Source: Singulisphaera sp. GP187 (GTDB lineage: Bacteria > Planctomycetota > Planctomycetia > Gemmatales > Gemmataceae). Taken from it: 41,436 nucleotides of DNA. Position 1 is the stretch's first letter. Each line of letters starts with the position of its first letter. Shown one piece after another: positions 1 to 41,436 of the stretch. The DNA is taken from positions 1 to 41,436 of the forward strand of contig CAMDQN010000055.1 of assembly GCA_945905925.1 (NCBI GenBank). Reading direction: 5' to 3'. Position numbers and translations under genes: made by a program. The notes under the pieces were generated by a model. The model was not told where the DNA came from. It searched no databases and saw only the letters and a program-made list of their open reading frames with translations.

Positions 1-1038
1 GCGCCCGCCGATGCTCACGAACAACTCGCCCGTCTTGGGGTGAACCGCGAGCGCGGTCGGCGCGAACCCGCTCGTGCCGATTGCTTCCGCGAACACCTCC
101 GGCTTGCCCTCGTAAGTCGAACCGCTTGCCTTCAGCGGAACGTGGTGGATGCGCCCGAACGTCCAGTCCGCGAGGAAGAACCCGCCGCGGTAATTCGCCG
201 GGAACTGCGAGTGTCGGTAGCACGCGACGCCGGTCGGTGAACCGCGACCGAGGTCGGCGATTGGCGGCACCACGTCCGGGAAGTACGTCGGTTTGCGCCA
301 CGTTTGCGAGAGCTGCGGCGAGCGCCAGCCGTAATTGCCAGATGGCACGACGTGGTAAAAGCGGCAACCTTCGTACCACGGAAGACCCACGCACCGCTCG
401 TTGTCGGAGTCGTAGGTGAACGGTTCGCCGTCCGTGTTGAAGTCGAACGAGTACGGATTGCGGAACCCGTCCGCGACGACCTCTACCGACTTGAAGCTCG
501 GCGAGATGCGCAGCAGAGCGCCCGCGACCGGGTCTTTCACGGGCGACCGCTGGTCGGTGATGATTGTTTTTCGCACGCCCGCGTTGTTGCCGCACAGCAA
601 GTAGAGCCAGCCGTCCGGCCCGCGACGAACCGCGTGCGCGGCGTGTTCGCCTCCGGTTGTCAGTGCGAGAATGAACTCCGGCGGTCCCTTCAACTTGTCC
701 TTGCCGTTGTACCCGCGATAGCGTTTCAACCCGCCGTCACTCACAACGAAGAGCGAGTCACCCTCGGCGAGCAATCCGAGCGGCCCTTCTTTCAACCCGT
801 CGATGAGATCAACCGCACGATCGGCATACCCGTCGTTATCGTCATCAACCAACACGCGCACGTACCCGCGACCCGCGATCAGCACGCGGCCCGCGTCGTC
901 GATGGTCATCGTGTAGATGTCGGGCGCGATGGGGTTGTCGGCGTACAGTTTCGCACTGAAGCCCGGCGGCAGTTTCAGATCGGCCACCGTAGCGGGTGCA
1001 GCGACGGTCGCGGCGAGCAAGAGAAGGGCTGGGGTCAT
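1..1038 (-). CDS. PVC-type membrane-bound dehydrogenase / PQQ-sugar-dehydrogenase-like beta-propeller, 3' end cut off
   Basis: The reading frame is open from an ATG at 1038 to the window edge, giving the first 346 residues. A GGAG lies seven bases before the start. Residues 1-19 look like a short signal peptide (MTPALLLLAATVAAPATVA), so the product is probably exported. The mature part begins LKLPPGFSAKLYADNP, carries a Ca-binding-like DDDNDGYAD near residue 65, and continues with blade-type motifs such as GPDGWLYLLCGNNAG, DGFRNPYSFDFN, YHVVPSGNYGWRSP and GGFFLADWTFGRIHHVPL. This pattern fits the planctomycete/verrucomicrobial dehydrogenase-like N-terminal family, which shares the glucose/sorbosone dehydrogenase propeller. 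Many members carry HEAT repeats and a haem c domain further on, but that part lies outside the window. Substrate unknown. The family call is firm; catalytic activity is not shown. Confidence 0.8.
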   Translation of the reverse strand, partial: MTPALLLLAATVAAPATVADLKLPPGFSAKLYADNPIAPDIYTMTIDDAGRVLIAGRGYVRVLVDDDNDGYADRAVDLIDGLKEGPLGLLAEGDSLFVVSDGGLKRYRGYNGKDKLKGPPEFILALTTGGEHAAHAVRRGPDGWLYLLCGNNAGVRKTIITDQRSPVKDPVAGALLRISPSFKSVEVVADGFRNPYSFDFNTDGEPFTYDSDNERCVGLPWYEGCRFYHVVPSGNYGWRSPQLSQTWRKPTYFPDVVPPIADLGRGSPTGVACYRHSQFPANYRGGFFLADWTFGRIHHVPLKASGSTYEGKPEVFAEAIGTSGFAPTALAVHPKTGELFVSIGGR

Positions 1039-1049
1039 GTGCAGTCTCC

Positions 1050-1179
1050 GACAGAAGAACCTCTCCCCCCAACCCCCTCCCCTAAGAAGGGAGGGGGAGC
1101 CAGAAAGGAAGCAACGGCTTTTTCCACTCATTCTCCTCCTCCCTTCGGGGAGGGGGTTTGGGGGTGGGTTGTCTTTCCG
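1050..1179. repeat. C/G-rich palindromic intergenic repeat (family A, copy 1)
   Basis: Two C-rich/G-rich arms face each other across about 40 bases. The left arm contains CCCCTCCCCTAAGAAGGGAG, and the right arm contains CTCCCTTCGGGGAGGGGG followed by a G-rich tail. Each arm is itself a small hairpin. The element begins GACAGAAGAACC and ends TCTTTCCG. Nearly the same ends and core recur at 20400-20496, so these are two copies of one dispersed family. It lies in the divergent gap between the dehydrogenase-like gene and the next plus-strand gene. Confidence 0.75.
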
Positions 1180-1275
1180 GCGGTCATCAGCCTACCGCTT
1201 TTCTCGGAATGTTGCACGAAGCAAGACGCGCGGCGCCACTATTGAAGGTGACGATGGACGAACCTCGGAGTGATC

Positions 1276-3513
1276 ATGCCACGTCTGACGCTTCGCACCC
1301 TGCTCGCCTACATCGACGACACACTCGGCCCGGTCGAAACGCGCAGTCTCGGCCGCAAAGTGGCGGACAGCGAAGAGGCTCGCGAACTCGTCGAGCGGAT
1401 CAAGAAGGTCACGCGACGTCGCGGGCTGCGGACCCCCGTTCCGACCGCCGCCGACGAAACCGCCGACCCGAACACGGTCGCGGAGTACCTCGACAACACG
1501 CTCGATTCGGCCACGCTCAAACAGGTCGAAGAAACCTGCCTCGGCTCCGACGTTCACCTCGCGGAAGTGGCCGCGTGTCACCAGATTTTGACGCTAGTCC
1601 TTACCGAACCGGTGCGCGTCCCGCCACGAGCGCACCGGCGCATGTACGGACTTCAAACGGCGCCCGGCGCGACGCCCGGTCGGCGCCCGAACAAATCGCT
1701 GCCGATCGGTGGGGTGCGCCCGCCGGAGTCAGAGCAGACCGAACTCGACGACGCCGACGCGGCCCTTCTGCTCGGCCTGAAGCGGTATTCCGCCGAAACC
1801 AGTTGGGCCGCACGGCTCGCGCTCGTTGGTGTCGGTGCGCTTCTGCTCGTGTTCCTCGCGGTTGCGGTGTTCATGGCGCTCCCGCCGCGCACCCCGAAGC
1901 CACCCGAAACGACGCCTGGGCACTCGTTCGCACTACTACCGAACCCCGCGCCGGAGGCGATCCCATCTAAGCCGAAGGAGATCGGTGCGCCGAAGAAGCC
2001 CCAAGACCCCGACGACGTGGCGCCGAAGCCGAAAGACGTGGACGTCAACGCGGTCGTGAGCGAACTCGCCATCGCGGTCGTGAGCGAACTCGCGGCAGCG
2101 AAGCCTATCGACCCCGGACCCGCACTCGGCGACCCAGCCGCGGACCCTGACGTGAAGGGCCGCGACCCGATCGGCACCGTCGAAACCAAACGCGTCCTCG
2201 TCCTCATCCAGGATCCGCTGCAGCCCGGCGTGTGGTCCCGGTTGCGACTGAAGGACGAGGACGACGAACCGGTATCCGCCAACTTCCCGGTGATGGCGTT
2301 ACCCGGCTACAAGGCGAATCTGTTGATCGGTGAACGCGACAAGCAGGTGCAAGTGGTGCTGTGGGGGAATGTGCCGGAGCAGTTGCCGTACCGGGTGTTC
2401 GAGTCGCGTGTGACGTTCCACCCGCCCGCGAAGGGATTCGACGCGGACGTCACGCTGCTCGCGGGCCGCGTATACCTGAAGAGCAAGAAGCTGGGCTTGG
2501 ACAAGAAGCCGACCGGAGCGAAGGTGCGGGTGCGGGCGGCGGGCGAGGTGTGGGACGTGGCGCTGCCGGACGCGCAGGCGGAGGTGCTGATCGAGCTGGT
2601 GTCATGGTTCGAGCCGGGCACGGCCTATGCTCGCGTCGAGGGCACGGCGCCGAAGCGCGAGGCCCGGTTCGCGGTGACTGCGGGCGCGGCCGGGTTCGCC
2701 GCCCCGCGCCGGTTCAAGATCATCAACACGGTCGCGGTCAACACACAGGTGACGTGGGATTCCTCCTCGGGTACGCTCCACGACCCGAAGGCGATCGAGA
2801 ACATGCAGGAGTCGTTGTTGAACCCGGTGCTCGACGGGAACTCGCAGCGGTTGGTGACGCGTGTCTTGACCGAAACGGCCGACAAGGTGACCGAGCGGAA
2901 CGTGACGCGCCAGATCCTGGCGACCCGGTTCGACCCGGCCCCGACGGCCCCGGACCGCGAACTCGCCGCGCGCCTCGCGGTGTACTCGCAGGCGGCGCTC
3001 GCGGACTCGACGCCCGCCGGGGGTGACCTGCTCAAGCCGTTGGTGGACGTGCTCAAATCGGAACTGCCGTGGCTCGCCCGCCAGTCGGTGGTGACCGCGC
3101 TGACGGCCTGGGTCGCGCGGGATCGCGGGAACACCGCGATTCTCCGCGCGGTCCTCATCGACAAGGGGTTGGGAGAGGACACGGACAGGGAGGACGCCGC
3201 GGACCGGTTGCTGCGCCTGTTGCGAGGGTTCGTGTCGCCGACGAAGCCGGACCAGGACCGGCTCGACCTGCTGGGCAAGTGGCTCGATGACCAGGCCATC
3301 CCGGTACGCGAGGCGGCGCTGTGGAACATCGTGGCTGTGGAACTGGCGGCGTGGGTTCCGATCCCGGTGGGGGTGAACGTCGGCGCTGTTGGCAGCGCGG
3401 TGAACAACGACGAGTACAAGCAGTTCCTTCTGATTTGGCGTGGAAAGATCGAGAGACTGAAGAACCGCCAGCCCGCCCCATTGCCCGTACCACCGCCCGT
3501 GGGGAAGCAGTAG
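1276..3513 (+). CDS. Single-pass membrane protein with anti-sigma-factor-like N terminus, planctomycete-type
   Basis: The start is taken as ATG 1276 because GGAG ends six bases before it; an in-frame GTG at 1270 lies inside that ribosome site. The product is 745 residues. Residues 1-110 hold two similar helical units (LRTLLAYIDDTLGP and NTVAEYLDNTLDSATL), each followed by a short helical stretch, resembling the zinc-free anti-sigma-like modules of planctomycetes. One membrane helix lies near residues 175-198 (LALVGVGALLLVFLAVAVFM). A Pro/Lys-rich linker follows, then a beta-rich segment, then a helical C terminus near 560-700 that may form HEAT-like pairs. The topology suggests a cytoplasmic N terminus and an extracytoplasmic C terminus. 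No enzymatic motif is visible. A regulatory or envelope role is only an inference, and no sigma factor gene is adjacent. Confidence 0.75.
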   Translation: MPRLTLRTLLAYIDDTLGPVETRSLGRKVADSEEARELVERIKKVTRRRGLRTPVPTAADETADPNTVAEYLDNTLDSATLKQVEETCLGSDVHLAEVAACHQILTLVLTEPVRVPPRAHRRMYGLQTAPGATPGRRPNKSLPIGGVRPPESEQTELDDADAALLLGLKRYSAETSWAARLALVGVGALLLVFLAVAVFMALPPRTPKPPETTPGHSFALLPNPAPEAIPSKPKEIGAPKKPQDPDDVAPKPKDVDVNAVVSELAIAVVSELAAAKPIDPGPALGDPAADPDVKGRDPIGTVETKRVLVLIQDPLQPGVWSRLRLKDEDDEPVSANFPVMALPGYKANLLIGERDKQVQVVLWGNVPEQLPYRVFESRVTFHPPAKGFDADVTLLAGRVYLKSKKLGLDKKPTGAKVRVRAAGEVWDVALPDAQAEVLIELVSWFEPGTAYARVEGTAPKREARFAVTAGAAGFAAPRRFKIINTVAVNTQVTWDSSSGTLHDPKAIENMQESLLNPVLDGNSQRLVTRVLTETADKVTERNVTRQILATRFDPAPTAPDRELAARLAVYSQAALADSTPAGGDLLKPLVDVLKSELPWLARQSVVTALTAWVARDRGNTAILRAVLIDKGLGEDTDREDAADRLLRLLRGFVSPTKPDQDRLDLLGKWLDDQAIPVREAALWNIVAVELAAWVPIPVGVNVGAVGSAVNNDEYKQFLLIWRGKIERLKNRQPAPLPVPPPVGKQ

Positions 3514-3518
3514 GTGCT

Positions 3519-3606
3519 GCTTGCCGAACGGCACACGCCAACCTGAGTGGGTGCAACACGAACTTTCCCGAAGCGATTCGAGTTGTACAGCCGTTGTTCG
3601 GCAAGC
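3519..3606. repeat. Inverted repeat between converging genes
   Basis: GCTTGCCGAAC at 3519-3529 is perfectly complementary to GTTCGGCAAGC at 3596-3606. It fills the gap between the stop codons of two converging genes. There is no T-run, so it is at best a weak bidirectional terminator; it could also be a degenerate repeat. Confidence 0.4.
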
Positions 3607-3624
3607 GGCACCAACCCACACACC

Positions 3625-5403
3625 TCACGCCAACGTCACCGTTTTGCCGGGCTTCAGGTCGATCACCTGAAGTTCGAGCTTCTTGTAGCCCTTCCAATCG
3701 TTGATCTTCGGCGTGAACGCGAGACAGCAGTCGCCCGCGGCGCTCATCAGCTCTTCCATCCGGTCGGCCATCCCCCACGCGACGCACCGGATTGTCGTTT
3801 CGCCTTGCCGCACACGGAAGTCCATGTGGCGCTGAACCTCGCCCTGACCGATCAAGCGTGCGGCTTCCACCTTCAAGCCGGACGCGAGGAACTTTGGGCG
3901 GGGGTTTCCGGCCCCGTAGGGTTCGAGTTTGTCGAGGTCTTTGAGCAGCCCGAACGTGAGTGCCGAGAGCGGCACTTCCGCGTCGAGCGTGAGTTGTTGC
4001 GCGGGGGCGCCGCCTGGGTAGTGGTTCGCAACGTGGTTGTTGAACCGCTTTCGCAACTCAGGGATGCGTTCCGGGCGCACCTTGAAGCCAGCCGCCGCCG
4101 CGTGGCCCCCGTGCCCTTCGAGTAGGTCGTCGCACGCCACAAGTGCGGTGTGCAGCGCGAAGCCTGGGACGCTCCTCCCGGACCCGGTTGCGACTGGCTC
4201 GTTTGGCTGCATCGCGATGACGAGTGCGGGCTTGCCGAAGTAATCGACCAACCGGCTCGCGACGATCCCGACCACACCGGGGTGCCAGTCCTCGGAACCG
4301 ACCACGACCGCGGCGTCGGTCGCGAAATGCTCTTCCACCAGTTCCTTCGCGGTTTGTGTGTACTTGCGTTCGCGCGCCTGGCGATCGCCGTTTTGCGCTT
4401 CGAGCTGTTGCGCGAGTTGAATTGCCTTCGCTGTGGATGTCGTGGTCAGCAATTCGACCGCGAAACTCGCACAACCCAGGCGCCCGGCAGCGTTCAGCCG
4501 CGGCGCGAGTTTGAATCCCACATCCTCGCTCGTTAGCACCTGGTCCGGCTTCACACCGCTCGCTTCGAGAAGCGCCTTCAGCCCGACGGAAGGCTTCGTG
4601 CGAATACGTTCCAGCCCGTGGCGGACGAAGATCCGGTTCTCGTCGCGTAGCGGCACGACGTCCGCTACCAACCCCAGCGCCGCGAGCCCGACCGCGTCGA
4701 GCAGCACCTCGCGCACGTCGTCGGGTACCTTCTGAGCGCCGCACACTCTCTGCGCCACCGCCCACGCAACCTTGAACGCGACCCCGGCCCCGGACAGGTC
4801 GCCGAACGGGTACGGCTCAGGTGCCGGCAATCGCGGGTGAACTCGCACCTCCGCCAGCGGCAGAAGTGGCCCGTCTAGCCCCATCTTCATCTCGTGGTGG
4901 TCCGTGATGATCAACTCCAGGCCGATCTCGCGAGCGACTTGTGCTTCCGCGAGGCTCGCGATCCCGCAGTCCACGCTCACCACGAGCGACACGCCAGCGC
5001 GCTTCAGTTCGCGCAATCGCTCACTGTTCAGGCCGTAGCCCTCGGATAGGCGCAGTGGAACGTGGAACTGCACATCCGCGCCGAGTTTACCAAGGACGCG
5101 GAGGAGTATGGAGGTGCCGGTCACGCCGTCCACGTCGTAGTCGCCGTAGATGCAGATGCGGCGCTTGTCCGCGATCGCTTGTGCGAGGCGTTCCGCAGCC
5201 TCGGCGACGCCGGGGAGTGATAGTGGCGGGTGCAGTCCCGCGAGCGGGGAATCGAGGAATCGGCGGGCCGAAGGCGCGTCCTTCACGCCACGATTCAGCA
5301 AGAGTTGTGCGACGACAGACGAGACCCGCGCCAGACCCGCGAGCCGGTTCGTCGCGCTCGGGTCGGATGGGAGCAGGTGCCACTGCTTTTCTGCGCGCGC
5401 CAC
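3625..5403 (-). CDS. recJ: Single-stranded-DNA-specific exonuclease RecJ
   Basis: RecJ degrades single-stranded DNA 5' to 3' in recombinational repair and the RecF pathway. The 592-residue length fits the family. The DHH-family motifs are intact: YGDYDVDG at 86-93, SVDCG near 143-147, the signature DHH at 168-170, and the DHHA1 glycine-rich GGHAAAAGF near residue 430. A C-terminal OB-like segment follows. The start is GTG 5403, supported by GAGGG seven bases upstream. The gene converges on the membrane protein to its left and diverges from the Cys-rich exported protein to its right, so it is probably transcribed alone. The assignment is secure; nothing is missing. Confidence 0.95.
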   Translation of the reverse strand: MARAEKQWHLLPSDPSATNRLAGLARVSSVVAQLLLNRGVKDAPSARRFLDSPLAGLHPPLSLPGVAEAAERLAQAIADKRRICIYGDYDVDGVTGTSILLRVLGKLGADVQFHVPLRLSEGYGLNSERLRELKRAGVSLVVSVDCGIASLAEAQVAREIGLELIITDHHEMKMGLDGPLLPLAEVRVHPRLPAPEPYPFGDLSGAGVAFKVAWAVAQRVCGAQKVPDDVREVLLDAVGLAALGLVADVVPLRDENRIFVRHGLERIRTKPSVGLKALLEASGVKPDQVLTSEDVGFKLAPRLNAAGRLGCASFAVELLTTTSTAKAIQLAQQLEAQNGDRQARERKYTQTAKELVEEHFATDAAVVVGSEDWHPGVVGIVASRLVDYFGKPALVIAMQPNEPVATGSGRSVPGFALHTALVACDDLLEGHGGHAAAAGFKVRPERIPELRKRFNNHVANHYPGGAPAQQLTLDAEVPLSALTFGLLKDLDKLEPYGAGNPRPKFLASGLKVEAARLIGQGEVQRHMDFRVRQGETTIRCVAWGMADRMEELMSAAGDCCLAFTPKINDWKGYKKLELQVIDLKPGKTVTLA

Positions 5404-5504
5404 GGGTCGGCCCTCACTTCTCGTTTACGACCATGTATTTAGAACGGATGTTCACTGACGGAACAAGCCCAACTTGTCCGGCGAAGTCCTCCGAGCGCCG
5501 GTGC

Positions 5505-5556
5505 GGTCGGCGCGCGCGGCAGATCCGTGCCCTCCGCGAAGGTCGGCGCGCGCGGC
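5505..5556. repeat. 16-bp direct repeat in divergent promoter region
   Basis: GGTCGGCGCGCGCGGC occurs at 5505-5520 and again at 5541-5556, a 36-base period, in the 288-base gap between recJ and the next gene. It could be a pair of regulator sites or simple GC-rich duplication. Nothing else recognisable was seen in this gap. Confidence 0.4.
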
Positions 5557-5691
5557 GCGACCGCGCTTCGGGCGGTGGAATTGTGGTTATTTGCGTTCCC
5601 CTGCTTCACGATTTCGTCACGGCAGGGTCGATGCTTGAATCGTGAGGTTGATCTCTTCACGTCGTCCAAACTCTTTCGGAGGATAGCCACC

Positions 5692-6219
5692 GTGACAGCT
5701 GCGTTCCTGCTTATGTCCTCGGCCGCGCTGGCCGGGGCCGATCCTGTTCCTGTCGCCCCAGCGGCGCCCGCTCCTGCTGTTGTCAACAGCGGTGCCGGCT
5801 GCAACAAATGTGCACCGTGCGGCTGTGAGAAGAAGCCGGGCCTTCTCGACCGGTTGAAGGAGAAGTTCGGCAAGAAGTCCGGCGACTGCTGCGCTCCGGT
5901 ACCGGCGTGTGCCCCGGTTAAAGTTCCGCTGCCGTGCAACACCTGTGGCTCGAGCGCCGCAGACCGGCCGAACCTGCTCGACAAACTGAAGTCGCGCTGG
6001 AGCAGCAAGCATTCGAACTGCGGTCCGACATGCTGCACTGCGGGCGCCCCGATTATCCAGCCGGGCACTGGTACGGCGCCGAAGGAGATGCCGAAGCCGA
6101 AAGATGTGAAGCCGAAGTCCGACGATAAGCCGAAGGCCGGCACCAGCGGTAGCATCCCACTTCCGCTTCCGCCGGTCAATGGCGCGGGTGGCCTGACCGG
6201 GAGCGGCAGTCCGTACTGA
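5692..6219 (+). CDS. Cys-rich exported protein with internal duplication, unknown function
   Basis: GTG 5692 is chosen because GGAGG (5678-5682) lies nine bases upstream. It gives 175 residues starting with a hydrophobic stretch (TAAFLLMSSAALAGA) that ends like a signal peptidase site. A longer form starting at an upstream TTG near 5635 would add a basic KLFRR segment before the hydrophobic core and make a more typical signal peptide, so the start is uncertain. The mature part contains two related Cys-rich units: one with CNKCAPCGCEKKPGLLDRLK then CC, and a second with CNTC, NLLDKLKSRW and CGPTCC. A Pro/Lys tail follows. The duplicated unit (Cys cluster, LLD-LK helix, Cys cluster) suggests disulfide-bonded or metal-binding modules outside the cytoplasm. 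I do not recognise a named family. Confidence 0.65.
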   Translation: MTAAFLLMSSAALAGADPVPVAPAAPAPAVVNSGAGCNKCAPCGCEKKPGLLDRLKEKFGKKSGDCCAPVPACAPVKVPLPCNTCGSSAADRPNLLDKLKSRWSSKHSNCGPTCCTAGAPIIQPGTGTAPKEMPKPKDVKPKSDDKPKAGTSGSIPLPLPPVNGAGGLTGSGSPY

Positions 6220-6243
6220 ACGCGCTGTCACTTCTGACACCCG

Positions 6244-6289
6244 CGACCGCCGACCCGTTTACCAGAACTGGCCGGCGGTCGAGTTTTTT
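6244..6289 (+). terminator. Intrinsic terminator after Cys-rich exported protein
   Basis: CGACCGCCG (6244-6252) pairs perfectly with CGGCGGTCG (6273-6281), and six T residues follow at 6284-6289. It sits 25 bases after the stop codon. Confidence 0.8.
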
Positions 6290-6377
6290 CCGCACGTTTG
6301 CCAACTCCCCTCTTCCACGAACGCGCACCGGCATTAGTATTTCCAGTAGTCGGAAAACGCCAACGGGGTTAGCACGG

Positions 6378-6953
6378 ATGAATGCGGCATCTCCGGGGGT
6401 CGGGGTCGAACTCGCGAACAAGATCGCCCGGCTCGTCGAAGAGCGGGGCTGGAACCAGGAAGACTTCGCCAAAATCTCGCGCCTGAACCGACACACAGTC
6501 CGACAGATTCTGCACGGCGGCCCGAAGCGGCAACTCCGCAACGCCACGGTCAGTCAGTGCGCCGAGGCGCTCGGGCTGACCGTTAGCGAACTGCGCACGC
6601 TGCCACTCGACCGCCTGTTGCCGCGGATGCACGGCAAGCCCGCAGCCGACGAGGAATCGTTCAACCTTCTCTACGAGCGAGCCACTCTCCCCGAACTGAT
6701 CGGTTGGCTGGATCGCAACCGTGACCGCGCCATCGAACTGTGCCCTGCCGAGGTGCAGGAGTTGTTGGACATGCAGGCGCCCGGCGGTCCGCTCGTGAAG
6801 TTGGGCGTGGACACCTGCGTCGAGATGTTGGAGCGCCGTCGCCACCTCGTTTGCCGCGTGAAGGAGATCGCCGGGACCGAGTATTTCGAGTTCCTGGAAC
6901 AGTGCGTCAAACTCATCCACGAGAAGGTGAAGCCCGTCGCCCGGCGTGGGTGA
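6378..6953 (+). CDS. XRE-type helix-turn-helix regulator
   Basis: The protein is 191 residues. Residues 10-65 form an XRE/Cro-like DNA-binding domain: ELANKIARLVEERGWNQEDF, then ISRLNRHTVRQILHGG as the recognition region, then SQCAEALGLTVSELRTL. The remaining 120 residues are helical and lack an obvious enzymatic or membrane motif; they may be a dimerisation or sensing part. The gene stands alone, after a strong terminator and converging on the next gene, so no operon partner points to its target. The ribosome site is weak (GGGG about 13 bases upstream of the ATG). DNA binding is well supported; the regulon is unknown. Confidence 0.8.
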   Translation: MNAASPGVGVELANKIARLVEERGWNQEDFAKISRLNRHTVRQILHGGPKRQLRNATVSQCAEALGLTVSELRTLPLDRLLPRMHGKPAADEESFNLLYERATLPELIGWLDRNRDRAIELCPAEVQELLDMQAPGGPLVKLGVDTCVEMLERRRHLVCRVKEIAGTEYFEFLEQCVKLIHEKVKPVARRG

Positions 6954-6968
6954 GACTTGCACCCGCCG

Positions 6969-8660
6969 CTACGGATCCTGTCCCGGTGCTGCCGGCCAGA
7001 TCATCGCGCCCTCGTCGCCCCATCGTTCGAGTGTGCGGAATCTCGTCTTCTGAACGGACCCGTTGAACGCGCGCCAGACGTGCTCGTATTCAGTCGTGCG
7101 GCGCACCCACACTACTCCATCACCGCCCATGTAGACGCGTGCCCAGCCGGGGCTTGCGTCAAGGTAGTCGGCCAGTTTTCCCAGGGACAGCCACGGCCCT
7201 CGGTTGGTTGTCAGGATCACGAACCCGATCCGCTGTTCGTCGAGTAGCACTAGACCGTGGTCGGTGCATTGTGCGATCTCCAGATAGTCGGTTCCCACCT
7301 GATCGGGATAGGCATTGAGCAGGTCGATGTAGAGGCTCGGGCGTCCGGCGAAGCGCCACTGGAAGTAACTGGAGTTCTCGTAGTCGTTGAACACGCGACC
7401 CTCCAACTGCTGTTCACCGACGAATCGGACGATTCCTTTTTCGAGGCGAGTGGGCGTGTATTTCGTCCACGGTCGGAAGTCGGCGAACACCGGCCACGCG
7501 TGAAGCAGCAGCCAGAGCATCACGAACACCCTCAAGGCCCACCTGAGGAACGCCGGTGGGGGGAGCGACTTGGCTCGACGGTTGATCATCCGGCTGAGGC
7601 GTGACCAGATTGATTCGAGGTCGAGCGAGCGGGCGTTCGCGGCCAACATCATCAGACACACGATGGCGAATGGCCAGATGTTCCGGCGAGCCAGAACGTA
7701 CATGGTGGCGAACATCACGAGCCAGCCGAGTTGTGCCCAGCGGCGCTCGGGATTCAGCACCCAGGCAAGGGTCGCGAGCGCTGGCAGGAGCACTGCGGCG
7801 ATAATCACGGCCTCGGGTTGATCCGGGTTGCGCCACACCGGGAACCACTCGACAATCGTCGAGAACCGGTAACTCCCGACTGGGCGCAGCGCAAGCCAGT
7901 AGGTCGGGCCGTAGGGGTTCACACACACCGCGATTGGGGCGAGAATCGCGAGTACCGCGGGGAATTTCCAGTGACCGTCCCGCCGGTTCTGGAGGAAATC
8001 GCCGACGGCCGTTACGAAAAACACCTGCACCCCGATAACAACGGCCCCGTGCAGGTTTGCCCAGATGCTGAACAACCCGAGTACGACGCCCGCTTCAACG
8101 ATTCGCCGCCTGGTCGAGCGTGTGGGTCGGTCTGGTCCGGGCGGGTCGGCTCGGCGGGTCAAGTAGACCAGCAGCAGGCTCAAGAAGAACGCCGTGAACA
8201 GTTCGGGCCGGGGTTGGAACCGGTGACCGATCGCGTCGAGTGCGACGACGAACGGTAGTGCCATCACGCACGTGAACCGCGCCCTCAGACCCCAGACCCA
8301 CCACGCGAGTACGAACGGCGTGAGGGCGAAGAACGTGGTGAACCCGAGAACAACTCTAGCGAGCGTCTCCGGAGTGCTGATACGAGTCAGGTTGTAGAAG
8401 AGGAGTTGTGTGAGCCAACTGTGGTAGACCCACGGTTCGTCGGCGGTCCACAGGAAGAGCGAGCGGTCGGGGACGCGGCCGTTCTCGGTGATCCAGCGCC
8501 CTACCCCGGCGTGCGCCCAGAAGTCGTGCGCGCCGAGGATCGGGTTCCAGACGAGTATCATACCCAGTGCCAACACCAGACCGGCGAGGGCGAGGTGGAA
8601 GGCGGCAGCGGGTAATCGCGACCAGTCGCGCCGCGTGGGACCGTGTCCGATCGGAGTCAT
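6969..8660 (-). CDS. Multi-pass membrane protein, glycosyltransferase (GT-C)-like topology
   Basis: 563 residues with roughly ten to twelve hydrophobic helices, the first near 20-40. After it comes GAHDFWAHAGVGRWITENGR, which matches the pattern (Asp-rich first loop followed by a conserved GRWI-x-x-x-GR) seen in dolichyl-phosphate-mannose-type and RgtA-like GT-C membrane proteins; the Asp and His of DFWAH would sit in the catalytic loop. The C-terminal 150 residues form a soluble extracytoplasmic part (GRVFNDYENSSYFQWRFAG and onward), which is also typical of this planctomycete group. A role in transferring sugars from lipid carriers is inferred, and the substrate is unknown. It lies 94 bases downstream of gltB on the same strand, behind a hairpin, and converges on the XRE gene. 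Confidence 0.65.
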   Translation of the reverse strand: MTPIGHGPTRRDWSRLPAAAFHLALAGLVLALGMILVWNPILGAHDFWAHAGVGRWITENGRVPDRSLFLWTADEPWVYHSWLTQLLFYNLTRISTPETLARVVLGFTTFFALTPFVLAWWVWGLRARFTCVMALPFVVALDAIGHRFQPRPELFTAFFLSLLLVYLTRRADPPGPDRPTRSTRRRIVEAGVVLGLFSIWANLHGAVVIGVQVFFVTAVGDFLQNRRDGHWKFPAVLAILAPIAVCVNPYGPTYWLALRPVGSYRFSTIVEWFPVWRNPDQPEAVIIAAVLLPALATLAWVLNPERRWAQLGWLVMFATMYVLARRNIWPFAIVCLMMLAANARSLDLESIWSRLSRMINRRAKSLPPPAFLRWALRVFVMLWLLLHAWPVFADFRPWTKYTPTRLEKGIVRFVGEQQLEGRVFNDYENSSYFQWRFAGRPSLYIDLLNAYPDQVGTDYLEIAQCTDHGLVLLDEQRIGFVILTTNRGPWLSLGKLADYLDASPGWARVYMGGDGVVWVRRTTEYEHVWRAFNGSVQKTRFRTLERWGDEGAMIWPAAPGQDP

Positions 8661-8670
8661 GCTCTCCCCG

Positions 8671-8704
8671 CGTGGAGGTGGTCCCGGAGGATACCACCTC
8701 CACG
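8671..8704. repeat. Perfect 12-bp inverted repeat just before the membrane-protein start
   Basis: CGTGGAGGTGGT (8671-8682) and ACCACCTCCACG (8693-8704) pair perfectly around a 10-base loop. There is no T-run. On the minus strand it ends ten bases before the start codon of the membrane protein, next to its ribosome site. It could separate gltB expression from the downstream gene or modulate translation. Confidence 0.5.
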
Positions 8705-8754
8705 GGCGGATTGCGCTGCCCGCGAAACCGCGAGCGGCGGAAGCCCAGCGAATC

Positions 8755-11700
8755 TCACCCCGCGTTGGTACCGGCGGTCTTCAGGTCTTCCATCGCGCGC
8801 GCCACCGCCAACGGCAGCACCTTTCGCAACCGGCGCCCGCGCCGCACGTCGGCCCAGTTCTTCAGCAGGTACTCCGCCTGCCGACTCCCGGTCCTGGCGA
8901 AGTACTGGTGCAGTAGTGGGTGCATCCACTCGTAATCGACGTGCGAACAGTCGATCACCGTCACGCTCTTGCCGTGCAGTTTTGCAGGCGCTTCGGTCTT
9001 GGGGTCGAACACGAACAATTCGCCACCCGTCATCCCGGAGCCGATCTCATTCTCGACCGGTCCGAGGATTAGCACACGACCGCGGGTCATGTACTCGCAC
9101 GCGTACTTGCCCGCGGCTTCCGCGACAATCGTCGCGCCCGAGTTGCGAATTCCGAGCCGGTGTCCGGCGCGGCCGCCGATGAAGATCGTGCCGCCGGTCG
9201 CGCCGTAACCGACGTTGTTCCCGGTCACGCTCTGAATTTCGCCGCCGTAGTTGCTGATGGTGTAGTCGAGCGTTACCACGACGGTGCCACCCGAGATGCC
9301 CTTTGCGACACCGTCCTGCGCGAAGCCGCGCAACTCCAGGTCGAGACCGTGGATGCACCACGCGCCGAAGCTCTGACCGGCTTCGCCTTCGAGCCGGACC
9401 TTGATTTTGCGGTGATTCGGCATCCCCTCGCGGCCGTACAACTTCGCGATCTGGCCCGCGACCGTCGCGCCAACGGCGCGATCCGAGTTCCGCACGCGAA
9501 ACACGAGGTCCGCGTTCTGGCTGGTGTCGATGGCATCGTAAGTTGCTGCGAGGATGCGTTCGTTCAGCGAACCGGTGATGTCGCACAACCCGCGACCGGG
9601 CGGCGTCTGCGGGTGGTTCTCAGCCAAGCGCGACATCGCCATATCGGGGTGGATGAACCGCGATAGGTCGAGCATCGCGGGGCGCGGGTGCTTCTCTTTG
9701 AGGTCGGTTCGCCTCACGAGAAGGTCCGAGCGCCCAGTGATTTCGGAGAGGTGCGCGAAGCCCATGCGCGCGAGCAGCACGCGCGTCTCGTCCGCTACTG
9801 CATGGAGATAGGCCTTCGTGTGTTCAGGGTGTCCCTTGAAGATTTCGGGTGAGCCGGTGATCCCGGTCGGGCAGTTCGGGATGTGGCACGACTTGCACAC
9901 GATGCAGCCGACCGACACCATCAAGCCCTGTCCGAAGCTGAACTCGTCCGCGCCGAACAGCGCGTACTTGATGATGTCGTGTCCGTTTTTGATCCCGCCG
10001 CCGACGCGGAGTTTCACGCTCGTGCGCAAGCCGTTCACGACCAGCGCCTGATGCGCTTCGGCCAACCCCATTTCGCTCGGCAGCCCTGCGTGTTCCTTCG
10101 ACGACACCATCGCGGCACCGGTGCCGCCGTCGATGCCGTCGATCTCGATGATGTCGGCCCCGGCCTTCGCCACGCCGACTGCGATGGTGCCGATGTTCTC
10201 CACCGCGACCAATTTCACAGACACAGGGACGTTCGGCTTGACCGCTTTCAGGTCGTAGATGAGTTGCGCGAGGTCTTCGATGCTGTAGATGTCGTGGTGC
10301 GGCGGCGGGCTGATGAGGTCCGTGCCGGGCTTCGCGAACCGGATCTCCGCGATCTCGGCGGTCACCTTCTTGCCCATCAACTGACCGCCCTCGCCGGGCT
10401 TTGCGCCTTGCGCCATCTTGATCGAAATCTCGTCCGCGTTGACGAGGTACTCGGCGTCCACCCCGAACCGGCCAGATGCTATTTGCCGGATACGGCTGCG
10501 GAACCGGCTCTTCGCGAGGTCGCCGCCGAGGGTGTAAATCTCGGGGTGTGCGAGCCGCTGCGCGCGCACCTTATCCCAGAACGACCCGTAGGCGCGTTCG
10601 GGGAGGTCGTTGCGCCAGCGGGCTTCGCCGCCCTCGCCACTGTTGCTCCCCGCGCCGAGTTCGTTGACCGCTGCGGCAATGGTCATGTGCGACGCGCCGG
10701 TGAGTGCGCCGTGACTCATCGCGGCGCCGCGGAAGTGCTGAGCGATCATCTTCGTCGCGGATTGCACTTCCACTTGTGCTACGCCGCCAGCAGCGAAGCG
10801 AATCGAGAACAGGTCGCGCAGCACCGTGGGCACGCGCGCGCTCACCATATCGGTGAACTTCACGAATTTGTCTGCCACGCGCTGGGGCGCGCCCGGGTCG
10901 TCCTCGCTCGGAGGTGCGGTGTAAGCCATCTCACCGCCCTGTTCCGGCTCCGGGTGCGCTTCCTTTACAGCGTCGCGCAGTGCCATCCGCACCTTCGCGT
11001 TGAACGCGTGGTAGTCGCGGTTGCGGCCCAGCACGGTCATCTTCTCGGCCTGCTGAACGCGCCACTGCGCGTCTTCGACCAACTCGTTGAAGCCGATGCC
11101 ACCGAGCCGGCTCGGGAAGTCGCCGAGGAACGCCATGAGGTCGGGGCCGAACCCGACCGCCTCGAACAACTGCGCCCCGCGATAGCCCTCGATCGTGGTG
11201 ATTCCCATCTTGGAAATCACTTTCTTGGTGGTGTCTTCGAGCGCCGCGAACAGGTTCTCCAACGCCTCGCGCGGTTCCAGTTTTGATTCCTGCTTTGAGT
11301 CCGGATCTTTGAAATTCAGCCCGTCCTTGACGAGCCGGAACATCAGGTACGGATGCACCGCGTCGGCGCCGCACGCGACCAGACAGCAGATGTCGTGGCC
11401 TTCCTGAATGTCACCGGCTTGCACGATAAGGCTGCACTTGTCGCGCAGCCCGTGCCGGCACAAATACTCATGCACCGCACCGAGCGCGAGCAGCGACGGG
11501 ATCGGGAAGATGCCACGCTTGCACGCTTCCTTGTCGGACACGCAGAGCACGTGGTAACCGTCGTGAACGGCTTTCTCCGCGGCGCTTTGAAGAGCAACCA
11601 AACTTGTTCGCAGCGAGTCCGCACCGCCCTGGATGGGGAACGTTGCGTCGAGCAACTTGAAGCCGAGCACCTCGTTCTGCCGAATCTCCTCGACGATGGC

Positions 11701-13521
11701 GTCAGAGATGATAGGGGAGGGGAGTTCCATCTGGCGACACGGCAGTGCTTCAGGCGAACCCGGAGCATCAGCGACGGGATCCCCCGCGTTTCCTGCGCCG
11801 CCCCCCCGTTGCTGACGCTCCGGGTTCGCCTGCGCGGGGCCACGCCCCAGGTAAGTTGTCAGCGACATCGCCCCGCCCTCACGATAAGGGTCGATGGGGG
11901 GGTTCGTCACCTCGGCGAACGTCTGCTGAAGGTACTTGAACAGTGTTGGGTGGTGTTGGCTGAACACCGTCAGCACGCGGTCGTGGCCCATGCTCGACAG
12001 CGGTTCCTTCTTGAGCTTCGCCATGTCGCGCACGAACACCGCGCGGTCGAAGTCCCAACCCGCCGCTTGAAGCAAGTGATCGAGCGACCACGTGCGATCC
12101 GTGAGCATCGCGCCCACGGTGTCGTCCGTTTGGCGTGTGTAGTCGAACCCTTCGGGAATGATGATCTGCCGGCGGTTGAGTTCGCGCACGTCGCCCAACT
12201 CGGCTTCCGCCTCCGTGATGACGCGGGCCATGATTTGGTAACTGTCGAGTCGCTCGCCGGTTTCGGTGTCGAGCGCGATCATCTGCCCGGGTTGAAGTTG
12301 CCCGCTCGCGACGATGGTGGTCGCGTCGAGGCCGAACACGCCGGATTCGCTACCGATGTAGAGCCAGCCCCTTCGGTCTGAACACCATCGCACAGGTCGC
12401 AACCCCATGCGGTCCACCAGGCCCACGAGCATTCGCCCGTCGGTGCCGATGATGCCCGCGGGGCCGTCCCACGCCGCGAGGCTTCCGAACGTGCGCCGGT
12501 AGTACGTGAACAGGTCGAAGGCTTCCTGACCCCACACGTCCGCTTCCGTGTCCCACACCGGCGGGATGCTGAGCCGTAGCGCGCGCAACATACTCCAGTT
12601 CTGTTCGCGCATTAGATACTCGACCCACTCGTCCAGGCTGGCCGAGTCGCTCATCTTCGGTGTGAGGAGGTCGCCGCCGGGCAGCGGTGGTTGCAACCCG
12701 CGCGCGAACGCCGACACCGCATTCCGCGTGGTGCGGACCGTGTTGATCTCGCCGTTGTGGCATGTGAGCCGAAACGGTTGAGCCAATGTCCAATTAGGGA
12801 ACGTGTTCGTGCTGTATCGGCGGTGGAACGTCGCGATGCCGGTCTCGAATGCGGGGTTCGCGAAGTCCTGGTAGAAGTCCGCGAGTTGGCCGCTGGTCAT
12901 CAGCCCCTTGTAGCCGACTAGCGTCGCGGAGAGCGAGACCATGTAGGCGTTCAGGCCGGCGGTGGTGAGGCGCTGACGGAATTCGAACCGGCGCAGCAGG
13001 AGCCAACGGTCGGCCGTGGCAACGTCGCCCTCCACCTTGAAGAGTGCGTGCTCGATGTACGCGGGGCGCGCGCTTCGCGCTTGCTGTGGAAGCACGTCGT
13101 CGACGACGGGCACGGGGCGGAAGCCGAGGAGTTTCACCGGGCCACCGGAGAGCACCTCGCGCACCAGCGCGCGAACTTGATCCGCGCGCGCCGGTTCAGC
13201 CTCAAAGATGAACAGCACGCCGACCGCGACTGCGTCTTCGGCCCGGAGGCCACGTGCGCCGTCGAATCGGAGTCGCTTCGCTTCTTCTTTGAAGAAGGCT
13301 TGAGGGGTCGCGAGGAGCAGGCCGGCGCCGTCGCCGGCGTCGCCGCACACGCCGCCTCGGTGTTCCATCGCTCGGAGCGCTCCGACCGCGCGCCGGAGCA
13401 ACTCGGCCGAGGGTTTCCCGTCGCGGGCGGCGACACCGCCGATACCACATGCATCGTGCCCGACTTCGTCGGTGTACAGGAGTTTACCGCCGCGGACCCG
13501 TGCCAGGCCGGTCTCGTTCAT
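8755..13521 (-). CDS. gltB: Glutamate synthase large chain
   Basis: This enzyme makes glutamate from glutamine and 2-oxoglutarate. The 1588-residue length is slightly above the family norm. ATG 13521 is preferred over an upstream GTG (13533) because GAAGG lies five bases before it. Domains in order: class II glutamine amidotransferase whose nucleophile is Cys25 in DACGIGGVA, implying removal of a 24-residue propeptide; a central domain; the FMN-binding synthase domain; the 3Fe-4S cysteines in the C-x5-C-x4-C pattern CIVCKSCHIPNC near residue 1207; and the glycine-rich C-terminal beta-helix. Residues about 563-590 are an insertion encoded by a palindromic repeat (separate entry). It replaces the usual short linker between LTTYLGRGP and QMELPSPI. 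The small subunit gene gltD is not in the window. Confidence 0.95.
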   Translation of the reverse strand: MNETGLARVRGGKLLYTDEVGHDACGIGGVAARDGKPSAELLRRAVGALRAMEHRGGVCGDAGDGAGLLLATPQAFFKEEAKRLRFDGARGLRAEDAVAVGVLFIFEAEPARADQVRALVREVLSGGPVKLLGFRPVPVVDDVLPQQARSARPAYIEHALFKVEGDVATADRWLLLRRFEFRQRLTTAGLNAYMVSLSATLVGYKGLMTSGQLADFYQDFANPAFETGIATFHRRYSTNTFPNWTLAQPFRLTCHNGEINTVRTTRNAVSAFARGLQPPLPGGDLLTPKMSDSASLDEWVEYLMREQNWSMLRALRLSIPPVWDTEADVWGQEAFDLFTYYRRTFGSLAAWDGPAGIIGTDGRMLVGLVDRMGLRPVRWCSDRRGWLYIGSESGVFGLDATTIVASGQLQPGQMIALDTETGERLDSYQIMARVITEAEAELGDVRELNRRQIIIPEGFDYTRQTDDTVGAMLTDRTWSLDHLLQAAGWDFDRAVFVRDMAKLKKEPLSSMGHDRVLTVFSQHHPTLFKYLQQTFAEVTNPPIDPYREGGAMSLTTYLGRGPAQANPERQQRGGGAGNAGDPVADAPGSPEALPCRQMELPSPIISDAIVEEIRQNEVLGFKLLDATFPIQGGADSLRTSLVALQSAAEKAVHDGYHVLCVSDKEACKRGIFPIPSLLALGAVHEYLCRHGLRDKCSLIVQAGDIQEGHDICCLVACGADAVHPYLMFRLVKDGLNFKDPDSKQESKLEPREALENLFAALEDTTKKVISKMGITTIEGYRGAQLFEAVGFGPDLMAFLGDFPSRLGGIGFNELVEDAQWRVQQAEKMTVLGRNRDYHAFNAKVRMALRDAVKEAHPEPEQGGEMAYTAPPSEDDPGAPQRVADKFVKFTDMVSARVPTVLRDLFSIRFAAGGVAQVEVQSATKMIAQHFRGAAMSHGALTGASHMTIAAAVNELGAGSNSGEGGEARWRNDLPERAYGSFWDKVRAQRLAHPEIYTLGGDLAKSRFRSRIRQIASGRFGVDAEYLVNADEISIKMAQGAKPGEGGQLMGKKVTAEIAEIRFAKPGTDLISPPPHHDIYSIEDLAQLIYDLKAVKPNVPVSVKLVAVENIGTIAVGVAKAGADIIEIDGIDGGTGAAMVSSKEHAGLPSEMGLAEAHQALVVNGLRTSVKLRVGGGIKNGHDIIKYALFGADEFSFGQGLMVSVGCIVCKSCHIPNCPTGITGSPEIFKGHPEHTKAYLHAVADETRVLLARMGFAHLSEITGRSDLLVRRTDLKEKHPRPAMLDLSRFIHPDMAMSRLAENHPQTPPGRGLCDITGSLNERILAATYDAIDTSQNADLVFRVRNSDRAVGATVAGQIAKLYGREGMPNHRKIKVRLEGEAGQSFGAWCIHGLDLELRGFAQDGVAKGISGGTVVVTLDYTISNYGGEIQSVTGNNVGYGATGGTIFIGGRAGHRLGIRNSGATIVAEAAGKYACEYMTRGRVLILGPVENEIGSGMTGGELFVFDPKTEAPAKLHGKSVTVIDCSHVDYEWMHPLLHQYFARTGSRQAEYLLKNWADVRRGRRLRKVLPLAVARAMEDLKTAGTNAG
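11751..11832. repeat. Palindromic repeat inserted in frame within gltB (family F)
   Basis: Left arm 11751-11778 (CAGGCGAACCCGGAGCATCA and onward) and right arm 11805-11832 are inverted copies matching at 26 of 28 positions, separated by 26 C/G-rich bases. The element keeps the gltB frame open and encodes a low-complexity stretch including NPERQQRGGG and VADAPGSPEAL. A related single arm is present at 23834-23858 inside the kinase gene, which shows the sequence is a mobile or dispersed unit and not part of the enzyme. Confidence 0.8.
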
Positions 13522-13815
13522 CGTCGCCTTCACCCGCTAGGGCGATATCTTGATTTCGAAAATTCAGACGGTTGCCACTACGCCGTGGCACGCAACAATT
13601 TATCTTCGGTCGCGTGAGGTACGGTGGCAAGGGGCCGCGCGGGGCAGGATTCACAAAGATTTTTCAGTGGACGCTTGCATCAGGTCGAATTGGCGAGTAG
13701 AACACGTTTGATTTTCTACAGGTCGGCGGACGGTTGGTCCGACTCACTCGCAGTTTCGGGGCCGTGCTGCTGTTCACTCACAATGCCCAGAAGTGGCAAA
13801 CCGAGGGAAATGATC

Positions 13816-13923
13816 ATGGATTTCTTGACCAGTTGGTGGACCATGGGCGGGATGTTCGTCGCCCTGCTGGTTCTGATCGGCGTGATGCTGTTCCTCCGCG
13901 GCAACAAGAAGGACGAAGAGTAA
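13816..13923 (+). CDS. 35-residue single-pass membrane microprotein
   Basis: The start is ATG 13816, with GAGGG eight bases upstream; an ATG six bases earlier is too close to that site. The product is MDFLTSWWTMGGMFVALLVL followed by more hydrophobic residues and the basic/acidic tail RGNKKDEE. One membrane helix fills residues 10-27, with the charged tail predicted inside. The good ribosome site and a following hairpin support a real gene. It lies alone between gltB (divergent) and htrA (convergent). The function is unknown; proteins of this shape often act as small subunits or stabilisers of membrane complexes, but there is no partner in sight. Confidence 0.65.
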   Translation: MDFLTSWWTMGGMFVALLVLIGVMLFLRGNKKDEE

Positions 13924-13976
13924 ACAGGTCTGTACCGGACTTTCACCTCGAACGGAATCCGTGCGTGTTAACAATC

Positions 13977-14000
13977 CGGGCCGCCATGAAGGGCGGCCCG
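13977..14000. terminator. Bidirectional hairpin between microprotein and htrA-like gene
   Basis: CGGGCCGCC (13977-13985) pairs with GGCGGCCCG (13992-14000) around six bases. It lies between converging genes. The plus-strand T-run is short and interrupted, so the hairpin is clear but termination strength is uncertain. Confidence 0.55.
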
Positions 14001-14026
14001 ATCGTCATTTTGCAGGATGCTCGAAC

Positions 14027-15151
14027 CTACGGCCGGTTCGACCTCACTGGCTTCCCGGTGTATTCTCCCACAACTATCTCAATCGCCTGTGCTTTGCGGT
14101 CGCGCCACACCGTTAACTTCACCTTCTGTCCAGGCGGCAGCGCTGACACCACGTTGATCAGGTGGTTCTCGTCGCGCAAGGTCACGTCTTCGATCTGAAG
14201 CACCACGTCGCCAACTTTCAGGCCCGCTCGTGCCGCCGGCGTGTCAGGGTGAACGATCTCGACCAGCGCACCGCTCACGCGGTTCAATCCCAACCGCAGC
14301 GCCTCGGCAGGTTCGAGCACGCTCGCGAGTTGTACGCCGAGGTAGCCGCGTGTCACCACGCCCTTCTCGATGAGTTGCGCCGCAATTCGCTTCACGAGAT
14401 TCGCCGGGATGCTGAATGACACTCCGCTGTTGCTGCCGCTCTTGGACGCGATCGCGGTGTTGATCCCGACCACCTTTCCGTCGAGATCGACTAGCGGGCC
14501 ACCACTCGACCCTGGATTGATTGCCGCATCGGTCTGCAAGAACTCTTTGATGCGGATCGTCGAGCCGAGCGAAATTTGCCCGCGATCGGTCGCGGAGATG
14601 ATTCCGTGCGTGACGGTTTGGTTCAGCCCGAAGGGGCTACCGAACGCGAGCACCCATTGCCCGCGGCGGGCGCGCGAACTGTCCGCTAGCGGCGCGGCCG
14701 TCAGCGTGTTGTCTTCGATATTCAACAGCGAGATGTCCGATTCCGGGTCGCTCCAGATGCGTGCCGGTTGCACGATGCGCCCGTCGGAGAGCGTGACGTA
14801 CACCTTCGCGGGCGCCGCGGCGCCGACGACGTGGTAGTTCGTGACCACAACGACGCCGGTCGCGCCGGGCAACTTCACGATCACGCCGGAGCCGGACTCT
14901 TCCACGGGGTTGTTCTTCGTCGCACCAGGCTCCGCCGGTTTTACCGCGTCCACCGCGACCACGGACGGACTGAGTTGCCGGATGACCGTCTGGAACCGGT
15001 CGTGCGGAATTCCTCCGTTCGCAACGTCCATCGGGGGAAGCGCCGGAGCGGGTTGCGCGTTCGCGCTCCCTCGAACGACGGATTCGGTCGCGGCGCCACC
15101 GAGGAATGCGCACGTTGCACACACCATCCCGAGTCCCAACTGTCTGCGCAT
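14027..15151 (-). CDS. HtrA/DegP-like trypsin-type serine protease with one PDZ domain
   Basis: Starting at ATG 15151 gives 374 residues with an N-terminal signal or anchor (residues 3-22, LGLGMVCATCAFLGGAATES); the upstream in-frame region adds an Arg-rich tail with no ribosome site. The catalytic triad is intact: His107 in VVVTNYHVVG, Asp139 in DPESDISLLN, Ser216 in DAAINPGSSGGPLVD. A single PDZ domain follows from about residue 285 (GYLGVQLASV to the C terminus), with the carboxylate-binding loop GYLGV. Such proteases degrade or sense misfolded proteins outside the cytoplasm. Classical DegP has two PDZ domains, so this is closer to the DegS/single-PDZ form. It is probably a monocistronic unit. 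Confidence 0.9.
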   Translation of the reverse strand: MRRQLGLGMVCATCAFLGGAATESVVRGSANAQPAPALPPMDVANGGIPHDRFQTVIRQLSPSVVAVDAVKPAEPGATKNNPVEESGSGVIVKLPGATGVVVVTNYHVVGAAAPAKVYVTLSDGRIVQPARIWSDPESDISLLNIEDNTLTAAPLADSSRARRGQWVLAFGSPFGLNQTVTHGIISATDRGQISLGSTIRIKEFLQTDAAINPGSSGGPLVDLDGKVVGINTAIASKSGSNSGVSFSIPANLVKRIAAQLIEKGVVTRGYLGVQLASVLEPAEALRLGLNRVSGALVEIVHPDTPAARAGLKVGDVVLQIEDVTLRDENHLINVVSALPPGQKVKLTVWRDRKAQAIEIVVGEYTGKPVRSNRP

Positions 15152-15303
15152 GACGTTTCGCCTTGAGGGAAACCAGTCGAGTCGGCACGTTGTGCGTGGC
15201 CAGACCCGGTCCAACCGTTTCCACTCTACTCCTCAGGGGGTCGGTGCGGGGAACAAGGTCGCTAGAAACCGCACCACCGGCGGGGGCGAGTCGCTACGAA
15301 ACG

Positions 15304-15337
15304 AAAAAAGCCCGCAGCCGTTTCAGGCCACGGGCTT
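15304..15337 (-). terminator. Intrinsic terminator of the DksA/TraR-type gene
   Basis: On the minus strand a 12-bp stem (15326-15337 with 15308-15319, including two G-U pairs) is followed by a run of six T residues. It begins 21 bases after the stop codon of the zinc-finger gene. Confidence 0.85.
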
Positions 15338-15358
15338 GATACGATCCCTTCGACCGGC

Positions 15359-15823
15359 TTATTTGCTCAAGTCGATTTCCAAGTCTGCGATGTTCACTTC
15401 GCGCCCGCCCATAGGGTCGCCGTCGGCGATCCGCCCCCAGTCACCGGCCCCGTGGTCGGCTGCCCATCCGCCGTCGAGTTCCATTTCTCGCTGACAGGTT
15501 ACGCACATCGTGCTGAACGGCAACGCATTCAGCCGCGTGACCGGGATCTTGATCGAACATACCTCGCACTTGCCGTAGGTGCCGGCCTTGAGCCGACGCA
15601 GCGCGCGTTCGATTTGAGCCAATTCCTTGGATTCGAGTTCGGCGATGGCTGAAGAAATTTCTTCACCGCTCGCGTCGAACGCGGCGTCCGCCGGATCCCC
15701 GCACGCGGACGAGTGTTTTACGTGAGCGAGTTCTTCGAGTTCGAAACCGAGCCGCTTGCGGAGTTCGGTCCGGCGGGTGATCAAGTTCTTATGGAGTCGC
15801 AGGAGAGCATCTTGGCGAGCCAT
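15359..15823 (-). CDS. DksA/TraR-family zinc-finger transcription factor
   Basis: Members of this family bind the secondary channel of RNA polymerase; DksA itself potentiates ppGpp. ATG 15823 is preceded by GGGAGG with nine bases between, giving 154 residues. Residues 5-75 form the predicted coiled coil, with an acidic region GDPADAAFDASGEE (42-55) where the tip loop would be. The C4 zinc finger is complete: C86-x2-C89 and C107-x2-C110, in KCEVCSIKIPV and MCVTC. The tail (EVNIADLEIDLSK) is family-typical only in part. A strong terminator follows. Whether it is true DksA or a paralogue cannot be decided from the sequence alone. Confidence 0.88.
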   Translation of the reverse strand: MARQDALLRLHKNLITRRTELRKRLGFELEELAHVKHSSACGDPADAAFDASGEEISSAIAELESKELAQIERALRRLKAGTYGKCEVCSIKIPVTRLNALPFSTMCVTCQREMELDGGWAADHGAGDWGRIADGDPMGGREVNIADLEIDLSK

Positions 15824-16284
15824 TGTTAAGTACCTCCCAGGTCGGCAGATTCCGTTCGGTCGTAACCGTTGGATACTGTTGGAGTTTGTTAAAACCCGTC
15901 GGGTCAAGAACATCACGGGCCTAATCCGCCCTGCGTCAGTTCTATTTCCTGATTGACAAGCCAGTATAGGCCGACAACCGGTGTATCTTTCCCCAAACTG
16001 CCCGATCCGGGTAGGTTGGAGTGGAATTTTCCAGCACAGAACGTGCCGCAACTGCACGAGCCGCGCATCCCGCCAGTAATAAGATCGTCGTCAAACGCGA
16101 ACAGTTTCAGGATTCCAGACGAGAGAGGCGAAGTTTCGTTGGTAGTGGGAGCGTTACGCGAATGATAGTGCGCAAATTCCGCCCCGGCGGGAATGTGACC
16201 AACTCGTGACCGAGGACTAAATGTCCAGTCTCTGCTATTCAGCGATTTGAAGCAACCTCTGCTCAAAAGTGGACACAAGCAGAG
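15824..16284. other. Intergenic stretch without a recognisable gene
   Basis: No open frame here has a ribosome site or family-like sequence. A TATACT on the minus strand (15963-15968) could be a -10 for the zinc-finger gene, but no good -35 lies at the right distance. The stretch ends at the large inverted repeat. Confidence 0.5.
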
Positions 16285-16437
16285 AAGACAGAAGTAGGGA
16301 AGAAGTAGCCGCACGAGAAACGCAGATAAAGACACGATAAAGGCTAAGACCGAGTTCTGAAAACACTCAGTTCTTCTGCCTTTATCGTGTCTTTATCTGC
16401 GTTTCTCGTGCGGCTACTTCTTCCCTACTTCTGTCTT
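16285..16437. repeat. Perfect 60-bp inverted repeat with 33-base loop
   Basis: 16285-16344 and 16378-16437 are exact reverse complements over all 60 positions. Weaker complementarity continues outward with a two-base gap. The arms are about 47% GC, clearly lower than the neighbouring genes. The right arm ends four bases before the stop codon of the DHH gene, so transcripts running past that stop would fold into a long perfect double-stranded hairpin. No T-run follows, and no transposase is visible. Confidence 0.95.
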
Positions 16438-16441
16438 TTGC

Positions 16442-17542
16442 TTACGATTGCAGGTTTTGGAGCATGTCGCGGAGCGGGACGAGACGCTGCCCGCGAGTGT
16501 CTTCGATCTTGAACGCCTTGAGGAACCGGCGTCGGAGTTCACTTTGGAGGTCTTCGATGGCGCTCGGAGCGGTGCTCGAGAGCGGGATCGCACCACCGGC
16601 ACGCCGGGCGTGCCCCCCCGCACGGCCGAGTCTGCCGACCACCAGTCGCAGAATCTCGCCCGCGCGAGCGTTCTCGATCGAAGCGCGCACCGAGAGGATC
16701 AGGTTGTCCTCGAACACCCCACCGCAGATAGCGTAGTCGATCTGATCGAAGCGGATCATGAAGTCCACGACCTCGGCCGCCTGCTCTGGGAGCGGGAGCG
16801 GGTTCACCCAACTCATCAGCAACCGATCGTATACGAACGAACTTTGCATCGCCTGGAGTGTGCATTCAAAGTAACTGTGCGGCAGGCGGGCGTTGCGGAT
16901 CTGCGCGATCACGTCCTTGTCCGCGCCTGGGTACAGTTTGAGGAGCGCTGCGTCGTCTGCGGGGCTGGCTTCCCGGGGGTAACCCGTCACTTCCGTTTCG
17001 ATCCCGTAGAGCAAGGCGGTGGCGACCTTTTCTGGGATCGGCGCACCTTGCTCGAGCAGGTACTTCGTGACGAGGGTGCAGGTTGCGCCGTGCGTGACGC
17101 GGATGTCGGTGAACGCGACGCCTTCGAGGTCGCCGGGGGTGTCGTGGTGGTCGAGGACCGCGTAGAGCGGAACGGATTCCGGGAACGTGTGCCGCCCAGT
17201 GCGCGGCTGACTGTCCACCATCACGACCGCGTCGTTCGCGCCCCACGCCATCTCTTCGATGGGAACGAGATCGAGATGGAGTATCTCGACGAGCGCGCGG
17301 TTTTCGGCGCGGTTGATAAGGCCATCGCGGGTGATGATGGTGGGCTTGCCGAGGCGGGATTCGACGAGGTGGGCGAGGCCCAACATGCTGCCGAGGCTGT
17401 CTGGGTCAGGCTGCACGTGCGAGACGAATACGACGCGATCGAACGGGGCGAGTCCAAGCAGGAAGCGATCCGACCTGCGTAATCCGGAAGAGGATGATTT
17501 TGAGTTGGAGGCACTTTCGGGGTCGGCGCGATGGTGCGCCAT
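16442..17542 (-). CDS. DHH/DHHA1 phosphoesterase, NrnA-like (oligoribonuclease / pAp phosphatase type)
   Basis: The start ATG 17542 is set by GAGGA eight bases upstream; the longer frame reaching 17803 has no ribosome site and unlike composition. The 366-residue product has the metal ligands of the family: H42 and D46/D48 in VSHVQPDPDSLGS, D110 in VVMVDSQ, and D131-H132-H133 in LDHHDT. The DHHA1 domain carries the glycine-rich GRAGGHARRAGG near residue 320. NrnA-type enzymes degrade nanoRNA and dephosphorylate 3'-phosphoadenosine 5'-phosphate. SHVQPDPD differs from the common SHxxPDGD in having Pro where Gly is usual, so exact substrate preference is uncertain. It diverges from the PSD1 gene. 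Confidence 0.85.
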   Translation of the reverse strand: MAHHRADPESASNSKSSSSGLRRSDRFLLGLAPFDRVVFVSHVQPDPDSLGSMLGLAHLVESRLGKPTIITRDGLINRAENRALVEILHLDLVPIEEMAWGANDAVVMVDSQPRTGRHTFPESVPLYAVLDHHDTPGDLEGVAFTDIRVTHGATCTLVTKYLLEQGAPIPEKVATALLYGIETEVTGYPREASPADDAALLKLYPGADKDVIAQIRNARLPHSYFECTLQAMQSSFVYDRLLMSWVNPLPLPEQAAEVVDFMIRFDQIDYAICGGVFEDNLILSVRASIENARAGEILRLVVGRLGRAGGHARRAGGAIPLSSTAPSAIEDLQSELRRRFLKAFKIEDTRGQRLVPLRDMLQNLQS

Positions 17543-17906
17543 GGGTGTCGTCCTCAGAGCATCTGGCCCTTCACGTCCATGTGAGGGGTTTGTTGGGGGG
17601 TTGCCAGGCTCTTCCAAAAGCCCCATACCGTTGTACCTTGCGGGCCGCGTGTTGCCAAGCACGGATGAGAGTTGGCGGGCGATAATTGCCGAAAGCGTTG
17701 TGGGAAAGCGAGTTACTGCGCGTGTAAAAGTGATTGTCGCGGTCGGCGAGCGGCCATGTCTGGTATGCGCGAAACCCAAGATTGTTCCACCACACGGTTC
17801 CATCCCGCAGCGAACCGGTTAGACTAGTGTGGAGAACTCCCGCCATGCCCGCCTCCCACTGCACTCACCATTCCTGCCGTTCTCTTCGCGTCCGAGGTGC
17901 CGATCC
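17543..17906. other. Divergent promoter region between the DHH gene and the PSD1 gene
   Basis: These 364 bases hold a good candidate promoter for the DHH gene (separate entry). No convincing plus-strand promoter was found. A possible upstream extension of the PSD1 frame from 17829 is Arg/Pro-rich and unlikely to be translated. Confidence 0.5.
17630..17658 (-). promoter_or_regulatory. Candidate sigma-70-type promoter for the DHH gene
   Basis: On the minus strand TTGGCA (17653-17658) and TACAAC (17630-17635) are separated by exactly 17 bases. They match the consensus at five and four of six positions. The start codon lies about 88 bases downstream. Confidence 0.4.
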
Positions 17907-20390
17907 ATGCGCCTGACCTCGATTGCCCTCGTTGTTGGCCTCGTGTGGCTCGCTCCGCGTGCCGGTGCCGCCGACGACCCCGGTATCGCCTTCTTCGAGA
18001 CGAAGGTGCGCCCGGTGTTGGTGAAGGAGTGTTACTCGTGCCACTCCGCGACCGAGAAAAAAGCGAAAGGCGGCCTGGAACTCGACAGCGCGGCCGGGTT
18101 GCTCAAAGGCGGGGAGGGCGGTCCGGCCGTGGTCGCCGGCAAGCCGGACGCGAGTCCGCTTATCAAGGCGATTCGGCACGCCGACACGCAACTGAAGATG
18201 CCGCCGACAGGGAAACTTCCAGACGCGGTCGTCGCGGACCTGACGAAATGGGTTCAGTCCGGGGCCGCGATGCCGAAGGACACCGGTGTCGGGGTTCGTC
18301 CTACAACCAAGATCGACATCGAAGCGGGGCGTGCATTCTGGTCGTTCCGACCGCTCGCCGCTGCTGTACCGCCCGAAGTCAAAACGGTTGGATGGGCACG
18401 AACGCCCGTCGATCGGTTCATCCTGGCGAAGCTCGAAGCGAAGAAGCTCCGTCCGAACAACCCCGCGGACCGCGAGAAGCTCATCCGCCGCGCCTACTTC
18501 GACCTCACCGGACTGCCGCCGACGGTCGCGGAGATCGACGTGTTCGTTGCTGATAATTCGCCCGATGCGTGGGCAAAACTGGTCGAGAAACTCCTCGCGA
18601 GTGATCGCTACGGCGAGCGCTGGGCACGGCACTGGCTCGACGTCGCGCGGTTCGCGGAGAGTGGCGGGTATGAGTTCGACGGCGACCGCAAGGGCGCTCA
18701 CCACTACCGCGACTTCGTCATCCGCGCGCTCAACTCCGACATGCCTTACAACGAGTTCGTGCGGCTCCAGTTGGCGGGCGACAAGCTCTTGCCGAACGAC
18801 TACAACGCGGTCGCCGCGACCGGGTTTCTGGTGGCCGGGCCGTACCCCGGACAGACGACCGCGAAGACGCTGGAACCGATCCGCTACGACCAACTCGACG
18901 ACATGATATCCACCACCGGCTCCGCGTTCTTAGGCGTGACGATCGGCTGTGCGCGCTGCCACGATCACAAGTACGATCCGATTCCGCAGGACGACTATTA
19001 CCGGTTGCTCGCCACTCTCGCGACGACCAACTCGACCACCGCGAACCTCGACCCGAAGCCCGAACTCTACCAGCAGCAAAAGCTGAAGTGGGATGTGATC
19101 CGCGCGACACTGGACGTTGAATGGCAGTCGTTCGTTCGCGACCGGTTCCCGAAAGCGTTCGCGACGTGGTGGGCGGAGAATGGCGAGCAGGTGATTTCAC
19201 GAAGAGTGTTCGCGGACCCGAGAGCGATCGTGGCCCGGCAATTGGCCGCGCTGCTGGCGAAGAGCGACGGCAAGGTTACCGACGCGAACCGCGCGGAACT
19301 CGCGGAGTTGGCCCGCGGGATGGAACCGGAGTCGCGTAAGGCTTTTGCGCCGACTCTTGCGCATCTCGCAGCCGCGCCGAAGCCGAAACTCGATGCGGTG
19401 TTCGCGGTCGGGCAGCGCGGCGGTGAGGTGTTCTACCTGATTCGCGGCGAGACCGGGCGCAAGAACGGTATACCCGCGCCCGGGTTCATGAAGGTGTTGA
19501 TGTCGAACCCGGACAAGGACGCGCGGTGGACCGCGCCGCTCGCGGACAAGAAGTCCACGGTCGATCCGCGTGTTGCTCTGGCGAACTGGATGACTGACGC
19601 CGACGCCGGGGCCGGGCGATTGCTGGCTCGCGTGATCGTGAACCGGCTCTGGCAGCATCACATGGGCCGCGGACTGGTCGCCACGCCCAACGACTTCGGC
19701 GTGCAGGGCGACCGCCCGACACACCCCGAGTTGCTCGACTACCTGGCGAGCGAGCTGATTCGCGGCGGCTGGCGTTTGAAGCCGATTCACAAGTTGATCA
19801 TGACGAGCGCGGTGTACCAACAATCGGGCGACGACATCGCCGCGAGTCGTGCCGCCGACCCCGACAACAAGTTGTGGTGGCGCCGCCCGCCGATGCGCCT
19901 CGAAGCGGAATCGGTGCGGGATTCGCTGCTCGCCGCCGGCGGCGCGCTCGACTTGACGATGTTCGGTGCGGGCACGCTGGACGAGGCGAGTTCGCGGCGC
20001 AGCGTGTACCTGACCGTGAAGCGGAGCCGGCCCGTGCCGATCCTGCAACTGTTCGACTCCCCGGAAGCGATTCAGAGCATCGGCGAACGGCAGGTCACGA
20101 CGGTTCCCACACAAGCGCTTACGCTGATGAACTCGCCGTTCGTGCGCAAACAGGCCGACTTGCTCGCCAAACGCGTGCGGCCCGTGGGAGGAGAATTGCC
20201 CGCGGCGATCGCGACCGCGTACCGCACCGCGTTCGGGCGCAAACCGACCTCGCAGGAAAAGGACCGGGCCGCGGCGTTCGTCGGCCGGCACGCCGAAACC
20301 TACGGCAAAGGTGAACCGGCGACGGCACGTGCATTTGCCGACTTCTGCCAGGCGCTGCTGTGCTCGAACGAGTTCGTGTACGTGGATTAG
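17907..20390 (+). CDS. PSD1-family exported cytochrome-like protein (DUF1549/DUF1553)
   Basis: From ATG 17907 (GAGGT nine bases upstream) the product has 827 residues. A signal peptide covers 1-21 (MRLTSIALVVGLVWLAPRAG). The planctomycete cytochrome C domain follows with a haem-binding motif C42-YS-C45-H46. Next comes DUF1549, with PVDRFILAKLEAKKLRP, RAYFDLTGLPPTVAEI and GERWARHWLDVARFAES, and with a second CxxCH at C348-AR-C351-H352 (GCARCHDHKYDPI). DUF1553 closes the protein (NRLWQHHMGRGLVATPNDFG, RPTHPELLDYLA, PTQALTLMNSPFV). Such proteins are very numerous in planctomycetes; a redox role outside the cytoplasm, possibly in polysaccharide breakdown, is inferred. It is followed by a DUF1501 gene, its standard partner. 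Confidence 0.92.
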   Translation: MRLTSIALVVGLVWLAPRAGAADDPGIAFFETKVRPVLVKECYSCHSATEKKAKGGLELDSAAGLLKGGEGGPAVVAGKPDASPLIKAIRHADTQLKMPPTGKLPDAVVADLTKWVQSGAAMPKDTGVGVRPTTKIDIEAGRAFWSFRPLAAAVPPEVKTVGWARTPVDRFILAKLEAKKLRPNNPADREKLIRRAYFDLTGLPPTVAEIDVFVADNSPDAWAKLVEKLLASDRYGERWARHWLDVARFAESGGYEFDGDRKGAHHYRDFVIRALNSDMPYNEFVRLQLAGDKLLPNDYNAVAATGFLVAGPYPGQTTAKTLEPIRYDQLDDMISTTGSAFLGVTIGCARCHDHKYDPIPQDDYYRLLATLATTNSTTANLDPKPELYQQQKLKWDVIRATLDVEWQSFVRDRFPKAFATWWAENGEQVISRRVFADPRAIVARQLAALLAKSDGKVTDANRAELAELARGMEPESRKAFAPTLAHLAAAPKPKLDAVFAVGQRGGEVFYLIRGETGRKNGIPAPGFMKVLMSNPDKDARWTAPLADKKSTVDPRVALANWMTDADAGAGRLLARVIVNRLWQHHMGRGLVATPNDFGVQGDRPTHPELLDYLASELIRGGWRLKPIHKLIMTSAVYQQSGDDIAASRAADPDNKLWWRRPPMRLEAESVRDSLLAAGGALDLTMFGAGTLDEASSRRSVYLTVKRSRPVPILQLFDSPEAIQSIGERQVTTVPTQALTLMNSPFVRKQADLLAKRVRPVGGELPAAIATAYRTAFGRKPTSQEKDRAAAFVGRHAETYGKGEPATARAFADFCQALLCSNEFVYVD

Positions 20391-20402
20391 GGCTCCCAGA
20401 CA

Positions 20403-20490
20403 GAACCCCTCCCCAACCCCTCCCCTAAGAAGGGAGGGGCTAAATGCTGAAGCCCCTCCCTTCTTAGGGGAGGGGTTGGGGGAGGGGTTC
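20403..20490. repeat. Near-perfect 39/40-bp palindromic repeat (family A, copy 2)
   Basis: Left arm 20403-20441 and right arm 20451-20490 are inverted copies that differ only by one extra C, around a nine-base loop. Each arm itself holds CCCCTCCCCTAAGAAGGGAG or its complement. It begins 12 bases after the PSD1 stop and lies within the PSD1/DUF1501 pair. Its ends resemble those of the copy at 1050-1179. Confidence 0.85.
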
Positions 20491-20549
20491 TTTCCGACAA
20501 GCTAAATCTGGTTCGCAACAGCTCCAGCAGGAACCCACCAAGAGAACCC

Positions 20550-22016
20550 ATGACACCTTCGATTGACACAGGCTTTGGGCCGCTCGTTCCGTCTCGCCGC
20601 CAGTTCCTTCGCACGGCGGGCATGGGCGCGGGTTCGCTCGCGCTCGCGTCTCTGCTCCACTCGGAAGGGCTGCTTGCGACCGACGCGCCCCCTTTGCCAA
20701 ACGATCCGCTTGCACCCAAGAAACCGCACTTCGCGCCGAAGGCGAAAGCGGTCATCTGGCTGTTCATGACGGGCAGCCCGTCGCAGGTGGATACGTTCGA
20801 CTACAAGCCGGAGTTGCAGAAGCGGAACGGTCAGCCGCTCGCGGGCGCGGACCCGAAGACTGGGTTCTTCACCACGAGCGGGAAGTGTCTGAAGTCGCCG
20901 TTCGCGTGGAAGCAGCACGGGCAATCCGGCACGTGGGTGTCGGACGTGTTCGAGCGCACCGCCGAGTTTGCCGACGACATGGCGTTCGTTCACTCCTGCT
21001 ACACGCGCGCGAACAACCACGCGCCGGGCGCATACGAACTTTCGTGCGGCGTCACGCGCCCGGGACTGCCGAGCATGGGGTCGTGGATCACCTACGGCCT
21101 CGGGAGCGAGAGCCGGAGCCTGCCAGCGTTCGTGGTCATGCACGAGACCAAACCACGTGGCGAAGATTCCATCTGGTCCGCCGGGTTCCTGCCGAAGAAC
21201 TTTCAGGCGCTCGCGATCGACGGGCGCGGCAAAAAACCGCTCGCGCACCTCGACCGCCCGGCCGAACAGTCGGACCCGCAACAGCGCGCCGCACTCGACC
21301 TGCTCCGCGAGATGAATCAGAACCACCGCACGGCGCACCCGCTGGAGTCGGAGTTGGCGGCACGCGTGGAGTCGTTCGAACTGGCGTACCGGATGCAGAC
21401 GGCCGCGCCGGAGGCGTTCGACCTCGCGCGCGAAACCGACCGCACGCGGAACCGCTACGCCATCGGCGACAAGGACGCGGACGTGTTCGGCCGTCAGTGC
21501 TTAACCGCTCGCCGGCTGGTAGAACGCGGCGTGCGGTTCGTTCAGATATTCGCGGGTCGCGGTGTCGGTGGCGACGGGAGCGTCGGGGACGTGCCGTGGG
21601 ACGGGCACAACAACATCGAAACGAACCACCGCAGTTGCGGGCGCGCGTGCGACCGGCCCATCGCCGCGCTACTCGGCGATCTGAAAGCCCGCGGGCTGCT
21701 CGACAGCACGCTCGTCATCTGGAGCGGGGAGTTCGGCCGCACGTCGGACTCGCAAGGCTCGCTCGGCCGCGACCACAACCCGAACGCCTTCACGGTCTGG
21801 ATGGCCGGCGGCGGGGTGAAGGGCGGAACGCACTACGGCGCTACGGACGAGTTCGGCTACCACGCTGTCGATAAGCGGACCAGTGTTCACGATCTGCACG
21901 CAACGATTTTACACCTGCTCGGCCTCGACCACGAGAAACTGACGTACCGGTTCAACGCGCGCGACTACCGGCTGACCGACGTGAGCGGCACCGTGATCCG
22001 CGACATCCTCGCCTGA
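20550..22016 (+). CDS. DUF1501 protein with Tat signal (sulfatase-like fold)
   Basis: 488 residues. The N terminus holds a twin-arginine export signal, SRRQFLRTAGMGAGSLALAS (15-34), so the protein should be exported folded. The body has DUF1501 hallmarks: AVIWLFMTGSPSQVDTFDYK, FVHSCYTRANNHAPGAYEL, GLPSMGSWITYGLGSE, GVRFVQIFAG, VIWSGEFGRTSDSQG, GRDHNPNAFTVWMAGGGVKG and LLGLDHEKLTYRFNARDYRL. This family is related in fold to alkaline phosphatase/sulfatase enzymes, and the Asp/His residues in these motifs may bind metal, but no substrate is established. It is almost certainly the functional partner of the PSD1 protein upstream; 159 bases including a palindrome separate them. Confidence 0.92.
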   Translation: MTPSIDTGFGPLVPSRRQFLRTAGMGAGSLALASLLHSEGLLATDAPPLPNDPLAPKKPHFAPKAKAVIWLFMTGSPSQVDTFDYKPELQKRNGQPLAGADPKTGFFTTSGKCLKSPFAWKQHGQSGTWVSDVFERTAEFADDMAFVHSCYTRANNHAPGAYELSCGVTRPGLPSMGSWITYGLGSESRSLPAFVVMHETKPRGEDSIWSAGFLPKNFQALAIDGRGKKPLAHLDRPAEQSDPQQRAALDLLREMNQNHRTAHPLESELAARVESFELAYRMQTAAPEAFDLARETDRTRNRYAIGDKDADVFGRQCLTARRLVERGVRFVQIFAGRGVGGDGSVGDVPWDGHNNIETNHRSCGRACDRPIAALLGDLKARGLLDSTLVIWSGEFGRTSDSQGSLGRDHNPNAFTVWMAGGGVKGGTHYGATDEFGYHAVDKRTSVHDLHATILHLLGLDHEKLTYRFNARDYRLTDVSGTVIRDILA

Positions 22017-22359
22017 CCCGTATCCTGAACAGATCGCGTCGACTCGAGTTTCGGACTGATCGAGGAGTTCCGCAGTTCTGAGGTCCAGGGGTTTCAACCC
22101 CTGAAACTGTGACTGGCGGCGCCAGTGAGGCGTTTGTCTCCCTCGCCCCGGCTTTGCGGGGCGAGGGTTAGGGTGAGGGGTCTTTTGCATGACCACCAAA
22201 CCAAGCACCCCTCACCCTGCCCTCTCCCCGCAAAGCCGGGGCGAGGGAAAGAACTCAAACTTGGCCGCGCGAAAGCTAACGGGTATCGAAAATGGCGGTT
22301 GAGGACTGGCGAATACGCCTTAACATCGGCCCCGCCCCTGTCGTACCCGGAGACGCCCC
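22017..22359. other. Repeat-filled intergenic stretch
   Basis: No gene is seen. The stretch holds a small hairpin CAGGGGTTTCAACCCCTG (22086-22103) and a larger palindromic repeat (22140-22247). Between the second repeat and the kinase start nothing else is recognised apart from a ribosome site (GGAG eight bases before the ATG). Confidence 0.6.
22140..22247. repeat. Palindromic repeat around CGCAAAGCCGGGGCGAGGG (family B)
   Basis: Left arm 22140-22181 and right arm 22207-22247 are imperfect inverted copies, differing only in a short central part, around a 25-base loop. Each arm contains its own hairpin (CGCCCCG...CGGGGCG type). The layout is the same as family A: nested hairpins, and a pyrimidine-rich TCTTTT after the first arm. 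Confidence 0.8.
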
Positions 22360-25212
22360 ATGTCGATCGCGGGTCTGCTGACGCATTTCGGGCTGAAACA
22401 ACTGTTCGACGTGACCTCGAAGGAGGTCGTCGCGTGGGTGGATAGCCGATTCGAGGATTCGAGCCGCGACGTGCTGCGCGCCGTGTTAGACGCCAACGGC
22501 CGGGCATGGCAGGTGGTCGGGCTGGCGCTGGACGAACGCACTTTCTGGGAGCGCCTCCGCGACCCGAGCCGCGAAGCCGACCTGAAGGCCGCCCGCGACG
22601 GAATCCGCCAGATTCTCGCGACGATACCCGCCGACCGGCGCGATCTCGCCGCGGCCGAACTCGCCGCTTTCCACGACCGCCAACTCGCCACCCCGGCCGA
22701 ACTCCAGCGGTTCGCCACCCCGGCGGACTACGCGGGCGAAGCGGATCGCGCCGCCGGCGCGGTCGCGGACACGCTCGCGGACGCGCCGAATCTCGCCGCC
22801 GTCCTGCGGATCATGCCGGACGGTCGCACGCCGCTGTTCCAGACGTTCTACCGCTACTACTTCTGGAAGTCGGTGCGGAAGGATACGAGCCTGGCCTGGC
22901 TTCTTACCCACGACCAACTGCGCGCCCTCGCGGAGAGAGTGGACGGCCGCACCGCTGGCATCCTCGACCAGATCGACACGCTCTTCGACGCGCTCCGCGA
23001 TGAGTTCGCGAAGGTGAACGCGAAACTCGCGGACCTGGACGCGAAGCTCGACAAGCTGCTCGACGAGCGGGACGTGACGACCAATACCCGCGACCCGCTC
23101 AAGGTCAGCGTAACCAACGCGAAGGAACTGAACCAACTGCGGCAGTGGCGGGACGAACTCCGCAAACTGCCGCCGGAACTGGTCGGGTCGTCGCGCTTCT
23201 CGAAACTCGGCGACGCGCTCGCCGCCGCTCAGATGTTCGCGGAGGCGCGGCAGGCGCACGAGGCCGCGGCGAAGGTGGCCACTGACCGCGCGACAGAGGC
23301 GGAGGCCGAGTTCAAGGCGTATCGGGATGCGTGCGAGCAGGAAGCGTGGGCCGACGCGCTGCCGGCGCTGCTTCGGGCGGCCGAACTCGACGCGGACCGC
23401 TTCAGCCCGTTCCCGTTCAAACGGTACGAGCCGGTCGCGATTCTCGGCGCGGGTGGTTTCGGAACGGTCATTCGGTGCCGCCAGCGGCTGGCAAAGGGGC
23501 GCGAGGTCGCGGTGAAGACGTTCCACGCCGCCGACTTGGGGCGGGATGTGGACGAAATCTTCGCCGAAGCTCACACGCTCTCGGAACTTGTCGATCCGGC
23601 GATCGTGAAGATCACGCACTGGGAGTTCGCCGACGCCGCCGAAACCCGGCCGTATCTGGTGATGGAATACTTTCCCGGCGTCAGCCTCGCCGCGTGGCTC
23701 AAGCGCGAGGGCCGGTTGCCGGTCGCGGACTTCATTGCCGTCGCCCGGCAGGTCGCGGAAGCGATGGCGGTGGCGCACGCCGCGAACATCCTGCACCGCG
23801 ACCTGAAGCCGGGGAACGTGCTCCTGCGCGTTTCAGGCGAGCCGGGAGCGTCAGCGACCGGAGGTTGGGACGTGCGGGTCATCGACTTCGGGCTGGCCGT
23901 CCGATTCACGGCGGTCCAGGCGAGCATCAGCACATCGCTCCCGCACCGAACCCGGCGCGACCTGAGTTTCGCCGGCTCGCTGGAGTACGCCAGTCCGGAA
24001 CAGAAGGGCGCCGTCGTCGCCGCGGTCGGGCCGCGGTCGGACGTGTACAGCTACGGCAAGACGATGATCGAAGCGTTGCTCGGCACCACCGAGCCGACCA
24101 CACGAACCTGGAAGTCCGTGCCGGACGAGTACCGGGGACCGCTTCAGGAGTTGCTCGAACAGTGCGTCGAGAAGAACCCGTCCGACCGACATGCCAGCTT
24201 CCAGCCGCTCGCCGCGGCGCTAGCCGCACTCGTCCCAACGGAGCAAGCGAACCGCGCTCGCCTTGAGCGCGAAGCCGCCGAGCGGAAACGCCAGGCCGAC
24301 GAGTTGGTGCGGGCGCGACTCGCTGCCGAAGAGGAGGTGCGGATCACGGAGGAGCATCGCGCGCGCAAGCACGCCGCAGCCCAGGAAGCGGCACAGCGTC
24401 GCCGCGAGCAGGAAGAGACCGATCGCAAACGTCTGGCGGAAGAGGAAGCCCGCCGGAAGGCCGAACAGAAGGCGAAGGCCAACGACCCGCTCTCGCCCGC
24501 TCGCGTGCGGACGCCGGGTGAGAACGTCACGCTCAAGTTGGTTGGCGATGTGCGCATTACTTTCGCGTGGTGTCCGCCTGGTTCGTTCCAGATGGGCGGA
24601 TACGTCTACGACGCTGAGAAGCCGGTTCATAAGGTCACGCTCACGAAGGGCTACTTCATGGGTATCCACCCCGTGACGCAAGCCCAGTGGAAGACCGTGA
24701 TGGACACTGACCCGAGCCGCTTCAAGGGTCCAGACAGGCCGGTCGAAACCGTCCCGTGGGAAGAATGCGAGGAGTTCTGCACGAAACTCACGGCCAGTCT
24801 CAAGGGGCGTGTCACCGTGCGGATGCCGACGGAGGCCGAGTGGGAATACGCCTGTCGTGCTGGAACGACCAACGACCGCTGGATTGGGAGCGACGAGGAC
24901 GCGCTAAAGCGCGCCGGCTGGTACAGAGGCAACAGCGAGCAGACGCAACCGGTCGGCAAACTAGCGAAGAACGCGTGGGGGCTGCACGACGTTTACGGCA
25001 ACGTCTGGGAGTGGTGCCAGGACTCGTACACCGCGTACGGCAAAGGGAATCAAACGGACCCAAAAGTACAATCAGACGTTGATACGCGCGTTCTGCGTGG
25101 CGGGTCGTGGGTCAACCATCCCGCGAGCTGCCACGCCGCTTTTCGCAAGTGGGCCGCGCCGGACCACTGCGGCAGCAGCATCGGTTTTCGTGTGTGTTTC
25201 CGCCTGGACTGA
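22360..25212 (+). CDS. Ser/Thr protein kinase fused to a formylglycine-generating-enzyme-like (C-type lectin fold) domain
   Basis: 950 residues. Residues 1-350 are a helical region of unknown family with coiled coil near 205-245. The kinase spans about 356-625: glycine loop LGAGGFG, Lys386 in EVAVKTF, catalytic HRDLKPGN with Asp481, DFG at 509-511 and SLEYASPEQ, so it should be active. An in-frame repeat-derived peptide (GEPGASATG, 493-501) sits between HRDLKPGN and DFG. A Glu/Arg/Ala coiled coil covers 625-705. The FGE-sulfatase domain covers 720-950 (CPPGSFQMGG, HPVTQAQW, LPTEAEWEYA-like MPTEAEWEYACRAGT, NVWEWCQD, RGGSWVN, GFRVCF). Compared with catalytic FGEs, the first active-site Cys is replaced by Asn919 while Cys924 remains, so binding is more likely than formylglycine formation. 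No membrane helix is seen. An integrase remnant follows directly. Confidence 0.88.
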   Translation: MSIAGLLTHFGLKQLFDVTSKEVVAWVDSRFEDSSRDVLRAVLDANGRAWQVVGLALDERTFWERLRDPSREADLKAARDGIRQILATIPADRRDLAAAELAAFHDRQLATPAELQRFATPADYAGEADRAAGAVADTLADAPNLAAVLRIMPDGRTPLFQTFYRYYFWKSVRKDTSLAWLLTHDQLRALAERVDGRTAGILDQIDTLFDALRDEFAKVNAKLADLDAKLDKLLDERDVTTNTRDPLKVSVTNAKELNQLRQWRDELRKLPPELVGSSRFSKLGDALAAAQMFAEARQAHEAAAKVATDRATEAEAEFKAYRDACEQEAWADALPALLRAAELDADRFSPFPFKRYEPVAILGAGGFGTVIRCRQRLAKGREVAVKTFHAADLGRDVDEIFAEAHTLSELVDPAIVKITHWEFADAAETRPYLVMEYFPGVSLAAWLKREGRLPVADFIAVARQVAEAMAVAHAANILHRDLKPGNVLLRVSGEPGASATGGWDVRVIDFGLAVRFTAVQASISTSLPHRTRRDLSFAGSLEYASPEQKGAVVAAVGPRSDVYSYGKTMIEALLGTTEPTTRTWKSVPDEYRGPLQELLEQCVEKNPSDRHASFQPLAAALAALVPTEQANRARLEREAAERKRQADELVRARLAAEEEVRITEEHRARKHAAAQEAAQRRREQEETDRKRLAEEEARRKAEQKAKANDPLSPARVRTPGENVTLKLVGDVRITFAWCPPGSFQMGGYVYDAEKPVHKVTLTKGYFMGIHPVTQAQWKTVMDTDPSRFKGPDRPVETVPWEECEEFCTKLTASLKGRVTVRMPTEAEWEYACRAGTTNDRWIGSDEDALKRAGWYRGNSEQTQPVGKLAKNAWGLHDVYGNVWEWCQDSYTAYGKGNQTDPKVQSDVDTRVLRGGSWVNHPASCHAAFRKWAAPDHCGSSIGFRVCFRLD
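23834..23858 (+). repeat. Single arm of the coding palindromic repeat (family F) inside the kinase
   Basis: CAGGCGAGCCGGGAGCGTCA and the next five bases match the left arm of the gltB insertion at 22 of 25 positions. It is in frame and encodes SGEPGASAT in a loop between the kinase catalytic motif and DFG, where related kinases have a short charged turn. Confidence 0.75.
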
Positions 25213-25234
25213 TTGCTCAGTTGCGGATCGTTGA

Positions 25235-25483
25235 AATGAATTCCCCGCGCACGTCGTCTGCGAGTGGTTAGGAAATAGTCTCGCGGTGGCTCGCGAACAC
25301 TACTTACAGACGACCGAAGACCACTACCAAAAGGCGGCGCAGAATCCGGCGCAAAATGGGGCGCAAAAGGCGGCTCAGACAGAAGCGGACACGAAAAGAC
25401 AGAATCGGACAAACTCGGACGAAGTGCTTGAATTACAAGCATCCCGTCCGATCCTGTCCTTTACTGTACAAGTGAACAGGTGA
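25235..25483 (+). pseudogene. C-terminal remnant of a tyrosine recombinase (integrase)
   Basis: Downstream of a stop at 25232-25234 the frame reads NEFPAHVVCEWLGNSLAVAR and then EHYLQTTEDHYQKAAQNPAQ. This matches the end of planctomycete phage-type integrases, in which H-x-x-C-x-W-x-GNS precedes the catalytic tyrosine of HYLQ-T. Only the last 82 residues remain; the N-terminal arm, core-binding domain and the first Arg of the active site are missing. Its TGA lies at 25481-25483, overlapping the 3' end of tRNA-Glu. The usual integrase position beside an attachment site in a tRNA gene is therefore preserved. A GTG at 25286 could start a 65-residue peptide, but no ribosome site supports it. Confidence 0.75.
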
Positions 25484-25553
25484 CCCTATCGGGATTTGAA
25501 CCCGAGTTTGAGCCTTGAGAGGGCTCCGTCCTAGACCACTAGACGATAGGGCC
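25481..25553 (-). tRNA. tRNA-Glu (anticodon CUC)
   Basis: 73 bases fold as a cloverleaf. The acceptor is GGCCCTA with TAGGGTC and discriminator A. The D arm contains AGTGGTCT. The anticodon loop is CTCTCAA on a GAGCC/GGCTC stem and reads GAG codons. The T arm is TCGGGTTCAAATCCCGA. CCA is not encoded. Its 3' end touches the stop codon of the integrase remnant, suggesting it served as an integration site. Confidence 0.97.
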
Positions 25554-25715
25554 GAATTCCAATGAATTTGTAATCGCGTGCGTGGGGAATGTCAAGAGTT
25601 CGACGTGCGAGCGGGTCGCGGAACTCACAGAGTGCGCGGAGTGTTCGTTCCCGTTCGGTGTGCGGTCTGGTAAGGTAATAGTTCGCGTTAGCATTGCGGC
25701 GAGCGGGGGCGGCCC

Positions 25716-26603
25716 ATGGGTATTCAGGACCGGGACTATTACCGCGAAGGCCCAAGCTTTCTGGACCGCGTAGGCCAGCAGGGCGCGACCGTCTGGCTCA
25801 TCGCGATCACCGTGGGTGTGTTCTTCGGACAGGCACTCTCGGGCGGTGTGCGCGGCCCGCTCACGGAAGTCGGGGCGCTTGACGCACGCGTCATCCAGGG
25901 CGAAGTGTGGCGCCTCGTCACAGCTGCGTTCCTCCACGCCGATCTGTGGCACCTGTTCTTCAACATGTTGGTGCTGTACTGGGCTGGGTCGCGGGTCGAA
26001 GAAGTTCGCGGTTCGCGCGAGTTCGTACTGTTCTACCTGCTCAGTGCCGTCGGCTCTCACTTGATTTACCTCGCGGCGCAGTTGGTAGGAGTCGCTCCTC
26101 CGGGTGCTGCGATTGGAGCCAGCGGCGCGGTGACGGCCACGCTGATCCTCTTCGCGTTCCACTTTCCGCACGCGCAGGTGCGCCTCTACTTCTTCATCCC
26201 AATGCCAGTGTGGTTGCTTGCGATCCTGTTCGTGGGGTTCGACGCGCTGGCCGCGCTGCGTGGCGGCGGACGGATCGCGTACTTCGCGCACCTCGGCGGC
26301 GCGTTCTTCGGCATGCTCTACTTCCAGACCGGGGTGCGGTTCGGCCGGGTACTCGATCGAACCCCGAAGACCCGCGTGCGGCCGAAATTGCGCCTGGTCC
26401 CGCCGCCCGAGGAGTCGCCGGTACCTGTCGGCGCTGCGGTCACGGCCGCGCCGCGCGCGTCCGCTCCCACCGACGAGCAACTCGAAGCGAAACTCGACGC
26501 GGTGTTGGAGAAAGTGTCGAAGCACGGCCCCGAGTGCCTCACGCCCGAAGAGCGCGAGATCTTCTACAAAGCCGGGGAACTGTACAAGAATCGCCGCAAG
26601 TGA
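25716..26603 (+). CDS. Rhomboid-family intramembrane serine protease
   Basis: Rhomboids cleave transmembrane substrates within the bilayer. The 295-residue protein has six predicted helices in residues 25-215. The catalytic dyad is present: Ser137 in GASGAV and His192 in FAHLGG. The oxyanion-side residues HxxxN are there as His79 and Asn83 in WHLFFNM. The C-terminal 80 residues form a soluble, Pro/Ala-rich tail ending in a short helix (EEREIFYKAGELYKNRRK), common in planctomycete members. The start ATG 25716 is preceded by a G-rich sequence. An FmdB-like gene follows 16 bases after the stop, probably co-transcribed. Substrate unknown. Confidence 0.9.
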   Translation: MGIQDRDYYREGPSFLDRVGQQGATVWLIAITVGVFFGQALSGGVRGPLTEVGALDARVIQGEVWRLVTAAFLHADLWHLFFNMLVLYWAGSRVEEVRGSREFVLFYLLSAVGSHLIYLAAQLVGVAPPGAAIGASGAVTATLILFAFHFPHAQVRLYFFIPMPVWLLAILFVGFDALAALRGGGRIAYFAHLGGAFFGMLYFQTGVRFGRVLDRTPKTRVRPKLRLVPPPEESPVPVGAAVTAAPRASAPTDEQLEAKLDAVLEKVSKHGPECLTPEEREIFYKAGELYKNRRK

Positions 26604-26619
26604 CCACCAAGGAGTCCCC

Positions 26620-26847
26620 GTGCCCCTCTACGAATATACCTGTCGGAACTGCGCACACTCTTTCGAGGCGCTCGTGTCGGCACGGGTAGCTGTAGCGGTG
26701 ACGTGCCCCGAATGCGAGGGCACGGACCTGGACCAACTCATCGGACTGCCCGCGCCGGGGCGCGTCGTCGAGGGCAATCCCGCGACCAACTGTCGTGGCG
26801 ATGGACCGCCGTGCGGCGCGCCGCGATGCGGGCGTAGTGGTTCGTGA
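26620..26847 (+). CDS. FmdB-type small zinc-ribbon protein
   Basis: The GTG start at 26620 has AAGGAG upstream. The product is 75 residues and begins MPLYEYTCRNCAHSFEALVS, the signature of the FmdB/CxxC_CXXC_SSSS family. The zinc ligands are C8-x2-C11 and C29-x2-C32 (TCPECEGTD). The tail has extra cysteines (NCRG, PPCGAPRCG) as in many members. It was described as a putative regulator of formamidase/amidase operons, but for most homologues the role is unknown. It follows the rhomboid gene closely. Confidence 0.85.
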   Translation: MPLYEYTCRNCAHSFEALVSARVAVAVTCPECEGTDLDQLIGLPAPGRVVEGNPATNCRGDGPPCGAPRCGRSGS

Positions 26848-26892
26848 TTGGGTCGGTATCCTCATCGGAATGTCGTGCCCAGCGGCCTTGCC

Positions 26893-26921
26893 TTCGACGC
26901 AGGCACGCGTATAAATATAAT
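26893..26921 (+). promoter_or_regulatory. Candidate promoter of the ArsR-type regulator
   Basis: TATAAT at 26916-26921 is a perfect -10 in an AT-rich island that stands out from the GC-rich surroundings. The sequence 17 bases upstream (TTCGAC) is a poor -35. The following TAATGCTTGAATTA is partly symmetrical and could be an operator. The start codon is about 105 bases downstream. Confidence 0.4.
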
Positions 26922-27025
26922 GCTTGAATTACTCTGCTGGAGTTTCCCCATGTCCTGACAGGGTATTCGGTTCCGTTGAGGAGAACTCTAAACCTCTCCT
27001 TACTCACCCGCTCAGGGATGCCGTT

Positions 27026-27337
27026 ATGACCGACGCAAAGCAAGCTGAGGACTGCGCGAAAATGCTTCAGGCGCTCGCTGAACCGAACCGAATTCGGATC
27101 ATCGAATGCCTGAGGGCTGGTTCGATGAATGTGACGCAACTTGCCACGGCGCTCAAGGTGGAGATCGTGAACGTCTCGCACCACCTCGGGGTGTTGCGCG
27201 ATGCCGGTCTGGTCGAGAACATCAAGGACGGGCGATTCGTGATCTACACGCTGCACCCGAAGGTCTTCCACAACGACAGCTCGAAGGCGACCTATCTCGA
27301 CTTGGGCTGGTGCCGTGTCGAGATTCCGCACAACTAA
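27026..27337 (+). CDS. ArsR-family winged-helix regulator
   Basis: 103 residues from ATG 27026 (AGGGA upstream). The ArsR fold is clear: LAEPNRIRIIECLRAGSMNV, then TQLATALKVEIVNVSHHLGV as helix-turn-helix (helix 4 with VSHHLGVLRDAGLV), then the wing DGRFVIYTLHPKVF. There are no paired cysteines of the metal-sensing ELCVCDL type, so it probably does not sense arsenite or cadmium as classical ArsR does. The gene is alone; it has an AT-rich upstream region and converges on the kinase-like lipid gene. Autoregulation is typical of the family but not shown here. Confidence 0.88.
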   Translation: MTDAKQAEDCAKMLQALAEPNRIRIIECLRAGSMNVTQLATALKVEIVNVSHHLGVLRDAGLVENIKDGRFVIYTLHPKVFHNDSSKATYLDLGWCRVEIPHN

Positions 27338-27344
27338 CAGTCTC

Positions 27345-27402
27345 AAGTCGTAACGTCTCAAGTCGAAGACTTCAACAGCGGGTGTTTGCGACGTTACGAC
27401 TT
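27345..27402. terminator. Inverted repeat shared by two converging genes
   Basis: AAGTCGTAACGTC (27345-27357) pairs perfectly with GACGTTACGACTT (27390-27402); the latter covers the stop codon of the diacylglycerol-kinase-like gene. GTCTCAAGTCG is also repeated directly at 27340 and 27355. The position suits a bidirectional terminator, but there is no T-run. Confidence 0.45.
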
Positions 27403-28338
27403 CACGACGGTCGTGAAGCGACCATAGATCGCAGGCGGGAACACTTCGACTTTCATCCGCTTCGGTAGTACTTCGACCGTCACTTCCTTTATTCCCTCTC
27501 CCGGCACACACACGAACTCGCCGTCCGCGTGGACGCAAAGCGGCGATTCGCATTTCACCGAGATGCGCCCGGCACGCCCGAGCGTGAGGAGCTTGTGGTT
27601 TTCCGGGAGCTTGCCCAGCACCATCGCGGGGAGATACCGCAGGAGGTGCAATCGCGTGAGGCGAGTCGCGTGCATGTAGTCGAACAGGCCGTCGGTGAGG
27701 CTCGCGTTTGGGCGCAGCGGGAAGTTGCCTTCGCGCTGCCCGTTCAGCACGGAGAGCGCGAGCGTCGGCGTGGTCACTTCGCCGTCGTCAAAGGAGACGG
27801 TCATCAACGGTTTGTCAAAGTGCTTCACGAGTGCCTTGAGGAACGCCCACGCGTACAGTGGAAGCCCTTTCAGCCAGCGCGTTTTGCGGGCTTCGCCGTT
27901 CACCATGCCGTTGAACCCGACGCCGAGGTTGCACACGAAGAACACCGATCGGTTCGCGGTCGTCACGCGGCCCACATCGATTTCAAGCACTTCCTTTGCC
28001 GCGTCTTGATCGCGCTTCGACCACCATTCTTTCATTCCGAGCGTGAACGCGAAGTCGTTGGCGGACCCGAGCGGCCACACGCTGAACACCGTGTCGCGGC
28101 GCTCACTCTGAAGCACGCCGTTCGCGACCTCGTGTACGGTGCCATCGCCACCGGCCGCGACGACTTTCGCGAACCCTTGTTCACACGCGAGGCGCGCGAG
28201 CTCTGTGGCGTGTCTGGCGTGTGACGTGGGGCGCAGTTCGACGCCGCTCGCGAGCGAGGTCGGGAGCGCCTGGAGAAGGCGTTCCGCTCTTCCGCGACCG
28301 GCGGCGGGGTTGTAAATCACACAGGTGGCGTCGGCCAT
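27394..28338 (-). CDS. Diacylglycerol-kinase-family lipid kinase (DagK/YegS-like)
   Basis: ATG 28338 has GAGG six bases upstream, giving 314 residues; the longer frame to 28383 lacks a ribosome site. The N-terminal domain begins CVIYNPAAGRGRAERLL and contains the nucleotide-binding VVAAGGDGTVHEVANG. The next conserved part is WPLGSANDFAFTLGM, corresponding to the GTxNDFAR-type motif of the family. The C-terminal beta-sandwich holds NLGVGFNG and LCVHADGEFV. Members phosphorylate diacylglycerol or other lipids at the inner membrane face. It diverges from truB, with only 78 bases between start codons. Exact lipid substrate unknown. Confidence 0.9.
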   Translation of the reverse strand: MADATCVIYNPAAGRGRAERLLQALPTSLASGVELRPTSHARHATELARLACEQGFAKVVAAGGDGTVHEVANGVLQSERRDTVFSVWPLGSANDFAFTLGMKEWWSKRDQDAAKEVLEIDVGRVTTANRSVFFVCNLGVGFNGMVNGEARKTRWLKGLPLYAWAFLKALVKHFDKPLMTVSFDDGEVTTPTLALSVLNGQREGNFPLRPNASLTDGLFDYMHATRLTRLHLLRYLPAMVLGKLPENHKLLTLGRAGRISVKCESPLCVHADGEFVCVPGEGIKEVTVEVLPKRMKVEVFPPAIYGRFTTVVKS

Positions 28339-28416
28339 CGAGAACCTCGATCGCGGTGGGTGTGTCGGTGCGCTGGTGCGCATTGTGTGAGAACCGCGGG
28401 TGAAGGGAAGGGGACC

Positions 28417-29283
28417 GTGAACGGCCTTCTGGTACTCGACAAACCCGGTGGGATGACCTCGCGCGACGCAGTGAACCGTTTACAGAAGTGGTTTCCGCGC
28501 CAGACCAAGATTGGGCACACGGGGACACTCGACCCGCTCGCGACGGGTGTGCTGGTGGTGTGCATCGGCTTCGCGACACGTCTCGCGGACTACGTGCAAG
28601 CAATGGGCAAGAGCTATGAGTCGCGCTTCCGGCTTGGCGTGAGCAGCACTAGCGACGACGCCGACGGTGAAGTCACCGAGACACTGAGCGCGGTCGCGCC
28701 GACGCGCGCGCAGATCGACCTGGCGCTCACGGCATTCAGCGGGAACGTGGAGCAACTGCCGCCCAGCGTGTCCGCACTTAAGGTCGGTGGCCGGCGGGCA
28801 CACGACCTCGCGCGCAAGGGCAAAGAGGTGCCGCTCGCGCCGCGCACGGTGCGCATCGACGCGGTTCGCGTTCTGGCTTACGAGTGGCCGTGGCTCGATG
28901 TCGAAGTCGATTGCGGAAAGGGGACGTACATCCGCTCCATCGCGCGCGACCTAGGCGCGCGCCTGGGGTGTGGCGGTTTGGTGCAGACGCTTCGGCGCAC
29001 CCGGGTCGGGCCGTTCCTGGCGGAGCAGGGGGTTAGCGTCGACGCCGATCCCGCCGGCGTGAAGTTGCTGCCTATGACGATCGCGGTCGCTGGGATGGAG
29101 CAAATCCGCCTGAGTGCCGACGAGATTCGACGACTCCGACAGGGCCAGCGCATCAAGGCGAATGGGGAACGCACAACCCCTGATGGACTCGAGATCGCGC
29201 TACTCGACGAGAGTGGCGAGTTGGTCGGTATCTGTGTCATCGAAGGCGATCTGATCGTTACACAGATCATGTTTGCTGCGTGA
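28417..29283 (+). CDS. truB: tRNA pseudouridine-55 synthase TruB
   Basis: TruB converts U55 of the T loop in tRNAs to pseudouridine. GTG 28417 is preferred, with AAGGGGA just upstream; it gives 288 residues beginning with the conserved GLLVLDKPGGMTS. The catalytic aspartate is Asp39 in GHTGTLDPLATGVL. Further motifs are KSYESRFRLG, QLPPSVSALKVGGRRAHDLARKG and DCGKGTYIRSIARDLG. The C-terminal part (RLRQGQRIKANGERTT and onward) is a PUA-like domain. The gene is not next to rbfA or infB as in many bacteria. It converges on valS, with a palindromic repeat between. Confidence 0.95.
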   Translation: MNGLLVLDKPGGMTSRDAVNRLQKWFPRQTKIGHTGTLDPLATGVLVVCIGFATRLADYVQAMGKSYESRFRLGVSSTSDDADGEVTETLSAVAPTRAQIDLALTAFSGNVEQLPPSVSALKVGGRRAHDLARKGKEVPLAPRTVRIDAVRVLAYEWPWLDVEVDCGKGTYIRSIARDLGARLGCGGLVQTLRRTRVGPFLAEQGVSVDADPAGVKLLPMTIAVAGMEQIRLSADEIRRLRQGQRIKANGERTTPDGLEIALLDESGELVGICVIEGDLIVTQIMFAA

Positions 29284-29296
29284 GTCATTCACTCAT

Positions 29297-29349
29297 AGCC
29301 CGCAGCGCAAGCAAGGGAGCAGCGATTGCCCTTGCTTGCGCTGCGGGCT
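29297..29349. repeat. Perfect 21-bp inverted repeat between truB and valS (family C)
   Basis: 29297-29317 (AGCCCGCAGCGCAAGCAAGG and one more G) and 29329-29349 are exact reverse complements around 11 bases. It sits between converging genes and may work as a bidirectional terminator, although there is no T-run. Its composition suggests a dispersed planctomycete repeat. Confidence 0.85.
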
Positions 29350-29359
29350 GGTGAATCAA

Positions 29360-32356
29360 CTACGTACTCTGCAAGTCCTTCATGTTCTCTTCCATCGCAG
29401 CGATTTGCTTCTCGATGTCAGCCACCAAGTCACGCTGCTGTTGCACCACTTCAGGCGGCGCGCCGGCCACGAACTTTTCGTTGGAGAGCTTCGCCTTCGT
29501 GCCTTCAAGCGACTTCCGCTTGTCGGCGATCTGCTTCTGTAGGCGCGCGATCTCCGCGGTAACGTCGATCAACCCCGCGAGCGAGACGTAAGCCTCGAAC
29601 TCGGGTCGCACGATGCCGCCGGCTTGCTTCGGTTTGGTCGCGCTTGGCCCCGCGGTGAGATTCGCGATCCCCGCGAGCGGCCCGATGAACGTTGCGAGCG
29701 CGTTGAAGTCCGCCGCCACTGTTTCGGCGCATTTCACCGACACGTCCAGACGCGTTTTGTCGTCCACCTGATAGCGGTTGCGTACCTCGCGCACGCTCTT
29801 CACGAGGTCTTGCATCCGGGCGAACCGCGATTCCACTTCCGCGCTGATCCACGCGTCGGGGTACGTCGGCCACTTTGCAATCACCACGCTCTCTTCGGCT
29901 TTCGTCGGGGAAGGCAGACCGCGTTCTGATGCGGTTTCGTTGAGCGCATGCCACAGCGATTCCGCCACGAATGGCATCACAGGTTGCACCAACCGCAGGA
30001 TGCCGTCCAGAACGCCAGCCAGCACGCGCTGCGCGAGCGGGCGCGCCGCGGCATCCTTGAGCCGGCCCTTCGACATCTCGATGTACCAGTCGCAGAACTC
30101 GCTCCACACGAAGTCGTAGAGCAGCCGCGCCACGTCGCTGAAGTGGTAGCCTTCGAGCGCCACGGTCACGGCTTGCGTGGTGGTGGCTAGCCGCGACAGC
30201 AACCACTTGTCCTCGGTGGGCAACTCCTCCAACTTGATCGCGCCGGGCGTGTAGCCGTCGAGGTTCATGAGGAGGAATCGCGTCGCGTTCCACATCTTGT
30301 TGGCGAAGTTGCGACCTTCCTCGAAGCGGTCGGAGCCTTGCTTCGCGGTCGGGCGCTCGGGGTCGTCCGTCGGCCACGGCCCGCCGGGGCGGAACTCCTT
30401 CTTGCACTCCGGGCACGCGAGTTTTTTGGTTCGCATGTACATGTGCTCTTGCTTCACCGGCACCTCCTTGCCGCAGTGTGGGCACACGTTCGACACCGGC
30501 AACCGCGAATCTTGCGTTTCGGTGGCGAGCTTCGCCATGCCGTAGCGCATCGCGTCGGTGCCGTAGCGGTCGATGATGTCGAGCGGGTCCACGCCGTTGC
30601 CCTTCGACTTCGACATGCCCTCGCCGAACCCGTCCATCACCTTCGGGTGAATGTACACGTGGCTAAAGGGAATCCGGTTCAGGTTGAACAGACCGGTGAG
30701 CACCATCCTCGCCACCCAGAGCGTGATGATGTCGCGGTTGGTCACCAGCACTGATGTTGGGTAGTAGGAACGGTCCTTGTCCCAGTCGGGCGCAGTGCGG
30801 TCGGCACGCGCCTCCGGCAGCGCCGGCCCCGGCCAGCCGAGCGTCGAATGCGGCCACAACGCGGACGAGAACCATGTGTCGAGCACGTCGTCGGATTGCC
30901 TGTAGCCATTGTTTTCGAGATCAGCCTTGAACTTGTCGTCCGCTCTCAGCGCGATGTGAATGGTGAGCGTGTCTTCCTGAAACTGGTACGCGGCGTCTGC
31001 GCCCGCGGGCACCAAAATCGCGAGCGCCTTCCGCTGGAAGTTGAACACCAGTCGCTCGGTGAAGCTCTGGCTCCACACGGCGATGCGGTGGCCCCACCAC
31101 AGTTGGCGGCTGATGCACCAGTCACGCTTCTCGCCGAGCCAGTCGAGGTACGAACGCGCGTAGCGCTCGGGGAAGAACTTCACCCTCCCATCGGTCGCGG
31201 CATCCATCGTCATTTGCGCGAGACCGGGTTTGCCGTCGTCGCGGTCGGCCATCTTCACGAACCACTGATCCGACAACAGCGGTTCGATGGGCGTCTTGCT
31301 GCGGTCGCTAATCTTCAGTGGGATGTCGCGGTCGGCCCGGTCGATGTAGAGGCCGAGTTCCTTCATCTTCTCAGTCACGGCGTCGCGGGCCTTGGCGCGG
31401 TCCAGCCCCTTGTATTCGCCGCCGGCCTCGTTGATCGTGCCGTCGGGGTTGAGAATGTTGATGATCCCGATTTTGGGGTGGCGCTGCCAGCACGCGTAGT
31501 CGTTCGGGTCGTGCGCGGGCGTCACCTTCACGCACCCGGTGCCGAGTTTCGGGTCCGCGAGGATGCCGTCGGCAATAATGGGGATCTTGCGCCCCGTGTG
31601 CGGCTGCGTCACCGTCTTGCCGATGAGGTGCTTGTAGCGCTCGTCCGACGGATGCACGCACACTGCGGTGTCGCCCAACATCGTTTCCGGTCGAGTGGTG
31701 CTGAAGGAAATGAACGTGTCGGGTTCGCCGTCCACTTCATACTTGAACGTCCAGAACCCGCCCTTCGTGTCCACCGTGTCGGTTTCGTCGTCGGCCACCG
31801 ACGTTTGCAGTTGCGTGTCCCAGTTCACCAGCCGCTTACCGCGATAGATGTAACCGTCTTTGAACATGCGGAAGAAGGTTTCGCGTACGGCCCTCGCGCA
31901 CACCGGGTCGAGCGTGAAGCGTGTGCGGCGCCAGTCGCAGCTCGCCCCCATCTCGCGAAGCTGCGTGATGATGCGGGCCTCGTATTTGTCCTTCCATTCC
32001 CAGATACGATTCACCAGTTCTTCGCGGCCGAGGTCGCGGCGCGTCTTCTTTTCCTGTGCGAACACGAGCCGTTCCACCACGGACTGCGTCGCGATGCCGG
32101 CGTGGTCCGTGCCCGGTATCCACAGCGCGTTGAAGCCTTGCATCCGGCGCCAACGGATCAACACGTCTTGCAGCGTGTTGTTCAGCGCGTGGCCCATGTG
32201 AAGCGCGCCGGTCACGTTCGGCGGCGGAATCACGATCGTGAACGGCTTCTTCGCGGGGTCGGGGTTGCTGTGGAAGTAGCCGCGTTCCTCCCAGAACGTG
32301 AGCCACTTCTCTTGAGCCGCCTTCGCGTCGTAAGCCTTCGGAAGTTCGGTCGCCAT
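29360..32356 (-). CDS. valS: Valyl-tRNA synthetase
   Basis: Charges tRNA-Val. 998 residues. The class I signature is PPPNVTGALHMGHAL (HMGH at 53-56) and the KMSKS loop is GMSKSKGNGVDP near 580. The editing (CP1) domain lies between. A zinc-ribbon-like insertion follows the KMSKS region: CPHCGK near 626 and CPECKKEF near 650. The anticodon-binding domain begins near ANKMWNATRFLL, and the C terminus is the family's coiled coil that touches the tRNA (AEIARLQKQIADKRKSLEGT and on). It starts five bases after the cimA stop, so the two genes are translated from one message. It probably shares the upstream attenuator with cimA. Confidence 0.97.
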   Translation of the reverse strand: MATELPKAYDAKAAQEKWLTFWEERGYFHSNPDPAKKPFTIVIPPPNVTGALHMGHALNNTLQDVLIRWRRMQGFNALWIPGTDHAGIATQSVVERLVFAQEKKTRRDLGREELVNRIWEWKDKYEARIITQLREMGASCDWRRTRFTLDPVCARAVRETFFRMFKDGYIYRGKRLVNWDTQLQTSVADDETDTVDTKGGFWTFKYEVDGEPDTFISFSTTRPETMLGDTAVCVHPSDERYKHLIGKTVTQPHTGRKIPIIADGILADPKLGTGCVKVTPAHDPNDYACWQRHPKIGIINILNPDGTINEAGGEYKGLDRAKARDAVTEKMKELGLYIDRADRDIPLKISDRSKTPIEPLLSDQWFVKMADRDDGKPGLAQMTMDAATDGRVKFFPERYARSYLDWLGEKRDWCISRQLWWGHRIAVWSQSFTERLVFNFQRKALAILVPAGADAAYQFQEDTLTIHIALRADDKFKADLENNGYRQSDDVLDTWFSSALWPHSTLGWPGPALPEARADRTAPDWDKDRSYYPTSVLVTNRDIITLWVARMVLTGLFNLNRIPFSHVYIHPKVMDGFGEGMSKSKGNGVDPLDIIDRYGTDAMRYGMAKLATETQDSRLPVSNVCPHCGKEVPVKQEHMYMRTKKLACPECKKEFRPGGPWPTDDPERPTAKQGSDRFEEGRNFANKMWNATRFLLMNLDGYTPGAIKLEELPTEDKWLLSRLATTTQAVTVALEGYHFSDVARLLYDFVWSEFCDWYIEMSKGRLKDAAARPLAQRVLAGVLDGILRLVQPVMPFVAESLWHALNETASERGLPSPTKAEESVVIAKWPTYPDAWISAEVESRFARMQDLVKSVREVRNRYQVDDKTRLDVSVKCAETVAADFNALATFIGPLAGIANLTAGPSATKPKQAGGIVRPEFEAYVSLAGLIDVTAEIARLQKQIADKRKSLEGTKAKLSNEKFVAGAPPEVVQQQRDLVADIEKQIAAMEENMKDLQST

Positions 32357-32361
32357 GATCG

Positions 32362-33966
32362 TTATTTCCCTTGTTCCGCGTCCTTGAACAGTTTGTATTC
32401 GATGCTGTCACACAACGCCAACCACGACGCCTCGATGATGTTTTCGCTCACGCCCACGGTGCCCCACACGGCGTCACCGTCTCGCGATTCGATCACCACA
32501 CGCACGCGGGCCGCGGTGCCTTCTTTCGGGTTCACTACGCGCACCTTGTAATCGACTAACTGCATCTCTTCGAGTCGCGGGAAGAAGCGAACCAGCGCCT
32601 TGCGCAGCGCGCCGTCGAGCGCGTTCACGGGGCCGTCGCCTTCGCTCGCGGTGTGTTCGATCACGCCCGCGACTTTGATCCTCACGGTGGCTTCCGTGAT
32701 CGGAGTGCCGTTCTCGCGCGCCTCGATGTTCACGCGATACGTCACGCGCTCGAACCACGGCTTGTACAGCGTTAGCGTCTTATCGACCTCCCACGGCTTG
32801 TGATCCTTCGCTACCTTCCGCACCAACAGATCGAACGACGCCTCCGCTGCCTCGAACTCGTAGCCCTTGTTCTCCAGATCCTGCACTGCGGTGAGGATCT
32901 TGGTCATCAGCGCCTTGTCGTGGTTCATCTGGTACTTCGCGGTCTTCGTCAAGATCGTCGAATGCCCCGACAGTTCCGAAACAAGAATCCGCCGCTCGTT
33001 GCCGACGGCCTCCGGTGTGACGTGTTCGTAGGTGGTCGGGTCTTTCGCGACCGCGTGCGTGTGCATCCCGCCCTTGTGCGCGAACGCGGACTGACCCACG
33101 AACGGCTGCCCGTTGCGGTGGTTCAAGTTCGCAACTTCGTAGACGTAACGCGACGTTTCCGTGAGTCGCGTGAGGCTCCCGGGTTTCAGCACGTCGCGCC
33201 CGTACTTCAGCGCGAGGTTCGCGATCACGCTCACGAGATCGACGTTCCCACAGCGCTCGCCGATGCCGTTCATCGTGCCTTGTGCTTGCGTCGCACCGGC
33301 GCTCACCGCCGCGAGCGTGTTCGCCACCGCGAGTTCGCAATCGTTGTGGCAGTGAATACCGACTTCGCACGTCAACGCGGCCTTCACCGTCTTCACGACT
33401 TCCGCGACGCGCTCGGGCATCGTGCCGCCGTTGGTGTCGCAGAGGATCACGACACTTGCCCCGGCGTTCGCGGCGGCTTGAAGCGTTTTCAGCGCGTACT
33501 CCGGGTTCGCGCGGTAGCCGTCGAAGAAATGTTCCGCGTCGTAGAACACTTCGCGCCCTTGCGATTTGCAGAACGCGACCGAGTCCGCGATCATCGCCAC
33601 GTTCTCTTCGAGCGTGGTGCCGAGTACGTTCGTCACGTGGAAGTCCCACGTTTTGCCCACGATCGTAACGACCGGTGTGTGTGCGTCGAGCAGCGCCTTC
33701 AGGCACGTATCGGTTTCGGCGGGTGCGTTCTTGCGCCGCGTCATGCCGAACGCGCACACCTTCGCGTGTTTCAGCGACAGCTCGCGCACCGCTTGGAAGT
33801 ACTCGAAGTCTTTCGGGTTCGACAGCGGGTAGCCACCTTCGATGTAGTCCACGCCGATGTCGTCGAGTCTGCGAGTGAGCAGCAGCTTGTCTTGCAGGGA
33901 AAAGTTCACGCCTTCGCCCTGGCTCCCGTCGCGGAGCGTAGTGTCGTAGATGGAAATGCGGCTCAT
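32362..33966 (-). CDS. cimA: Citramalate synthase
   Basis: Condenses pyruvate and acetyl-CoA to (R)-citramalate, the first step of the threonine-independent route to 2-oxobutyrate and isoleucine. ATG 33966 gives 534 residues; the extension to 33996 lies within the leader. The HMGL-like catalytic domain starts ISIYDTTLRDGSQGEGVNFS, the long-form motif of CimA as opposed to LeuA. Metal ligands are in GIHCHNDCELAVANT, followed by GTMNGIGERCGNVDL. The C-terminal 150 residues form the LeuA-type allosteric domain (isoleucine in known CimA). Homocitrate or 2-isopropylmalate synthase is less likely given the YDAEHFFDGY and GGMHTHAV motifs of the CimA subgroup. The leader peptide and terminator upstream imply attenuation. 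Confidence 0.92.
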   Translation of the reverse strand: MSRISIYDTTLRDGSQGEGVNFSLQDKLLLTRRLDDIGVDYIEGGYPLSNPKDFEYFQAVRELSLKHAKVCAFGMTRRKNAPAETDTCLKALLDAHTPVVTIVGKTWDFHVTNVLGTTLEENVAMIADSVAFCKSQGREVFYDAEHFFDGYRANPEYALKTLQAAANAGASVVILCDTNGGTMPERVAEVVKTVKAALTCEVGIHCHNDCELAVANTLAAVSAGATQAQGTMNGIGERCGNVDLVSVIANLALKYGRDVLKPGSLTRLTETSRYVYEVANLNHRNGQPFVGQSAFAHKGGMHTHAVAKDPTTYEHVTPEAVGNERRILVSELSGHSTILTKTAKYQMNHDKALMTKILTAVQDLENKGYEFEAAEASFDLLVRKVAKDHKPWEVDKTLTLYKPWFERVTYRVNIEARENGTPITEATVRIKVAGVIEHTASEGDGPVNALDGALRKALVRFFPRLEEMQLVDYKVRVVNPKEGTAARVRVVIESRDGDAVWGTVGVSENIIEASWLALCDSIEYKLFKDAEQGK

Positions 33967-33994
33967 TGGTGGACTCGGCGTGTGAGAGACAAAC

Positions 33995-34022
33995 AAAAAA
34001 CCCCGAAGCGTGTGCTCCGGGG
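33995..34022 (-). terminator. Attenuator terminator upstream of cimA
   Basis: On the minus strand CCCCGGAGC (34014-34022) pairs with GCTTCGGGG (34001-34009) around a four-base loop, and six T residues follow (33995-34000). The hairpin lies 31 bases after the leader-peptide stop and 28 bases before the cimA start, the classical place for an attenuator. The left arm can alternatively pair with the end of the leader ORF (34055-34061 with 34017-34024). Confidence 0.88.
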
Positions 34023-34053
34023 TGCGTAAGGTTCGACCTTCGACGGCCCCCGC

Positions 34054-34128
34054 TCACCCGGTGGTAATAACGACCACGCCGATAACGGCGGGAATCATGA
34101 TTACGGTGGGAGTGGAGCGGGTGAACAT
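34054..34128 (-). CDS. Val/Ile/Thr-rich leader peptide of the cimA-valS operon
   Basis: A 24-codon ORF starts at ATG 34128 behind GAGGG with eight to nine bases between. Its second half reads VIMIPAVIGVVVITT, then Gly and TGA (34054-34056). It has five Val, four Ile and five Thr codons in 24, far above chance. A promoter-like sequence is just upstream and an intrinsic terminator just downstream. Early bases 34115-34121 (CCCGCTC on the minus strand) can pair with 34049-34055 (GAGCGGG) at the ORF end. Those end bases can otherwise pair with the terminator's left arm. This is the layout of ribosome-mediated attenuators such as those of the enterobacterial ilv and leu operons. The peptide itself probably has no function beyond being translated. 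Confidence 0.8.
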   Translation of the reverse strand: MFTRSTPTVIMIPAVIGVVVITTG

Positions 34129-34155
34129 GATTCGGTTCCCTCGATGTTGTAGTTA

Positions 34156-34183
34156 AAGTTACACTGCGCCGGGTGGGAGTCAA
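34156..34183 (-). promoter_or_regulatory. Candidate promoter of the leader-cimA-valS transcript
   Basis: TTGACT (34178-34183 on the minus strand) and TAACTT (34156-34161) are separated by 16 bases. The -35 matches five of six consensus positions, the -10 three. Transcription would begin about 20 bases before the leader start codon. Confidence 0.45.
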
Positions 34184-34223
34184 GTGTGTCGTTCGTGAGA
34201 CACCTGCGTCAGGTGGGTTCGCG

Positions 34224-34811
34224 TTACTTCTCGACCGTGATCTTCACCGGTTCGCTCTTGAGGACGTCGCTCTTGCCGCCGTCTTTGTTGGACAGCGAGT
34301 AAGTCGCGGCGAGCTTGTACTCGCCCGGGCCGGTCCAGAACACGAGCCGCGAGAACCCGCGAGCGCCGTCCGCGAACGCCTTCACCGGGATCTCGTGCGA
34401 CTTGCCGGCCGCGAGCGTGACGGCTTTCGGGAGCCGGAAATCGGCCGTGAACGCGACCGGGTTGTTCACGTTCACCGTGCCCGCGCCGCCGGTCAGCTCG
34501 AAGGTGTACACGTTCGGGTCGCCGCCAACGTAGATCGTCACTTCCTCCGCGGTCGTGTTGGTGATTTGCAGCACGAGGTCCACGGCCAACGGCTTCGGCG
34601 GGGTCGCGCGCTCACCCTTCGCCAACTTCGCCGCGGTCTCTTCGAGGGCTTTCTTGTACTCGTCCGCCGTCTTGCCGCCACCGTCGAACTTGTACTTGTC
34701 GGACTTCGCCACAATCTTCAGTTGGATCGGCCCCGGCTTTTTCTTGTCTTCTGCTGACGCCGACGTTGCGAACACGAACAGGGCCACGACCGCGACTACG
34801 AGCAACTTCAT
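34224..34811 (-). CDS. Exported protein of unknown function, beta-rich
   Basis: ATG 34811 has GAGGAG seven bases upstream and gives 195 residues. The signal peptide is MKLLVVAVVALFVFATSASA. The mature part starts EDKKKPGPIQLKIVAKSDKY, has one helical segment (ADEYKKALEETAAKLAKG), and then beta-strand-rich sequence (LAVDLVLQITNTTAEEVTIY, YTFELTGGAGTVNVNN, EYKLAATYSLSNKDGG), suggesting an Ig-like or DUF-type sandwich. No catalytic motif or cysteine pair is visible. It lies between nadB upstream and the cimA leader promoter downstream, on the same strand; CACCTGCGTCAGGTG (34201-34215) after its stop forms a small hairpin. I do not recognise a family with certainty. Confidence 0.75.
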   Translation of the reverse strand: MKLLVVAVVALFVFATSASAEDKKKPGPIQLKIVAKSDKYKFDGGGKTADEYKKALEETAAKLAKGERATPPKPLAVDLVLQITNTTAEEVTIYVGGDPNVYTFELTGGAGTVNVNNPVAFTADFRLPKAVTLAAGKSHEIPVKAFADGARGFSRLVFWTGPGEYKLAATYSLSNKDGGKSDVLKSEPVKITVEK

Positions 34812-34903
34812 TGCAGTACTCCTCGAGGGTAAAACAGGCGATACAGACCAGACGAGTACGGGGGCGAACCGGATTGCTCGACGCTTGTGGCTTTGCGGGT
34901 TAC

Positions 34904-36523
34904 TCACGCCAGCGCGACGAACGGCTCGCTGACGACGTGCCGCAGCCCCCAACCCGAGTCGTTGCGTGCCGGGAAGTCGCTGCGGAAGTGCGTGCCGCGC
35001 GATTCCTCGCGCGCCAACGCCGATGCGATCATCAGGCGCGCGATCGTTAGCAGGTTCTGGAGCTCCCAGCCGGCTTTGCCGTCGAACTCGCGCGACAGGG
35101 CGTAGCGGCACCAGAACCGCAAGTCTTCCTTCGCTTCGAGCAGCCGGGCACGCTCGCGAACGATCCCCATTTTGCGAACCATCAGGCTCCGCAACGAAGC
35201 CATCAAGTCGGCGAGGTCGAGCCGCGCATCGTCCTCCGCGGGGGCAATCGCGCTGCGGATCGGGTACGCGGACATATCGCGAGGCATCTTGCGAATCGCG
35301 TCCGCGGCGCCGCGACCGCAGAGCGTGCCGTACACCAAGCCCTCGATCAGGCTGTTCGACGCGAGCCGGTTCGCGCCGTGCAAGCCACTCGATGTCACTT
35401 CACCTGCGGCCCACAGACCCGGCACGCTCGTGCGCCCTTGCTGATCGACGGTCACGCCGCCGACCATGTAGTGCGCACCCGGGCGCACCGGGATGCGGTC
35501 CTTCGTGATGTCCAGGCCGAAGCTCTTGCACACGCGGTTGATGCCCGGGAACCGGTGCAGCACGAGCGCCGGGTCGATGTGCGAGAGGTCGAGGTACACG
35601 TTCGGGTGCTGCGTTTTCTCCATCGTGCGGAAGATTGCGCGCGCCACCACGTCGCGCGGCGCGAGTTCGTGTCGCGGGTCGTCCGTGAGCATGAACCGCT
35701 CGCCGTGTACGTCGCGAAGGTACGCACCTTCACCGCGAACGGCTTCGCTCACGAGGTAACGCGCCGAACCCGCTACGTACAGCACGGTCGGGTGAAACTG
35801 CATGAACTCCATGTCGCGGAGTTCGGCGCCGGCGCGGTACGCGGCGGCCATCCCGTCACCGGTCGCGACCGGGGGGTTGGTCGTTTCGCGGTAGATCATC
35901 CCGCACCCGCCGGACGCGAGTATCACTTGCTGCGCCCAGATTAAGAACTTCCCCACGCCGTTGCGCGAAACCACCGCCCCGCAACACACGCCATCGTGCG
36001 TGAGCAGGTCGATGGTGAACGTGTCGTCCCAGATTTTGACGTTGGGTCGCGTGCGCGCGTAGGCGATGGTGGCCCGCATCATCTCGAAGCCGGTCGAATC
36101 GCCTAGCGCGTGAACGATGCGGCGGTGACTGTGCCCGCCTTCGCGGGTGAGCGCGAGTTGGCCGTTCTCCTCGTCGAACTTAGTTCCGAACTCGATCAGT
36201 TGTTCGATCTGGTGCGGTGCCTCACGCACAACCAAATCGACAACCTCGCGGTCGCACAGCCCGTCGCCCGCGACGAGCGTGTCTTCGACGTGGTTCTCGA
36301 ATGTGTCCTCCGGTGCGCGCACGCCCGCGATCCCGCCTTGCGCGTACGAGCTGTTGCTCTCGGTTACACGGTCTTTCGTGACGACAAGAACCGACAGGTC
36401 AGGCGGCACTTCGAGTGCGGCGCGAAGGCCCGCGATGCCGGCCCCGATGATGAGCACGTCCGCGAACCGGTGGAACGTGTCGCGTGCGTCGAAGGAACTG
36501 AGGTAGCGGTTGGCGCCGGACAT
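34904..36523 (-). CDS. nadB: L-aspartate oxidase
   Basis: NadB oxidises L-aspartate to iminoaspartate, the first step of bacterial NAD biosynthesis. The 539-residue length is typical. The FAD-binding motif is DVLIIGAGIAGLRAAL near 23-38, followed by SNSSYAQGGIAG. Substrate and FAD residues are in EGGHSHRRIVHALGDSTG, MEFMQFHPTVLY, SEAVRGEGAYL, PRDVVARAI and HYMVGGV. GLHGANRLASNSLIEGLVYG near 390 is the conserved flavin-site segment, which favours NadB over succinate dehydrogenase or fumarate reductase. The helical C-terminal domain closes the protein. Genes for quinolinate synthase (nadA) and nadC are not in the window. It lies downstream of the DUF4175-like gene, with a palindromic repeat between. 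Confidence 0.93.
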   Translation of the reverse strand: MSGANRYLSSFDARDTFHRFADVLIIGAGIAGLRAALEVPPDLSVLVVTKDRVTESNSSYAQGGIAGVRAPEDTFENHVEDTLVAGDGLCDREVVDLVVREAPHQIEQLIEFGTKFDEENGQLALTREGGHSHRRIVHALGDSTGFEMMRATIAYARTRPNVKIWDDTFTIDLLTHDGVCCGAVVSRNGVGKFLIWAQQVILASGGCGMIYRETTNPPVATGDGMAAAYRAGAELRDMEFMQFHPTVLYVAGSARYLVSEAVRGEGAYLRDVHGERFMLTDDPRHELAPRDVVARAIFRTMEKTQHPNVYLDLSHIDPALVLHRFPGINRVCKSFGLDITKDRIPVRPGAHYMVGGVTVDQQGRTSVPGLWAAGEVTSSGLHGANRLASNSLIEGLVYGTLCGRGAADAIRKMPRDMSAYPIRSAIAPAEDDARLDLADLMASLRSLMVRKMGIVRERARLLEAKEDLRFWCRYALSREFDGKAGWELQNLLTIARLMIASALAREESRGTHFRSDFPARNDSGWGLRHVVSEPFVALA

Positions 36524-36570
36524 GACGGAACCTGAAGGGATAGGTTCCCGTCAACGTAGGGAGAGGGTGT

Positions 36571-36612
36571 CTGAAGGCGAGCGGGGGCTTACGCCCCCCC
36601 GCTCGCCTTCAG
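36571..36612. repeat. 17-bp inverted repeat with GGGGGCTTACGCC core (family D, copy 1)
   Basis: CTGAAGGCGAGCGGGGG (36571-36587) and its exact complement (36596-36612) flank CTTACGCC. It lies between the stop of the DUF4175-like gene and the start of nadB. Half of the element recurs at 40883-40904. Confidence 0.85.
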
Positions 36613-36614
36613 AA

Positions 36615-39600
36615 TTACTTCTTCTCGTTGATGAGCTTCTGGAACTTGTCCCTGAGGTTCTCGAAGCCGGGCGCCTCAACAGTGGTTCCGCCGCCGGTGC
36701 CGGAGCTACCGGGGGCGGCCGAGGGTGTCACCTTGCCGCCAGCGCTCGCGGGGATGGCGGTGCCGGGTTCGACGCTCGACGGCGGCGGTGCCTTGTCGGA
36801 CGCGACGCCCTTCTTCACGTCGTCGCGGAGCTTCTCGACGTACTTCTCGTAATCGCGCAGGAACTTTTCGTACTCCGCGTCCGTGAAGCTCTGCTTCTTC
36901 TTGAACGCCTCGTCGTAGCGCTTCTTCTCGAACTGTTCAAGCTGAAGTTCGGCGGTCTTGAGTCGGTTGCGGGCGTCCTCTTCCATCGCTTCCTTCGTGG
37001 TCGCGCCGGTCCCGAGGCCGCTACCCTTCGGGTCGTGCTCCTTCTTTGCTCGCTCCTTCGCCATCTTCTCCAACTCTTCCTTGAGCTTCTTCTCTTGCTC
37101 GGGGTCGCCGGGCTTCTGCTTCTTCATCTCCTCTTCGAGCTTCTTCCGGTTCTCCTGGCCGATCTTTTCGTCGAGTTCTTTCTGGGCCTTCTCGCGGGTC
37201 TTGTCGTCCATCGATTGAAGGTCTTGCGCCTTCTTCGCGAGGTCCGCGATCTCTTCCTTCGTTAGCTCCTTTGGCTTGCCGTCTTCCTTCTTGCCGGCCG
37301 TTTGCTTGTCCAACTCCTTCTTCAGGTCGTCGAGTTTCTTCTGCGCCGCGGCCTGCTTGTCCATGTCCTTCGATTGCAGGTCGTTCATCAGTTGCTCGGC
37401 TTCCTTGCGCTTGTCCTCGCCGACCATCTTGTCGAGCTTCTGGCGTGCCGCGTCCTGTTTGTCCTTGTCGCCGGATTGAAGGTCTTTCAGTGCGTCTTCG
37501 ATTTCTTTCTGTTGCTTCGGGTCGGGCTTGGGAGCGTCTTCTTTCGTGCCTTTGTTGTCGGGCTTGCCACCCTTTTGGGCGTCCTTCGTCATTTGTTCGA
37601 GCTTGCGCTTGGCCTCTTCGCGTGTCTTCTCGTCCGGCGAATTGAGGTCGTTGGCGAGTTTCTCGATCTCCTCGCGCTTCTCCTTGCCGATGCTCTTGTC
37701 GAGCTTGTCGCGCGCGTCTTGCTGCTTCTTCGGGTCGGGGTCGGTGAGGTTCTTCGCGGCCTCTTTCAGTTCCTCACGCTCCTTCTCGGTGAGTTCCTTC
37801 TGCTTCGGTGCGTCGTTCCCACCGCCCTTCGGCGGATTCTTGTCGTCCTTCGGGTCGGGCTTCTCCATGCCCTTTTCCACGCCCTGACCGGCGCCGGGCA
37901 TTGGCGGCTTCTTGGGGTCGTCGGGCTTGGCCTCGGCCGCGCCGTTGCCTGCACCGTCGGGCTTCGTCTCGGTGTTCATGCCGTCTGGCATCTTGTCGTC
38001 GGCCGGTTTGGACTTGTTCTCGGCCGCGGGCGGAGCCTTGTTCGGCTTCGCGTCGCCCGCGTCGGGTTTGTTCTCGGGCTTCGTGTCGGCCGGGGGCGGG
38101 CCTTTGGGCTGGTCGGGCTTGTCGCCGCCGCGGTTCTGTTCCGGCATCGGTTTGGCCTTGCTGCCCGAGTCGGCGGCCGGGTCTTTCTTGTCGGTGGCGT
38201 TGGGCGTGCCGGCTTCACCGTCCTTCTTGTCGGTCGCGGGCTTCGCGCCGGAACCGGAGTTCGGGTCTTGCTTCTTGTTCGGGTCTTTCGGTTGCGGTCG
38301 CGCTTCTTTGGGCTGCGGCTTATCGGTGCCGGGCGGCGAGCCGATCGGTTCGTCGCGCGGCTCCGAAGGCGCGGTTCCCTTCTGGTCGCCTTGCGGGGGC
38401 GGCTTCGGCGCGGACGGGTCAGCCGTCTTCTCGACGTTCCCTTCGGGCCTCGCGTCCGCGGGGTTCGCGCCGTTCTTCGGCATCGGGTTCATGCCGTCGG
38501 GTTTCTGATCCGGCTTCGGTTGGGCCATGTCGCCCATGTTGTCCATCGGCGGTTGCGGCTTTTGCTCCGCCGGGTTCGCGCGGTCCTCCGGGTTGGGCGC
38601 CGCGTTCGGCTTCGCGGTCCCGCCCTGTTCGTTCTCCTTGTCGATCTCGTTCTTTGCGGCTTCGGCCTTCTTCTGAAGCTCCTTCTCGTCTCGCGTCTTG
38701 GGCATCGGCGCTTCCGGCGGTTTGCCCATCGGGTCCATCATCGGGTCGCCGGGCATACCGGGGTTGTCGCCTTTGTCTTTCGGCGTACCCGTCGGGTCGG
38801 TGTTGTTCTTCTTGCCGTCCGGTTGGACTTCGTTCTTCGGGTCGCCTTTGTCCGGCTGTTGGGCCGCGTTCCTCGGCTCGCGCTTCTCCTGGTCGAGCTT
38901 TTGTTGCTGGTCCGCGTTGTGCTTCTTCTCTTCGTTCTTGCGGTCGTCCTTCTGCTTGTCGAGATTCTGCTTGTCCTCGGGTTCCATCTTAGGCGGGGTC
39001 AGTCGCACGCGCTTGACCGCGGACTTCCCGACGTTCGCCTTCGGTTCGGTGCAGTTGTCGGTCGCTTCCAGCCAGTACTCGATGATCGTGTCCGGCTTCA
39101 AATCGAGCGCGAGGCCCGCTGCGTCCTTCGTCAGTTTCGCGAAGTCCACGGAGTCCTTGTAGTCGACGTCGGTCGGCCAAGACTTGTCCTTCTCGCGTAA
39201 GAACGAAGCCGACATGCCGTTCAGGAACGGTCGGTCCGGGAGCGGTCGTTCGGTCGTGCCAACGATCCGCATCTTGAGCGTGATCGTTTCGATGCCGTAG
39301 TCATCGCCGACCTTGCCGTCGATCGCGAGTTGGCCGTTCGCGGGGATCTCGGTTGGTTCGTCCTTGTCCTCGGGCTTGGTGATGACGAGGATCGGGGCGC
39401 CGTCCGTTTCGACAGTGATCGTGGACTGGAACAGGTCGGTGCTGCGTTCGCCGTCTGCGGTGGCGAACGTGAGCTTGTACTTGCCCGAGTCTTGCAGTTT
39501 GAACACGAACTGAAGGCACTTCGGTTCGTCAGGAACGAGCGCGCCCGTGAGGCGCTGGTTGCTCGGTTCGAGAACCATCATCCCGTCGCGCACGTCGCGG

Positions 39601-40637
39601 TTGGTGCGCGCGACGAGCGTCACCGTTGTGCCGCGCGGACCCTTGATGATCGGCGTCTGGTTGTTCGTGGTTTCGGTCTCGCGGCGCAGGTACTTGGGGT
39701 ATTCGTAGGTCGCTTGCACGGTCTCGAACCGTGGCAGCGAGCGGATGGTCACCTTGTATTCGGGCGTTTCCGCGTCGCCCCCGGCGACCTTGTACCAGAA
39801 CCCGTTCTGCACGAGGTAATTGGGTACGCGAAGTTCCCAGTCGCGCGTGGTGTCGCCTTGCACCATCGGCAGTTCGGTGTAGTTCGGGTCGGCCGGGTTG
39901 TGCCTGATCATCAGGCGCACACGCTCAGGACTGTCGGCATTGGGCACCTTGCCGCCGATGCGGACCGCGACCGTGATCGACTGCCCGTCGGTGACGGTCG
40001 GGTTGGCCGGTTCGGGCTTCACGACGGTGAGCTGCGTGCGGGTCACAATCTCAGTGGTCGAGAACGGGCTAAACGTGCGGCCCACGAGGGAAGCAAACTG
40101 AGCGGGGCGGAACACGAAGAACAGTACAACGAGCGCGAGGAAGAACGCGATGGCCACGCCGCCAAGCCAGGCCAGGCTGCGGTGATCGACGGCCTTGTTC
40201 ACGTCGGCATCGGTTGTGGCCTCAGCGGCGCGGCGCGCGAGTGCGGCCTTCACGGTTGCGTTCAGGTTGCCATTCTGCTGGGCATCGACATATCCTGTGA
40301 CGCTGTTCTTTGCGTCGTCGATGGTGTTCTCGACCTGTCTAGCCGCGTAAAGCGGGTTGATCTTCTTGCGCAACGGGCTGAGGATCGTGAGGTATGCGAC
40401 GCCCGCGAACGCGCCTACGAACCCCAGCAGCGACACCTGCCGCACCCACTGCGAGAGGTTGAAGTACTTGTCGAGGAGGATCATCGCGGTGGCGTAAACG
40501 AGTACTAACGCGACGAGAACCAACCCGCCGAACATGAGGTCGTGCGTGCGAATACGGCTGGTCGCCTGGGCGATCTGTTCGTCCACCCGCGAACCGTTTT
40601 TCACGGCGGCGTCTTGTTGTTCGAGAACCGCGGCCAT
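36615..40637 (-). CDS. Giant DUF4175-like membrane protein with low-complexity and helical-repeat C terminus
   Basis: 1340 residues. Three membrane helices lie near 35-57, 69-88 and 155-175. An extracytoplasmic part (180-560) with Ig-like beta segments follows (TQLTVVKPEPANPTVTDGQS, YEYPKYLRRETETTNNQTP, DDYGIETITLKMRIVG, IEYWLEATDNC). This matches the DUF4175 family found in bacteroidetes, alphaproteobacteria and planctomycetes. Residues about 560-955 are a Lys/Pro/Asp/Gly-rich low-complexity region. Residues about 955-1180 hold at least four copies of a roughly 45-residue helical unit of the form DLxSxDxxKQxxAxxKLD, with GxExRKExExL after it. A Ser/Gly linker and a final helix close the protein. 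Function unknown; an envelope-spanning or scaffold role is inferred. Long open frames on the opposite strand here are composition artefacts. Confidence 0.82.
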   Translation of the reverse strand: MAAVLEQQDAAVKNGSRVDEQIAQATSRIRTHDLMFGGLVLVALVLVYATAMILLDKYFNLSQWVRQVSLLGFVGAFAGVAYLTILSPLRKKINPLYAARQVENTIDDAKNSVTGYVDAQQNGNLNATVKAALARRAAEATTDADVNKAVDHRSLAWLGGVAIAFFLALVVLFFVFRPAQFASLVGRTFSPFSTTEIVTRTQLTVVKPEPANPTVTDGQSITVAVRIGGKVPNADSPERVRLMIRHNPADPNYTELPMVQGDTTRDWELRVPNYLVQNGFWYKVAGGDAETPEYKVTIRSLPRFETVQATYEYPKYLRRETETTNNQTPIIKGPRGTTVTLVARTNRDVRDGMMVLEPSNQRLTGALVPDEPKCLQFVFKLQDSGKYKLTFATADGERSTDLFQSTITVETDGAPILVITKPEDKDEPTEIPANGQLAIDGKVGDDYGIETITLKMRIVGTTERPLPDRPFLNGMSASFLREKDKSWPTDVDYKDSVDFAKLTKDAAGLALDLKPDTIIEYWLEATDNCTEPKANVGKSAVKRVRLTPPKMEPEDKQNLDKQKDDRKNEEKKHNADQQQKLDQEKREPRNAAQQPDKGDPKNEVQPDGKKNNTDPTGTPKDKGDNPGMPGDPMMDPMGKPPEAPMPKTRDEKELQKKAEAAKNEIDKENEQGGTAKPNAAPNPEDRANPAEQKPQPPMDNMGDMAQPKPDQKPDGMNPMPKNGANPADARPEGNVEKTADPSAPKPPPQGDQKGTAPSEPRDEPIGSPPGTDKPQPKEARPQPKDPNKKQDPNSGSGAKPATDKKDGEAGTPNATDKKDPAADSGSKAKPMPEQNRGGDKPDQPKGPPPADTKPENKPDAGDAKPNKAPPAAENKSKPADDKMPDGMNTETKPDGAGNGAAEAKPDDPKKPPMPGAGQGVEKGMEKPDPKDDKNPPKGGGNDAPKQKELTEKEREELKEAAKNLTDPDPKKQQDARDKLDKSIGKEKREEIEKLANDLNSPDEKTREEAKRKLEQMTKDAQKGGKPDNKGTKEDAPKPDPKQQKEIEDALKDLQSGDKDKQDAARQKLDKMVGEDKRKEAEQLMNDLQSKDMDKQAAAQKKLDDLKKELDKQTAGKKEDGKPKELTKEEIADLAKKAQDLQSMDDKTREKAQKELDEKIGQENRKKLEEEMKKQKPGDPEQEKKLKEELEKMAKERAKKEHDPKGSGLGTGATTKEAMEEDARNRLKTAELQLEQFEKKRYDEAFKKKQSFTDAEYEKFLRDYEKYVEKLRDDVKKGVASDKAPPPSSVEPGTAIPASAGGKVTPSAAPGSSGTGGGTTVEAPGFENLRDKFQKLINEKK

Positions 40638-40766
40638 GTATCGTTCTCCGGCGTCTGATGCGTTGCGGAGCGCAAGCCATCAGGATTATACCTCTTAGAC
40701 GCGACACCGCCACAGCCGGATTGCGTGGTAGACGCGACTTCTTGGCGAGTGGGGTGAAGGATGCCG

Positions 40767-40811
40767 GTTAGCCGCAAGCCGAAGTCCGCGTGCCTTCGGC
40801 TTGCGGCTAAC
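40767..40811. repeat. Perfect 18-bp inverted repeat (family E)
   Basis: GTTAGCCGCAAGCCGAAG (40767-40784) and its exact complement (40794-40811) flank nine bases. It sits in the divergent gap upstream of both the DUF4175-like gene and the aldehyde dehydrogenase gene. Confidence 0.85.
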
Positions 40812-40882
40812 ACTCCAACGCGCCTTTGGAGTCGTAATCTCCTGGTGCGCTTCCATAGAACATCCTTAGCAGAACACTTGGA

Positions 40883-40904
40883 GGGCTTACGCCCCCCGCT
40901 CGCC
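40883..40904. repeat. Half copy of the family D repeat
   Basis: GGGCTTACGCCCCCCGCTCG and the next two bases match the right half of the repeat at 36571-36612 except for one C fewer. The left arm is absent, so this is a decayed or partial copy 17 bases before the dehydrogenase start codon, next to its ribosome site. Confidence 0.75.
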
Positions 40905-40921
40905 AAGAACGAGGAAAAACC

Positions 40922-41436
40922 ATGTCCGCCGCTCCGCCTGTGAAGAACCGCCAGCTCTACATCGACGGTGCCTGGTGCGAGTCCGCGACCGGCAAGAAAC
41001 TCGCGGTCACCAACCCGGCCACGGAAGAGAACATTGCGGAGGTCAGCTTCGGGAACCGCGCGGACGCGGCGCGAGCCGTTGGCGCAGCGTCTGCGGCGCT
41101 GCCAGCGTGGATGAAACTCACTGCCTACGACCGCGCGAAGGTGCTCAAGAAGACCGCCGATCTGATGCGCGAACGCGCCGATGCACTCGCCCGCACCATG
41201 ACGATGGAGCAGGGCAAGCCGGTCGTTGAAGCCAAGGGTGAGGTGCTGCACTCAGCGGACACGTTCGAGTGGTTCGCCGAGGAGGGCAAGCGGGCTTACG
41301 GGCAGGTCATCCCGCAGAGCAACCCCGCCAAGCGCCACATGACCATCAAGCATCCCGTGGGCGTGGTCGGTGCCATCGGGCCGTGGAACTTCCCCATCAC
41401 ACTGCAGGCACGGAAGATCGCGCCGGCGCTCGCGGC
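40922..41436 (+). CDS. NAD(P)-dependent aldehyde dehydrogenase (succinate-semialdehyde dehydrogenase-like), 3' end cut off
   Basis: ATG 40922 follows GAGGA with seven bases between, and the frame is open to the window end (171 codons). The sequence begins with QLYIDGAWCESATGKKLAVT and NPATEENIAEVSFGNRADAA, the start of the ALDH fold. MTMEQGKPVVEAKGEV and VGAIGPWNFPITLQARKIAP follow; the latter is the start of the Rossmann part with the conserved Asn of PWNFP. The TMEQGKP and YGQVIPQ motifs favour the GabD-type succinate-semialdehyde group, which feeds 4-aminobutyrate carbon into the TCA cycle, but the catalytic Cys and Glu lie beyond the edge. The gene diverges from the DUF4175-like gene. Confidence 0.9.
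   Translation, partial: MSAAPPVKNRQLYIDGAWCESATGKKLAVTNPATEENIAEVSFGNRADAARAVGAASAALPAWMKLTAYDRAKVLKKTADLMRERADALARTMTMEQGKPVVEAKGEVLHSADTFEWFAEEGKRAYGQVIPQSNPAKRHMTIKHPVGVVGAIGPWNFPITLQARKIAPALA

Follow-up and report, generated by a model that had tools for sequence, protein, structure and literature searches.

A perfect inverted repeat of 60 bp beside an nrnA-like gene raises the question of what kind of element forms so large a hairpin, and how its two arms remain identical. The hairpin spans positions 16285-16437 of the 41,436-nucleotide stretch of Singulisphaera sp. GP187 DNA that was analysed (contig CAMDQN010000055.1; hereafter the window). The initial annotation offered three options: a MITE-like element, a structured RNA processed by RNase III, or a palindrome born during replication. 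Its interpretation is partly supported overall, and the MITE-like option is the best of the three. The hairpin is probably a non-autonomous, MITE-like element with no gene of its own, belonging to a family with hairpin ends in which the loop of the coding members holds a GxxExxY gene (PD-(D/E)XK nuclease family). The coordinates of this hairpin and of related features are collected in Table 1.

Table 1. Features of the hairpin locus and other long inverted repeats in the window.
Feature	Position	Strand	Remarks
Left arm	16285..16344		Type A module GCCGCACGA..AACGCAGA..AAAGACACGAT
Loop, 33 nt	16345..16377		Position occupied by the GxxExxY gene in coding relatives
Right arm	16378..16437		Exact reverse complement of the left arm
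nrnA-like DHH gene	16442..17416	-	Stop codon 16444-16442 abuts the hairpin; start uncertain, mechanical ORF to 17803
DksA/TraR zinc-finger type gene, next downstream	15359..15823	-	461 nt from the hairpin
Long gene-end hairpin, other sequence family	20411..20481		20 nt after the stop of a + strand gene ending at 20390
Perfect hairpin with 21-nt arms	29297..29349		Lies between two converging genes whose stops are at positions 29283 and 29360
Long inverted repeat, intergenic	22139..22248		122 nt after a stop

All 60 positions of one arm are complementary to the other (60/60), and the arms have a GC content of 46.7% (A28 C10 G18 T4), compared with about 58-68% in 1-kb windows. Both values agree with those first noted. 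No longer inverted repeat was found in the window, where the runner-up has 36 nt at 94% identity. The predicted fold is exceptionally stable on either strand (z-scores of -20.6 for the plus and -22.9 for the minus strand; none of 200 shuffles reached this stability), and Markov-1 resampling of 400 kb produced no inverted repeats with arms of at least 24 nt. A feature missed by the initial annotation, along with the many similar hairpins and the relatives that bear a nuclease gene, is that the hairpin begins 4 nt past the TAA of the nrnA-like gene on the minus strand. The name given to that neighbor is consistent with a DHH/DHHA1-type protein, for which the DHHA1 match falls below its cut-off. 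Planctomycete cytochrome domains are also encoded near the hairpin. The reported lack of a terminator tail holds for the strand that carries the nrnA-like gene, where no T-run comes after the hairpin (CTCTGCTTGTG); on the opposite strand the edge reads TTTT.

The duplex is very stable and the genome encodes RNase III, and the hairpin might be a structured RNA that is cut by this enzyme to regulate nrnA or a neighboring gene. However, tRNAs are the sole Rfam matches above gathering score in the window and 18 related loci, and the stem mismatches of hairpins in this genome carry no excess of G-U. We consider such an RNA very unlikely.

A genome-wide search for the arm revealed that the hairpin belongs to a dispersed family. 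Within the genome of origin (G000; 6.47 Mb in 251 contigs), the DNA search gave 28 matches at 14 places, and a covariance model built from 11 copies located 54 places, a lower bound with 150 of 2049 candidates scored. When 59 genomes were searched at the DNA level, matches were present in 11 of the 19 genomes of the genus, G000 included, and in none of the 40 genomes outside it. An inverted repeat of at least 70 nt was present at 51 of the 54 covariance-model places, which were kept, and the three shorter ones were dropped. Word rules divide the arms of these 51 long copies into type B (CACAGAG; 19 copies), type A (GCCGCACGA; 16 copies), type C (CGCAGAG; 9 copies), type E (CGCAAAG; 3 copies), type D (CACAAAR; 2 copies) and type F (1 copy), with one copy unclassed. 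Five type B copies (L093, L096, L099, L100 and L104) appear by eye to have an asymmetric loop in common (GAGTTCAAAACACTGC and similar), which is found in either orientation relative to the abutting gene. Among viral sequences, a type A arm is present in one contig and a type B arm in 12 stretches.

The draft genome consists of many contigs (251), and some copies lie at contig ends, as might be expected of an assembly artefact, a concern that had been raised for this inverted repeat. However, an artefact is extremely unlikely because a hairpin of the same type occurs at the orthologous gene end in G016, on a contig of 9.8 Mb. Long hairpins are likewise present in G007, on a contig of 10.1 Mb.

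Dispersed gene-less copies, together with coding relatives that have the same kinds of ends (see below), favor the MITE-like option, but no target-site duplication was found. For 50 of the 51 copies, one at a contig start being omitted, shared flank words occur at chance level. The repeat abutting the arms averages 0.52 nt versus 0.35, a value attained by 29 of 1000 shuffles. The target-site duplication sought beside the arms is thus not present above chance in this set, and a clean empty site between nrnA and dksA is not definable. Inspection of type A copies showed no conserved GTAG or CGTC tag at their ends of the kind carried by REP/REPIN repeats. RAYT transposases probably drive the spread of REP hairpins, and the corresponding Y1 transposase domain (PF01797) has three matches in G000, two of them over the cut-off, and is present in 16 of 19 genomes. 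In the three genomes that lack PF01797, type A matches are weak and number 0-1, yet the domain is present in 7 of the 10 genomes that have 0-1 matches.

Most copies of the family are placed close to stop codons. With genes called from codon usage, by a caller that had been trained on the window, a stop lies within 20 nt of an edge in 41 of the 51 long copies (overlaps of up to 12 nt counted). The flanking genes are co-directional for 34 copies, convergent for 13 and divergent for 2, with the remaining 2 at contig edges. An unbiased scan of 400 kb of G000 (ungapped arms of at least 24 nt, 85% identity) recovered 52 long inverted repeats, many of which appear by eye to be unrelated in sequence. 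Repeats within genes (4 of 52 in G000 and 2 of 14 in G016) were excluded from the placement tests. Among the 48 intergenic repeats, 36 are located within 20 nt of a stop, compared with 11.6% of intergenic points (p ~3e-24). Long inverted repeats are carried by 45 of the 276 gene ends called in these 400 kb, which extrapolates to a genome-wide total of several hundred. The density per 200 kb is 12 in G007, where 8 of 12 intergenic repeats have a stop no more than 20 nt away, 14 in G016, where 4 of 12 are so placed, and zero in E. coli K-12.

Several of the gene-end hairpins are other, non-modular sequences, and therefore placement after a stop is not special to the family of types A-F. An arm much like that of the hairpin at 29297-29349 follows the ketoacyl-synthase gene in G003. 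Further abundant gene-end palindromes of G000 (L237-L256) are devoid of the module pattern, including CCCCCAACCCCCTCCCCTAAGAAGGGAGGGGG, GTAGGTGCCGCTTGCCGAGCGGCACG, GTAGGGTGGGACAAGGCTTTGCGCAGGCCCACCA and AAGTCGCAAGTCGCAAGTC. A CCCCCAACCCCC-type inverted repeat at window positions 1065-1164 lies between diverging genes and is an exception to the post-stop rule.

Another inverted repeat of the window (11751-11832; 28-nt arms, 93% identity) is found in frame within a glutamate-synthase-like gene. It encodes an extra stretch of protein, and the length of this segment varies across 11 relatives. Rickettsia palindromic elements are palindromic inserts in proteins, and by analogy this repeat may be an insert of the same kind.

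The same gene ends carry long inverted repeats in other species. The stops of orthologs were placed by tblastn, and a single threshold was applied (ungapped arms of at least 20 nt); a truncated ortholog (L341) and the nrnA end of G002, at a contig edge, were omitted. Repeats follow 8 of 18 ketoacyl-synthase genes, 5 of 17 nrnA-like genes, 4 of 11 orthologs of a gene with no Pfam match and 1 of 15 methyltransferase-like genes, with G000 included in each count. The repeats at these orthologous ends comprise several unrelated sequences. Five neighboring gene ends gave 0/11, 0/12, 0/14, 0/5 and 0/4, the last being that of a doubtful small ORF. With G000 removed, the pooled counts are 14/57 versus 0/41 (p = 2.7e-4), for a comparison in which the four ends were selected for having a hairpin in G000 and related species were treated as independent. 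In G005 the ketoacyl-synthase gene ends in a type A hairpin that is under the threshold and was left out of the count, and inspection revealed shorter GC-rich hairpins at these ends in some of the remaining orthologs.

This reuse of gene ends across species, and the presence of hairpins of many unrelated sequences that are all placed after stops, are what would be expected of an ordinary gene-end structure. Such a structure could be a long terminator that dispenses with a U-tract or a protective 3' hairpin under selection, in which case mobility would be irrelevant and the framing of GxxExxY genes by similar arms coincidental. However, the U-tract is absent (T amounts to 24% after 33 hairpins), Rho is encoded, and the methyltransferase-like end has a repeat in just 1 of 15 orthologs. 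Because SbcD and RNase III are encoded along with Rho, transcript 3' ends may also arise by other routes.

GxxExxY genes are located between arms of the same kinds. In G004, type A arms (42 nt, 86% identity) enclose a gene (L024) whose protein matches TIGR04256 (GxxExxY) with 127 bits, against a cut-off of 35, and PF13366 (PDDEXK_3) with 134 bits. A hairpin lacking a gene is also present in G004, and its arms are identical at 33 of 37 positions to those of its GxxExxY element. Genes matching GxxExxY/PF13366 are present in 14 of the 19 genus genomes; the search of these genomes gave no GxxExxY match in G000, and G005 has type A matches without any GxxExxY match.

The genus has 36 GxxExxY genes (37 rows); the analysis covered 31 of them, of which 30 have both flanks. 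Flanking inverted repeats with a score of at least 19 surround 26 of these 30 genes, compared with a best score of 14.5 in 600 shuffles, and four genes have no flanking repeats. When upstream and downstream flanks of different loci are cross-paired, 5% of the pairings reach a score of 19, presumably since several loci have the same arm types. By eye, the arms match the kinds of modules seen in gene-less hairpins, including CGCAGAG, CACAAAG, CGCAAAG, CACGGAT, CGCAGAT, GCCGCACGA and others; type A arms are found in only one of the 26 coding elements. These elements are 445-823 nt long, a stop lies within 20 nt of an edge in 23 of the 26, and the upstream gene is co-oriented with the GxxExxY gene in all 26. 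The upstream arm of one GxxExxY element (L391) resembles a complete hairpin itself by eye, as if elements were nested.

Arm type follows the protein. Arm similarity tracks protein identity (Mantel r 0.61; 0 of 5000 permutations), and the correlation drops to 0.30 below 70% protein identity. The residues D74, E84 and K86 of the nuclease motif (L024 protein numbering) are conserved in 29, 29 and 28 of 29 proteins. A plain terminator predicts neither paired arms upstream and downstream of GxxExxY genes nor an arm type that follows the protein, and we consider it rather unlikely that these hairpins are ordinary gene-end structures.

Related arms and framed genes extend beyond the genus. The type B arm word occurs in at least 118 public genome stretches, and the phyla among the matches listed are Verrucomicrobia, Acidobacteria, Planctomycetes, Cyanobacteria, Chloroflexi, Bacteroidetes, Proteobacteria and Spirochaetes, with archaea also represented; binning errors are possible in those records that are metagenomic. 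In 80 of these stretches, 42 of 90 type B arm places have an inverted partner within 400 nt and 48 have none. A GxxExxY-like stretch lies just inside 3 of these 90 arms, at two loci, one in an archaeal and one in a cyanobacterial record. The arm word at these loci (L119-L198) is AACCACAGAGNCACAGAG..ACACAGAG, present in many phyla and some archaea among the matches listed.

Seven of eight plasmid records with GxxExxY loci were analysed. Flanking repeats exceed all shuffles at three of the seven loci (Gemmatirosa, Bacteroides and Bernardetia), and no flanking repeats above shuffles were found at the other four. The arm sequence is CCACAGAGGACGCAGAGGACACGGAG in Bacteroides and of the CACAGAG kind in Bernardetia, so that two of the three plasmid arm sets, both in Bacteroidota, are of the CACAGAG/CGCAGAG kind. 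At all five plasmid loci annotated on both sides, the upstream gene and the GxxExxY gene share a strand. On a Sphingomonas plasmid (L407), a fatty-acid operon has the GxxExxY gene inserted between its fabD and fabG genes. It begins 33 nt past the stop of fabD, and only its upstream side has a module resembling an arm (CACGCGAAGGCGCGAGGACGCGAAG). A pattern search of viral contigs gave no GxxExxY relative.

The arms of a copy change in concert. For 11 of the 16 type A copies, which were aligned for this comparison, the left and right arms are 0.934 identical within a copy and 0.852 across copies (0 of 20000 permutations). Two-sided changes are present in 15 of 40 pairs versus 9.1 in shuffles, a count reached in 0 of 500. 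The ketoacyl-synthase hairpins of G000 and G016 have a loop sequence in common and are therefore taken as one ancestral copy. Between them, an A-T to T-A swap, a C-G to T-A change and two one-base indels appear alike in both arms. Two substitutions affect one arm only, as do some additional changes close to the loop. A second pair (G001 and G012) has one clear matched change, its other changes being one-sided. The suggestion that perfect identity reflects active correction is therefore supported. The idea of a replication-born palindrome also fits as an account of how the arms remain equal.

Two-sided changes alone do not distinguish copying at the DNA level from selection on RNA pairing as the sole force that keeps the arms identical. 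DNA-level copying predicts equal numbers of G-U and A-C mismatches and can yield matched indels. Among 1811 stem pairs in 33 oriented copies, the mismatches are 53 G-U, 46 A-C and 83 of other kinds, which argues against selection on pairing alone, as do the matched one-base indels and the A-T to T-A swap of the one orthologous pair. The G-U and A-C counts in the unbiased sets are 8 and 12 in G000, 6 and 0 in G007, and 6 and 4 in G016, so that G007 leans toward RNA pairing with few counts. We regard selection on pairing alone as unlikely. The matched changes and indels in both arms are consistent with DNA template switching, which might be the mechanism that copies one arm onto the other.

We propose that the hairpin at 16285-16437 is a gene-less relative of elements whose coding members are located right after a host stop codon, in sense. 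By analogy with RAYT transposases and REP hairpins, the GxxExxY nuclease probably recognizes the modular arms and drives, or once drove, their spread into other post-stop sites, and gene-less hairpins would be carried along with the coding elements. Once settled, a hairpin would give the host transcript a 3' end folded into a highly stable structure. When transcribed, it may protect or cap the host mRNA or end transcription in a manner that requires no U-tract. Template switching during replication, by rewriting one arm from the other, would keep the two identical. There is no detectable GxxExxY gene in G000, and so its copies would be stranded or would have moved from elsewhere. The absence of a target-site duplication, the lack of GxxExxY from this genome and the existence of GxxExxY genes without arms count against the hairpin being such an element.

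A broader possibility, which we advance tentatively and hold to be somewhat less than even, is that GxxExxY proteins are the nucleases of an unrecognized class of mobile elements that crosses phyla. Such an element would be a giant hairpin with modular arms that carries its gene in the loop, and it would insert in sense just past a host stop, and would therefore ride on the host transcript. Numerous hairpins without a gene, of the CACAGAG, CGCAGAG, GCCGCACGA and further types, would be left behind, would act as structures at gene ends and would perfect themselves by arm-to-arm copying. This would give a role to the GxxExxY proteins, a family so far named only after a motif, and would provide one testable model for hairpin repeats seen in many phyla. 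In the literature passages returned, those that name GxxExxY are unrelated to repeats, the arm sequence words led to no description of the repeat, and concept searches gave nothing on point.

These hairpins resemble several known systems. Intrinsic terminators also place a hairpin right after a stop codon, whereas the arms here are about 25-60 bp long, have no U-tract and are repetitive. Like MITEs, these hairpins have short copies that lack a gene, terminal inverted repeats and related coding elements whose ends are of matching kinds, but they prefer sites after stop codons, have no transposase, and no target-site duplication was found. Bacterial stem-loop repeat families such as ERIC and NEMIS (survey PMC2267715) are likewise dispersed intergenic hairpins, in contrast to which the placement here is tightly post-stop and arms stay equal within a copy while copies diverge. 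A term search of that source found no planctomycete.

Template switching is described in passages of another study (PMC8794818) as making and mending stems, with its role in maintenance called less clear. The hairpins considered there are alike in that copying of one arm onto the other produces double changes, whereas those described here are long, dispersed and bacterial, and carry matched indels. They offer natural cases for the question that those passages leave open, namely whether template switching keeps stems perfect.

REP/REPIN sequences and their RAYT partners are also similar, in that palindromes scattered between genes are presumed to be moved by a small enzyme. However, RAYT is a Y1 transposase, whereas the candidate mover here is a PD-(D/E)XK (GxxExxY) enzyme, the arms are long and modular, and in coding members the gene lies inside the hairpin.
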